From the NCBI GenBank assembly GCA_027972325.1, contig JAPMOS010000054.1, forward strand, positions 97,001 through 161,000: DNA of 64,000 nt, given 5' to 3'. The translations under genes were made by a program, and so were the position numbers. The notes below the pieces were generated by a model. The model made no database searches. It was not told where the DNA came from and saw nothing but the letters and a program-made list of their open reading frames with translations. This document shows, one piece after another, positions 1-64,000 of the stretch (within the stretch, counting starts at the first letter, position 1; every line of letters starts with the position of its first letter). The stretch comes from Paratrimastix pyriformis. Lineage: Eukaryota > Preaxostyla > Paratrimastigidae.

Positions 1-1
1 G

Positions 2-1208
2 AAATTGAAGCCGTTCCTGATCTTCCCTCGGGCAACGATGCCTGACCTACCCGATTCGGCTGCCAAGTATGCCGTGGGTGGTCCGTTGGCGCTTTTTCCC
101 TTGCTGGCTCGACTTTCTTCAAGGTTCCGATAATGGCTGGATAACTGCTGTCCTGTTCCTGGAATGGCTCGAGCTGGTCTTTGGCCCGTACATTGCGAAA
201 TGTCGTCAGAAACTGGGCAACCCAACTGCCCGTGCCCTATTGGTGATGGATAACCATGCCACTCACCAGTCGGACGATATTCGGGCGTGGTGTGAGAAAC
301 ACCTCGTGGACACTCTCTACCTGCTTCCCCACGCCACTCATCTAATGCAGCCGCTGGATGTGGCGGTGTTTGGGCCCTTCAAGGCCACCCTGTCCACGCG
401 ATATCGGAACCTGGAAGCCCAGGCCCCTAAGCCCGACCCATGCCACCGCTGGCAGACCATACATGCGACCGTTGAAGCCGTGAAAGCCACTTTCCAGGAG
501 AGCTTCATTTGGGAAGGCTGGCGCAAGTCTGGCCTTGTCCCGTTCAACCCGCAAGCTTACAAAGGTGAAAAGGGGGTGGTCGAGTCGCCCGCTCGTCCGC
601 TTCAGAACACCCGGGGCCCATCGATCAACCAGGTCTGGCCAACTCCCGTCATCCCTCCTTCATCTTCACTTCCCTAGACCATCCTTCTCCCCGAGGAGGA
701 TGGCCAGGCGCCCAAGGGGGCTCCCGCTCGCAAGACTCCTGCTCGCAAGACTCCTGCTCGCAAGACACCCGCTCGCAAGACTCCCGCTCGCAAGACTCCC
801 GCTCGCAAGACTCCCGCGCGCCGTGCGCCCGCGAAACGGGCGACAGCCTCAGAACCCACCTGCAACCCGCCGGGCGCGCCGACCTCGACCCCGCCTCTGC
901 CACCTCCGACACCATTCTCGACCCCCCCACCCATGAATGGGATGTCACCGAGCCCGTTTGGCGCCTGCCCCCTCGCCATCTGCTACCAGCAGACAGAAAA
1001 GGTGATGCCAATGCCCATGATTCCAGTCCCTCCCATGTATCCACCACCGTACCCATACTCTCCCCCGGCGGCTGTCCCCCCTCTTCCGGCCCTGTTTCCT
1101 GGGCCAGCTGGCCCGTTTACGGCTGTGCCATCGCCCTACGCCACCGCACCACACTTTCCAGCCACCCCGGGTCACTGGGCTTCCCTCCGCCCCATGGTCA
1201 TGAGATGA
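2..1208 (+). CDS. pogo/Tigger-like DDE transposase-derived protein, C-terminal part (5' end outside window)
   Basis: Partial gene, open at the left edge. Three exons join in frame: 2-80, 124-632 and 678-1208 (introns of 43 and 45 nt, donors gtccg and gtctg). The first junction gives AVGGSDNGWI, which fits the pogo-type transposase core. Catalytic signatures include the second Asp in LLVMDNHATHQS and the third in LMQPLDVAVFGPFK, then the family ending GWRKSGLVPFNP. The first catalytic Asp would lie upstream of the window. The tail carries about seven ARKTP repeats and then a Pro/Met-rich segment to the stop at 1206. Family knowledge: Tc1/mariner-pogo DNA transposons cut and paste DNA, and derived host genes often keep DNA binding. 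Host-style introns and an open frame suggest a host gene or a young copy rather than a decayed one. No terminal inverted repeat was found to the right. Confidence 0.72.
720..834 (+). repeat. 15-bp tandem repeat encoding ARKTP
   Basis: About seven copies of a GCTCGCAAGACTCCN unit lie in the last exon of the DDE gene. The unit is a multiple of three and keeps the frame, giving a basic, proline-containing tail of the kind seen in histone H1-like DNA-binding tails. Confidence 0.85.
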
Positions 1209-2286
1209 CCACCATCCATGACCCGCAGCCCCCAAATGATATCACAGTCAGGATATTTGGTGGCCATTGGCCTTACACCGTGAAAACCATGTTTCCCGGA
1301 CCAACTTTGGTGGACCTGTGTGACCATCGGCATCATCGGCATCGATATCGACCGCCCCTTGAGGAAGTTATTTTGTGTTGTTTTCTCGGAATATTTTTCT
1401 TTTTTTCTGTTTTTGTAAACAACTCTGCTTTTTCCGCGCTTCAAATCCCACCGGAAGGGCTGCCGATGTCACATTTAGAAATCGGTCTGGTTTTTGACAT
1501 GGGACGGGTTTTTGAAGGGCACTGTACTCCTCCCCGTCTGGCCGTTTTGCGGGCTCGTTCTTTTTTCACCCATTTTTTTTTTTTTTCAGAATTACGAGAC
1601 TTTTGCCAGATATTGATAAAAATCGATGCGAGGGTGGCTACAGTCTGTGTTTGTTGTTGTTGTTGAGAGTTTGACATTGCCGTTACCGGGCGTTTTTATG
1701 ACTTATATAGATGCGGTACACAAGTTCGAGGGTCTGTGGGCCAGTTGTTGATGTCAATCAACCCCTTCCTTTAGAACGCCATCCACTCACTGCTCCTCTC
1801 CCTTGCTATTCTATTTTTCCCTGGCGAGGAAAAGTCAAATTTCTTTGAGCGCTCCCATTCCAGTCGGTCAACTCGCATGATTGGGAGTGTTTTCCAGAAA
1901 CCGGGACCGACCATGATAGATGGCCGGCTTGCGCCAAAACGAGCGAAGCTGTACCCGGTTTTCTCCACACCAACCTGGCGGCACCTAACCGCCGCACTCC
2001 CCTGAAACACCAAACCTGAGAAAAGCCCGCTGCGAGGCTGATGAAATAAAATAATGAGGAAAATTTGAAGCTGCACTGTTCAAACGTTGGGATTTCAGTC
2101 TCTTTCAACCTCGAGGAGGCGAACCAAAATTACAGTCGGGAGAATTTCAAAAAGCTGACGACGTGTTGACCGAGCCCCTGTGGTCAGTGCCGAGTGGATT
2201 GTCGGGAGGCCCGCCCCCCCCGCCCCCCCCCCCCCCCCCCCCCTTCCTCCCGCGCTCCGACCTCGACCCGAATATAAAAGAATTTC
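1209..2286. other. intergenic, no gene recognised
   Basis: About 1.1 kb, less GC-rich than the coding regions, with T-rich tracts near 1390-1410 and 1570-1590 and a poly-C tract near 2215-2245. Several short open frames exist on both strands, but none shows a recognisable domain. The first part may be 3' UTR of the DDE gene. Confidence 0.5.
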
Positions 2287-2367
2287 GTCGCGAGCAGGAT
2301 TTGAACCTACGCGGGGAAGCCCCAAGAGATTTCTAGTCTCTCGCCTTAACCACTCGGCCATCGCGAC
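2287..2367 (-). tRNA. tRNA-Ser (anticodon AGA)
   Basis: The reverse strand folds as a complete class II tRNA. The 7-bp acceptor stem GTCGCGA/TCGCGAC pairs perfectly. The D arm is GCC...GGC, and the anticodon stem AGAGA/TCTCT closes the loop CTAGAAA with anticodon AGA (reads UCU). A long G/C-paired variable arm is typical of tRNA-Ser, and the T arm contains GGTTCAAAT. No intron and no encoded CCA are present. A TTTT run at about 2276-2279 on the transcribed strand is a good RNA polymerase III terminator. Confidence 0.96.
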
Positions 2368-2401
2368 TTAATTTGAAAAGTTGGCAGGCTGCTGATCGAC
2401 T

Positions 2402-3117
2402 GATGTGCTTCAACCTCACTTTACATAAGGCAACCATTGCCAGGGGACAGCCAAGTCATCCCCAAGTGGACAATCCACTAAGCTGGAACAGGCAAACCTC
2501 GCTCAGGTGGTGGGAAGGGCTCTCTGGCGAAGTTCAGTCATCCTCTGGCGTTCGTCTCTGGAGACAGGAAAATTTGCCTGGAGAAGTCAGTACGGACGGC
2601 ATTGCTCCTCCTTATCTCATCTTTCATTCACTGATAGCTCTTGCCGCTGAGGTGGAGAATTCCGGCTCTGTCACACAACAGCAATTTGCGCCAGCTCCAA
2701 AAAAGACCGCAGTTCTTTCGCTCCAAGAAGCCAAACAAATCAGCGATTTCAACAGCGCCCGTGATCCGCAAGAACTCGCCGAGGTCGTCAGCCTTTGCTG
2801 CTCGTGCTGAAATGCGGACACCTTTTTCCCCTTAGCGGATCTCCTACCTCCTTCGCTCCAACAAGCCGCCGCCACCGCGGGCAAATCCGCTCCGCAGTTT
2901 CTTCACCCGCTCCCCGCCCAGCCCCGAGGCGACGCCGACCACAGCTCAGCAGCAGCCGTCTGGGCAAGAGAAAGAGAGGAAGGCAGACAGCAGCCCACGG
3001 TCGGAGTACCTCTACTGGAAGATCGTCCAGGCCCGGGCCGTGCTCAAGAAGGCCGGCCTCCTGGCGGCCTCCCCAGGGGAGACACCCCCCAAGGGGGCAG
3101 GGCCGACAGCGACCTGA
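2402..3117 (+). CDS. TIM16/PAM16-like protein (J-like domain)
   Basis: Likely subunit of the presequence-translocase motor of a mitochondrion or related organelle. TIM16 is the degenerate J partner that holds TIM14/PAM18 at mtHsp70. What shows it: VVGRAL near 2512 resembles the N-terminal VVGRAF of the family; LSLQEAKQISDF matches LSLQEAQQIL; then PQELAERISYLLRSNK; then SEYLYWKIVQARAVLKKAG matches the SFYLQSKVVRAKERL helix. No HPD motif is present, as expected for TIM16. Introns fit at 2588-2637 (gtcag...tag) and 2784-2835 (gtcgt...ccttag). A roughly 40-residue Pro/Ser/Gln-rich insert separates the loop from the last helix, which is unusual for this short family. The 5' end is uncertain: the normal hydrophobic N-terminus was not found, and another intron may lie upstream. 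It ends at a TGA at 3115. Confidence 0.5.
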
Positions 3118-3639
3118 CCCATCCTCCTCGAAGATTCACTTTTTGTTTGGGCGAGACGAAGAAGAAGACGACGGGCTGTGTTCTTCATCCGCAGCACAAA
3201 AGCGAAAAACGGGACGCCCCAGAGGGGGAGGGGGGAGGGGAGGGGCGCGGAGCGAGGGCGTCATAAAAAGCGCGGGCCGGTGATGGCGCGCGCCCGCGGG
3301 CGGTGCGCGGAGGAGGCGCCCATCGGGGGAGCAGCGAAAGCCTCCCCCCCCGAGGTGCGAGTCTGGAGTCTGGCAGGGGGGCGGGCCAGCGTGACCGTTT
3401 GGCGAACATCGAGGAACGGCCACGAGGAGGGGGAAGGGGAGAAGATCCCCTGGTGGGGGGCGCTTGGGGGGTGGGCCCGTGTATATGGGAGGGATGCCCG
3501 GCCGGCACAGCGAGACGATGCCCGCGGCCAGGGCGGTGACCTCCCTCGGGAGGGTCGGGGCGCTCATGGTAACAAACAGCGAGCCAGCCGCCCTCCCCAG
3601 GGGGGTTGGTGGCGGCTGGGGGGCGCTGCGGGGGGCCGC
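3118..3639. other. convergent 3' region, no gene recognised
   Basis: A G-rich stretch between the stop of the TIM16-like gene and the stop of eIF3c, presumably both 3' UTRs. The long open frames on either strand are purine/pyrimidine-biased shadows with no domain. Confidence 0.5.
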
Positions 3640-6600
3640 TCAGAAGCGGGTGAACTGGGGCCGCCTCGTCGAGTGGGAGTCGTACCGCTGCTGCGGAGTG
3701 CCAAGAGAGGGCAGAGGGGCGGGTGGAGGTGAGTGTGAGTGCCGTGCATGGGGGAACAGCCGCAGTCGGGGATGGGGTTGGGTTGGGTTGGGTGTGACGG
3801 GGCGGGGACAGACAGCAATGGAGGGGCCCTGGCGGCCAGCAAAGCGGCCCATACGATCGCGGTCGCGGTCGGGCATCCGGTCGCGGGGCATCCGGTCGGG
3901 CCGCTTGTCGCCCGCGGGCCGCTCCATCCACGAGTCTGCAGGGGCGCAAGGGCAGCGCGGCGGTGAGGCTCCGTGAGCATGGCACTTCCCATCACCCACT
4001 GCAGGGGGGGAGGGGGAGGGGGGGAGGGGGCGGACCCTTGTCGCGCTGGGACTTCTGGTCGACCCGGGGGCCGCCCAGCTTGACCTCGAGCAGCTTCTCG
4101 TTGTTCTCCACCAGCACCGAGCACTGCCCCCACCAGGCAGGCCCCAGGCCCCGACGGAGACCCAGCCAGGAGGATGCGTGAGGAATGAATGGCACACGCC
4201 AAGCACGCAACGGGCACCTCACCAGGGGCAGTCAAACAGGCACAAGAATCCGGCCAATCGGCACCCGCTCCCCCAGCAGCTCACACGGGAGTGGAGTGGA
4301 GTGGAGCGGCGGACCTTCTCGGCGAGCTGGAGGGCCAGCTGCTGGAGGCGGGAGGGCTCGAGGCGGTGGAAGAGGATGGTGGCCGAGGTGGAGTCCCACG
4401 AGGCGCGGATCTCCTCGTTGATCATCATCTTCGAGGCCAGCGCGTGGGCCCGGGCGGGCTCCATCTCGAACATGGCCACCAGCCGGTCGATGGCCAGCCC
4501 GTCGTAGAAGGCGCTGGCCTGGAGGAGGTACGTACGCATGCCCTCCTCCTGCACCTTGCGCGAGACCATGGCCTTGACCTCCTCTGGGTGGGGCAGCATG
4601 CTCCAGGCGGGCAGCCCCAGGATGAGCTCGCTGGCCCGCTTCCAGTCGCCGTCCAGCATGCACCGGGCCGCCGCCACGACCGTCTCGCGCATGTTCTCCG
4701 GGGGCCCCGCGAAGGCCGCCTTCTCGGACTCCTCAAGCCGCCTTCGGAGGGCCTTCGAGATGACCTGCGCGGCCACGGGGGGAGGCGAGGGAGGGGGATT
4801 GGTGAAGGGAGCGGCATCGGGGCGCGCAAACAACAGCGACAGGGCAGGGGCGAGGGAGGTCAGAGCGCATGTTCTAATCACCGGGACGAGCTCTCAGCGA
4901 CTCTAGTGTTTGAAATGATTTCGGTCATCACACCTCCCGTCTGGCAGGGGCGGCGGGGGAAGAGGGGAGAGCGGGGACCTTCTTCTTGGGGTCGGGCAGG
5001 GGCTGGGCGGCCATGTTGGGCACCTCGAGCAGGACGGCCGAGACCAGGTGCAGGCACTCGACCAGGTCCAGGTTGATGTGCATGTGGTAGGGCAGCATCC
5101 GGCGCCGCTCGATCTTCTCCTGCTCGGGGGTCCGCTCCACGAAGCGGGCGATGCCCTGGGCGAGCAGCTCGCGGATGCGCGAGTTGGAGCAGATGTCCGA
5201 CAGGGCGCTGTGGGCCTCGGTGATCAGGCCGGCCCGGAAGGCGGCCATGCCCAGCTGGACGAGGGTCCGGTTGTACAGGATCTGAAGGGCGATGTCGCTC
5301 TCGGAGGGCGTGGCCCCGGGCCCGGGCTGGGCCAGCAGCGGGATGGTGTCCGACAGGTGCGACATGAGGAGCATGTCCCGGGCCTCGTAGTAGCGGTCGA
5401 CCAGGGCCAGGTGGTACACCTGCCACAGGGTGGCCCGCTGCTTGGTGGGCTCGTCGGCCGACCGGTAGACGGGCGAGGCCAGGGTCACCAGGACGTCGGC
5501 CGGGGCGAGGATCTTCTTGTAGTAGAGGTGCTCCATCCGCAGGGCCGCAACACGGGCCGTCAGCAGCTGCAGGCCCAGCTTGACGTAGTGGCTCTGGACG
5601 CGCTCAAAGGCATCGAGAAGCTGCGAAGGGAGCAGGGGGGGGTGGGGAGACGGAGTGTGAGATGTGTGCGGGGGGCTGGGGGGGGGGGGGTGGGGGGGGG
5701 GGGGGGTGGGTGGGTGGGTGGCTCCGGAGGGGCTGGGCGCGGACCAGGTTCTCGTCCTGCAGCCGGGCCACGTAGTCCTGGGTGTGGGGGTCGATGGCCT
5801 GCAGGGAGCGGACGAACTCGTTGTCGAGCCGGAGCAGGAAGGGGTAGAGGCCCACCTGGACCCGCTGGACGCCGTCGGATTTCTGCTCGAGGCTGGTCAC
5901 GGCCGTCTGCTGCTCGCTCTCGTCCTGCTCGTAGAGCTGCAGCCGGGGGTAGTTGGCCTCGAAGGTGGCCACCATCCGGATCAGGTTCTGCTGGCACTGC
6001 TTCCAGATGGGGATGGGCATGTGGGCCGCGTTGGGCTGGGCGCCCGTGTCGAACTGGGCCGACACGATGTGGATCAGCACCTCCAGCGACTGAGCCGGGG
6101 AGGTCGACCGGGCCAGCAGCTCCTCCAGGGCCGCGATCTGGTCCAGCGGGTTGATACCCTGGGAAGGGAGCGAGTGGAGGGGCGGGGACCGGTGATGAAC
6201 ACGAGAACACAGCGGGCGGGGGGGGGCGGACCTTCTTGCCGCGGTTGGCCAGGATCTCCTTGAGGCGCTTCGCGTAGCTCTCCTCGTTCCAGACGGCGGG
6301 GGCAGCGGGTTGGGCCTTCTCCTCGGCAGCGGGGGCGGCGGCAGAGGGGGCAGGGGCGGCGGCGGCGGTCTCAGGGACGGCAGGCTTCTCGCCCTTGCCC
6401 TTGCCCTTCCGCTTACCGGCGGTCTGGAAGCCTTCGTCCTCCGAGGCGGACTCCTCCTGGGCGGCGGCCTTCTTGGAGGGCTCGGCCGACTTGAACCAGG
6501 ACGCGGCGCGGGACTGAGCCTGCGGCTTGGCGGCCGGCTTGGACTCGGGCATCTCCTCGTCGCTCCAGTCCACATCCTAACCCGGCCACCCAGCCGCCCC

Positions 6601-7667
6601 ACCAAAGGCAGACCCACGGGCGCGTTGTTGAGGTAAGTGGTTCGAGGGCGCGAGTGTCGGGGGGGGGGGGGGGGGTCGAGAGGACTGACCTTGCTGGGGG
6701 CCGGGGCGGCGCGCATGAAGAACCCACCATCGTCGTCGCTGTTCTCCTCGTCCTTCTTGCCGCCCTTCTTGGGCTTCTCCTCTTCATCGTCCTCGTCCTC
6801 ATCCTCATCCTTGCCGGCCCGGGTGGGAGCCGCCAGGACGGGGGACTTGCGCTCCTCCTCGTCACCCTCCTCCTCCTCACCCGAGGCTTCCTCGTCACCC
6901 TCCTCCTCCTCTTCCGGCTGATCGGGAGCCTGAATCAGCCAGATCGGCAAAAAAATAACAACAACAGGAAACCAGTGAGGCGCGGCGGAAGCAAGGGGGC
7001 GGTGATGTGATGGCAGGGATCCCCGGTGCAAGCTTCCGCGTGCGGATACAAACCTTGCGGTAATCCTCGATTTGTTGGGTGTACTGCTGGTTGTTCTTCT
7101 TCACACGCTGTTTCATGGTGTTGAAGGCCTTGGCGTTGATCTTGTTGAGCTTGCTCTTCGCCTCGGCATCATCGTTAGTGCGCTTCACGAAATCCTCCAA
7201 CTCAGCACACACACGAATGTAGACGCGAGGAACACCCTCCCGAGAAACAATGGCCCGAGCCTTCTGGAGAGCCTTGTTGAGCTTTTCAAATTCTTCGGGC
7301 CAAAAGTGAGAGTGGAGCCGGAGTGGGAACAAGAGGGACGCGTGTCAATGGTGCGAAAAGGGACGAAGAGTGTGCTTCACAGACCATCACAGATAAAGTT
7401 CCAGTCGTTGATCTTCATCTTGCCGCGGATTTTATCAGCGCAATCCTCCATTTCAGAGAAGCGCTTATCGCGAGCACTCTTCACAACACGCTTGACCGGC
7501 TCGTCATCATCGGAATCCTCCAGATGGAACTTCTTAAAGAAGGCATTGGCACCAGTGTTTTGAGGCTGCTCAGGCTGCTCCTCCTGAGATCCCTCCTCGG
7601 AGGAGGCAGACTTGCTGTCGTCATCATCATCAGACGACGCAGCAAAGAATTTGCTCTTTCCCTGCAT
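3640..7667 (-). CDS. EIF3C: eukaryotic translation initiation factor 3 subunit C
   Basis: Core PCI subunit of eIF3, which joins the 40S ribosome to eIF1, eIF2 and eIF5 in the cytosol. It starts at the ATG ending at 7667. The N-terminus is Ser/Asp/Glu-rich (MQGKSKFFAASSDDDDD), followed by the family block VKRVVKSARDKRFSEMEDCADK, then EGVPRVYIRVCAELEDF. A Lys/Glu-rich linker lies at 6300-6930. The conserved core includes SRWYQARDLMLMSHL-like YYEARDMLLMSHLSD, QILYNRTLVQLGMAAFR and EKIERRRMLPYHMHINLDLVE. The PCI domain lies at 4320-4770 with MMINEEI and LALQLAEKV, then LVENNEK. The C-terminal exons encode an Arg/Asp-rich tail ending PQFTRF at 3640, as in other eIF3c proteins. About ten exons; several introns contain poly-G. 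It diverges from RPB2 only 97 bp away. Confidence 0.93.
5676..5712 (+). repeat. poly-G tract in an eIF3c intron
   Basis: Nearly pure G run, with a few T, inside an intron on the opposite strand. It is poly-C/pyrimidine in the transcript and probably serves as, or inflates, the polypyrimidine tract. Similar tracts lie in introns of other genes (near 6660, 8980, 9550, 9847, 17720, 18525, 31172, 41215). Confidence 0.8.
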
Positions 7668-7764
7668 TTTTTTGCCTCTCGATGCTCTTTTCTCAAGGCC
7701 GCGGGTTGTGCCGGGGTTCGATCCACCCAAACGAAAGCCGGTCTCCTCTGCTCCCTCTTCAAGG
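7668..7764. promoter_or_regulatory. shared bidirectional promoter, eIF3c / RPB2
   Basis: Only 97 bp separate the start codons of two divergent housekeeping genes, so both promoters and both 5' UTRs must fit here. It is T-rich near eIF3c and pyrimidine-rich (tctcctctgctccctcttc) just before the RPB2 ATG. No TATA box is evident. Confidence 0.7.
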
Positions 7765-10700
7765 ATGGAACAGAAGCCATATGGCTCCATGGACCCTATG
7801 AGAGTAATGGATACAAAACCTGGGATGCCTTTTGACGATAAAGAGAATCTTGAAGGTGAAATCTCGCAAGAGGATACCTGGCAAGTTATCAGTGCCTTCT
7901 TCGAGAAGAAGGGGCTTGTGTCGCAACAGCTCGACTCCTTCAATGACTTTATCGAGCATTCCCTGCACGATACTGTCTCAGACTCGTCAGACATTGTCAT
8001 CTCGCCTGAATCACAACATCTTCCGGGCAAACAGATGCTCGAACCGGTCTGCAGACCCGGGCATACAATGTCTCATACACGCTCCGTGTGCACTCTGTTC
8101 TCTGCCAGGCGCGATTCGTGGTGCAATTCGGGCAGGTGTACATCAGCAAGCCCGTGCATGCGGAGGAGTCAGGCGATCGACCCCAACTCTTTCCGCAGGA
8201 AGCTCGCCTGCGCAATTTAACGTCCGGTGGGAGCACTTGTATGCCTTCCTGCATCCTCGGTTGCCATCCCGGGGGGTTGTCTCCCTCCTTCCTCCCCCGA
8301 CTCACCTGCTGTCCCGGTTCCGTCTCCCTCTGTCCTTCAGCTACTCTGCCTCGCTCTATGTGGATGTCACCAAGAGGACCATCACGATGCAGGACGGGGT
8401 GGAGTCGGAGACGGCCGAGACGTCGAACAAGGTGCACCTGGGTGAGGTGCCCATCATGCTGCACTCCAAGTTCTGCAACCTCAGCCAGAAGTCCCCCAAG
8501 GATCTCGCCGAGCTGGGCGAGTGCTCCTACGATCAGGTCAGCCGCGCTTGCAACGAAATCGACGGGGTGATGGGCGGGGCATGGGCGGGGCATGGGCGGG
8601 GCATGGGCGGGGATGGGTCGTTCTCTGCCCTCGCTCACTCAACCCCCACCACCACCACCACCACCCCTACGCACCCACATGCCCACGCGCGACCCCATCT
8701 AGGGCGGGTACTTCATCATCAACGGCGGTGAGAAGGTGCTGATCGCCCAGGAGCGCATGGCGGGCAACCAGGTGTACGTCTTCAAGAAGCCGCCCCCCTC
8801 CAAGTACAGCTACGTGGCCGAGATCCGCTCCGTCCGCGAGAGGGGTCCGCCACTCGGCCGGCCGCTCCCGTGGGGGGGGAGGGGGAGGGGGGAAGGGGGA
8901 ACACCTCGCCCCCAGCAACACGCCTTCCGCCTTCCGCCTTCCGCCTTCCGCCTTCCGCCTCCCTCACCCTCGACTGCCCCCCTCCCCCCCCCCCCCCCCC
9001 CCCCCCCACTCACTCCCTTCTTCGTGGTGCAGGCTCGCCCAGCACGCTGTACGTGAAGATGATGGCCCACGGTGCCCGCAGCACCGAGTCGGGCGGGCCG
9101 CCCATCCGGGTGACGATCCCCTACGTGCGGGAGGACATCCCCATCGTGATCGTCTTCCGGGCGCTGAACTTCGTCTCGGACAAGGAGATCATCGAGTTCA
9201 TCTGCTACGACCTCCAGGTCCGTCCGCGGCCCCGCCTGCCCCGCATGCCCCCTGCCCATGTCCGGGGATGCCTTTCCCCCTCCTTCCTTTGCTTTCGGCT
9301 CGGCTCCTCGTTGGGGTTGCGGCCCGGGGCTCACGGCTCGTCTCTGTGGCGTGCAGGACGAGGAGATGCTGCAGCTGCTGCGGCCCTCCCTCGAAGAGGC
9401 CGTCCCCATCCAGACCCGCGATGTCCGCCCCCCTGCCCACCACCCTCCGCCCGCCCACAGGGGGCCACCTGTCTCGCCCCGCCCCACCCCACCCCACCGT
9501 CCGCATAGCAAATCCTCAATCCTCGCCTCCATCCCTTGCCCTCATCCCCCCCCCCCCCCCCCCCCCCCCTTCCTCCACCACCCCCGGCGGGCCCCCTCAG
9601 AACGCCCTGGACTTCATCGCCAAGCGTGGCAGCACCCTGGGGGCGGAGCGGAGCAAGCGTCTGCAGTTCGCCATCGACCTGCTGCAGCGCGAGATGCTGC
9701 CCCACATGGGCGTCTCCGAGTTCTGCGAGAACAAGAAGGCCTTCTACCTGGGATACATGGTCAACAAGCTCCTCAGGGCCGCCCTCAAGCCGGGCACCCT
9801 CGACGACCGCGACCACTTCGGTCTGCGCCCACAAAGCAGCCCGCTGGGGGGGGGGGGGGGGGTCGCGGTGCACGCGTGTTGCGATGTGATGCCGCCCCTG
9901 ACGCCTCTCTCCGTCCGCCCGCCCCTGGGCACAGCCAACAAGCGGATGGACCTTGCGGGCCCCCTGATGGGCAGCCTCTTCCGGCAGCTCTTCCTGAAGC
10001 TCTCCAAGGAGGCTCGCATCTCCCTGCAGAAGGACGCCGACCACGGGCGCGACCTGAACCTGGTCCAGGCCATCCGGGCCAACACCATCACCAACGGCCT
10101 CAAGTACTGCCTGGCCACGGGCAACTGGGGGGCCACCCGGGGCCAGCCCCTGCGCACGGGCGTGGCCCAGGTGCTCAACCGGCTCACCTTCGCCTCGACC
10201 CTGAGCCACCTGCGCCGGCTGAACGCCCCCGTGGGCCGCGAGGGCAAGCTGACCAAGCCCCGCCAGCTGCACAACACCCACTGGGGCATGGTGTGCCCCT
10301 CGGAGACCCCCGAGGGCCAGGCCTGCGGGCTGGTCAAGAACCTGTCCCTGATGACCCACGTCACGGTGGGCAGCTCGAGCACCCGGCCCCTGGAGTTCCT
10401 CGAGTCCTCCGGGATGGAGTCGCTCGACGAGATCCACCCCTCGGTCGTGGCCCAGCCCGGCGTCAGCAAGATCTTCGTCAACGGCACCTGGGTGGGCATC
10501 CACCGCACCCCCAAGGTCCTCGTCGAGCGCCTCTACCAGATCAGGCGCCGCAACGAGTTCTCCGAGGAGGTCCGGCCCCAACGCCCCAGCACGATCATCC
10601 AGTCATGATTACGCCCCATCACGCCCCACCATCATGCGCTCACCCACTTCTCGTCTCTCCCGCACGACCCCCGCGCCCCCCCTCCCTCCCTCCCTCCCGT

Positions 10701-13700
10701 CCTGGGGCAGCAATCGATCGTGTGGAACTTCAAGGACGACGTGCGCATCTTCACCGACTCGGGCCGCTGCTGCCGGCCGCTGTTCGTGGTGAAGGACAAG
10801 CGGCTGGCCATCCGCAAGAAGCACATCTACCGGCTGCGCGGCTACGACGGGGCCTGGCGCCCGCTGCCGGCCGAGCAGTGCTTCACCTGGCGCTCGATGC
10901 TCGAGCACGGGCTGGTCGAGTACCTCGACGCCCTCGAGGAGGAGTACTCCCTCATCGCAATGACCCTCGACGTCCGTGCCCCGACCCCTGCCGCCCCTGC
11001 CGCCCCTGCCGCCCCTGCCGCCCCTGCCGCCCTGCCCCTGCCGCCCCTGCCGCCCTGCCGCCCCTGCCGCCCCTGCCGCCCCTGCCGCCCCTGCCGCCCC
11101 TGCCGCCCCTGCCGCCCCTGCCGCCCCTGCCCCTGCCGCCCCTGCCGCCCCTGCCGCCCCTGCCGCCTGCCCCCTGCCGCCCCTGCCGCCCCTGCCGCCC
11201 CTGCCGCCCCTGCCACCCTGCCACCCCTGCCACCCCTGTCGCCCCTGTCGCCCCTGTCGCCCCTGTCGCCCCTGTCGCCCCTGTCGCCCCTGTCGCCCCT
11301 GCCCCAGCTCTCATCCCCACCTGACCCTCAGTCCCTTTGCTCCACGCGCCCACACACAGACACACACACGCACCTGACGCTCATTCCTTCTCCCACCCCA
11401 CCGGACCGCGACCCGACCCGACCCGACCCGACCCACAGGACATGAAAAAATGCCTGGAGGAGAACGCCTACACGGACAAGTACACCCACTGCGAGATCCA
11501 CCCGTGCATGATCCTGGGCGTGCTGGCCTCGATCATCCCCTTCCCCGACCACAACCAGTCGCCCCGTAACACATACCAGGCCGCCATGGGTAAGCAGGCC
11601 ATGGGCGTCTACATCACCAACTTCCAGCTCCGCATGGACACCATGGCACACGTCCTCTACTACCCCCAGGTCAGCCAACTACAGCCACTATCACCACAGC
11701 CACAACCCGCCCCCACAACCACAGCCACCACCATCACGGCCATCACGGCCATCACGGCCATCACCAACCGCAGCCGCCTCTCTCTTTTTTTCTCTGTTTT
11801 TTATGATTTTGTTACTTCTTTCTTCCTGTTTGACACCACCACAACCATGCGTGGGGAGGCCACTCCTCGTTCTTCTTCTTCTTCTTCGTCTTCTTCTTCT
11901 TCTTCTTCTTCTTCGTCTTCTTCTCGCGCTCTCTTCTTTTTTGGCGGGCCGAATGGCCATCGGCTTTTTGCTCCTCCCGACCCCTCACCAACCCTTCCCC
12001 TTCCCCTTCCTGCCCTGCCGCTCTCCCGCCTCCCCCAGAAACCGCTGGGGATCACCCAAGCCATGCGGTACCTCAAGTTCCGCGAGCTGCCGGCCGGCAT
12101 CAACGCCATCACGGCCGTCTCGTGCTACTCGGGCTACAACCAGGAGGACTCGGTCATCCTGAACCAGTCGGCCGTCGACCGGGGCTTCTTCCGGTCGACC
12201 TTCTTCCGATCGTACCGCGACCAGGAGAAGTCCGGCCTGGTCAGCGAGGACTTCATCGTCCCCGACCCGGCCACCTGCGAGGGCATCCGGCGGGCGTTCT
12301 ACGAGAAGCTCGACACCGACGGGCTCGTCTCGCCCGGATGCAGAGTCCGCGCCCCCGCCCAATCCGCGTCCCCTGCCCCTGCCCCTGCCCACCACCACAC
12401 ACACTCTCCCCGCCCTCCTTCCACTCCGGCTCGGGCTCACCCGATGTTCATGCTCCCCTCGCCTCGCCTCTCTGGTGCCGTTTGGGCGGCCAGGTGTCGG
12501 GGGACGACGTGATCATCGGCAAGACCACCAGCCAGCAGCGCCCCGAGGACCCGGCCAACCCGCAGGTGCGCCGGCGGCCCTTCAAGGACAGCTCGACCAT
12601 GCTGCGCTACTCGGAGACGGGCATCGTCGACCAGGTGGTGCTGACCACCAACCAGGACGGCTACCGGTTCGCCAAGGTGCGCGTCCGGTCGGAGCGCATC
12701 CCCCAGGTGGGCGACAAGTTCTCCTCGCGCCACGGCCAGAAGGGTCCGCACACACCCCGTGCCGCCGTGTGCTCCCCAATCGCCCCCCCGAGAATCCGCC
12801 TGCCATGCCCCCCCTCCCGTTTCTGCGTTTTCTGACCCCGTCTGGTGGTGGTGGCGGTGGTGGTTTGGGGCGTTTTTTGTGGTGTCTCTCTCGATGATCT
12901 CTCGATGATCCGGGGGGGGCGTGGCTGCTGCGGCGCAGGTACCTGCGGCATGCTCTACCGCCAGGAGGACATGCCCTTCACCTGCCAGGGCATCACCCCC
13001 GACCTGATCATGAACCCGCACGCCATCCCATCCCGCATGACCCTGGGCCATCTCATCGAGTGCCTCCTCTCCAAGGTCCGCCCCACCCCCCCGCATCGCG
13101 CCACCGTCACACGATCGCCCAGACCCCGCTGACGCGCGACTCACACCCTCTTCTGCTGCACGTCGGTCGGGGGGGCAGGTTTCGGCGCTGTCGGGAGTGG
13201 AGGGCGACGCGACCCCCTTCACGAGCGTCACGGTGGAGGAGATCTCGGGCATGCTGCACCGGCAGGGCTTCCAGCGGTACGGCAACGAGGTCATGTACAA
13301 CGGCCACACGGGCCGGCGCATGTCCAACCAGATCTACCTGGGCCCCACCTTCTACCAGCGCCTCAAGCACATGGTCGACGACAAGATCCACTCGCGCGCC
13401 CGGGGCCCCGTCCAGAACCTGGTGCGCCAGCCCATGGAGGGTCGCGCCCGCGACGGTGGCCTGCGGTTCGGTGAGATGGAGCGCGATTGCATCATCAGCC
13501 ACGGGGCGGCCAGCTTCCTCAAGGAGCGCCTGTTCGAGGTGTCCGACCACTACCGGGTGCACGTCTGCGACCGGTGCGGCCAGATGGCCATCGCCAACTT
13601 GAAGAACAACAGCTTCGAGTGCCGCCAGTGCAAGTCCACAACCGACGTCCGTACCTCGCCCCCGTCACCCCTCTTTGTTTGCCATCCATCGGGGGCCATG

Positions 13701-13851
13701 AGACTCATTGTCTGCCTGTCGCGCCCCACCACACCCCCACCCCCATCACCAACAGATCTCGCAAGTATACATGCCGTACGCCTGCAAGCTGCTCTTCCAG
13801 GAGCTCATGGCCATGGCCATCATCCCCCGCCTCATGACCCGCCCCGCCTGA
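7765..13851 (+). CDS. RPB2: DNA-directed RNA polymerase II subunit RPB2
   Basis: Second-largest catalytic subunit of nuclear RNA polymerase II. Fifteen exons close in frame to 1,195 residues, normal for the family: 7765-8046, 8109-8221, 8341-8536, 8703-8844, 9033-9217, 9357-9422, 9601-9820, 9935-10569, 10711-10971, 11439-11669, 12039-12344, 12494-12743, 12939-13075, 13179-13646 and 13756-13851. Signatures in order: protrusion/lobe ([16 protein letters not shown]), fork ([34 protein letters not shown]), hybrid-binding [16 protein letters not shown], the metal-site loop [14 protein letters not shown], switch/wall [20 protein letters not shown], and the clamp/anchor with zinc cysteines (CDRCG...CRQCK) and the ending [15 protein letters not shown]. 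It matches Pol II rather than Pol I or III, for example in GVYITNF and YFIING. All 14 donors are GTC. Confidence 0.98.
10975..11310 (+). repeat. 9-bp minisatellite in RPB2 intron 9
   Basis: More than 30 copies of CCGCCCCTG, drifting to TCGCCCCTG at the 3' end, fill most of the 467-nt intron. The unit is open in all plus frames and explains the long Pro/Ala/Arg open frames here, which are not genes. Confidence 0.95.
11871..11928 (+). repeat. TTC/TCG trinucleotide tract in RPB2 intron 10
   Basis: Tandem TTC with occasional TCG, inside the intron 11670-12038. Pyrimidine-rich on the transcribed strand. Confidence 0.9.
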
Positions 13852-14071
13852 AGAGGATGTGCCCCGCCCGCGCGCCTCCCCATCGCGGCGCCTCCCCTTC
13901 ATCTTCGTTTCCTGCGTCCTCCCCGGCCACGCCCTCGCCTCTCGCCCGTGTCGGGTCCCCCCGCCTGGCCGCCACCCACGCACCCACCCCCGACACCCCA
14001 CACACCCGCCAGCCGACGGACCGACCCCCCCGCAGCATCCACCAGCCAAGAAATGGAAACCCGGAAAAACA

Positions 14072-14104
<33 letters not shown>

Positions 14105-14588
14105 GAAAACCAAAACCAAAACACCAGCAAAACCCGATCCCAATCGTTTGCCAACGGATCAATTGCGGATCCCCAGCAACCATCTGGCTTACCGCCCCGC
14201 ACTCGTCTCGCCGCTGCTCCTCCTCAGCCACTCAGCCAGGCCATTTGCCACCGGCACCCCCCCACGGACCACATCACCTCTTGGCACGGCGGCCTCCCTC
14301 AGGCTCCCCTCCTGTGTAAAAAACAACAAAAAATGGCGTCTTTCCCCCTCCCGGCATGATGACCGATCGATCGGACGCTTTTTCGTTTGCACCGCAAGAA
14401 TCGGATCGCCCTCAAATTTCTTTTTGCCTTCGGGGGAGAGTGAGGGAGACTGCCAGAAGCAGGTCAAGTGGCCTGGAGGAGGAGGCAATTCTGTGGGAAG
14501 AAAGCAGGACTCGGCCCCCCCCCCCCCCCCCCTGTCGTCCAGGAAGCGAATCACCGGGGTGTCATCCACCGCCAGCATTTCTGGTTGA
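13852..14588. other. intergenic / RPB2 3' UTR
   Basis: Contains a GACA microsatellite at about 14080-14103 and a poly-C run near 14515-14531. A 157-codon open frame on the minus strand (14189-14662) has no recognisable domain and overlaps the first exon of the next gene, so it is not called. Confidence 0.5.
14080..14103 (+). repeat. GACA tetranucleotide microsatellite
   Basis: Six copies of GACA between RPB2 and the putative metalloprotease. Confidence 0.9.
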
Positions 14589-16133
14589 ATGATCTCCTCG
14601 ACTCTTCCTCTCGGAATTGTTGACGAACTCCAGGGGCCGGAAGTTTCGATGGTCGCTGTCAACGACCCACTTCTGTGATTTCCTCCAAAGCTCCTCTCTT
14701 TTTTTGACAGATGGATTGGAGATCGAGTCTTAAAGCTTGACGATTGTCCTGAATACTGCGCGCCATTTTTGGAGCGCGCTCCTTCGGCAATTCGTAGATT
14801 ATTGGCGAAGCTTCATCTGAAGGCAATTCTCCACCCCGATAGGGTGACGCTCAGTTTGTGGGCGATGGACTCCGGGCGAGCTGTCCTCCCAGAAGAATTC
14901 AGACGGCTGATCGGAAAGCTAGAGGAGCGATCACTAGTGCCAAATTTGTACGACTTCCAGGTCACTGCCTCCCATGTCCACCATCTCACACGCCCCTTTC
15001 CAGGCCGTGACCGATGCCACCATTGAGGCCCTTCAAGAGTGCACGGTGGCGCTTTTTGGGGATCTCTTCGACCCTGCAGCCGTCCGGTCGATCCACGGGC
15101 TGCCCACCGTGCCCTTCCTGACGGACTGGTCTGCTCAACCCCTCGCACCACCCACTGATCATTCCTGCCTGCTTCTTCTGGCCCACCCCCCCTGGGGACA
15201 GGTCGACCGACATCGACGTCAGCTTCCAGGGCGGTGGCACCCAGATCAACTACAGCGATCCCTACCGCTGGCTGCACCTGCCCGCCCACCGCCAGGCCTA
15301 CGAGCGGACCTGCCCCCGCCCCGGCCGGGTGCCGCACTACCATCGGCTGTTCTGCCTGGTGGACCTGCCCCACGAGTTCGTCCACTGCCTGCAGGCCTTG
15401 GCGGGCCTCAAGGAGCCGCGGCCCTCGTTCTACTCGTGGATGACCGAACACGATGCCAGGTCCGGCCGCCCCCCTGGTCCCGTTTGGTTATTAACACACC
15501 GATCGTCATCCCCCCGGTTGGGGTTTCAGCGTGCTTGCGCTCTCGCTGCTCTCGGCCGTGGCCCGGCGCGAGACGGCCAAAGGCCCCACCACCCGGCTAT
15601 TCCCCCTCGAAGGTCTGCTGGCACGCCCCCCTCCCCCTGGTCGCCCCCTCACGACCACCCTGGACAGGCACGTACGAGGAGGCCCTGATGGAGATGGTCG
15701 CCACCACGGTGGGCCTGGACGCCACCATGACCGGCCCCCAACAGGCCGGCTTCGCCATGTGGCGCGACTCGTGCGGCCTGCAGCCCCCCGACTGCTTCCG
15801 TCTGTCGCCGGCCCGCTGTGGTGGTCTTTGTCGACCTCATTCCCGGGCACTATCCTCACAGCCCTGGCCGGAGAATCGGTGACGGCCCTGGCCGGGGTCG
15901 CCTCGGCCCACTTCAAGTGGCGCCTGGCGGTGGAGGGCGGCCGGGACAGCGACGCCGGCCTCGATGAGGAGCTGCGGACCCTCTTCGCCCAACCTGCCCG
16001 CTGGGCACCAGAGACCTGCGGTTCCACAACCCTGGCGGCCTTGCACTACGGCCCCGAGCACCGCACACTCGAAGGGTGGGCGCGGCCTGTCGGATTGGCC
16101 CGGGCGACGGAGTTAGGAAGGCAGTGGGAATGA
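14589..16133 (+). CDS. putative HEXXH zinc metalloprotease, family not recognised
   Basis: Seven exons (14589-14674, 14711-14960, 15004-15128, 15202-15459, 15530-15612, 15668-15820, 15862-16133) close in frame to 408 residues. I do not recognise the family. The best functional clue is LPHEFVHCLQALAG at residues 209-222, a HEXXH zinc-binding helix. About 57 residues later YEEALMEMVATTVG supplies a Glu-rich helix that could give the third zinc ligand (E271 or E272), the arrangement of gluzincin-type peptidases. No signal peptide or membrane segment is evident, so it is probably intracellular. Introns are very short (36, 43, 73, 70, 55 and 41 nt). The first has an atypical gtgatt donor, so the start exon is less certain; the ATG at 14589 was chosen because it makes the only in-frame first exon found. 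It ends 68 bp from the convergent Kazal gene. Confidence 0.6.
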
Positions 16134-16201
16134 CCCGAGGATCAGCAGAGTTTTTCCTTCACCACATCGTGTTGTTTGTAAATTTGTTGGCTGATCTCGG
16201 G

Positions 16202-16636
16202 TTACGGGTGGATCTGGTTGGCAAAGTCGGCAAGTCGACGCAACTGCTCTGATCGCGTGTCGGTCGGGGCGCAGGGGCCAAGTGTATTTACGCTCGTTCC
16301 GGCGGCGTGCGCCAGACACTCATTTGTGTAGGTTTTCCCATCGCATCCGCAGACAGGCGAGACACTCGTATCGCAGGCGTCCGGAATGAGGGTGCATCTA
16401 ACCAAAGCAGATTGTGCGCGATTGGGGCGAGACATCGCAGACTTGCCGTAACTCTCGCATTGCCCGTTGGGTTTCAGGCAAAATCCCCGGTACCGACATG
16501 TGCGATTTTCAAGACATGTGGCACGAATCTGGGGGCTCCACGGCATGTGATCGATGGCGCCGGGAGACTGTATCTCAATGGCAGCAAAAGAGAGCACCAC
16601 GAAAAGGAACAAAAAAAGAGGGGTTCCGAACATCAT
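16202..16636 (-). CDS. secreted Kazal-type serine protease inhibitor-like protein
   Basis: Single-exon gene of 144 residues. The N-terminus MMFGTPLFLFLFVVLSFAA is a strong signal peptide. A middle segment has four cysteines (CLENRTCRYRGFC...C). A Kazal domain then follows with the diagnostic PVCGCDGKTYTNEC and the closing GPC. Kazal domains bind the active site of secreted serine proteases; the P1 region is near PDACDTS. No membrane anchor or GPI signal is visible, so it is probably exported or vacuolar. In a free-living protist it could guard against its own, prey or bacterial proteases, but that is inference. It is convergent with the putative metalloprotease; Kazal proteins do not inhibit metalloproteases, so no functional link is implied. 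Confidence 0.85.
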   Translation of the reverse strand: MMFGTPLFLFLFVVLSFAAIEIQSPGAIDHMPWSPQIRATCLENRTCRYRGFCLKPNGQCESYGKSAMSRPNRAQSALVRCTLIPDACDTSVSPVCGCDGKTYTNECLAHAAGTSVNTLGPCAPTDTRSEQLRRLADFANQIHP

Positions 16637-16753
16637 TGTTGGTCATAATGCCCAACTTCTACAGTGCTCCATGACCAGGGGCGAGAGCTCACGTGACAAC
16701 ACAGGATGTAGTAATAAATCGAGAGAAGATCATCGCGTCAAATCATCGCATCA

Positions 16754-17779
16754 TCAGACGAACTTCTCAAAGGGTACTGGCGGCTCCAGACGTCCCGACT
16801 CTGCGAACCGCTCCGCCCAGCCCTGCAGCCGGGCGGCAGCCGGGGGGGCAATGGCCGCCACCCGCCTGTGGAAGGGGCCGCCCGCACCCAGGGTCGCAGC
16901 CACCCGCAAGAAGTACGGCCCGTATCGCTGCAGCAGCCCATAGCCGGCAAACTACGGAGGAGACGAGGGGGTTGAGCCCCGGGGTGATGGAACGGGGGGG
17001 CGGTGGAGACCTCGAGGAAGGTCGTGCAGGAGGTGCAGAGGGCCCGGTCAATGGCCACGCCCTCGGGGGCCTCCAGTAGACTGGCGAGCCAGTGCCACCC
17101 GTGGGCCAGCCCACACGGGTGCTGTCCCTCCACTGCCCCGTAGGCCACACGGTGAGGTTGGGGGCATGGGGGGCGGCGGGGACGGACGGGCGGGGGTCTG
17201 GACGAGGGCCGCGTAGAATGCCATGCAGCCCTGCATCTTGAAGACGTAGTCGTCCTCCTCGGCATCGTTCTTCTGCCCCCCGCCAGGTCAGCCCCCCATC
17301 CGCCCCATCCGCCCCATCCGCCCACATCCCCCCGGTGAGCAGAGGGCAAGAAAGGCAGCAACACTGGCTCGGGCTGATGCAGGGAGGGCGATCGTTGGAT
17401 GATGGTGATGGGACGGCGAGTGGGTTGTGGTGGTGGGTTGTGGTGAGAGTAGTGGTGGTGGCAATGACGATGCTGAATGAATGCCGGTCGACGGTGGGGG
17501 GGCTGGGACCTGGGCCTGGTCTGCCTCGCCATCCGCCTCCTGGGCGTGCGGCACGGGGGGGCATGGCAGGATGGGCACGGTGTAGGGGCACAGGTCGTGC
17601 AGGCAGCCCACGAGGAGCTCGCCCAGGGGCGGGTGGCGCTCCATCAGGGCAACGGCCACCGCCGCCACGCTGACCGCGCTCGAGGGGTGCCGGGCGAACT
17701 GCATCAGACACTGGTCCTGTGGGGGGGGGGGGGGGGGAAGGGAACCAGGGGGTTCCAGACGCAGCAACACACCACCCGG

Positions 17780-17827
<48 letters not shown>

Positions 17828-20800
17828 CCCACCCACCCACCCACCCATCACCGGCATCGCAGCGAATACAAAAAGCATGATGAGTGGATGCTGCTGGATT
17901 GGGATGGAGTTGGTGGATATGGGGGGTGGGGGTGTCACGGACGGCGAGGGTGCGTGCGATGTGGAAGCATGCCCAGCGGTACTCCTCGGGCCCCTCGGCC
18001 CGTGCGTCGGCCAGCAGCCGCGAGAGGTCCGTCGTCTGCGGGCAGCGGGGGGTGCGGGCGCAAAGGCACGCGATCGTGAGGATGCTTGGTGGGACATGGT
18101 CGTACAATCCATGGGGCCCAAAGAGCATGAGATAAATTCTGGAACAGGATGAGAGCGGCGGGACGTGGGGCAGGCAGGGCAGGCAGGCGTGAGGGTAAGA
18201 CAGGCACGGGGTCAGGCAGACAGATACGGGGTCAGGCAGGCGCGGGGTAAGAAAGGAGACAGGCACGAACAGGCACGAGGGGTAAGGCAGGCGCGGGCAG
18301 GCGCAGGGTAAGGCAGGGTGGGGCAATGACAGCGCGGGACGGGGTCAGGCAGGCGGCAGGCAGGGCGGGCCTTGTCGATGATCTGCTTGCGGGCGAGGGA
18401 CATCTGGTTGAGCTTCCTGACGATCTCGGCCCGCCTGCCCCGGGCGGCCTTGCTCAGGGCCTCCTCCCCGGGGTACGCGTCCGCCGCCGCCCGAAAGGCC
18501 TCCCGCCGCTGCAGCGCCTGTTGAGGGGGGGGGGGGGGGGGGGTCAGGGCAGGGCGGGCCGGGGGATGATGGCGGCAGCGATGATGGTGCTGATGGTGCT
18601 GATGGTGATGGTGCTGATGGCGATGATGGTGCTGATGATGGTGGTGATGATGATGATGGCGATCACGGGACCTGTGCGAGGTACTCCTTTCGGGTCTGGG
18701 CCTGCTCCTGCTGCTGCTGGGTGGCGCCTGGGGAGGGCGGCGAGGGGGCAGGGGACGGCGAGGGGGTGGTCATCACCCCGGGCCCATCGGCCTTCCCAGC
18801 CGGGGTCGGGGTCACCATCACCCCGCCTCGGCCCGCTGGGGTCCCGGTGGGGGTCCCGGCAACCTGCGCCCCCAGGGCGGGACCGAGACGGATGGCGGGC
18901 AGCGGGGCCGGGCGGGGTGTGTGAGTGGGTGCGGGTGTGCGCTGGGAGGCGCCACGGTGGGCAGCGGCCCGGTAGGGGACAGCCCCCACTCAGGCACGTT
19001 CAGCACCTCCCCCCCACCCCCACGTGACCTCCACCACCAGGCCTCAAACACCCCCACATGCCACCCTCCCATCGCCTCGATCGCCCCATGCACCCCCACC
19101 CCCCGGCTGCGGACCAGGAGCGGCTGCGGGGGCGTCTGGAGGATGGCCGTGGCCCTGGGGCCCGCCAGGGGCGTCCCCGACCCGCCGATGGGGCTCGGGC
19201 CCGCAGGCAGCCGCGCATAGAGCAGCCCCTGGCCCTGGCCCTGGCCCTGGCCCTGGGGCCGCCCGGCGAAGGCCGAGGCAGTCGTGTGTGCCGGCCCGGC
19301 GAAGGCCGAGGCAGTCGTGTGTGCCGGCCCGGCGAAGGCCGAGGCAGGAGTGTGTGCCGGCCCGGCGAAGAGGGACGGGGATGCCGTGGGGGCCGCATGA
19401 CTCGGGGCCGTGGGGGCCGCATGACTCGGGGCCGGGGCGGCCGCCGTGGCCGGGGCCGGGCCGGCAGGGGCGAAGAGGGACCTGCCGCTGGTGCCCTGGG
19501 GGTGCGGCGGCTGGGCGGCTGGTGGGGCCGAGGGCAACGGGCCCGCAGCGGCAGGGGCGAAGAGCGAGCGGGCGGGGGGCGGCTGCTGGGGGGCGCTGGG
19601 CGACGGGCCGGACGGGGGAGCCGGGGGTGCGAAGAGGGACCGGCCCATCCCGGTGGGCGGGGTCAGCTGGGCAGCGAAGGCCGAGCCCGGTGATGATGCC
19701 GGGGGCGACGGGGCGGTTGTGCGTGGGCCCGGGGGTGTGCCCTGGGGGCCGAAGATCGACCCGGGACGGGAGGCGCCCTGCTGGGGGCCGAAGATGGATG
19801 GGGGCGGCGGGCCGCGGGGTGCGAAGACGGATGCCGGGGCAGGGGGTGTCGCCTGCTGGGGGCCGAAGATGGAGGGTGATGACGCTGCTGGGGCGGGGGG
19901 TGTGGAGGTGGGGCTCGAAGCGGGGGCGGCGGCCGGGCGGGGCGGTGGCGTGGCCGGGACCACCGGGGCAGCCAGCGGGCCGGGCAGCGGCTGCGCGGGG
20001 GCGGGGGCGACAGCCGGGGGCGGGGCAGGCGCCAGCGGGGCCGCTTTGGGGGCGGGGGCTGGGGCGACGGCGGGGCGCGGGGCCGCCGGTGGGACGGCGC
20101 CGAGGGCCCGGCTGGGGATGGCGGGGGCCACCAGCACATCCTCTTCTTCTTCTTCTTCCTCCTCCTCCTGCTGCTGCTGCTGCCCCGCCTTGGACCCCAG
20201 CGCACCGCCCGTGGCGGGCAGCTCCATGGTGGTGGAGAGGCCCCTCGGGACGGGCGGGGCCGCGCTGGCCAGGGTGTCGGCAACGACCACTTGGGGAAGG
20301 GGCAGCGAAGGGGCCTCCTCCTCCTCATGATCATGATCATCATCAGCACCGGGGACGGGGACGGGGCCCGCGGGCAGCTCGGGCTGGGCGTGGGTGTGGC
20401 TGTCCTCGTCATGTCTGTGCTCCTTCCGCCGCACGGTAAGCAGGCCCGCATCGTCCCCATCATGGGGCGCGGGGGCGGCGGGTGGCAGGTGGCTGCGGCC
20501 GTGGGGCGCGAAGGACGGGGCCGGCTCGGGCGCGGGGTGGCCGCCCAGCCCCATGCCCACCCCCAGCCGGGCCGGGGGGCTGACCAGCCCCGGGGGTGGC
20601 GCAGGCGCAATGCCGCGGGCAGGCGGACTCTGGCCCATCGGGCTGCACAATCCCGATGGGCGGGCGGGCGGGTGGCCGGGGGGCGGGCGCAGAGGAATGA
20701 GTGGACGGATCGACCACCGCTGTGTGGGTGTATGTGGACATGTGGGCTGTGGGTGGAGTGCACGATGGGGGCGGGGTCGGAGCGGGAGGGGGGTGGACGG

Positions 20801-21800
20801 ACAAGGGCGAGGCCTGGGCGCGGGCCCTGAAGATCTGCTCGAAGGCCGCGTATTGGTCGAGCCGCACCCGCTCCACCAGATCGCACAGGGCGGCCTCCTC
20901 CCAGATGGCGCCCCCCGCGGCCAGCGGCGGCACGGCCAGCAGGGGGCCCGGGCCGGCAAGCATGCCGTCAGCCTCGGCACCCTCACTCGCCGCACTGTCA
21001 CCGTCAAACTCCTGCTCCTCCTCCTGCTGCTCCTCATCCGCATCTTGGAGCAGCCCCATGTCAACCTCGCCCGCGGGGGCCTGCAGCCCGGCCGCGGGGT
21101 GGCGAGGGCCGGCCGAGGAGCCCGAGGCGGTGGTGGTTGTGGTGGTGAGGGACGCGCAGGCCGAGGCCCCCGTGGGCGACTCGGGGGGCAGGGTGAGCCG
21201 ACCGGCCGGGGGGGTGGTCGACTGTGCCGGTTCGCCCATTGGGATGGGCGAGGGCATGGCAAGCTGGATCTGCATGGGCCCCCCGAATTGGCCGGACCCC
21301 AGGGCGGCCCCGGGTCGGGGCGAGGGCGAGGGGCCCAGGGGGATGGGCGGAGGAGAGGCGAGGATGTGGTGGCTGTTCCCCCCGGTCGAGGGTCGGCCTC
21401 CCGCCGCGGGGGATGGGCTCGCCGCCTTCCCGAAGAGGAGCGTCGATGCGGGCGGGGCGGCAGGGGGAGTCGAAGGGGGCGTCGCCAGAGGTGTGGGCGG
21501 AAGAAGGACCGGAGTGCTGCCCGACGAGGATAACGTCACCGGGGCGGGAGCCACAACAGGGGCGGCGAGGGTTGTTGGGGGTCGAACTGTGGAGAAGAGG
21601 GTGGAATGTGAGAGTGGCGGACGTGCTGACACGGACCAGAAAGCGGAAGAAACTTCAACAACCACCCGAACAGCCCTGCAACAAAAAGAAAGGTCAATGG
21701 GCGAGGGTGTCAAGGAGCTGCCGACATTTCTGTGGGAGAGTCTCTCCGATGTTTCGAGAGAGTGTATCGTGTGTAGGGGCGTTCTCAGAGAGCCTGAAAA
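16754..21800 (-). CDS. GLE1: GLE1-like mRNA export factor with an FG/FA-rich N-terminal region
   Basis: GLE1 activates the DEAD-box helicase DBP5 at the cytoplasmic face of the nuclear pore to release exported mRNPs. The C-terminal GLE1 domain is spread over several exons: RKLNQMSLARKQIIDK; WACFHIARTLA; LMERHPPLGELLVGCLHDLC followed by PYTVPI, close to the family CP(Y/F)xVP block; DDYVFKMQGCMAFYAALVQT; LAHGWHWLASLLEAPEGVAI; and a final helix bundle ending PVPFEKFV. The N-terminal half is low complexity, with repeated SLFAP, SIFGPQ and SAFAGPAHT units like FG nucleoporins, plus short polyQ and polyE. That region may be the docking arm, or it may reflect a fusion with a nucleoporin-like segment. 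The stop is at 16754. The 5' end is uncertain because two short introns (near 21590-21640 and 21675-21725) probably interrupt the first exons. Confidence 0.8.
17780..17826 (+). repeat. TCA trinucleotide microsatellite
   Basis: About 16 TCA copies followed by a short CCCA run, in a GLE1 intron. Related degenerate GATGGTGCT repeats lie at 18565-18660 in another intron of the same gene. Confidence 0.9.
19205..19440 (-). repeat. coding repeats in GLE1 N-terminal arm
   Basis: Direct repeats of about 42 bp (gtgtgccggcccggcgaagg and following) encode three or more SAFAGPAHT-like units. They are next to a CCTGGC hexanucleotide repeat (19229-19255) encoding GQ-rich sequence. Frame is kept, consistent with a disordered FG-like arm. 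Confidence 0.75.
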
Positions 21801-22018
21801 ACCTCGAGGGGCGAACAACCCGGGTCGAACTAAACGAAAGAGATGGGGATCTAACTAGGAACGAGCAACGTCAGACCGTGATTCCGTAACCTTAAGCAAA
21901 GTCACCAGGCCAACGAGGACCGTGGCAACGCCCATGAAAAACCCCAGCATAGTGGACAGGGGCGTCGCTTCGGGACAGGGACAGCCGGTTCAGACCACGG
22001 GTCAAGTGGATTGTTCAA

Positions 22019-23995
22019 ATGGTCAAACAAAGCAGCGAAGAGGCAAACTTTGATCCACATTACACGACTGAAATTCGTGTAACATCGAGCCAACTTACTT
22101 GGCACAATACCTGGGACCATATTCTGGCCCGATGCGCCTACAAACGGAACAGTCATCGCGTCCCCGGCGGTCTCTATAAATTGGGCGATCCTTCGTCAGC
22201 AAGCCCTGTCTTGGTTACAAGCAATTATTCCTTGACCTTCGATAAGCTGGTTCGACGCTCGCATCTTGCTTTGGTGATATGGCTCACACTCGTCGCTAGC
22301 GGGCTGCGCTCAAAGGGCACCACATTTGGCTGCTTGTACTCGATACGCTCGGTGTTAATGTGTGGTGCGCCGCGAGCAAAGGTACCATGGCCTCGATGAA
22401 TCTGATTAACGCCATCCAGGAGACCAAATTGGCCGATCGGGTCGTGCACCGGACGGTCATTGTGCCTCAGCTCTCGGCCCCTGGTCTGTCTTTTTTTTCA
22501 CATTAACTTCATTTTTCTGGCGTCTCACCAGGGATGAACCCCACCTTTGTTGCCCAGGAGACCGGCTTCCGGGTCCGGTACGGCCCCATCCGGGCTGTGG
22601 ACGTCCCCGACTACCTTGCCGCGGCCAGCAACGCCAGCCCATCCATGCGGCGCGTGCGGTTCCCCCTGCGTGATCGGCTGGTGCTGACCCCGGTGGAGAT
22701 GGTGCATGCCCTCTCGTTCACCGTCCCCATGGCCCTCGCGGGCGGCCTCATGTTCGGTCCGGATCCACAATCCCCTCCTCCCCGCCTCATTCCTGGCGCC
22801 TTTGTCGTTCATTTCCTGGTCCTCAGGGCGCCTGTGGGTGCTGGGGGCCCTCGTGGCCGAGCTGTGCGGCTGCCTGCTGGTCCCGGCCCTGCTGCCCTAC
22901 CTGCCCACCCGCAGCTACACCGCCAAGGGCTTCTTCGTCGGCGTCCCTGCGGCGGCGGCCCTCGTCAGTGCAGCCCTCCGGTCCGCAGAGGAACAGCTCG
23001 GGGCGGGCGGGCAATGGATGCGGCGGGCATCGGACCCACCACCAGAGACCGATCACGCGCCATACCCCCCCCCCCCCACACACACACACACACACGCACA
23101 CACAGCCCCATTGCTGGGCGCAAGTTCCTGCTGGGTCTGCTGGAGCTGCCCTGGTGGGGCGCGGTTGCGTCGGCTGTGCTGCTGGGCCTGGCGGTGGTCA
23201 TCCTCACGGCCTTCTTCGCCATGAACTTCTCCGTCCGTCAACATCCCCACCACCACCACCACCACCACCACCACCACGACCCACCCACGCCACCACCGCC
23301 CGCCCGCCCGCCCGTCCCTCTGGCTGGCTGCCTTCTGCTGCCCGGAACCTTCTGACGATCTCGATGTCCGGCCCACCCGTTGCAGGGCTGCACGCCGGAT
23401 GCCGCGCCGAGCGACGTCTTCCGGGAGACTCTGGTCTGGTTCACTTGGATGCCCCGCTTCGGCCCCCGCATGCGGCGCCTGGTGGCGACCAACGTCCGCA
23501 AGTCGGGCGTCCAGCTGAACACGGAGGCATGCATCGGTCTGCCACCATGGCAGGGTTGGGCGCTCATCCTCGTCCTCCCCGACAGGCTGTGGCCGCTGCA
23601 CAGAAGTCTGCCCCCACGGGGTCCGTACCACTTTGCCTCCGCTTGGGGATGTTGGACGTGGGAGTATTCTGTATTGATTTTTGTTTCGCTGGGTGATGGT
23701 GGATAGGTCTTCACGCGGGACCCCGAAACCCAGAAGATCCGGCTGGACCCTGACCGCGCCCCCTATTGCATCGAGTGTGGTCTGTCTGCGCTCCGCGCCT
23801 TGGGTTGCATCCTTGAACACGTGCGAGTCCTCACGGTCATCTTTCTCTGCCTGATTCGGATCCTCCCATCATACAGGGGCCTGCCGCTGCAACTGCCCGC
23901 AGGATGCATGCGATGTGACCCCTGGTGTGGGCTGCGCCTACGCCCTGATCTACTCCGCATTCAAAGGCCTTGATACGATCGTGTGCCCGTGCTAG
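22019..23995 (+). CDS. hgcAB: HgcA-HgcB fusion: corrinoid membrane protein joined to a 2x[4Fe-4S] ferredoxin
   Basis: Nine exons (22019-22249, 22300-22483, 22532-22756, 22827-22980, 23106-23232, 23386-23536, 23586-23620, 23707-23779, 23877-23995) sum to 1,299 nt and close in frame to 432 residues. Residues 1-150 form the HgcA corrinoid-binding domain: PGGLYKLGDPSSASPVLVTS near 49, then the cap helix GVNVWCAASKGT with the corrinoid-ligand Cys100, then VIVPQLSAPG and TGFRVRYGPIRAVDVPDYL. Residues about 180-305 are membrane helices ending AFFAMNFSG, as in HgcA. Residues about 335-432 are HgcB-like: CIGCGRCTEVCP (356-367), CIECGACRCNCP (390-401), the conserved GVGCA (Cys413) and C-terminal CPC. 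In prokaryotes the separate HgcA and HgcB transfer a methyl group to Hg(II), with HgcB supplying electrons. The role here is inferred. It starts 218 bp or more from GLE1, in divergent orientation. Confidence 0.93.
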
Positions 23996-24194
23996 CCGAG
24001 ACAGGAGCGGATTCGGTGAGCCGCCAGGGTAGGGAGCGTGTAGCGTAGGGAGTTACCATGTGTGCGCTCTAATTTGGCTCGGCGCTGATCCGGGCGCCTC
24101 CTCGCTGTTTGCCTGCAAATCTCTCGTCCCCCGCGGAATAGACGCGGTTTTTCTCTTGTGATTTTTTTGAACGCGTTTCGCGAACGCGGAAGTT
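23996..24194. promoter_or_regulatory. intergenic promoter region upstream of exportin-6-like gene
   Basis: This 199-bp gap holds the hgcAB 3' end and the exportin promoter. A short inverted repeat, GCGTTTCGCGAACGC (about 24174-24188), sits just before the ATG. It could be a promoter element or a leader hairpin. Confidence 0.4.
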
Positions 24195-24883
24195 ATGCTC
24201 ACTGCCCCCCAGATCGCTAGCTCTGCCGACTTGGTGGCGCTGTTTCAACGCCTTCAGAAGGGCGACATTTCCGTGCAACAGCACCTAGTCTCCTTCCAGC
24301 GGAGTGATCAGTGCTTTTCCATCTCTCGGGAGATCATATCAAGCCCTGACCCTTCGCTGCAAGGTTTACAGCTGTTCTGGTCTGTTCCCAACACAGGCGA
24401 TCACACATCATCGGATGCTGGCTGCGTGGTTTTTTGCAGTGCCACCGCCGCGGCGGAGTTTGTTTTCCAGAAGTGGGCACTTCTCCCTCCGCAACAGTGT
24501 CATGAGTACCGCAGTTGGATCCTGTCCTGGTTGGGCAACTCGTGGGGCAAGTACCCCCTGCCCCTCATCAAGAAAGCGGTCCGTCTTCAGACCCCGGGTC
24601 GGCCTCCTCACCCCACGCATTCCGGACAGGCTGTGATCTTGGTGGAGATGGCCAAGGTGGACTACCCCGAGCGGTACCCGGACTTCCTCAGCCACATCCA
24701 CCAGTTCCTGCAGGGGGCGGGCACCGTCTGCGTGGGGCTGATCGTGTTTGCCTCGTTCGCCGAGGAGGTGGGCCGGAACACGCCCCGCATGACGGCCCAC
24801 CGCCAGAAGCAGCTCGAGCGGCTGCTGCTGGAGGGCCCCATCGCGGGGCTGCTGAATTTCCTGGCGGGCGGCTTCGGGACGGT

Positions 24884-24925
<42 letters not shown>

Positions 24926-27900
24926 CGGCAGCGGGGGTGCGCCTGGCCTGCTGACGCAGCTCAGCGACCCCAACGCGGCCCAGCTGGTCACGCTGGGCAT
25001 CGAGGCCATCATGGTCTGCACCCCTGGCTGGCTGGCTGGCTGGCGGGCTGGCGGGCTGGCGGGCTGGCGGGTTGGCGGGCTGGCGGGCTGGCGGGCTGGC
25101 TGGCTGGCCACCGGTCGAGCCCCCCCGAGTGAACATCTCGGTGCTCTGACGGCACCCCCTCACTCCCCTTCCATCCGTCCTCATGGGCAGCGCTGCGCGG
25201 CACTGGTCCCCAACGCGCGCTCGCTGGGCTCGCTGGGCGCCGGAGCGGCGGGGGCCTTCCCCAGCGGAATCACCCCCGAGAGCAGCGCACTCCTCATCGA
25301 GGACGCCATCATCAGGTCCGCCTGACACACGGAAACGCACGGCCACAGGCACGGCCACAGGCACGGCCACAGGCACGGCCACAGGCACGGTCACAGGCAC
25401 GGTCACAGGCACGGTCACAGGCACGGTCACAGGCACGGTCACAGGCACGGTCACAGGCACGGTCACAGGCACGGTCACAGGCACGGCCACAGGCACACAG
25501 TCGCACAGGCACACAGGCGCACAGGCACACAGTCGCACAGGCACACAGTCGCACAGGCACCCGCCGTCATCCACTCCGCCTGGCAGAGCCTCATCGGCTC
25601 ACCAGCAGACAGCGTCACACCACCGTGTCGCACCGTCGTCGCACGGACACGACGCGCAGACACATTCCATCAGCACTCACCCCCCCCCCTGTCCCCCCGC
25701 ACGGCACTGTGGCCCCTGTGCAGGCCGGTGGCGCCCCTATCTGCCTGCGTGCATCCCGCGGCTGTTGGGTGTGCGGCCCTGGAGTGCCTCTGCGACGCGG
25801 CCACCCGGGCCCGCTGCGATGCAGCGGCCGTCTGGGGCCACGCCGTTGCCCTGGTCCAGTGCATGGCCGCCCAGATGTGCCCCCGGGCTCACGTCCGTCC
25901 CCCCCCCCCCCCCCGCCCAACCCACCCTCCGTCACGCCCCCATCGCCATGCCCATGCCCACAGACATCGCCATGCCCACACGTTGTGTGCTGCTTCCATC
26001 GATCGTGCGGCTCCAACCCACGGGTGTGATGCCCCCCAGGCCCATGGCCCCACCCCTCCCACTCTCGCCCCGGGGGGTCTTCATGCCTTGACCGGCGCAC
26101 GTCTGGCTGTGGGCGGTGGGCTGCGTGTGCTGTGCCGTGGGGGATGGGCGCATATGTTGGGGTGGGGGCAGCGGCGAGCGTGCCGGGGGAGTACTTCGAC
26201 CGGATGAGCTTCTTCCTGACGGCCCTCATGCGGCACCAGTTCGTCCTGGAGCCGCTCTCCTCCCAGCTGACCCTCCTCGTCCGGCTGCAGCAGCACCCCA
26301 TCGAGGGCGTCCCGGCCCCCGTCCTGACGGTCCCCCAGCAGGCCCAGATCGCCCGGGGGGCGGTGGCCTTCTCCCAGCAGGTGGCCGGCTACTTGCTGCC
26401 CCCCCTGGCGGCCATCACCAAGGCCTTCGTCTGCCGGCCCTGCCCGGCCGAGGGCCCGGCGGGCTGCCTGGAGGGCTACGGCAAGGCGCTTGAGATCTGG
26501 GCAGGGCTGATCGAGCGGCTGGCGGACAGCAAGCAGCAGTACCACACGGACGAGGAGGAGACCCAGCAGGTGCAGGCCATCGAGAACCTCAAGGCCCCCA
26601 TCACCGACCTCTGCGCCACCCTGCTGGCCCAGACCATGGCCACCTCAGCATCGACACCCGGCCAGCAGCAGCCGGCCGGCAGCGGCAGCGTGCTCCACGA
26701 GGCCATCCGGCAGACGTACCTCGAGGCCGACGAGGCCTACGCCCAGCCGGGCGGCGGCGAGGAGGCCGGGGGGGATGCCGCGACCCCCGGGGCCCAGGCG
26801 GCCGACCTGGACGAGGCCGGCCCGGCCGCCGAGCCGCTGCCAAGCTTCGGGGGGCTCATGTCCCGCCACGGCCGCGACGCGGCCAACGCCCAGACGGCCA
26901 TCGGGGGCTTCCAGTGGGACCCGCAGGTGGTGCAGACCCTGGAGCTGATCGGCCAGGCGTGCGAGGTGTACCCCGAGGCCGTGCTGGGCCTGCTCTCGGC
27001 CGGGCTGGGCTCGCTGATGGACCGGCTGGCGGGCCCGGGCAAGGCCCAGTACAGCCCCGCCGAGGCCGACGACCTGACGACGATGCTGCACCTGCTGGGC
27101 ATGCACATGTCCACCCTCTTCTACGACCTGGTCTCCATCGCCACCGACGCGGGTGTCGACCCCGGGGCGGGCGACCCCGTCCTGGCCCAGCTGCAGGCAT
27201 GCTCGGCCCCCTTCGCCATGATGGCCCAGGGCCCCGCGCCCGCCGGGCAGCACTTCACCACCGGGGCCGTGGGGGCCGCCGCCCGCAGCATGCTGGTGAC
27301 CATCTTCAGGCGGGTCATGGGGCTCCTCGGCCAGCTGGGGCCCCTGGTGGCCGGCCCGGCGGCCCCGGCCCACGTCGTACGAGTGGCCCGCACGGCCCTG
27401 GGCTGCCTCGAGGCCTACGTGCCCCTCCTCTCGAGCTACGCCGCATGGGGTCTGGCCCCATGCCCCCCACGCACTGGTCTCACAAGGGCGTCATACGGCA
27501 TCACATTGGCCATCCCGGGCGTGCCTCTCCGTCGTGCTCACCCCCCCTCCCCTCCCCCCTGGCAGCCCACAACCTGCCCGGGAGCCACCCCGAGAAGGCG
27601 GCCACGGAGGAGGGCATCAACAGCCTGCTCGCCTCGGCCATCGAGTTGGCCTGCGGCTTCGCGAGCCCCCGGGCCCCCGCCACCGCCTACCCGCCCTGCC
27701 TCCGGCGGGCCGGGGCGTCCATCATGCGGACCGTCACCCGCAACCTGCGGCCGGCCTTCCTGCTGACCCTGGCCCCGGCCCGCGCCCTCATGGCGGCCGT
27801 CACAGCCCCGCCGCCCGTCGAGCCCGGTCCGCACGCGCACGCACACGCCCCCCCCCCCCCCCCCACCTCATCGCGCGCAATCAGCATCGTCAGCAGCAGC

Positions 27901-29619
27901 ATCGTCATCGCCCTCCAATCACATCATCATCCAAGCATCATCATCATTCTCCCATCATCATCATTCCCATCATCGTCATCATCACCATCCATGCATAGTC
28001 ATCGTCCATCGCCACCATCAGACAGGACCCCAGGGGTCGCGTTCACCCGCTCGCCATCGCCAGCCACCACCCGTCATGGTCGCCGCCGTCACCAACATGC
28101 TCATCCCCCCGTTCCTCATCGCGCCCCCCCACCCCCACACCTCAGATGCGCCCCTTCAGCTTGCCGAGTGGCGCTCCCTGGCGGAGGCCTTCTGCCTGGC
28201 GATCGCCCTGCCCTTCCCGCGGACCGCCCCGGCCGAGCAGCACTGGGACCAGCGGCGGCAGCTCTTCCAGCAGCTGCTCGAGCCCATGGTGCGGCCCCTG
28301 CTGGCCCTCAAGGACGGCCCGGCCCCCCAGCAGCTGCCCGGGGACGCCGCCTTGGCGGCCCTCTTCCCCACCGGCCAGCCGGCCCTCCGCCAGCTGCGGG
28401 CCATCTTCGGCCTGCTCCGGGCCCTGGCCCTGGCCCTGAAGAGCGAGCCCAACGGGGCCAAGGAGGTCGTGGCCGGCCCGGTGGGGGCCCTGCTGGCCAT
28501 CCTGAACCGGGTCCTGGCCCTGGCCCGCCAGTGCCGGCCCCAGCTGGCCCGGGTGCACCCGGCCTTCGAGCAGGAGCTCTTCGAGGTGCTCCTGGCCATC
28601 TTCTCGGGCCTCCCGCGGGCCCTCGACCCGGCCCGGGTCCAGGAGACCCTGCAGACCCTCCTGGCCGAGGTCACAAACCCCACCGCCGGTACGGGTCCAA
28701 ACAGCAGCAGCCCCAAGGAGGCGCAGACCCTCCTCCGGCTGCTGATCTGCCTGGGCCAGCTGCCCGAGGCCAACTTCCGCAGCTACGTGCCGGCCATCAT
28801 CGAGACGGGCCTGGCCCACGTGCGGGCCGCCATGCAGCGCCTCCAGCCGGCCGACCTGGACATTGCACGCTCGGGGCTGCGGCTGCTCGAGGTGACCCTG
28901 GCCACGCACTGGGACCACGTCCCCGGGCAGGCCGTCGAGCAGGTCCGGCGCGCGCACAGCCCCCGCCCCTGCGTTTGGATCCTGCCCACCCTCCCTTCTG
29001 CCCTCGGCGGCGTGTGCGATTTGTGTGGTCTGGAGGCTGCAACTGACCCACCTCCCCCCGCCTACCTGCCTCCCCGGCTACCCGCCTACCCGGCTACCCG
29101 CCTCCCCCCCAGATGCTGGAGGTTTTCCTGGGTGGCCTGACCTGCCCCGAGGTGGAGCTTGTCCGGGCCGACGTGGCGGCCCTGGGCCGTCTGGACACGG
29201 CCCGGCACCTCTTCGCCCGGGACCTCTTCGCCAAGCAGTACGCGCCCCGGTTCCTGGGGGCCCTGATGCAGGCCCTGCTGAGCGGCCAGTGCGACCTGCT
29301 CCGGGAGGACCTCATGCGGCTGCTGCACGACATGCTGCTCAACGTCAACACCCCGCTGGCCTCCTTCCGGTCGGCCCGCGAGGCGGCCGGCTGGCTGTGG
29401 CAGACCTTCCTGCCCCAGTACTTCGGCGGGCTGGCGGCGCCCTTCGGGGCGGCCTTCGGGCAGTTCTTTGGCCAGCAGATGGCCGCCGGGGCGTACTGCG
29501 GCCAGGCCGAGGCCTCCCCCGAGCTGACCATGATGCAGCGCCAGCTGGGCGCAGTCATCAGCGACTTCCGATATATGCAGCAGCGCGCCGCGCAGCAGCA
29601 GCCGGCCCTCCCGAACTGA
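24195..29619 (+). CDS. XPO6: exportin-6-like nuclear export receptor
   Basis: Importin-beta superfamily protein; XPO6 exports actin-profilin in animals. It starts at the ATG at 24195. The N-terminal HEAT part has AAEFVFQKWALLPP, YRSWILSWLGN, then EMAKVDYPERYPDFLSHIHQ, matching the conserved exportin block (VDIGRQDWPMFYPDF in XPO6). The middle is alpha-helical and Ala/Leu-rich, as expected for HEAT repeats. The C-terminus LFARDLFAKQYAPRFLGALM ... QLGAVISDFRYMQQR resembles the XPO6 ending. First introns resolved: 24380-24439, 24579-24629, 25014-25190 and 25316-25723; others are near 25893-26190, 27445-27565, 27830-28143 and 28948-29112. A CAG run at 24892-24921 encodes polyQ in a loop. Exportin-4, -5 and -7 share the fold, so the exact subtype is less certain than the family. 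Confidence 0.75.
25021..25112 (+). repeat. GCTGGCTGGCGG-type minisatellite in exportin intron
   Basis: Mixed 4- and 8-bp units (ctgg, gctggcgg) fill half of the intron 25014-25190. Confidence 0.9.
25338..25570 (+). repeat. 12-bp minisatellite (CGGTCACAGGCA) in exportin intron
   Basis: About 13 copies of CGGTCACAGGCA/CGGCCACAGGCA, then a related ACACAGTCGCACAGGC array, inside the intron 25316-25723. The unit is a multiple of three, so artefactual open frames appear on both strands. Confidence 0.95.
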
Positions 29620-30085
29620 GCCGAGCCTTTATACCCTCATCACCCCTCGCTCTCCCTCTCCCTCGCTCTCCCTCTGCCCCTGCTCCCTCTCCCCCTCGCT
29701 CTCCCCCTCCCCTGAGGTGCTGGTATCATCATCACCATCCAATCATCATCATCACCCTCATCATTTCGGGCAAACCGGCCACGCGGGGCCCTTGGCAGGC
29801 TGTCCGCTCGAGGCCGGGGCGAGAATACCATGCCCCACCTCCCTCACCCCACCTCCCTCACCACCACCACCACCCCGCTCGTTCACTGCTGACAACCCAC
29901 CCTGGAGGACAAGACGGCGCGTACGCGACTCATCATTGGCGGTGTGCATGGGCCCGACTGGCTGGGTGGCCGGGGGGACCCCGGGAAGGGCAGAGGCCGA
30001 GCAGCGGGGGGTGAGGGGCGCACAACGGGCAGGGGCAGGGCATGCCCAACAGCAGGCCGGCCGGATGGGGGGGGGAGCGAGGGGG
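29620..30085. other. convergent 3' region between exportin and dynein genes
   Basis: CT-rich and ATCATC-rich sequence between two stop codons on opposite strands. No gene was seen; presumably both 3' UTRs. Confidence 0.5.
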
Positions 30086-33000
30086 TTATATATCATCATC
30101 GAGCGGGGGGTGCGACGGGGCTTGGGAGAGCATGCCGGCCGCCTTGCACCGGACCGCGTAGTCCAAGACGGCGTCCATCTTGGCAACCTGCCCCGGGGGG
30201 GGGAGGCGGGGAGGGAGGGAGAGGGAGGGGGGGAGAAAGCGGCATGAGCGGTTGGAGCGGCGGGGTGATGTGCTGGCTGGTTGCATGGGGGCGAGGGTGA
30301 TGGGCACATGGGGCGGCAGGAGACGGGGGTGATGGAGGCACATGGGGGGAGGGGGGGGTGATGTCGGCAGGAGACGGGGGTGACGGAGGCACATGAGGGG
30401 GGTGATGTCGGCGGGAGATGGGGGGTGATGTCGGCAGGAGATGGGGGCGAGGGTGATGTCGGGTCGGGGGGGCGGACCTCCTGCTCGGGGGTTGTTGTCT
30501 CTGCGAGGGCCTTGCGGAGGTTGGGGCTGAGCTTGAAGCAGCGCACGACGCCCTTCTCGTCGCCCACGATGAGCACCGGGAAGCGCGGGTTGAACTCGAT
30601 CTTGGTCAGCCGGTTGCCCCGCGGCACCACCCGGTGCTCGCACAGCGGCTCGGTCTTGTTCAGGGCAAGGTCGTAGACAAGAACCTGCGCCGGGGGGGAT
30701 CCAGGGCAGGGGGTGGTGGGGGTGGGGGTGGCGGCAGGGCGGAGGACAGCGGTGAGACGGGGTGGCGGGGAGAGGGTGGGGGGTTGCGCTGCCGATGGTG
30801 CGGGGCGGACTGGCGTGATGATGATGATGGCCGGGCGACCATGTGACGATTGGGTGACGGGTGACGGTGGGCATGAGGTGAGGTGGGGGCGTGAGGTGAG
30901 GTGGGGCGTGCGGTGAGGTGGGGGTGTGAGGTGGGGTGTGGGTGTGGGGCGGACCAGCCCATCGGCGGTGGCGACTGCGAAGACCGTGGACGAGTAGGGC
31001 GCCCAGGCGACGTCGCCCACGGAGGAGTTCACCTCGAAGGTGAGCATGGCCCGGGGGTTGGTGTGGTCCCACAGCCGCACCGCCCAGTCGGCACCCGCGC
31101 TGATGAAGACCCGCGGGTGGAACCGGTTCCACCGCACCGTGTACACCGACAGCTCGTGGCCCTGCGCCCGGAGGGGGGGGGGGGGGGGGGGGGGGGACAG
31201 GGTGAGCGAGATTCCGGGGAGGGCTGAGCAGGGAGCGTCTTGGTCCTTGTTTTGGGATTTCTCTGTGGCCGGGTGTGCCGGGTTCGGGCCGTGCGCCATG
31301 AGAGGATGCGGGGGCAGCGGGGCAGCGGGGCAGCAGGGGCAGCAAGGGGCAGCGGGGCAGCGGGGGACGGCAGTGTGTGTGTGGCGGACGGTGTAGGTCT
31401 GGAGGTACTGGCTGCTGTAGGCCATACATATGATGGGGGCAAGCAGGGTGTGTGCGTGTGTGTGGCGGACGGTGTAGGTCTGGAGGTACTGGCTGCTGTA
31501 TGCCTTGGAGCACTTGTGGATGAGGCCCTCCTCGGTGCCCACCAGGAAGAGGTTCTCGTCGGTGGGGTGCATGTCCAGCAGCCGCCCCCAGCCCTGCACA
31601 GCCCCGCCACCCAGACACCCAGACACCAGAAGATGAGACAGCTGCGGTGGGGTGCATGTCCATGCAGCAGCCCCCAGCCCTGCCCCCGGGCTGGCCAGCC
31701 CGAGCCATCACAAAGGCGGGCAGGCAGCCAGGCAGCCAGGCAGGTGGTGCGGTGAGGTGCCCCGCCATCACCTCAGGGACCACCGAACCCATCGGGGATG
31801 GGCACCAAGAAGGGGCAGTGACACGCTGCGGGGGGGCATGGCCATGGAAGGCTGGGAGCAGGCGAGGGCGGGGCGGGGCGGGGCGGGGCGGGGCGGGGCG
31901 GGGCGGGGCGGGGCGGGGCGGGTGCCGCCGGACCCATGGCTGCGAGGGCCTCCGACCGGCCGGCCTCAGACGGTGGCCGGGACGATGCGGGCTGCCTGCC
32001 CGACTGGGGCGGGGGCATGAGGGTCCCGGCGGGGGCCTTGGGGGTGGCCGGCACCGAGCCGCTGGGGCTGGGCAGGGGCGCCCCGCCGTCTGCCGAGGGG
32101 GTGCTGGGGCCCGTCACGGGGGCCATCGTGACGCCCTCCCGGGGCAGCCGCAGCTCGAGAATGTCCTGCAGGGCGGCCGCACAGGCAGGCAGAGGGGAGG
32201 AGGCCAGGGTCAGTGTGCGGCCCGTCCCACAGCACAGCCGCCAGACGAGCAAAGCGGAAACCCCGAACAAACTGGACGGGCAGAGACTGGCACCCATCGA
32301 CACCCATCGACACAGCTGACACACCCATCGACAGCCATCGCCACACCCATCGCCACACCCATCGCCACACCCATCGCCACACCCATCGACAGCCATCGCC
32401 ACACCCATCGACACACCCATCGACACCCATCGACAGCCATCGCCACACCCATCGACACCCATCGACACCCATCGACAGCCATCGCCACACCCATCGACAC
32501 CCATCGACAGCCATCGACAGCCATCGACAGCCATCGCCACACCCATCGCCACACCCATCGACACCCATCGACAGCCATCGCCACACCCATCGACACAGCT
32601 GACACACCCATCGACAGCCATCGACAGCCATCGCCACACCCATCGCCACACCCATCGACACCCATCGACAGCCATCGACAGCCATCGACAGCCATCGCCA
32701 CACCCATCGCCACACCCATCGACACCCATCGACAGCCATCGCCACACCCATCGACACACCCATCGACACCCATCGACAGCCATCGCCACACCCATCGCCA
32801 CACCCATCGACACCCATCGACAGCCATCGCCACACCCATCGCCACACCCATCGACACCCATCGACAGCCATCGCCACACCCATCGACACCCATCGACAGC
32901 CATCGACAGCCATCGACAGCCATCGCCACACCCATCGACACAGCTGACACACCCATCGACAGCCATCGCCACACCCATCGACACAGCTGACACACCCATC

Positions 33001-36000
33001 GACAGCCATCGACAGCCATCGCCACACCCATCGCCACACCCATCGACAGCCATCGACAGCCATCGCCACACCCATCGACACAGCTGACACACCCATCGAC
33101 AGCCATCGCCACACCCATCGCCACACCCATCGCCACCCATCGACAGCCATCGCCACACCCATCGACACCCATCGACAGCCATCGCCACACCCATCGACAC
33201 CCATCGACACCCATCGACACCCATCGACAGCCATCGCCACACCCATCGACAGCCATCGACAGCCATCGACAGCCATCGCCACACCCATCGACAGCCATCG
33301 CCACACCCATCGACACCCATCGACACCCATCGACAGCCATCGACAGCCATCGCCACACCCATCGACACCCATCGCCACACCCATCGACACACCCATCGAC
33401 ACCCATCGACAGCCATCGCCACACCCATCGACAGCCATCGCCACACCCATCGACACACCCATCGACACCCATCGACAGCCATCGCCACACCCATCGACAC
33501 ACCCATCGACACCCATCGACAGCCATCGCCACACCCATCGCCACACCCATCGACACCCATCGACAGCCATCGCCACACCCATCGACACCCATCGACAGCC
33601 ATCGACAGCCATCGACAGCCATCGCCACACCCATCGACACAGCTGACACACCCATCGACAGCCATCGCCACACCCATCGACACAGCTGACACACCCATCG
33701 ACAGCCATCGACAGCCATCGCCACACCCATCGCCACACCCATCGACAGCCATCGACAGCCATCGCCACACCCATCGACACAGCTGACACACCCATCGACA
33801 GCCATCGCCACACCCATCGCCACACCCATCGCCACCCATCGACAGCCATCGCCACACCCATCGACACCCATCGACAGCCATCGCCACACCCATCGACACC
33901 CATCGACAGCCATCGACAGCCATCGCCACACCCATCGACACCCATCGACACCCATCGACACCCATCGACAGCCATCGCCACACCCATCGACAGCCATCGA
34001 CAGCCATCGACAGCCATCGCCACACCCATCGACAGCCATCGCCACACCCATCGACACCCATCGACACCCATCGACAGCCATCGACAGCCATCGCCACACC
34101 CATCGACACCCATCGCCACACCCATCGACACACCCATCGACACCCATCGACAGCCATCGCCACACCCATCGACAGCCATCGCCACACCCATCGACACACC
34201 CATCGACACCCATCGACACACCCATCGACACCCATCGACAGCCATCGCCACACCCATCGACACCCATCGACAGCCATCGACAGCCATCGCCACACCCATC
34301 GACACCCATCGACACCCATCGACACCCATCGACAGCCATCGCCACACCCATCGACAGCCATCGACAGCCATCGACAGCCATCGCCACACCCATCGACAGC
34401 CATCGCCACACCCATCGACACCCATCGACACCCATCGACAGCCATCGACAGCCATCGCCACACCCATCGACACCCATCGCCACACCCATCGACACACCCA
34501 TCGACACCCATCGACAGCCATCGCCACACCCATCGACAGCCATCGCCACACCCATCGACACACCCATCGACACCCATCGACACACCCATCGACACCCATC
34601 GACAGCCATCGCCACACCCATCGACAGCCATCGCCACACCCATCGACACCCATCGACAGCCATCGCCACACCCATCGACACCCATCGACACCCATCGACA
34701 GCCATCGCCACACCCATCGACACCCATCGACACCCATCGACAGCCATCGCCACACCCATCGACACAGCTGACACACCCATCGACACACCCATCGACACAA
34801 CCATCGACACAGCTGACACAGAGCAGGCGGCGGACCTGGGCCTCGAGGCGGCCCTTCGACTTGGTCCAGCGGGAGACGCGCCCGTCGGATGAGATCGACA
34901 GGAAGTTCAGGTTCTTGGCGGCGTCCTCCTCCTGCCAGACCACGGCCCACACCGCGTCCGTGTGCTTGCCTGCACAGGCACAGGCACGGGCCCCACAGCC
35001 ACCACCCCCACCCGACCCATGGCCGGGAGGGAGGAAGGGACGCACGCGAGGTGAGCCCCACAGGCCAGCGGGCCGTCACGCACCCCGCGACCCGACAGCG
35101 AGGGTGTGGCGGAGTGGGGTGCGGTTGCGGGGGTGGGCGGCTGTGGGTGTGGGTGTGGCTGTGGGTATGAGCGGACCGCGCTTCTCGGTCTTCTCCCTGG
35201 CCAGGTTGGCCCGGGCCTGGACGAAGGTCCGCTCGCGGTCGGTCACGTCGAAGACCTGCACGCTGCCGTCGTAGAGCCCAAGCGCCACAAGCGTTTGCAG
35301 CTGCCCCCCAGGGTGGGGTGGGTGGGTGAGGAGGGGGGTGGGCGATGGCGGAAGAGACGTGAGGCCGCGCGGGGTGGGTGTGTGGATGTGTGGGTGTGTG
35401 GAGTGGGGTGGAGACACCCAGCGGGGGGGACGTCGGGTCCGGGGGCGGGTATTTGGATGCGTGCGTCGGCCGGGGAGGGAGGAGCAACGGGGAGCATCCA
35501 AAGCAGGGAGGCCGAAGAGAGGGGCACCAATGTCACATTCTTGCACCCGTGGGTGGCGAAGGAACCCCCTGTGACGATTTGGAAGCTGCGTGGGTGCGAG
35601 GAGGGGCCAGGGCGGACCCTGGGGTGGAACTGGAGGCAGGTCACGCCGCACTCGGCGCCCCAGATGTACTCGGGGAACGTGTGGTTCTTCAGCGAGTAGA
35701 TGGCCACCCGGCCCCTGGCGCATGAAGTCGTACGAGCCGTACGCCACCGCGAACAGATCCCGGTACCGCGGGTGCCACTGCAGCCCAGTCACCTGCGCGG
35801 CCGCACGGGAGCAAAGCAGCGCGGCGGGACGGAGATGGGGTCGGGGTCGGGGGGGGGGGGGGGGGGTCGGGGGTCGGGTGAGCCGGGGGATGACGACGGG
35901 GACGCCAGCCGGCCCCCACTCGGGGGGGCCAGACAGAGACACGTGGTCTCCCATGGACATGCAGTCACACGGGGGGGGGGGGGAGGGGAAGTGTGTGTGT

Positions 36001-36342
36001 GTGCGTGTCCCATCTGTGCGGGGGGGGTGCGGGGGGCGGGGACGTGGGCGGACGTTGCGCTTGCGGATGCGGTCCGTGACGGGCTGGAACTCCCACAGGG
36101 GCATCAGGGCGCCCTCGCCGGCCTGCTTGAACTGGTCGCTGGGGTCCTCCCAGTACTTGAAGTCGTCGGCGAACTCGTAGAAGCTGTTCTGCTTGACCAT
36201 CCGCTCGAGGACCCGCACCGAGCGCAGCATCTCGTCCGAGTACGAGAACCGGGCCGCCTCCTCCTGGCCCTCCTCGGGCTCCTGGGGGGACCGAACGGGC
36301 AGGATGGCATCGCCCAACGGACCACACAACCAGCAGCAGCAG

Positions 36343-36383
<41 letters not shown>

Positions 36384-37987
36384 GCAGCAGCAGCAGCCAC
36401 CCACAACCGCATTCCGACCATCCACCCCAACCGCCACACCAGCCGGGCGGCGCAACAGCGAAGAGTTCGACCAATGAGGATGGGCGGGGACGGGGGGATG
36501 GGCGGGGACGGGGGATGGGCGGGGACGGGGGATGGGCGGGGACGGGGATGGGCGGGGACGAGGGGATGGGCGGGGACGGGGATGGGCGGGGACGGGGGAT
36601 GGGCGAGGGGATGGGCGGGGACGGGGATGGGCGGGGACGGGGGATGGGCGGGGACGGGGGGATGGGCGGGGACGGGGATGGGCGGGACGGGGGATGGGCG
36701 GGGACGAGGGGATGGGCGGGGACGAGGGGATGGGCGGGGACGGGGGGATGGGCGGGGACGGGGGGATGGGCGGGGACGGGGGGATGGGCGGGGACGAGGG
36801 GATGGGCGGGGACGAGGGGATGGGCGGGGACGAGGGGATGGGCGGGGACGGGGGGATGGGCGGGGACGGGGGATGGGCGGGGACGAGGGGATGGGCGGGG
36901 ACGAGGGGATGGGCGGGGACGGGGGGATGGGCGGGGACGGGGGATGGGCGGGGACGAGGGGATGGGCGGGGACGAGGGGATGGGCGGGGACGAGGGGATG
37001 GGCGGGGACGGGGGGAATGGGGGAGGAATGCGGCAGGGTCGAGGGGAAGGAGCAGGCGAAGCGGACGGCGCGGGCAGCGGCGGCGGCAGCGGCGGTGGCG
37101 GCAGCGGTGGCGCTGAGGCTGAAGGTGACGCCCCCGGCCGGCTTCTTGGCCGCGGGCCGCTGCCAGGGGACCAGCCAGAGGAGGATGAGCACGAGGAGGA
37201 GGATGAGCACGAGGAGGAAGCAGAGGAAGAGCCCGAACACAACAGAACCAAAAACCCCCATCGCCTCCCCCATGATGGGCCGTAGGGCACGGGGCAGGAG
37301 GGGTGCAGGGGGGGACCTTGGCCTTGGACTCGCGGGCCTGCCGCTGGCGCTCCTGGTCGTCGAGGTAGCTGTCGAAGATGTCCCACTGGGTCACCGTGTA
37401 CGAGAACTCCCGCCGCTCGGGCGGCTCGGTGAAGATCAGCCGGTCCTGCGGATATCCCCCATCCCCCAAAACCGGTGAGGTGGCGATCACCGGGGGACCA
37501 CCCACCCACCCAGGGGAGGAGGATTGTTCCCCCCGACCTTGGGCGCGTTGTTGATGGACTGGGTGCCCCGCTCGCTGAAGTTGAACTGGTTCCGGAGGGG
37601 CCCCAGCATCGAGGCGGCAGCGGCTGTGGCCGGGGTGGCAGCCGCGGCGTCCATCGGGCCCGTCCCGGCATCGGTCCCGGCACTGGTGGCTGTGGGCGCT
37701 GGGCCCGCCTCAGGGCCGGCGGCAACAGAGGCCGTTGGGGGCCGGTCGCGGGACATGACCCGACTGCAGCGTGAACGGGTGAGATCGGCAAGAAAAGAAC
37801 GAGGCGAGAGCGACCTGTCCATGGTGAAGTGAACGAATGTGTGATCGATGCTTGCTTCGGCTTTGAATGTTTTATCTTTATAGGAGTACCGCACAATGTT
37901 TTGGGGAGCATCGGGATTGTTGGCATTGAGCAGCTTCGTAATTTCAGTTTGGAGTTGTTCCTCGGTCAGAGTTGGCTTTGGCGGCAT
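30086..37987 (-). CDS. DNAI1: axonemal dynein intermediate chain, DNAI1/IC1-like
   Basis: WD-repeat intermediate chain of outer-arm axonemal dynein, docking the motor on the doublet microtubule. It starts at the ATG ending at 37987 (MPPKPTLTEEQLQTEITKLL). Exons in order: FSYTVTQWDIFDSYLDDQ (37319-37450); YEFADDFKYWEDPSDQFK and LMPLWEFQ (36045-36285); YRDLFAVAYGSYDFM and YSLKNHTFPEY (about 35640-35793); ALGLYDGSVQVFDV (about 35175-35300); AVVWQEEDAAKNLNFLSISS (34836-34973); LFLVGTEEGLIHKCSKAYSS (31470-31593); GADWAVRLWDHTNPRAMLTF and GDVAWAPYSSTVFAVATADG (30951-31170); VLIVGDEKGVVRCFKLSPNL (30478-30690). The tail ends SHPPLDDDI at a TAA at 30086. Family matches are close throughout. A 1-nt frame break sits in one WD exon near 35715. 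Introns are unusually large because of minisatellites. It implies a motile flagellum. Confidence 0.9.
31376..31504 (-). repeat. direct duplication of an exon/intron edge in DNAI1
   Basis: About 48 bp (gtgtgtgtggcggacggtgt and the following ggtactggctgctgta) occur at about 31376-31423 and again at about 31457-31504. The right copy is the true end of the exon encoding AYSSQYLQTYT; the left copy lies in the following intron. Confidence 0.85.
31867..31922 (+). repeat. GGGGC pentanucleotide repeat
   Basis: About 11 tandem GGGGC units, a strong G-quadruplex-forming tract on the plus strand. It lies in an intron or exon edge of the minus-strand dynein gene. Confidence 0.95.
32291..34818 (+). repeat. 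2.5-kb CCCATCGACA/GCCATCGCCA minisatellite inside a DNAI1 intron
   Basis: About 200 units built from the core CCATCG, with spacers of the types CCACACC, ACACC, ACAG and ACACACC, in a mixed, non-random order. The rarer marker CACAGCTGACACAC recurs near 32298, 32596, 32940, 32985, 33078, 33640, 33683, 33779, 34764 and 34811. It lies between exons ending about 34836 and beginning about 32166. Because units are mostly multiples of three, frames of up to 1,173 codons run through it; these are artefacts. Confidence 0.97.
36331..36398 (+). repeat. CAG/CAA trinucleotide tract in a DNAI1 intron
   Basis: About 22 CAG/CAA units, in an intron of the minus-strand dynein gene, so it is CTG/TTG in the transcript and not translated. 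Confidence 0.9.
36476..37017 (+). repeat. 17-18-bp minisatellite (GGATGGGCGGGGACGGG) in a DNAI1 intron
   Basis: About 30 copies, alternating GGGGACGGGG and GGGGACGAGG variants. G-rich on the plus strand with G-quadruplex potential. Confidence 0.95.
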
Positions 37988-38628
37988 CAAAGAACCGGGG
38001 CGCTGCTAAAGCAATCGTGAAAAAAACCCAAACCCAACAACAACCATTTTGTGTTAACGCAGATGTGTGATGGCTTTGGTGAGACCTCCGCAGCTGATGG
38101 AGCGGCCGCAATCGCTGCTTGTTGTGCGGTGGCACTTGGGGGTTCGTCCCTTCTGACCCCGCGAGCTACCGGACGAAGAGCAGAGGGCTTTCCGGGGCCC
38201 TGCATGTTCCGGTGAAAGAAATTCTGTGTGTAAGACCCAATTACTGTTCAACAAACCAGGGGAGTGGCCTGACGCGGCCGCCGCAAAGGTGTAGACATGG
38301 GGTCCTACCCGGAGAGGTTGGCGTCACTGGCCGTGGGGTATGTAACTAATCGCCATTCAAATTTTGTTCGTTTGCTTTGGGCAACCTTCTTCGATCATCT
38401 TCATGAATGGGCACCCATTACGGCGCAAAAAAAAAAAGTTGAAATAAAAGGGGAAAACGCGAGGAGTGGAGACGAGTCGCGTTCCGATGCGGTTGTGGTT
38501 AACTGCCCCCTCCATGGTGGGCCGCAATCCAAACCACAAGGGAGCTGCGGTCAGCCTCCCTTTCTTTACAAAAAAAGCAACCCTCTGGCTGCTGACGTGC
38601 CTTCGGCGAGAGAAAACGCTCATGTTGT
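37988..38628. other. intergenic, DNAI1 promoter and gamma-tubulin 3' region
   Basis: About 640 bp of mixed composition, less GC-rich than the flanks. Holds the start-side control region of DNAI1 (tandem with gamma-tubulin, both minus). Short open frames show no domain. Confidence 0.5.
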
Positions 38629-41600
38629 TCATTGTTGGGCTAATCGAAGAAAGGGGAGAGGTGAGCCGGGTCTGGGGGGCATTGGGGCCCAGAGCGGACC
38701 TGCCCCCGCGGCCATGGCCCCGACTGCGGTCGGGTCTCCCGAGGTGCGAGCCACCGGGACGGATGTGCCCACATTGGGAAGGTCGCCCTGGCCCCAGGAG
38801 AGGTAGTTCTCGGTCTCGATGGCCTTGTACTCCTCGATCAGCTGCTGGATGGTGTTCCTGGGGGGCGGCGAGGGATGGGGCGTGGCGGCGCCACGGGTCA
38901 GCTGGGGCAGGGGGCAGGGGGGGCACAGGGGCAGGGGGGGCAGGGGGGGCAGGGGGCAGGGGGGGGGCAGGGGGCAGGGGGCAGGGGGCAGGGGGGCAGG
39001 GGGCAGGGGGCAGGGGGCAGGGGGCAGGGGGGCAGGGGGCAGGGGCAGGGGCAGGGGCAGGGGCAGGGGGCAGGGGCGGGGGCAGGGGCAGGGGCAGGGG
39101 GCAGGGGCAGGGGCAGGGGCAGGGGCAGGGGGCAGGGGGCAGGGGGGCAGGCGGACATGGAGTCCTCGAACTCCTCCATGGTGTTCTGCAGCTCGCTCTC
39201 GTACTGGTGCAGATGGGCCTTCCGGGAGAGGAACTGCTGGCACTGCTGCAGCGACCGGGCGATCAGCTGGGGGGAGGCGGTGCGCGCCCCGACAGGAAAA
39301 AGACGGCCGGACGACAGTCAGTCAGCGAGGACTGACACAGGCAGGAGGCAGGCCCCCAAACGGCCCCCAAACGGCCCCCAAACGGCCCCCAAACGGCCCC
39401 CAAACGGCCCCCAAACGGCCCCCAAACGGCTCCCAAGCGGCCCCCAAACGGCCCCCAAACGGCCCCCAAACGGCCCCGATTCTCGTGTGGGAGCGGGACG
39501 GACGGTGCGCATGCATGTGTGGTTGGCCATCATGAGGCCCGAGACCCTGTTGGCGGACTGGATGTAGGGCGACTTCTTGGAGAGGGCCACCTGGATGCTG
39601 GCCGGGCCCCAGGGGATGAAGTTGACCAGCTTCCGCTCGTGGATCCGCTGCAGGCTCTTGTGGATCTGCCCCCGGCCAGACGCGCCCCCGCGGGAAGAGA
39701 GAGGGGAAGAGAGCCCAGGTGGCGGTGAGAAGGACGGGCGGGAAGAGGCGTGGCAGGCGTGGGCGTGGCAGGCGGGGGAGGCGGGGAGACATAGAAGGGC
39801 GGGGGCGGATGAAGGACGGAGAGGGGCGAGGAGGCAAGGCCAGCAAGCATTTTGCATCGGCACGTGCCCGTGTGGGCCTGTGGAGGGAGGGGCGCACGGG
39901 AGGGGCGCACGGGAGGGGCGCACGGGAGGGGCGCACGGGAGGGGCGCACGGGAGGGGCGCACGGGAGGGAGAGAGGGGATCCGGACCTGGGAGGGGTCCA
40001 CGTCGCCCTGGATGAGGTTCAGGATGGAGACGTAGCAGCCGCGCTTGGTGGAGACCGAGACCATCGTGTTCTTGGCCTGCAGCAGCCGCCGCATGACGTC
40101 CAGCACGGTCGTCTTCCGGATGCTCTGCGCCTGCTCCCCGCCAGCCCCCCAGCCACCAGCCCGCCACGAGGAGTGAGAATAAGGGATGAGGGTGCGGTCG
40201 ACTTCCGGATGCGCTGCGCCGATTCCCGCCCAACCAGCCCGCCCAACCAGCCCGCCCAACCAGCCCGCCATGCCAGCCAACAGGGAGGCAGCCAGGGAGG
40301 CAGCCAGGGAGGCAGCCAGGGAGGCAGCCAGGGAGGGGGGATCAGAGGGATGGATGGGATGCGCGGGGACGGACGGCGGCGTGGGATGCGATGGGCGTGT
40401 AGCCGCTCATCAGGAAGTGGCACCGCGGGGTCGGCACCAAGGAGGCTGCCACCCCCCAACCGTCCGCCCGCCACCACCCCCCAGCATAGCAAAGACCGTC
40501 CGCCCACCACCACCACCCCCCAGCATAGCAAAGACCGTCCGCCCACCACCACCACCCCCCAGCATAGCAAAGACCGTCCGCCCGCCACCACCACCCCCCA
40601 GCATAGCAAAGACCGTCGGCCGTCAGCAAGGAGCGCGGTGGCCCGGGCGGGGGCGAGGATGGGAAAGGACGCGCAGGCGGTGCATGGGTCGGGCCAGGGA
40701 GGGGGGGTGCGGACCGACGAGGCCCACGAGGTCGTTGTTCATGTAGCCCGGGTAGCGCAGGGTGGTCGTGCTGGCGGCCATCACGGTCGACACCTGTGCA
40801 CGTCATCAACATCCAGTCGTCATCATTGTATCATCAACATCCAGTCATCATCACCAACATTCATCATCACCAACATCCAGTCGTCATCATCATATCATCA
40901 ACACCAACATCATGGGGTGGGGGTGGGGCGTCCTCAGGGCGGATGGGGGGCGGGGCGGACGAGGGAGTTGATGTCCTGCTGGGAGGGGTTCTCCAGATGC
41001 AGCCGGTCCGTGGCGATCCGGTTGAGGGCCGTGTTGTCCAGAACCATCTGCCCCCCCACACGCCCAGCCAGCCGGCCCCGGACCACCGACGACGGCCGGT
41101 GAAGACAACCCCCTCATCCAGACGACCATCCATCGGTACAGGAACGCCAGAGCAGAGACGAGTGGGGGCCCGGGGCTGGGGGGGCCCGGGGATGGGTGGG
41201 GGTGGGTGGGTGGGGGGGGGGGGGGGGGGGGGGAGGTGCGGGAGGCGGCGGGAGGACGCGGCGGACGGTGCAGTCGGAGTTGAGGATGAGCCGCTTGAGG
41301 GTGAGCACGCTGTTGTAGGGGTGCACCACCACGTCCGACTCGCGGGTGTTCGGGAAGACGCTGTACGTCTGGATGAGCTTCTTCGGGTACCGGTCCGTCA
41401 GCTGCACAGGCCGGACGGGGCCACGGGATGAGGGGAGGGAGCCACGGGCGAGGAGAGGGCGTGGTTGCGTGGATGTGTGTGGTGGCGGCACATCACATTC
41501 AAAGCAGCAGGAGCGCCGTTGCGTGGCGGACGTGCCGATGTCTGTGGGGGCTGGGACGGGGCTGGTCGGCTGGGGGCTGGGGCTGGCTGGGCGGCTGGGG

Positions 41601-42309
41601 CTGACCTTCTCGAGCAGGTACGAGCCCAGGCCCGAGCCGGTACCGCCGGCGATGGAGTGGCACAGGACGAAGCCCTGCGTACAGTAAGGAGAAGGGAGGC
41701 GGAGCGGATGAGTCGGCCGGGTGGCCAGGCGGGGGCAGGGCAGCCCGGGGCAGGGCAGACCTCGAGGCTGTCGCTGCCTTCGGCCTCGCGGTCGATCATC
41801 TCCATGAGCTGCTCGTGGTACTTCTCTCCTTGGAGGTAACCGACCGCCCAGTTATTCCCGGCACCACCCCCATCGGTGCCCTGGAAGAAGTTCTCGGGGT
41901 TGAAAAGATTCCGCATCGATCCTTGATGAATGCCGTTGAGAACGCGAGGTTCCAAATCGATCATAAAGGCGCGCGGAATATATTGGTCGTTATCACCCTA
42001 ATGGGAGGAAACCACCAAACTATGGCTGGCATGGTTGCCCGACGGACCTGATAGAAGAAAACATCCTTACGATCGCCAGCACCCGCTGTCGCGTAATCCT
42101 CCAAATATCCTTCGTGATTGATGCCGTGTTCAGCACAGATTTGCCTCCAGAACTCCGTGCCGACTACAGGGTGAAGAAAACATGGATGAAAGCCTGGCGA
42201 GGGGCTGTCCAGACTTTGATTTCCGCACTGACCACACTGAAGAGTACTACAAAGTCGGAGAAAGTGGAGAATCCCAGAAACGAACGACTGCAGACATGAT
42301 TTCGCGCAT
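38629..42309 (-). CDS. TUBG: gamma-tubulin
   Basis: Nucleates microtubules at the basal body/centrosome in the gamma-tubulin complex. The first two introns split isoleucine codons, and joining the exons gives [20 protein letters not shown] at the start (ATG ending at 42309). Then [17 protein letters not shown], a gamma-specific block; [15 protein letters not shown]; the GTP-binding glycine loop ([10 protein letters not shown]-type, split by an intron near 41600-41680); [16 protein letters not shown] and [65 protein letters not shown]; and [12 protein letters not shown]. The C-terminal helices end with [20 protein letters not shown], again gamma-like. About 37 residues follow, rich in Pro/Ala, to a TGA at 38629; this tail is longer than in animals. 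Introns hold several minisatellites. Confidence 0.96.
38905..39155 (+). repeat. GGGGGCA/GGGGCA array in a gamma-tubulin intron
   Basis: About 35 units of 6-8 bp (ggggcagg). G-rich on plus, C-rich in the transcript. Confidence 0.93.
39353..39476 (+). repeat. 11-bp minisatellite (CGGCCCCCAAA) in a gamma-tubulin intron
   Basis: About 11 copies, nearly identical, one with CTCCCAAG. Confidence 0.95.
39889..39972 (+). repeat. 13-bp minisatellite (GGGAGGGGCGCAC) in a gamma-tubulin intron
   Basis: Six near-identical copies. Confidence 0.93.
40283..40338 (+). repeat. 12-bp minisatellite (GGAGGCAGCCAG) in a gamma-tubulin intron
   Basis: About four to five copies in the same intron as the longer-unit array at 40460-40620. 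Confidence 0.9.
40460..40622 (+). repeat. about 37-bp minisatellite in a gamma-tubulin intron
   Basis: Four copies of a unit containing CCCCCAGCATAGCAAAGACC followed by GTCCGCCC and ACCACC. Interestingly the unit contains a GTCCG string like the local splice donor, but on the strand opposite to the gene. Confidence 0.92.
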
Positions 42310-42802
42310 TTATTTCAAATGAGGTCGAGTGTGTAGAACAGGGGCGGATGACCTGGGAGCCGGAAAAGGACCCAGCCAGTCGGTGATCGTCGAGCCGAAG
42401 ATACGAGTTGAAGCGGAGTCGAGGAAGGATTTTTGTGCACGAACAAACTCCAGCAGCGCTTGCCCTTGCCATTCTCTGCATGCAGAGGGGATTTCAGAAG
42501 AGATTCTTCTCGTTGTTGTTGGGTTCGCGCTCAATTTTGAATTTCCGGTCCGATAGCGCGAGGCCGGTCTCTTTTCGTCACCTCTGCTCTCGAACAAATT
42601 AGAATTCCATCATTGAGATCAATTTATAACAAATTCACCACCGTGATAGCCACGTAAATGCAAGCACCTAATTTGGTGAACGCGTGGCCTCCATTACACA
42701 CCAATCGGGTTGTAGAAACCGGTTTGTGGCAGACTGACCGAATTTTTCATCTTGGGACAATTCTTCGGAGTAGCCGGACAAGAAGAGCTGATTCGGACCT
42801 TG
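42310..42802. other. divergent intergenic region, gamma-tubulin / RRM gene
   Basis: About 490 bp with the promoters of both divergent genes. AT-richer than the rest of the window around 42590-42680. No gene was recognised. The first exon of the RRM gene could begin here. Confidence 0.5.
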
Positions 42803-45800
42803 ATGACCGAAAACGTGCAATTAAAACAGACCCTTGAACAGGAACAGGCAAAATCCGCAAGCATCGAAGCCGAATTGCGCTTTTTGAGGAAATTCTTTAC
42901 AACACAAGCGCCCCAAAGTTCACAAACGCCTTTACCCGGCTGCCACGATGATGGTGAGCCTTGCGCTTGTCATTGTCACGGGGTTTGTATTGTTTTCCCC
43001 TCACCCGTCATATTCCCCGTTCACCCTATCAGGAGGCTCCCGACCCAGATTGTGAATGCTGCGGTCCCCCTCCCACAAGTGTCCGCCCTCATCTTTGTGT
43101 TTTTTTTTTCACTCACTAATTTTCTTTCGTGCTCAGGATATCTCTCGGTGTCTTTGGTCTGGCAGACAGCTCTCCTATTCACAAATTCCTTCCGTTGTCT
43201 TGCGTTTCCCTGGCCGGATGGTTCTTCTAGGCTCGGAAATGCTTCTCCAGTCTGTCATGCTTTGATTCTTTGACAGCTGACATCACCCACCCCCTTTTCG
43301 TAATTGTCCATCAGGATGTCACAGAGGAAATTCTCGAGCGTGAGTTTGCGCATTATGGCGAACTCGAAAGTTGCCGAGTGAACAAAAAGAGGCACACAGC
43401 TTCTTTGGCGTTCAGGACGGTCGAGGCTGCCACTGCTGCTCGGGAGAGGCACGGTACCATGCTGCTCGGCAAGCAGATTCGCCTGAGGTTTTCTGATGTC
43501 TGTGCTCTTTTTCTCTCGCTGTACCCAATTTATCCTGTCTATGCACTCTCATTCAGCTCGGACATGGAGCTGCTCTCCACTCACCTCACTCCTCGACGGC
43601 CTCCCTGCCGAAGGTCGCTCCCGAGGGCCGCCCCACCCGGCATCTCTGGGTCGGTTCGGTCGGACCTGATGTTTGCGAGGACGACGTCTGTCCACCTTCT
43701 TTCTCTCTCCGACCGACACCAGCTCTGCGTTTTGTGCGGTTTGATAGGTGCGTCGCGTCTTCTCAGTCTTCGGCACGCTGGAAAGTGTGCGCATTTTGCA
43801 TCAGACCCACTGCGCCTTCGTGAATTTTTGTAACCAACGGGATGCCATCACAGCCAAAGATGCCCTCCACGGCTCGCTCCTTGGGCGGCAGCGCATTTTT
43901 ATCGACTATTCCGGTTCGGGCAAACGCCCCTCCCAATCGCTGGCCAGTACGGTGGGCCCCTTCCTGCCGGCCCTCTCGTCGCCCGCCCTCTCGGCCACTG
44001 TGGTGCGCCTTCGTGGCCTCCCGTTCCACGTCACGACAGCTGATGTGGAACACTTCTTCGCCGGGCTCCACATCGTCGATAAGGGGATTTATATTGCCCT
44101 GGCCCCAGTCACCGGACGTCTGTTGTCGCACATGGCCGGTTGCTCATCGCTCTTTTTTTTTGTTTTGCCTCTAAACAGCGGGCGGCCAATCGGTCATGCG
44201 GGCGACAGGGGAAGCCTACGTCCAGTTCGCCACCCCGCAGGACGCCACTCAAGCCATGAACCGCAATGGTCAATACATGGGCGCGCGCTACATCGAGATC
44301 TTCTCCTGTGCCGCCCACAACCCCTCGGGCACCTCTCCCCCGCTGGGGCGTTCCCCGCACTCACCGCACTCGCCCTCCAGCTTGTCTCAGCAACAGGCAG
44401 CTCACCTCCACGGGGGAACCCATTCGGCATCCACGCCCCGCCTTCACTGGCCGGGCGAGGGCCCCGCCACGCCCACTTCCGGACGCTCGCCCATTCTGGG
44501 CGCCCAGCCGGTGCTGCCCCTCCCCTTGCCACCAATCGGGGGGACGGGGGGTGCGGGCCTGCTGCACACACCGCCGAGCCCATACCGGGCTGCCCACCAA
44601 CGCCCCCGGAGCAACAGCAACAGCAGCATTGAAGACAGCACCACGTCCAGCTTGGTTTCGGGTGGCATCGGGTCCCTCCTGCCCCCTGCTCCGCACTGCG
44701 GGCCCGATGGGATGCTCTGGTCGCCGACCAACCCTTACCCGCCCAACTTCCCGCCTCCCTCGCGAGCCAGCAGCGGCCCCCCGGATACCCCCAGCGGGAG
44801 CGATCCCCTTCTTCCGACCCCTCACGAGTACCCTGCCGCCCCGGGCCTGCTGGGCAACGGTGAGGAGCACGCGCCTCTCAGCGTGAGTTCCTCGGGTTCG
44901 TCGCTCGGTGCCCCCGTCACCTCGCCCCATCTCACGGGGATTCTTCCGGCCCCGGCTATGGTCGTCTGTCCTCCGGTCTCGCCCTCGTTCGCCGGCATGG
45001 GCTCCTCCTCGAGCTCCTCCTCAGTTTCCATTGTCTCAGCGCGCGTCTCGCCCCCGCGGGCGGCACGTCGGGAGCCACCTCCCCCTCCCCCTCCCCAGCC
45101 CAACTCGTCTTTGATGAGCGAATACGCCGCTGGCACCATGGCCATGTCGCCAACACCCAATAACAACAACGGCAGCAACGTCCGCCGGTCGCCCGTTCTG
45201 CGGATCGCCATTCCGCCCGTCAATGCGGCCATGTGCTTCCCGGTGAGTCCCGCCGGGGTCTTCCGCAGCACCAAGCCGCTGATGTCCTCGTCGCTGGCCT
45301 CCTCCGAGTCCACACCCCTGCCTCCTCGCCCCCCGACCCCCATCCGCGCCCCCAATGCGCCTCCCGTCCTGTTCAACGAGGAAGCGCGGCTGCCCCCTCC
45401 CGTTGGGAACAAGCCTGTCTCTCCGCATCCTGCGGCGCAGCAACAGTCGGCTGATGATTCGCGGGGCGATGCGTCGTCGGCTCCCTCGCCTGCATCCGCT
45501 TCGGTGGGCAACTCGGCCGCCTCTTCCGAGGGGCAGTCGCACCACCACCACCACCGGCATCACCGCCACACCCACTCGTCGACTGGCACACGGACACCCC
45601 CGCGGAGCCCCGACTCGCCTTCTTCGAGCCTCCAGCACCCGCCTCTGCCCCCGCCGTCACAGCCGGTGGCTGCCTCCCAGCACCAGACGCCCCAGCTCCC
45701 TCCGGAGTTTCTCCAGCTGGTCTCCATGCAGCTCCTCCAACAGCAGATGGCTCCGCCCTATATGCCTGTGCCCCCCCCTGCGGACCTGAGCCAATTGGAC

Positions 45801-45866
45801 CCGGCCCAGCTTGGGGCCCTGCTGGCTGCTTTTATGCATCAGCAGCAGCAGCAGCAAGAACAACAA

Positions 45867-45904
<38 letters not shown>

Positions 45905-46013
45905 GCAACAACAACAACAACAACAAGGACCCGTGGGGCCGCAGCCTGATTCGGGAGCTCCCCAGTGGAACATCGGGACTCTGGCCGCCCAGCTGAGCGG
46001 AATGCGCATGTGA
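42803..46013 (+). CDS. RNA-binding protein with three RRMs and a polyQ tail
   Basis: Three RNA-recognition motifs followed by a long disordered tail. A short coiled coil (LKQTLEQEQAKSASIEAELR) leads, then a Cys-rich linker. RRM1: HPLFVIVHQDVTEEILEREF ... HTASLAFRTVEAA. RRM2: RHLWVGSVGPDVCED ... THCAFVNFCNQRDAI and RQRIFIDY. RRM3 (quasi-RRM of the hnRNP F/H/ESRP type): VVRLRGLPFHVTTADVEHFF ... GEAYVQFATPQDATQAMNR. The order of two SPEN/RBM15-like RRMs and one qRRM suggests a splicing or mRNA-fate regulator, but I assign no orthologue. The tail (about 500 residues) is Pro/Ser-rich with His and Gln runs. In-frame introns include 42983-43031, about 43497-43557 and 43685-43747. The start is the first in-frame ATG (42803); upstream exons are possible. 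Confidence 0.8.
45840..45926 (+). repeat. CAG/CAA tract encoding polyglutamine
   Basis: About 28 glutamine codons (mixed CAG and CAA, one GAA) in the last exon of the RRM gene. Mixed codons suggest selection for the peptide rather than pure slippage. Confidence 0.92.
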
Positions 46014-48350
46014 GTTGGCCCACCACATCTTTCTCAACTTCAACCACCAAAGTCGTGGGGACGTTTTCGGGTTGCGTCGTGGACTTCTCCCCCCCTTTGA
46101 GCGTGCGAGTGTGATTCTACGGTTAAGCCGCACGATCCTCTTCAATGAGCGGCAGTTTGCCTGCGCACGATGTACGCCGTCGGTCGGTGCGCGTCGGTCG
46201 TGCGACAGGTGACCCTCCTGTTGGACGGTTGATGTCGGACATGTCGCGTCTTTTATCACCTCATTTCTCTGGGACTGCATCGCTCTCTCCTCTCCTGGAG
46301 GTGACCTCATTTCCTTTCGGGGCTCCCAGAATCTGCCCTCCTTTCTCGCCCTCGTTTCTTTTCGTGGCTGCCCTCCTCCCCTTGTGTCATTCTTCCACCG
46401 CGTTGTCCTGTTTCGCGAGCGGGACAGTGTGCCTGCGATTTGGTATCCCGCCTGGCTTTTTTGTCTCCTGTCCTCCACACAGACCCCCCCCCCCCCCCAT
46501 TCTAATCACCACTTGCCTCTTCCCAATTGTTCCCACTACTCCTGGACCACCAATCTTTCTGTCCTGTTCGCGCTCTTGCCGTTTTTCCCCGACTTTTTGT
46601 TGATTTTCTCGTTGATTTTCTCGTTGCTTTCTCATTCCGCTGAGGTTTCCTTTCTGACTTTTTATAGTCGACAGTTTTCCCCTCATCCCCCTCCTATTGT
46701 GTCCTAACTTGTTGTCCTGATGTCCTCCCTCCTCCCTCCTCGCTCCCTTCCTCCGACCTTATGCCGCCCCAGCCGGCCCAGCTACGCCCCCACCCATCCC
46801 CACACTTCTGAGCGCCTCTCCTTTGTACCTCCGCTTTCTGATCCCCTCTCTCGGCGCAACAACAACCCTCATCCCCACCCGCCCGTCCCCCTGAGCGTAT
46901 CTGCGCCAACCCATCCCAAAACCTCATCCAAAACCTCCCCACCCGCCCACGACCCCAGCATTTGGGCGTCCCCTCTTTTTCACCTTCCACCCTCTGGCGA
47001 CCCTGCACCTGGAACTCGTTCGACGACATGCGTGGCACTTCGTTGACGATTATCTCCAGCCTCCCCTCGCGCCCTCCCTGGTCGCTCCCGGTCTTTCTCT
47101 TCGTTGTCTTGCCGTCTCTTTTACCCCTCTCGCTTTTTTCCCGATCGTGCTGTATGACACATCCCTCTGCCCTTCCCCGGACCCCCCCTGTCGGTCTCTC
47201 GGTGCTGATTCCTTGTCGGTGATGATTATTTTTATCTCATTCACTTTGTTTGCTCCTCTCCATTCCGTTTTTTATTTTCCTTCTTCCTGCTTCGGGTTGC
47301 CCTTGTCACTCGTGCCGGTTTTACCCATCCCCACCCCCGCCATCACCCCCCCACCCGTCGTCCAACTCCGTCGATTCCTTTCTTGCTCCCCCTCCCCGTC
47401 ATCTTATCTGACTTGGCATGTCCGACCTCGCTGTCTCCCCCATGTGCGAAGCTGCTGCCTGGCCGTCGCGTCGTCTGCGTTGGGCTGTACCGCGGGATGT
47501 CGCCCAACCGCGCTGTTCGGGTTTCGTCTTCTCTTGATTGGTTTGGTGTGGCTTTTGCTTGGCTTGGTGTGGCTTTTGCTTGGCTTGGCTTGGCTTGGCT
47601 TGGTGTGGCTTGGACTTGGCTTGGCTTGGTGTGGCTTTAATGTGGCTTTTCGTGTGGCTTGTCCCTCCACGTCGCCTCTTGGGCATTTTGAACTTTGGCC
47701 CTGAGGTCGTCGCTCCACGCCTGTCTGTTTCCTTCCCATGGCCGCCAAAAATGCGCCGCCATCAGAGTTGCACGAAAAAAGTTGCTTTCTTCTTCTTTTT
47801 TCTTTCTCCACTTTCTTTCTTCTTTTTTTTCTCCACCCAAGAAAGACCTCTCGCCTCGAGTCCCAGACTGTCCCTCGTGCACAAACGCAACGAGAAAAAA
47901 ATTACTTTTTTCTTTCTCACTTTCTTTTTTCTTTCTCGACTTCTTCCACCTTTTTTACAACTTTCGTGCAACTCTATCGAATTGACTTGCGAAGGGGGGG
48001 ACCGGGGGACCTGGCCGGGGGGGGGGGGGTACCTGCCGACCATGGTGCCTGCGTCAAACTTGCACCCGCACGGCCTTTGGCTTTCCCGAGTCCCGAGCCA
48101 CCACGGGCTAGCTGCTGCTGGTTCCGGGCGGAAGCGGCTCTGCTGGCGATGTGGATCCCCGGCGACGCCCGCACGGCCCCCCCCCCCCCCCAAATCAGCC
48201 TTCCATGCCTGTCCGAATACATTGCGCCCCGACTCCAACCTTGCGGCGCTCAGCCGATCGGAACGATGCCAAACCACAGATCTTTCGAGGAGAAGTCAGA
48301 GGGAGAGCAGCGGGAAAGGGAGAGAAAATGAAGGGAAGAGGAAGAAACGC
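46014..48350. other. 2.3-kb pyrimidine-rich region, no gene recognised
   Basis: Lies between the stop of the RRM gene and the stop of the giant gene (convergent). Strongly C+T-rich on the plus strand over nearly its whole length. Long open frames on both strands have no domain and look compositional. Probably a long 3' UTR of the RRM gene plus spacer. Confidence 0.5.
47530..47662 (+). repeat. TGGCTT-rich repeat array
   Basis: Imperfect units TTGGTGTGGCTTTTGC and GGCTTGGCTT repeated about eight times. Confidence 0.88.
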
Positions 48351-51300
48351 TTAGAGGAGCTCCTCCAGGACGACCTGCATGATCTGCCTGCCCACCTCTT
48401 GGCAGAGGTTCTCGCAACGCGAGCCCAGGTTCATCACTCGGGTGGGCGGCTTCCCGGCCGCGGCGAGATACTCGTTGCAGCGGGAGATCATCATGTCGGT
48501 GGACGAATTGATCTTGACGAGCATAAAGGTGACGTTCTTGCCCGCCAGTCCGGCCATCAACTGCGACATGCGGTACGGGGACTTCCCCACTTCGTTATCC
48601 CCACTGCAATTGTGCAGGGTGGTCCCAGGCTCGTTGTGGCAAGGTGCGTCGGCCACCAAGATGACGAAGCGGCCCTGCCCTTGCCAGTCCATGTTGAGGG
48701 CCGCGTGCAGGGCACCCTGAACGTCCTCCGGCTCGTCACCGCCGCCACTGGCTGACTGGGCGGCAACCTTGCCAATGACCGCATCGATGGCAGTCGTCAA
48801 GGCGATGGGGTCCAACCTCCGAACCCCATCACAAAAGTCGCGGTATGCCACAAAGGCCATCCGCAGATCGGCCGTCCGCCCGCCGCCCTGTTCGCGCACC
48901 TGTCGGCAAATATCGTCTGCCATGGCCTTGATCTGCCGCTTGCCAGCCTCGATCCAGGATGACATACTGCCTGTGGATCGGAGGAGTGGCGTGAGGCGCA
49001 CGAAAAAAAGAGGGACAGACCAGTGCAATCCATCAAGAAGACGACGTCAAGCGAAAGAGCCGGGGCAGGGCCAGCTGCGACAACGAGGCGCCCTTGGAGC
49101 AGTTGGTCGGCCTTCCTCAGCTGGGCGAAGAAGGTTTGGTTTTTGGTGGCATCGAAGACCTCGTCCACGGTGGTCAGACGTCGCGGGGGCGCCTCAGGAT
49201 GGGCGGGATCGCGATACGTGACCAACTCTGTGAGAACGTTCTCGGGGAGCACCGACATGCTCTCGGGGCTCTCCCGCCGTGCGCGCCCCTCCCACAGGGC
49301 GCGGATGGCCTCGCCCAGGAAAGCAGGCGTGTCCATGCAGACGTAGTGCTCGAAGGCCGACACGACCCCGTTGGCCTCGCGCGCCGCTCCGATGCCCATC
49401 ACATAGATGCCCTCTTCCGTGGCGGCTTGCAGCGAGCGCAGCAGCCGGGCCCCGCGCGAGTCGAACCCGTCGGTGAGGACGAACATCAACATGGGGCCCC
49501 GGGCGTTGCGGGTGCTGTGGTTGAGGAGCATCTCGGCCGCGTAGTCGACCCCGTCGCTAATGAAGGAGGCCCGGCCGTCGGGGCGGCGGCTCATCATGTT
49601 CAACAGGGTGTGCTGCACCTGGGGGGTCATCCCCTCGGCGTCCGATTTGATCAGCGAGGCCTGTTCGCCGACACCCACCACCCAGAAGTTTTCCAGCTGC
49701 ACGCGGGCCAGGGCGGCACAGATGCTGAAGAGGGCGTCGTAGGTGGCCATGGCCGTGGTGCCCTCCATCGACTGGGACGTGTCCACGACGATGGCCACCC
49801 GGTAGACGCGCCGCAGGGCCCCCGTGATGGCCTCGAAGATCTTGGTCTCCTGCCCGTGGGTGCAAAAGAAGCGGATCAGGCCCGCCATGCACAAACGCGA
49901 CCCACGCGTCTCGGGCCTGGCCTGGGTGGCCTGGTTGGGCCCAAAGAGGGCATCCTCGAAGCAGGCCGTGAGGTCAGCAATGATCGATTCACACTCGCGC
50001 TCCATCCGGGTCCAGAGCAAGCGGCTCTGCTCGAGCAAGGGCGCGTGACCGATGGCCAGCTCCTCCAGACGGGCCTGGAGGGCGGCCAGGGTCTGCTCGA
50101 TCTCTTGTTTTCGGCGCTGTACGAGGGCCGGGTCGGGGGCGACAGAGACCGCAGCCGGGGCGGTGCCGATCCCGGGAACGCTGCAAATCCACTTGGGGCT
50201 GCGCACCTGGGCGGATGGGAAGTGGACGTGCCCAGAAGGCGCGACGAACCGTTCCTCGGTGCAAACGAGGGGACACAGGGGTTGCTGGGTCGGGGCACGC
50301 CCGCTCCCGGCCCCAGCGGCTTGGGCCGAGGACAGAAGTGCCTTGAACCGGTCCAACAGCAGGCGGCTGAGGATGGTGGGCAGGTCGTTGAGAGCCGCGG
50401 TGCTGGCTTGCACGCAAGCATATTGGCCAGGGCAGATGACATCGAACAAAGTGCGTGCGAAGGCCTCGTGGGCGGTGGACTCGACCAGCACCAGAGGGAC
50501 AAGTTCGATGGTGCTGTCGGAACCCGCAGTGCGGGCGGCTCGGTACTGGGCGGGATCCTGCTGCCCGAACATGGCGTCGGTGATCAAGACGATCATTCTG
50601 GGATGGAGAGGACGAAGGATGACAGGGATGATCACATATGCGACAGGCACCGGGGAGGAGGAGGAGGAGGAGGAGGAGGAGGAGGAGGAGGAGGAGGAGG
50701 AGGAGGAGGAGGAGGAGGAGGAGGAGGAGGAGGAGGAGGAGGAGGAGGAGGAGGAGGAGGAGGAGGAGGAGGAGGAGGAGGAGGAGGAGGAGGAGGAGGA
50801 GGAGGAGGAGGAGGAGGAGGAGGAGGAGGAGGAGGAGGAGGAGGAGGAGGAGGAGGAGGAGGAGGAGGAGGAGGAGGAGGAGGAGGAGGAGGAGGAGGAG
50901 GAGGAGGAGGAGGAGGAGGAGGAGGGAAGAAGAAGACGGACCTATGGATATGGCGGTCGGCTGGACGACCACCGAAGACGTCGGGGTTTGTGGTGCAATA
51001 CCGGATGGCATCCACAGGGAGGGTGCCCTTGGGGGCCTGCTGGAAGGACTCCAGGATCCTCTGCCCCAGGGCTGTGGTCATCTCCAAATCCAGGGTCTTC
51101 AGGCAGGTCTGCACCTTGGCATGGCCGAAGGCAACCACCCCGAAGCGATATTCGACCCGGCGGAGGGCCTCCATCATGACCACCAGGGCCGTCTGGGCGG
51201 CGGGCATCTTGGTCAACATGGAGCCCGAGTCGTCTGGGATGAAGAGGGTGTGAGGGCTCCAATGACAAGGTGGGTGGGCGGCGAGCAGACCAACAGCAAA

Positions 51301-54300
51301 AACGATCTCGAATTGATGGCGCTCGTCGATGCCCTTGGCGTAGTACTCTTGGAGGACGTGCTGGCGCAGCATGGAGAGGAAGAAGCACTGGTGGACGTAG
51401 GTGGCCCGGGCCAGGAGTTCGTAGCGGGACTGCGACACGAGCACCTTGGGATCATCCACCTCGCCGCTTCGCATGTTGACATCGGAGACGCTCTGCTCGC
51501 GCAGGCTGTCCCGCATCTGCTCGAAGGTCTTCCTCATGGCGCGGCGGGCCTCGGGGGGCAGGTCCTTGATGGCCACCAAGGCCACTTCGCCTGGTGCGGC
51601 GCCCTTCCCACCCTTGGCTCTGGGGTGCGCCTCATCCCCGAAGCGCACCTGAAGCTTGGAGCTGGAGTGGATACTGGCCCTCGTGGTACCGTGCGCTGCG
51701 TCAACTCGGATTGATGGTCCACCTTTGACGTCGCCCATGACAGCGCCATCATCAGGCTCTGTGCCCGTCACCAGGTCGGCGCGGCTCAGATCGAGCTCCC
51801 CCCAGAAATCCCGAACCTGCGGGGCGACCGCCGCAGGGGGCAACAGGAGGTCCGAGGCCGAGGGTGGGGGCAGGGCCTCCCCCGTGTTGGTGCGGCTCTC
51901 GGCAGACTCGACGCTCTGGAGGAGCCCATGGAGGGAGATCTCGTTGTGGCCCTGCTCGTGCCACTCCCTGGTTCTGTATTCGTCGAAGGAGAGGATCGCG
52001 TCGTGCGGCCTCCTCTGGGCCTCGGGTGCTGGGCTACCGTCTGGCGGGATCTCGAACCGCTCAGATTGCGGCACTGACGTCACAGCCCCAACTTCAGTGA
52101 GGAGGGCACGCAATGCGGTCCCCTCGCGCCCCTCGGGCAGTGGGAGGGAGCGCAGCAGCTCCACCAGCTGGCTTCTCATTCGTGTAACGACCTCCTGCAG
52201 GGTGGACAGGGGCGGGTTGGGGGCCATGAGGGCCCCGACGAAGGTGAGCCCACGGATGGCCCCCGCAAGTACTTGGAGCAGCGTCTGCGCTTGCGGGGCG
52301 AAGTCGGGGCCCAGTGGGGTGGCACTGTTATTGATGACAGCCACCACACGGAAGCACCGCAGCAGCCCATCCGCAGCGGTGCGGCCGGCCCGGTAGGCAC
52401 GCAGCAAAGAGTCGAACGGAACCAAAGCGGGGTTGAGAAGCGACCGTTTGGGAGCCTGCTCGCGATAGGCGGTGGTCAGCTCGGTGCGAAGAGAGATTTC
52501 AGCCTTCTTGGCTTCGCTGAGTTGCTGTTCGAATTCAGCGAGGAGTCCCTCGCGGTCCACCTTTGGCGCCCCTGGTGGGCGTTCGGGTGGCAGACGGCGG
52601 GCTTTCACCTGAGCAGCTTCAGGTGCAGCAGCCACATGCGCCGACGCAGCAGCAACTGCGGCGGCACCTGCGACGGCAGCAGCAGTGGCGGGGCCGGCCG
52701 GGTCACACGCACGAGCGTGATGAGGCTGGTTGAGGAGTAATCCCGTCAATGGCAGCAGCTGGAGGGGCGTGGGGTCTGGCAGGCGACGCTCAACAGTCTC
52801 AGCCGCAGCCACGGGTGGCTCTTTGGAGGTCAGGAGGCGGAAGATCCTGGCGGACACGACAACCCCCATGAAGGCACGGCACAGCGGCCGCTTGCATGTG
52901 ATCAGACGGGAAAGATCACGGGTGAGGCCGCTCAGCAGGTCGATGGAGTGACCCGGCTCGAGGACGCCGAGCTGGGCGAGGGCCTCTTCGAATGCCTCTG
53001 GCGGTCGAGGGGGCTCCGCAGTCAACAGCTCGCAGGCGGCCTTGCTGAGGGAGGTGCAGCACTGACAGGCACGATCGAAGCGGCACAGATCCTCAGAAAG
53101 ACCGCCTGCAGACCCGCCTGACCGAACCAGGGCAGCGAGACAGCGGAGGACCTCGGCCATCGAAGGTCGCTCTGGGCGGGCAAGGAGGGCAAGGAGGTTG
53201 GACAACGTGTCGTCGTCAGCCAAGAGGGGCTGCAAAGCCTCCACAAGCTCCTTGGCCCGCTCGAAGAAACGCTCGGCCGTGTTGGCCTGGCCGCAGATGG
53301 CCTCCGCAAAGCCGATGGTGCCATCCAAGGCGGCACGCGCTGTGGGAGCGGGCTCGGAGAGGAACGGCTGGATGGCCGCAAGAATGGGTCGACCGCACAG
53401 AGGGCGGGCTGCGAGCGCCTGCAGAAGGCCCTCCCACTTGGCGGCCTCCTCGTGACGCCAGGTATCGGGCTTGGAGCAAGCCTTTCCGAAGTGGAGGAGG
53501 GCGAGAAGGCCGGCTTGAGATGAAGGTGCTTGCAAAAGCATCTTGAACGCGTGGAGGGCCGGGGAGTCGCCCGGATGATGCCGTGCACCAGCCGCGAATT
53601 GATCGACCAAAGAGACGGCTCCTTCGAAGAGGTCCAGCCCGGATGATATGCGGGAAGAGTACGGGTCCGGGTAGAGGAGGCCCAGGATTCGGCCGAGACT
53701 CGTAGCGATCTGGGCCACCCACTCGGGGAGTCCAGGGTCCACCAACTGGAGAAGGCGGCAGAACGAAACCACAACAGTGGACGTGGAGCTTCCGAAGACA
53801 ACCTGCTCAAGCAAGGCCGAGTACGTCTCGGGAAGAGTTGGTCCAGGGAACCCCGAGGCCGGGTTGAAGACCGATTCCGGAGAATCCGGAGGAAAAATGG
53901 CATGTCTGGATCGCGCTCGCCGGAACCCCTGCTCAATAACTTTGGCAGCCGCAGCGCAGGAAGGGCAAACAGCAGTGAAGAAAGTGGCAAGTTGTCCGAC
54001 AATCGATTGGCCGAAGGGCCTCTGGGCAGCCAAGCCACAGAGCGCCTGACAAGCGGGACTGCCGCAAAGACGGAGGGGTAACAAAAAGCAAGCCACAAGG
54101 CTGTCTGCGCTGAAAGCCTGCAACTTTGTTCGGTGGATGAAGGCGAGTATGTCGCAGAGTGCCTTTTGCTGTGCAGCGTTGTCAAAGAGAGCCGGCGCCA
54201 GAGTCCCCCGGGTGAAACCCTCCAGCTCGGCAGGGATGATGATCTCCCGACTGCCCAGAAGAGCAACAGTCTGCTTGACCGGGGCCGCGACCGAGTCGGG

Positions 54301-57300
54301 GAGGGCACAGAGAGCCAAAGAGACAAATGACACGACGTTGGGCTGCAAGGCGTGCTGAGTGAAGCAAGCAAGAGCCTGGCCCAGCGGGGCATCTTGCTTG
54401 GGCAAGAAGGGGAGGAGGGCCGCAACAAGCGCGCTGGATTCATCCATGCTTCGAGGGGGCCATTCTGCCGGGGCTGCAAGAGCGGAGGCCAGAGACCGGA
54501 AAAGAGGCAGACAGGCAGGCGGATGAGAGTTATAGAGAGCCTCCACACAGGACCAGGGACCACTCTTGGCGAGAAGGCACTGGGCAAGGCCGCGCAGAGC
54601 GGCGGGAGCTCCATTAAAGCTCGCGATGCAATGCAGGAGGGTTGCGAAAGAAGGTGCCCCGACCAGGGTCCGTGTGGCAAGCCGGAAGGCCTCCGCGCTG
54701 TCGGAAGGCGCACTCCGGCCGAGGAGGTTCTCCAAGAGGGCTACCACGCACTGGAGGACGACCTTCCAGTCGTGGCGTGCAGCCACGTGAAGTGCGGCCA
54801 TCAAAGCGCTGAGGAGGAAGTGTTCCAGCGATCCTGACTCAACTGCCGCCCCGAGAGTAACTAAGATGTTGAACACGGGCGAATCAGCAGGAGGGATCGT
54901 GCTGAGATGATGGGGAGCGAGGGCAGCGAAGATGCGTTCAATGGGATTGCTTTCGGGATCAGGGGTCCCGAATGACAAGATCGCGTCGTTGCAGATGACA
55001 TCATCATTTCGAACGAGGCCTGCAAAGAGCAGCAAGAGAGGAGCCGTCAGTGGCACGGCGCCAGCATCCATGCGGGTCCACAGATCGTCTGTGAGAGTGC
55101 GGGGAACAAGTAGAGAAGGAACTTCGTCCACCAGGGTCGATGGCCAAACAACCGGCTTCAAGGCCACAAGGCGAGTCGTGATGGTTCCGCAAATGACCAC
55201 GGGAATAGTGCCCAGGAACTCATCAGACTCCCCAAAGAGCTGGATCAGATAGACCACCGTGAAAGGCCCCGGTTTCTGTGTTTTGTTGTCGGTGACAGGG
55301 AGCTGCACTTGTCTTGAGACATCCGGGTCCAGCCGGACTCTTGGCTGTCCGTCAAACGTGGCGCTGAGCGGGTTCACGAGGAGCATGATCTGGAACGAGC
55401 CGGGCCGAGTCCCTTTGTTTCGGATGTTGATGGTCTGGTTGTACGCGGAGTTGTCCATGGGATCCGACTGCGTACAGGGGGCGGTGAGTGCGGGCGACAC
55501 CATCCAAAAAAAACAGACCTGCGATGAGAGAAAGCCGAGGCAAGTCGCAGTGGGAAAGACAGTGATCATGGGGGCATCTTTCAGAAGGCGGAGGGTCAGC
55601 GGGAATGGCGACATCCTCGCATTGCTGTAGATGAGCAGCTTGGGGCTGGTCTCGAAGGATGTGGGACTCGCCTTGTACGCAAGGCGCAGAGTGGCATCCG
55701 AGCGACGGCCGACCACCAGAGGCATTGGGGTGGCCACGCTCACATTGCCCGCCGGGTTGATCAGGTCGACTCGGGTCACAATGAGCGCCGTGACACCCGA
55801 GTTCTGGACGGTCAGCTCGATGCTCCCAGTGTTTTCACGGAACCTCAGCGGCTGGAGAGGCTGACGAACCATGATCGAAGGCTCGCCACAGAATCCCGAG
55901 AGGTGTGCCTGGAAGTCCCGCAAGCTTCCATTGGCGGCAGGGGCAGAGATTCGGAGGCCAAAAACGTAGTCATGGACGGCCCGGATGGACAAGCACACAT
56001 GATGTTCGCTGTGAGGAGCGATAAACAACTGCTGTGGCGTGACTGTGGCCAATCCTGGATTGGTCACAGAAAGCGAGGCGTTTAAGTCCATCTATAAGGT
56101 CGGTTGTGTGAGTGGGAAAGCAATGGGCAACGAGACCTCTCCCTGGTTCGAGATGATGAGAGTGTGCTCGACGGTGTCGTTCGGTCGCATATCGGGCAGA
56201 TTGATCTGCTGGCCCGCTTCCAGAAGAACCGCTTCGGCCGCGCCGGGGAATAAAAGGGATGCCGAATAGACGCAGCATCGCACATCGCCCATGGCCTGCA
56301 TCACACGGACCACACCAGGTTGAAAGAAGAACTGGAAGCCCGCCCGAGCGGGCCCGGGTTCACAGCCCGGCCTCCACACAGTCCGAAAGTTGGCCTCACC
56401 GTGGGCTTCAATCTCGGCGGTTTGGGGCTCCAGGGAAAACTGGCCCGAACTCCCCGCCATGCGACGAGTCTGCACCAAGAGGCGCTTCGAAGTGGGGTTG
56501 CGCAGCGCGAAAGAGCGTTCAATCGAAGGGACCTGGGGCAATGAAAAACCAAAGTCGACCGACGGCAGCCCCTCCTCGACATGTGGAAGGGCCGAGGGGC
56601 GCTGCGGCAACGCAAAATTGGCCTCAAATTGTTCATGATAGCCCTTGAGCATCAAGGGAAGTTGCCGGTCGTCGATGATGAGGGCAGTGGAGTGCTTGTG
56701 CTCACCAATGGCGGCTCCTTTGGCAGGGAGGAACTCGCAGGTGAGCGTGACTGATGCGGCTGGCCGGACTGTCCCGTGGACAGGATGGATTTTGAAGGAC
56801 ACTGCATGTGGATCGCGGACTTGGAATTGGATGATCCGGGAAGTCCGATTGGAAAGCTACAAGGGCAACAACAAGAATTCACAAAGGAGTTGCGCAGAAC
56901 AGACCTCAACGTTGTGGGTGCGGGCAGGCCACCCTTGGAGGCAATTCTCCATGCATATTTCGATCTGTTTCACGGAGAACCGAGCATCTTTATCGCCGGG
57001 CAGGACGCTGACGACCGAGAGCAATGGGGCTCGCGCACCCGAGACAATTTGAAGCGCATGCGTGCCCAAATTGAGAGTGGCGCCGCCCAAAGCACTCGCG
57101 AGGGTCGAAAGGCGAGCCAGGTTTTCGGACTGGCTGCCACACTCTTGCTGGACGCGCGCAATCAATCGTCTCCGGCACTCTGGGAGAGAAGTAGTATTGG
57201 TGGTCACGATTTCGGCGGCAGCTCGTAAGACCGAGCGGAGCTGGACAGGAGTCAGGGCGCCGAACAGGGAGAGCAAAAGGAGGTTTGACTGAAGGGCGTC

Positions 57301-60300
57301 CATGAGAGGGCACAGTCGTTGACGGCATCGATCGGCCGTTTCTGTGAGGAGTTGAGCCGCCTGGGAGATAGGTTGCACCATGCCGCATGTGCGAAGGGTG
57401 GAAACGAGTGAGCTGGTGAGGGTCCGCGATGCACGGGACGTGGAAACCTCGAGCAGCCGCTGGACACTTTCTGATTCCCGGCGGAGGTTTTGTGCTTGGA
57501 GAGACAGTAGACGTTGAGCCTCAGCCGCGGCTCGAGAGACTCCGGTAAGTTTCTAAAAAGACAATTCAGTTCAGATTTCGAGAGAAGAAACAGCAGACCG
57601 TCACAACAGCAAGGATGCGGTCTGAATCGAAGCGCTTTCCGGACTCCAGGACCTGCTCCGCCACTTTCACGGCGAGTGTGGCAGCGTTAGTGCCCGGTGA
57701 CATATCGGGAAACCACGAAACCACCTCGCGGACTTCGCGGCAGGCCTCCCCCACTGAGGCCAGTGATTCCATCGCCAATTTCCAGCCAGCACCGTTCATT
57801 GCGCGGCACCAAGGCGTATCTGAAAGCTCCTTCTGATCCCGGGCAACCACAGCAGCCACGTCGAGGCCATCCAACTCGGTGCTTCGCGGAATTGGAATCA
57901 ATGAAAGTGCCGGGGGTTTTGAAGGGACGAGCCGAGCAACTTCTCGGAGGCCTTGCCGCAAGGCAGTAGCCGATTCACAGGCATGGCTCCGGAACTCTGC
58001 GTCGGCGGTCCGGGCCTTTTCAAGGAAATCTGGGTCGATTGGAGACATACAGTTCAAAGCCATGACCGGCGAGACAGTGAAGTTGAGATCATGCGAGCAG
58101 AGGCCCCAGAGTTGGTGGGAGAGTCTGATCCGACTGAGGGGCTGAGCAAGGATGCGGGTGGGGGTTGCTTCGTATGGCAGGTGGAACCACTCTTCCTCGT
58201 CCCAGGCGCCCCCGCCTCTTTGGACACATCGAATCAGCGTGAAACGAACCACAATGGGAGCGGCCGGCGAAACAGGGATCATGAGGGGTGGCATGTTGCT
58301 GAGATTTACCACCCCGGAAACGGGGAACGGGGCCCGGAGAAGCTCACGGTCGCCGCCACCAGGAGCTGGGTCCGGAATAGAAACCACAATGAAGGCGCGC
58401 CGGACCCTTGTGTCCGCAAATTTGGATGGTGCGAAGGAGCAAAGTTGGAGCTGAAAGGCTGTGGCACGCACTTCGATGGGAAACGGCACCGGGGCGTCGA
58501 GCTGCGAATTGAACTGTGAAAGGCTTTCGTAGAAAGGGGCCAATTCCAACGGATCAGGCATCCCCTTCCATGCGGCGGCTTCCGGAACGGCCTCGTAGAG
58601 CTGAACCAGCACAGAAAGTGCAGAGACAAGTTCTTGGACAAGCCCGCGAAAGCGTTGAACCGCCTGGGTGTGGCGTTCCAGGACGGAGGCATGCGCTTGT
58701 TGTCGTCGCTGGTTCTCAGTGACGGCGTTTTGGCGGCGTTTTTCGAAGCGGGAACGAGTCTCCTCGAATTGATCACGGAGAACAGATCCACGTGCCTGGA
58801 TCAGCTTGTCGGTCTCCGCACGGAAAGAGGAAACGGCCACGTTGAGCTGGCTCATTTGCTCCTTGCATTCGCTTTGTTCCAAGCGGGCGCAGAGCACAGC
58901 GGTACGAGTGGCCAGGAGGCGGGCGAGTTCGATTCGAACGTGTCCGTCGAACGATTGCAGGCCTCCACTGACAGAAGGTCGCCCGGGGTGGCAAGGTTCG
59001 GCGAGTGCGCGAAGGGCGTCTTGACTGAAGGCACGACAGAGGAGAAGGGACCGACCGAGGATCCCGTCTGTCCGGCCTTCCTCGTTGAAGAGGGACAGGC
59101 CGGCCATCACTTTGGACACGACCTCCGTGCTGATGGAAGGAGCACCCGCCAGTGCGGCTGCGAGGTCGGCGAATGGCCCGAGCTCTTTTTCGACGAGCGT
59201 GGTCGACCACTCCATTTCGGGCTTGCACTTTTGGGCTCGCGGGATGATTTCAAGGTCCAACAGTTGGGCGAGTGGCAGGCGGTCCAACACGAAGGGGTGG
59301 GCCGGGTCGTCGGACAGCGCGCCATCGGGGATGGGGGCGTGTTGGAGTGCGCGCAAACGGATGCGGTAATCTTCTTCCAAAGAATGCTGGACCAAGCTCA
59401 AATGGCTCTCCTCCAGGCGAGACAGGGCAAGGACAAGGCGCTCCAGATGTTGCTTAGAGGCAGGCCGGACTCTGGTCAACACGCTCACTCGCAGTCGCAC
59501 TTCCGCCAGGCGGTCGATTGGCGAATCGCACTGGAGCGCCAGCGGACGGCCGAGCGACGGAGTGACAACACCCAGCAGAGCCTCTGCCATTCGGGAAGGA
59601 GAGGCGGAATCAACACCACCGATGGGGGGAAGAACAACGCCGGCAAATGGTTGCAAAGCTCCAAGGAGCGCGTGGAGAATCTCCAGCTCGGTGTGAGTCA
59701 TGCGATTCCTGGCGAGCGCCTCGGCCCACTGATTCAAATGAGCGAGGACGTTCTTCGTCTCGAAGCTCGCTGCGAGAAGTTGTCCGTCGTATGACGCCAA
59801 TTGCCGCCGAGTCTCAAGGAGAAGGAGTGCCGGAGACACGGGACGAGCCAAGACGACGTGCGTATAGAGTTCCTCGAGGCCCGGAGAGAGGGCAGTCCAG
59901 GTCTTTTTGAACGATTCCAGCTCTCGGTCCAGTGAAGCCGGGTCAGTCGGAGCCGTCGTCTGGGAGAGTCCCAGGGCTTTCAGCAAAGGCGTTTCGTCGA
60001 AATCGGGCGCCACTCCGCGCTGCTGCAACTGTCGGTAGACGATGAGCTGAAGACGAGCGAGTTCATGACCCAGGAAAAATAGCAGCGACCCGCACCAAGG
60101 GGCCCCACCGGGCAGGTGACTGGCGATTTCCCGACCAACAGGCTGGAGTTGGTTCAGGAGGTCCACCAATTGTGCATCAGGAATCCCACTTACGGAAGGC
60201 GCCCTCATCGCAGGCTCCAAGATGCCATCCAAACGTGCCCGAAGAGCGAGCCCCTCGCCAACAAGAGTTCGCAGGGTGGCAAGACAATGTGGTTCATGCA

Positions 60301-63300
60301 ACTCGTCGCGGAGAGCGCACCAGGAGTTGTGCAGAGCAGCAAGCGCGCAGTGGATGATGCGGGCGAAATCGCGGAGGTAGGGCACCGTCCTGCCTTCAGC
60401 CACTTGCGAGAATTCGCACTGTCCATCATCATCAGAAAGCTGGCTCTCCAGCAACTCCACTGCAGCCAAGGCCTCGGGGAGTGAGGCCCGCACGGCTGCG
60501 TGAACCCGTTCGAGCAGGGCACGCTCATGAGAATCAGCCTCTTTGTGGGGGTCGTGCGAGAAGCATGCTGCTTTCAGCTTGGCGAGCTCCGCAAAGGCCT
60601 GGAGAGGCGTCACGTCGGGCCGCACCACGTGATCTCTGTCCCGAGAAGCGGCAAGACGGCTTTGGAACTCGAGCTCGGTGAAAGGTTGCAAGCTTTGCTG
60701 GAGCTTTTGGGAACAGATGGCAAGACAATCTGCGAAGCATTGGGCGAGATGGACGCTGGAAGCTCGGAGGTCGCTCTGAACCTTTGCTTGGGCCGCGTCC
60801 AAGCGTGGCTGGATCTTTGAGAGACGCTTGCTGGACTCTTGCTCTTCACGATGCAGGGCGTCGGACTGCAGATCCACGGCTCTTTGAGCAGACTGCAGTC
60901 GCCTTTGGGCCTCAGTGAGCATCTGCCGGAGCGTTCTCTCTTCCGCGTGGCTGTGAGCACCGTATTCCAGATCGGCCTCCTTCTCGGCGACCTCTTTTTG
61001 GAGTTCGGAAGCGCGGAGCCTCAAGGTCGCCAATTGCTGCTGGTCGGAGGCGCTGGACCCGGCGGAGCAGGTGGCAGCCTGACGCTGAATGTCGGAGAGA
61101 TCCCGGAGCGAGGCCCGGCCTGATCGGTCGGCGATTTGCCCACTCGCATCAACCACCATGGATCGCAGGGCGACGGTCCAGAGCTGCTGGCACGTGTCAA
61201 AGAGCAGATGAGCCAGCGCAAACTGCAACTCGGTGCAAGAGGCCGGAGTCCGGTAAAGCTGACGGAGGGGAGACTCGGAGAAGGCCGCAAGGAGGTCTTC
61301 AAGGACAGGGGAACTGAAAAGACTGGCGATCGCTTCGGCATCATGCGGAGCGAGAGGGCGGGGGAGGATGCCGGGTTGAGTCGGAGGCGGAACCTGTGGC
61401 AGGGGCGGGAGAGTGGTCTTTTGTTCGTGGCGAGCGGTGGCCAATAATTGGTCGTCGGATTGCCGGAAGCGCAACTGGGCCTCATTCCAGCCCGGGAAGA
61501 GGAGTAAGGGAATATCTTCGCAGCAAAGCAGAGGAGGATCGAGTGAGTGGGCAACTCCGCTGGGAAAAGAGGCCACCTCCGATTCGACTGTGGTGACCAA
61601 GCCGCGAAATGCATCGCAGAGAGGATACAATGCCCCCAGCTCCTTCGAATCAAGCTTTGCGGAGAGCACCGTGCCGCAAGCCTGCTTGTAAAAGAGGGAA
61701 TCGGACAAATTCCTCCCTCCCTCGGCAAGAAGCATGCGCCGTCGGGACTCGAGGTAGCTCCTTTGGGCCTTGGCGAGGAAACAATCCCAATCGCCGGGTG
61801 TGGGGGAACGGCCTTGAGCGAAGAGATCCGAAAGCCGACGGCAGTCGACGGAAAGGTCTGTCGCACCGAGAGCAGAAAGGACAAAGAAAACTTCATCCAG
61901 ACGCTCCTTGTTCCGCCCAGCGGAAAGGGCGAAATTCCGCACGTACCGATCCGCCTCGACGTTGAGTGTAGCCTGCAAGAGTCGCCCGAGCGATCTAGTG
62001 GCATTCTGGACCTCGGTTGGCTCGAGCTTGTGCTTCAAGGCGGTGACCGCAGAAAGAAGGTTTTTAGCGTCCCCTTCTTTCGCAGGCTCGCCTATCATGG
62101 TCTCGCTCAGGGCCAAGTCGGCATCATGGAAGGGGATCGGCACTCGCTGGGCAGCCTTGGCCAGGAGGGAGTCGGCGGCATCTTTGTGGGCCTGAATCTG
62201 CTGGGCGTGCTGTACGAGAAGCACTTGGATCTGTTCTGGGACGGTTTCCCAATTCGCGATCTCCTCGTAGCTGAGCGAGCGTTCGAGGTCGCGGCGAAGT
62301 AAGACAGTAAAGAGGATGACTTTGTGCCGCAGGGCGAGAGGCCGAGGCGGTGGGAGACGCTCCACTGTGCTGCTCAGCTCGGACAAACGTGTCGACACTC
62401 GAGAAAGCACGTCAGCTTGGCGGCGCTTGAGCTCATTTTCGGGGTCGAGATGGATGGCATCATGGATCCCAGGAACCGCAGGCGCTGGGCCGATGGCCGG
62501 GGCAACAGCGGGAGGGGCCATGAAGGCTCTTTCGAACCGTTCCTGGAGATCGGCAGGGAACAGATCCAGCGATGGAGAGAGCTCTGGTGGCACCGGAGAG
62601 CATGCAGCGATCGCTTCAGCAAGGGTCGCAGCCCCAGCGCGCAGCGAAGCCACCACCGAGGATGCCGTCTCCATCAGGTCGGAACATTGCCTGCTGTCAA
62701 CAGAGGAGAAAAATCGGGCGTACGGGGTCCAGAGGGCCGCGCAGCACCTCGCAACAGCGTCGAGACCCACCGCCCCGCTCTGCCGCAAGAAGCGCACGAG
62801 TTGCAGATGGACAAGGTGGAACCTGTCGACCACATCGCTGATAGCAGTGTATCGGAGGAGAGCTCCATCGGTGGGGATGCGGCGGTGCACCTCGGCGAGG
62901 GCGGGGTACTGGGGGCTCCAAAGCTCGAGGAGCTGGACGATCCGTCCTCGGGCAGCGAAACTGGATTGAGCGCCGACAATGTAGGGCTCGATGGACTTGG
63001 ACAGCGCGGCATCGCTGACCATGGGCGGTACGGAATTGCGAATTGTGAGGACTTGTCGTTCCAACTCGTGCAGGGGTGGTGGTGCGTGACTCTCCAAGAG
63101 TTGCCTGTACTGCGCAATGGCGTTGAGTGCTCTCTCGGCCAGCGGTTTCCAGGCGTTTCCGGCGAGGTCTCCATGATTTGACCGACCGAGACGATGAGAA
63201 GCTTGCAGCAAACGGTCGGCATCAGATCCTGCCTCAGCGACGAGGGCCGCAAGGTCGTTGGGACGGATCGGTTGGCAATGCAACTGGGACAGGTCATCAG

Positions 63301-64000
63301 GGGCCCGTTCGAGCCCAAGGAGGCGAACAATCATGGCGGTAAGTGCGGCCTGTTCGTCCGGAGTGAGGGGCCGCTCGGAGACCAGTGAGAGTCCTCGGGG
63401 GTTGGAGGTTTCGGACTGACATCCCCAATGATTGGCGAGCAGCATGGCCAGGTCCCGCTGGGCAGTGACAGCCTTCTGGGTGAGCTCGTTGACATAGAAG
63501 AGATGGACTCGGACAACGGCTTCGGGTGTCTGGACCTGACGCTGGTCGCAAATGAGCACGGCAGCGGAGCGGTCCAGAAAACCAATCGGCACCACCAAGA
63601 AGGGAGTCTGGCAGGCAGAGAGGAGCTGCGGATTGGGATGCAGGAGGACCGAGGTCACGTTCGATGCTGGTGCAACTCCAATGAAAAGGCTGACGCAGCG
63701 GAAGAGATCGGGGTCATTCGCAGAAACGGCCGGGAGGCGGGAGGCTTGCTCCAGGTCGGAGATGTGCCCCAGAGCACGTTCGCGGCACGCGGCGAAAATC
63801 TCCTTGAGGGTGTTTTGAGCGCCTTCATCTGAGCAGAGAGCCCTGAGGCGCACAACATGGGGGGTCTTTTCGAGCTCTGCGAGGCGGGCCAGCATCTGCT
63901 GAACCAAGCTGAAGTAAGCCACTTTGAGGTCTTCAAGTTCTTGCTTCTCTCTGAGCAGCTGGTCCACACGGCTCCTGTAGACCGCAGCGGGGCCATCTGC
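48351..64000 (-). CDS. giant cytoskeletal-type protein with ASH-like and three vWA-type regions (5' end outside window)
   Basis: Eight exons (57599-64000, 56905-57552, 56137-56856, 55519-56091, 51291-55467, 50942-51233, 49021-50597, 48351-48970) close in frame to at least 5,002 codons, open at the right edge. I do not recognise the family. N-terminal 2,100 residues: alpha-helical, with a coiled coil near 60700-61000 (LRLRASELQKEVAEKEADLE). Residues encoded at 55500-56800: beta-rich repeats like ASH/MSP domains (FKIHPVHGTVRPAASVTLTC, SVTNPGLATV). 52000-55400: helical, HEAT-like. C-terminus: three vWA-type segments with MIDAS-like motifs FAVDDSGSM (51230), AIVVDTSQSM (about 49770) and FLMDCTGSMSSW (about 48960-49030). 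ASH domains favour centrosome, cilium or cortex proteins; vWA domains bind partners through a metal. Very large intronless exons contrast with the neighbours. Confidence 0.8.
50654..50925 (+). repeat. 270-bp GGA trinucleotide tract in an intron of the giant gene
   Basis: About 90 uninterrupted GGA copies (TCC in the transcript) inside the 344-nt intron 50598-50941. The donor gtccgtc lies just before the tract and the acceptor catcccag after it. The poly-Glu, poly-Gly, poly-Arg and poly-Pro/Leu open frames here are artefacts. Confidence 0.97.

Follow-up and report, generated by a model that had tools for sequence, protein, structure and literature searches.

The question raised by this locus is whether a eukaryote carries and expresses, as one polypeptide, the two proteins of microbial mercury methylation, and whether it could use them for that chemistry. 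Microbial methylmercury has been ascribed to bacteria and archaea that possess hgcAB (PMC7305189). In the account given in PMC11588087, HgcAB methylates cobalamin with SAM and not with methyl-THF; the conserved cysteine of HgcA ligates cobalt, and the two clusters of HgcB supply electrons. Full activity requires Cys93 of HgcA, Cys73 of HgcB and at least one C-terminal cysteine (PMC7305189). The host considered here is Paratrimastix pyriformis (Preaxostyla, Metamonada), a free-living anaerobic flagellate. A gene at 22019-23995 on the plus strand of a 64-kb stretch of its DNA, the whole of which is termed the window, was originally predicted to encode HgcA and HgcB as a single, intron-interrupted fusion.

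Structure and Expression of the Fusion Gene

Joining nine exons yielded 1299 nt, equivalent to 432 codons and a stop, with a reading frame that is unbroken throughout. All exons lie on the plus strand. Exon 1 (22019-22249) starts at the first ATG downstream of an in-frame stop; it encodes the N terminus and the start of the corrinoid-binding domain and aligns with the N-terminal region of HgcA. Exon 2 (22300-22483) continues this domain and contains the cap helix NVWCAASKGT, with Cys100 equivalent to Cys93 of ND132 HgcA; the CdhD/PF03599 match also falls here. The end of the corrinoid domain, Met177 and membrane helix 1 are encoded by exon 3 (22532-22756), helix 2 and most of helix 3 by exon 4 (22827-22980), and helix 4 with the HgcA signature FFAMNFS by exon 5 (23106-23232). 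Exon 6 (23386-23536) contains the fusion point, which does not coincide with an intron and falls between the HgcA stretch that precedes TM5 and the start of the ferredoxin. Exon 7 (23586-23620) encodes most of the first cluster motif, CIGCGRCTEVCP, the opening of which is contributed by the end of exon 6. Exon 8 (23707-23779) continues the ferredoxin into the start of the second cluster motif, CIECGACRCNCP, the remainder of which is found in exon 9 (23877-23995) together with GVGC (equivalent to HgcB Cys73), the C-terminal CPC and the stop codon TAG. Each motif named in the original prediction (NVWCAASKGT with Cys100, AMNFSG, both cluster motifs, GVGCA and the final CPC) was found in the joined protein.

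The eight introns all have GT...AG boundaries, with lengths of 50, 48, 70, 125, 153, 49, 86 and 97 bp for introns 1-8, respectively. Seven of the eight donors read GTCYG, a sequence found at 159 of the 2856 GT dinucleotides in the window (5.6%); the corresponding binomial p value of 1.3e-8 is to be read with the knowledge that the motif was picked after inspection of these same donors. By eye, GTCYG was also seen at several apparent intron starts of the adjoining exportin gene, and an intron of the MTHFR gene elsewhere in the P. pyriformis genome starts with GTCTGTC, as do introns 2 and 8 of the fusion gene.

Expression is evident from a EukProt protein of 256 residues, GAFH01002284.1.p1, the best of 295 database matches, which is identical to residues 177-432 (256/256). 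The GAFH01 set is a 454 mRNA assembly of Trimastix (Paratrimastix) pyriformis (PMC3596361). The transcript protein spans six of the eight exon junctions (introns 3-8) and joins the HgcA membrane domain to the ferredoxin without a break; these six junctions and the fusion are thereby confirmed. The predicted structure of nine exons, eight introns and 432 codons, with HgcA and HgcB in one polypeptide encoded by an intron-bearing gene, is upheld. The ORF of the transcript protein is labelled complete and begins at Met177, so that the corrinoid domain and the first two introns are predicted from homology and splice signals. The gene is thus nuclear and spliced, with a transcript-derived protein for residues 177-432. 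When the P. pyriformis assembly (56.06 Mb, 495 contigs) was searched, no second copy was seen; the three matches obtained were exons of this same locus.

Genomic Context

The neighbouring genes are eukaryotic, as predicted. Upstream, a GLE1 exon lies on the minus strand at 17567-17713 (contig positions 114567-114713, an offset of 97000), with a PF07817 match of 35.6 bits against a cut-off of 24. Downstream, the first exon of an exportin-like gene occupies 24195-25013 on the plus strand, its end having been set by eye, and matches PF08389 (Xpo1) at 27.4 bits against a cut-off of 22.7. GC3 was 0.79 for the fusion gene and 0.81 for this exportin exon. Elsewhere in the window, a 2.5-kb tandem array of about 234 copies of the 10-base unit CACCCATCGA (32291-34810) coincides with strong GC and AT skew, and a second array contains 31 copies of an 18-base unit with 93% matches (36478-37021). 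A perfect 272-base GGA repeat (50654-50925; 90.7 copies, 100% match) lies within a long minus-strand open frame (50632-56091). The only Rfam match in the window at the gathering threshold was a tRNA gene on the minus strand (2286-2367; 59.6 bits).

The published P. pyriformis genome (56.6 Mb, 60.94% GC, 633 scaffolds) derives from a polyxenic culture and required decontamination (PMC10703272), a circumstance that favors reading the locus as an assembly chimera or as bacterial contamination. Against this stand the eight introns with donors of a host-like motif, the mRNA-derived protein that is identical across six junctions, and the GLE1 and exportin genes that flank the fusion gene with similar GC3. 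Contamination was rejected on these grounds, as the original prediction had argued from introns and neighbors; this reading is already close to refuted, and its probability can be regarded as negligible.

HgcA and HgcB-type Domains

The NCBIfam model for HgcA (NF040863) matched residues 20-324 at 307.9 bits (E = 7.6e-92), above its curated cut-off of 275. Together with the identity of the transcript protein, this match excludes a chance origin of the gene model. The cap helix conforms to the pattern N[VI]WCAA, with Cys100 at the position of the cobalt-ligating cysteine, and the membrane domain ends in NF[ST]G, as in prokaryotic HgcA. In the C-terminal part, both CxxCxxCxxxCP motifs of HgcB are present, as are the equivalent of HgcB Cys73 and the C-terminal cysteines; counterparts of the mutationally important cysteines of prokaryotic HgcAB are therefore all retained. 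The HgcB model (NF040864) aligned with residues 348-427 at 78.3 bits, below its curated cut-off of 99, and hence the term HgcB-type domain is used.

By contrast with prokaryotic HgcA and HgcB, the eukaryotic protein is one chain encoded across eight introns, it has no hydrophobic TM5, it misses the HgcB cut-off and it departs from HgcA at positions that are otherwise near-invariant. Of 66 such positions, 57 are kept and nine differ; among 199 prokaryotic rows, the highest number of differences was 5 and the median 1. The changes include Gly103Ser, Phe107Met and Glu111Asn, which are located within or just past the cap helix.

A more distant likeness is to the large subunit of CFeSP from the acetyl-CoA pathway (2h9a, 4c1n, 4djd), which has a homologous corrinoid domain (E of about 1e-5 to 1e-4) and, to our knowledge, no membrane domain of the HgcA type. 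It is described in PMC7305189 as being without the cap-helix cysteine.

Relationship to Prokaryotic Proteins and Origin of the Fusion

Related loci numbered 531 in a scan of 84,980 prokaryotic species genomes; the 80 analyzed were the best in a ranking that used the HgcA row P0005, and not the eukaryotic protein, as its reference. No fused HgcA was found among these 80, and no HgcA frame there carried cluster motifs; likewise, the two cluster motifs occurred in none of the HgcA matches P0002-P0120 (within the best 120 of the 295 database matches). A separate hgcB lay close downstream of hgcA in 72 of the 80 loci, with a median of 47 nt between the hgcA stop and the first HgcB cysteine motif. 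The pattern used to find hgcB included GVGC; seven loci had no hgcB in the stretch examined, and the motif in one other (L068) was spurious.

Four trees placed the eukaryotic row differently. In a 102-row tree, from which 31 of the 80 loci (mostly methanogens) were left out, a branch of support 99 set the eukaryotic row on the HgcA side, at a point where long branches meet; its own branch was very long in this and in a 61-row tree. A free tree of the corrinoid domain (66 rows) placed it inside HgcA beside P0005 with a modest support of 74/86, and a quick 66-row tree grouped it with five fused rows at a weak support of 71, not starred. An AU test of the corrinoid domain (66 rows) did not reject a clade with the fused rows (p = 0.511). 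By identity or path, the nearest rows were HgcA of mixed affiliation, from Armatimonadota, Chloroflexota and methanogens. Given that the four trees disagree on neighbors without firm support, no donor lineage is named.

Fused HgcAB-like proteins are already known in prokaryotes (PMC7573106, PMC7438021). They form the family NF043039, paralogues that root HgcAB trees in the mercury literature, and the eukaryotic protein might be a member or a descendant of it. The domain order within one polypeptide is alike, the NF043039 model aligns with residues 41-404, and the quick tree and the AU test are compatible with such descent. The alignment score of 271.1 bits, however, is under the curated cut-off of 285, and the two trees that place the protein with HgcA point the other way, the 102-row tree subject to its long branches. 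Against 60 HgcA rows, the mean identity of the corrinoid domain was 54%, and against five fused rows it was 42%, the latter being the same as that between other HgcA and the fused rows (42%). For the membrane domain, the corresponding values were 38% and 21%, with 20% between HgcA and the fused rows. The ferredoxin was up to 48% (mean 42%) identical to HgcB and 22-31% identical to six fused rows, and GVGC was present in all 32 HgcB matches listed in the ferredoxin search but in none of those six. Descent from the known fused proteins was accordingly judged unlikely, and we assign it a small probability; the shared single chain stands, and the relationship is refined in that, by identity, the protein is no nearer to the fused family than other HgcA are. 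The fused rows come from the six of 10 fused loci that gave a protein by pattern, the other four being unused. One of them, L105, which was omitted from both 66-row trees, has a ferredoxin half with a cysteine-rich tail, GVCSC, unlike the other five, and may be an intermediate form.

Judged by identity and motifs, both halves of the eukaryotic protein resemble separate HgcA and HgcB more than the fused HgcAB-like proteins. Given this, and given that the HgcA of the best 80 of 531 prokaryotic loci are unfused, the gene would be explained most simply by an independent fusion of a methylating-type hgcA-hgcB pair.

Absence of the Fifth Membrane Helix

The 47-residue linker that follows NFSG and leads to the first cysteine of the ferredoxin has a best 19-residue hydropathy (KD19) of 0.16. 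By comparison, KD19 was at least 1.4 in 71 of the 73 measurable tails of prokaryotic HgcA (median 2.27) from the best 80 of 531 loci, seven of which were without the motif; the two lower tails, in L033 and L077, have ends that are unrelated or short. The hydrophobic fifth membrane helix is thus absent from the eukaryotic protein, which does not have the five-helix membrane domain of HgcA; the original prediction had made no mention of this loss. A plain hydropathy count gave four segments, although this rough method returned one to five in nine prokaryotic HgcA. An AlphaFold2 model of GAFH01002284.1.p1 (mean pLDDT 73, pTM 0.50) contained four long helices, two short linker helices of low confidence and then the ferredoxin.

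If the N-terminal corrinoid domain is inside, a chain with four helices also ends inside, whereas five would place a fused ferredoxin outside. Loss of TM5 would therefore leave the ferredoxin on the corrinoid (cytosolic) side, and we infer that this loss made the fusion workable. In a published model, HgcB contacts TM4 and TM5 of HgcA (PMC7305189).

Occurrence in Eukaryotes

The transcript protein was the sole eukaryotic protein among the best 120 of the 295 whole-database matches. A search with residues 335-432 against fused-length proteins of the whole database returned one match among eight candidates, again the P. pyriformis transcript protein, and none of the 32 matches listed for the ferredoxin alone against short proteins was marked as eukaryotic. 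These whole-database searches need shared 5-residue words and could miss distant or broken copies. The prediction of a lineage of eukaryotes with this gene therefore holds for one species, P. pyriformis, no other eukaryote being among the matches listed.

Among the open-licence PMC papers listed for HgcA or mercury in connection with eukaryotes, protists or Paratrimastix, no report of a eukaryotic HgcA was found, nor any paper that treats Paratrimastix together with mercury. A word search of the main text of PMC10703272 gave no occurrence of "mercur," "hgc" or "cobalamin," and in PMC7573106 and PMC7438021 "eukaryot" is confined to the reference lists. The novelty would thus lie in the occurrence of the proteins of known HgcAB chemistry in a eukaryote, as a single chain without TM5.

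Predicted Function and Alternatives

A route to the present gene can be proposed in which a bacterium or archaeon was the lateral source of an hgcA-hgcB pair, the genes of which abut in prokaryotes. Fusion of the pair would then have removed the hydrophobic core of TM5 along with the intervening stop and start codons, and would have kept the ferredoxin on the cytosolic face beside the corrinoid. The two [4Fe-4S] clusters would reduce cobalamin to Co(I), SAM would methylate the cobalamin, with Cys100 as the predicted cobalt ligand, and the recipient of the methyl group would be Hg(II) bound by the cysteines of GVGC and CPC. Natively, the protein may serve to handle thiol-bound metals under anoxia, with methylmercury as a product.

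Host metabolism appears compatible with this scheme. The B12 domains of a B12-dependent methionine synthase (MetH) were found on genome contig C146, MTHFR is encoded in the same genome, and MetH, the folate and methionine cycles and the SUF Fe-S pathway have been described in P. pyriformis (PMC10703272). On this basis, the host should have access to B12, SAM and anaerobic Fe-S chemistry. A weak second B12-binding match, of 26.3 bits against a cut-off of 32.1, was seen in an 828-residue open frame (contig C35, 562361-562690).

Mercury methylation by the eukaryotic HgcA-HgcB protein is plausible. That a laterally acquired hgcA-hgcB pair was fused, spliced, expressed and kept, and would be able to move a methyl group from SAM through cobalamin to Hg(II), is on balance the probable explanation of the locus. 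The fuller proposition, in which the eukaryote itself would methylate mercury by means of a laterally acquired, single-chain, four-helix HgcAB that works at the cytosolic side of a membrane and draws on SAM from the host and on scavenged B12, we hold to be evenly poised. Counting against the probable explanation are the nine residue changes, the missing TM5, the HgcB score below its cut-off and the start of the transcript ORF at Met177, past the corrinoid domain; the first two make loss or change of activity a serious rival. The protein could be a true descendant of HgcA and HgcB with a new job, be it corrinoid methyl transfer to a different acceptor, redox work or metal binding, and with little or no mercury methylation. 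The very long branch adds to the case for such a change, as does the fact that the physiological role of prokaryotic HgcAB is itself unsettled. Retention of Cys100, GVGC, the C-terminal CPC and both cluster motifs, together with an HgcA score above the curated cut-off, speaks against it, and a changed job is considered possible yet rather unlikely. A further alternative is a decaying pseudogene of which transcription persists, and the unusually divergent conserved sites and the short transcript ORF could be read in this way. The 432-codon frame, however, is open over nine exons, and the key cysteines are kept despite great divergence, so that decay is very improbable. That the frame has stayed open and that 57 of 66 near-invariant residues have been retained over long divergence suggests that selection has acted on the fusion gene.

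If the methylating interpretation is correct, the candidate sources of methylmercury would, with a spliced HgcAB in a eukaryote, come to include anaerobic protists; these feed on bacteria and pass directly into food webs. Surveys that use unspliced hgcA gene models could overlook a gene split by introns. The single-chain form without TM5 represents a simplified natural version in which the working of HgcAB and its native role may be studied, and the idea that a eukaryote forms methylmercury can now be put to a direct test.
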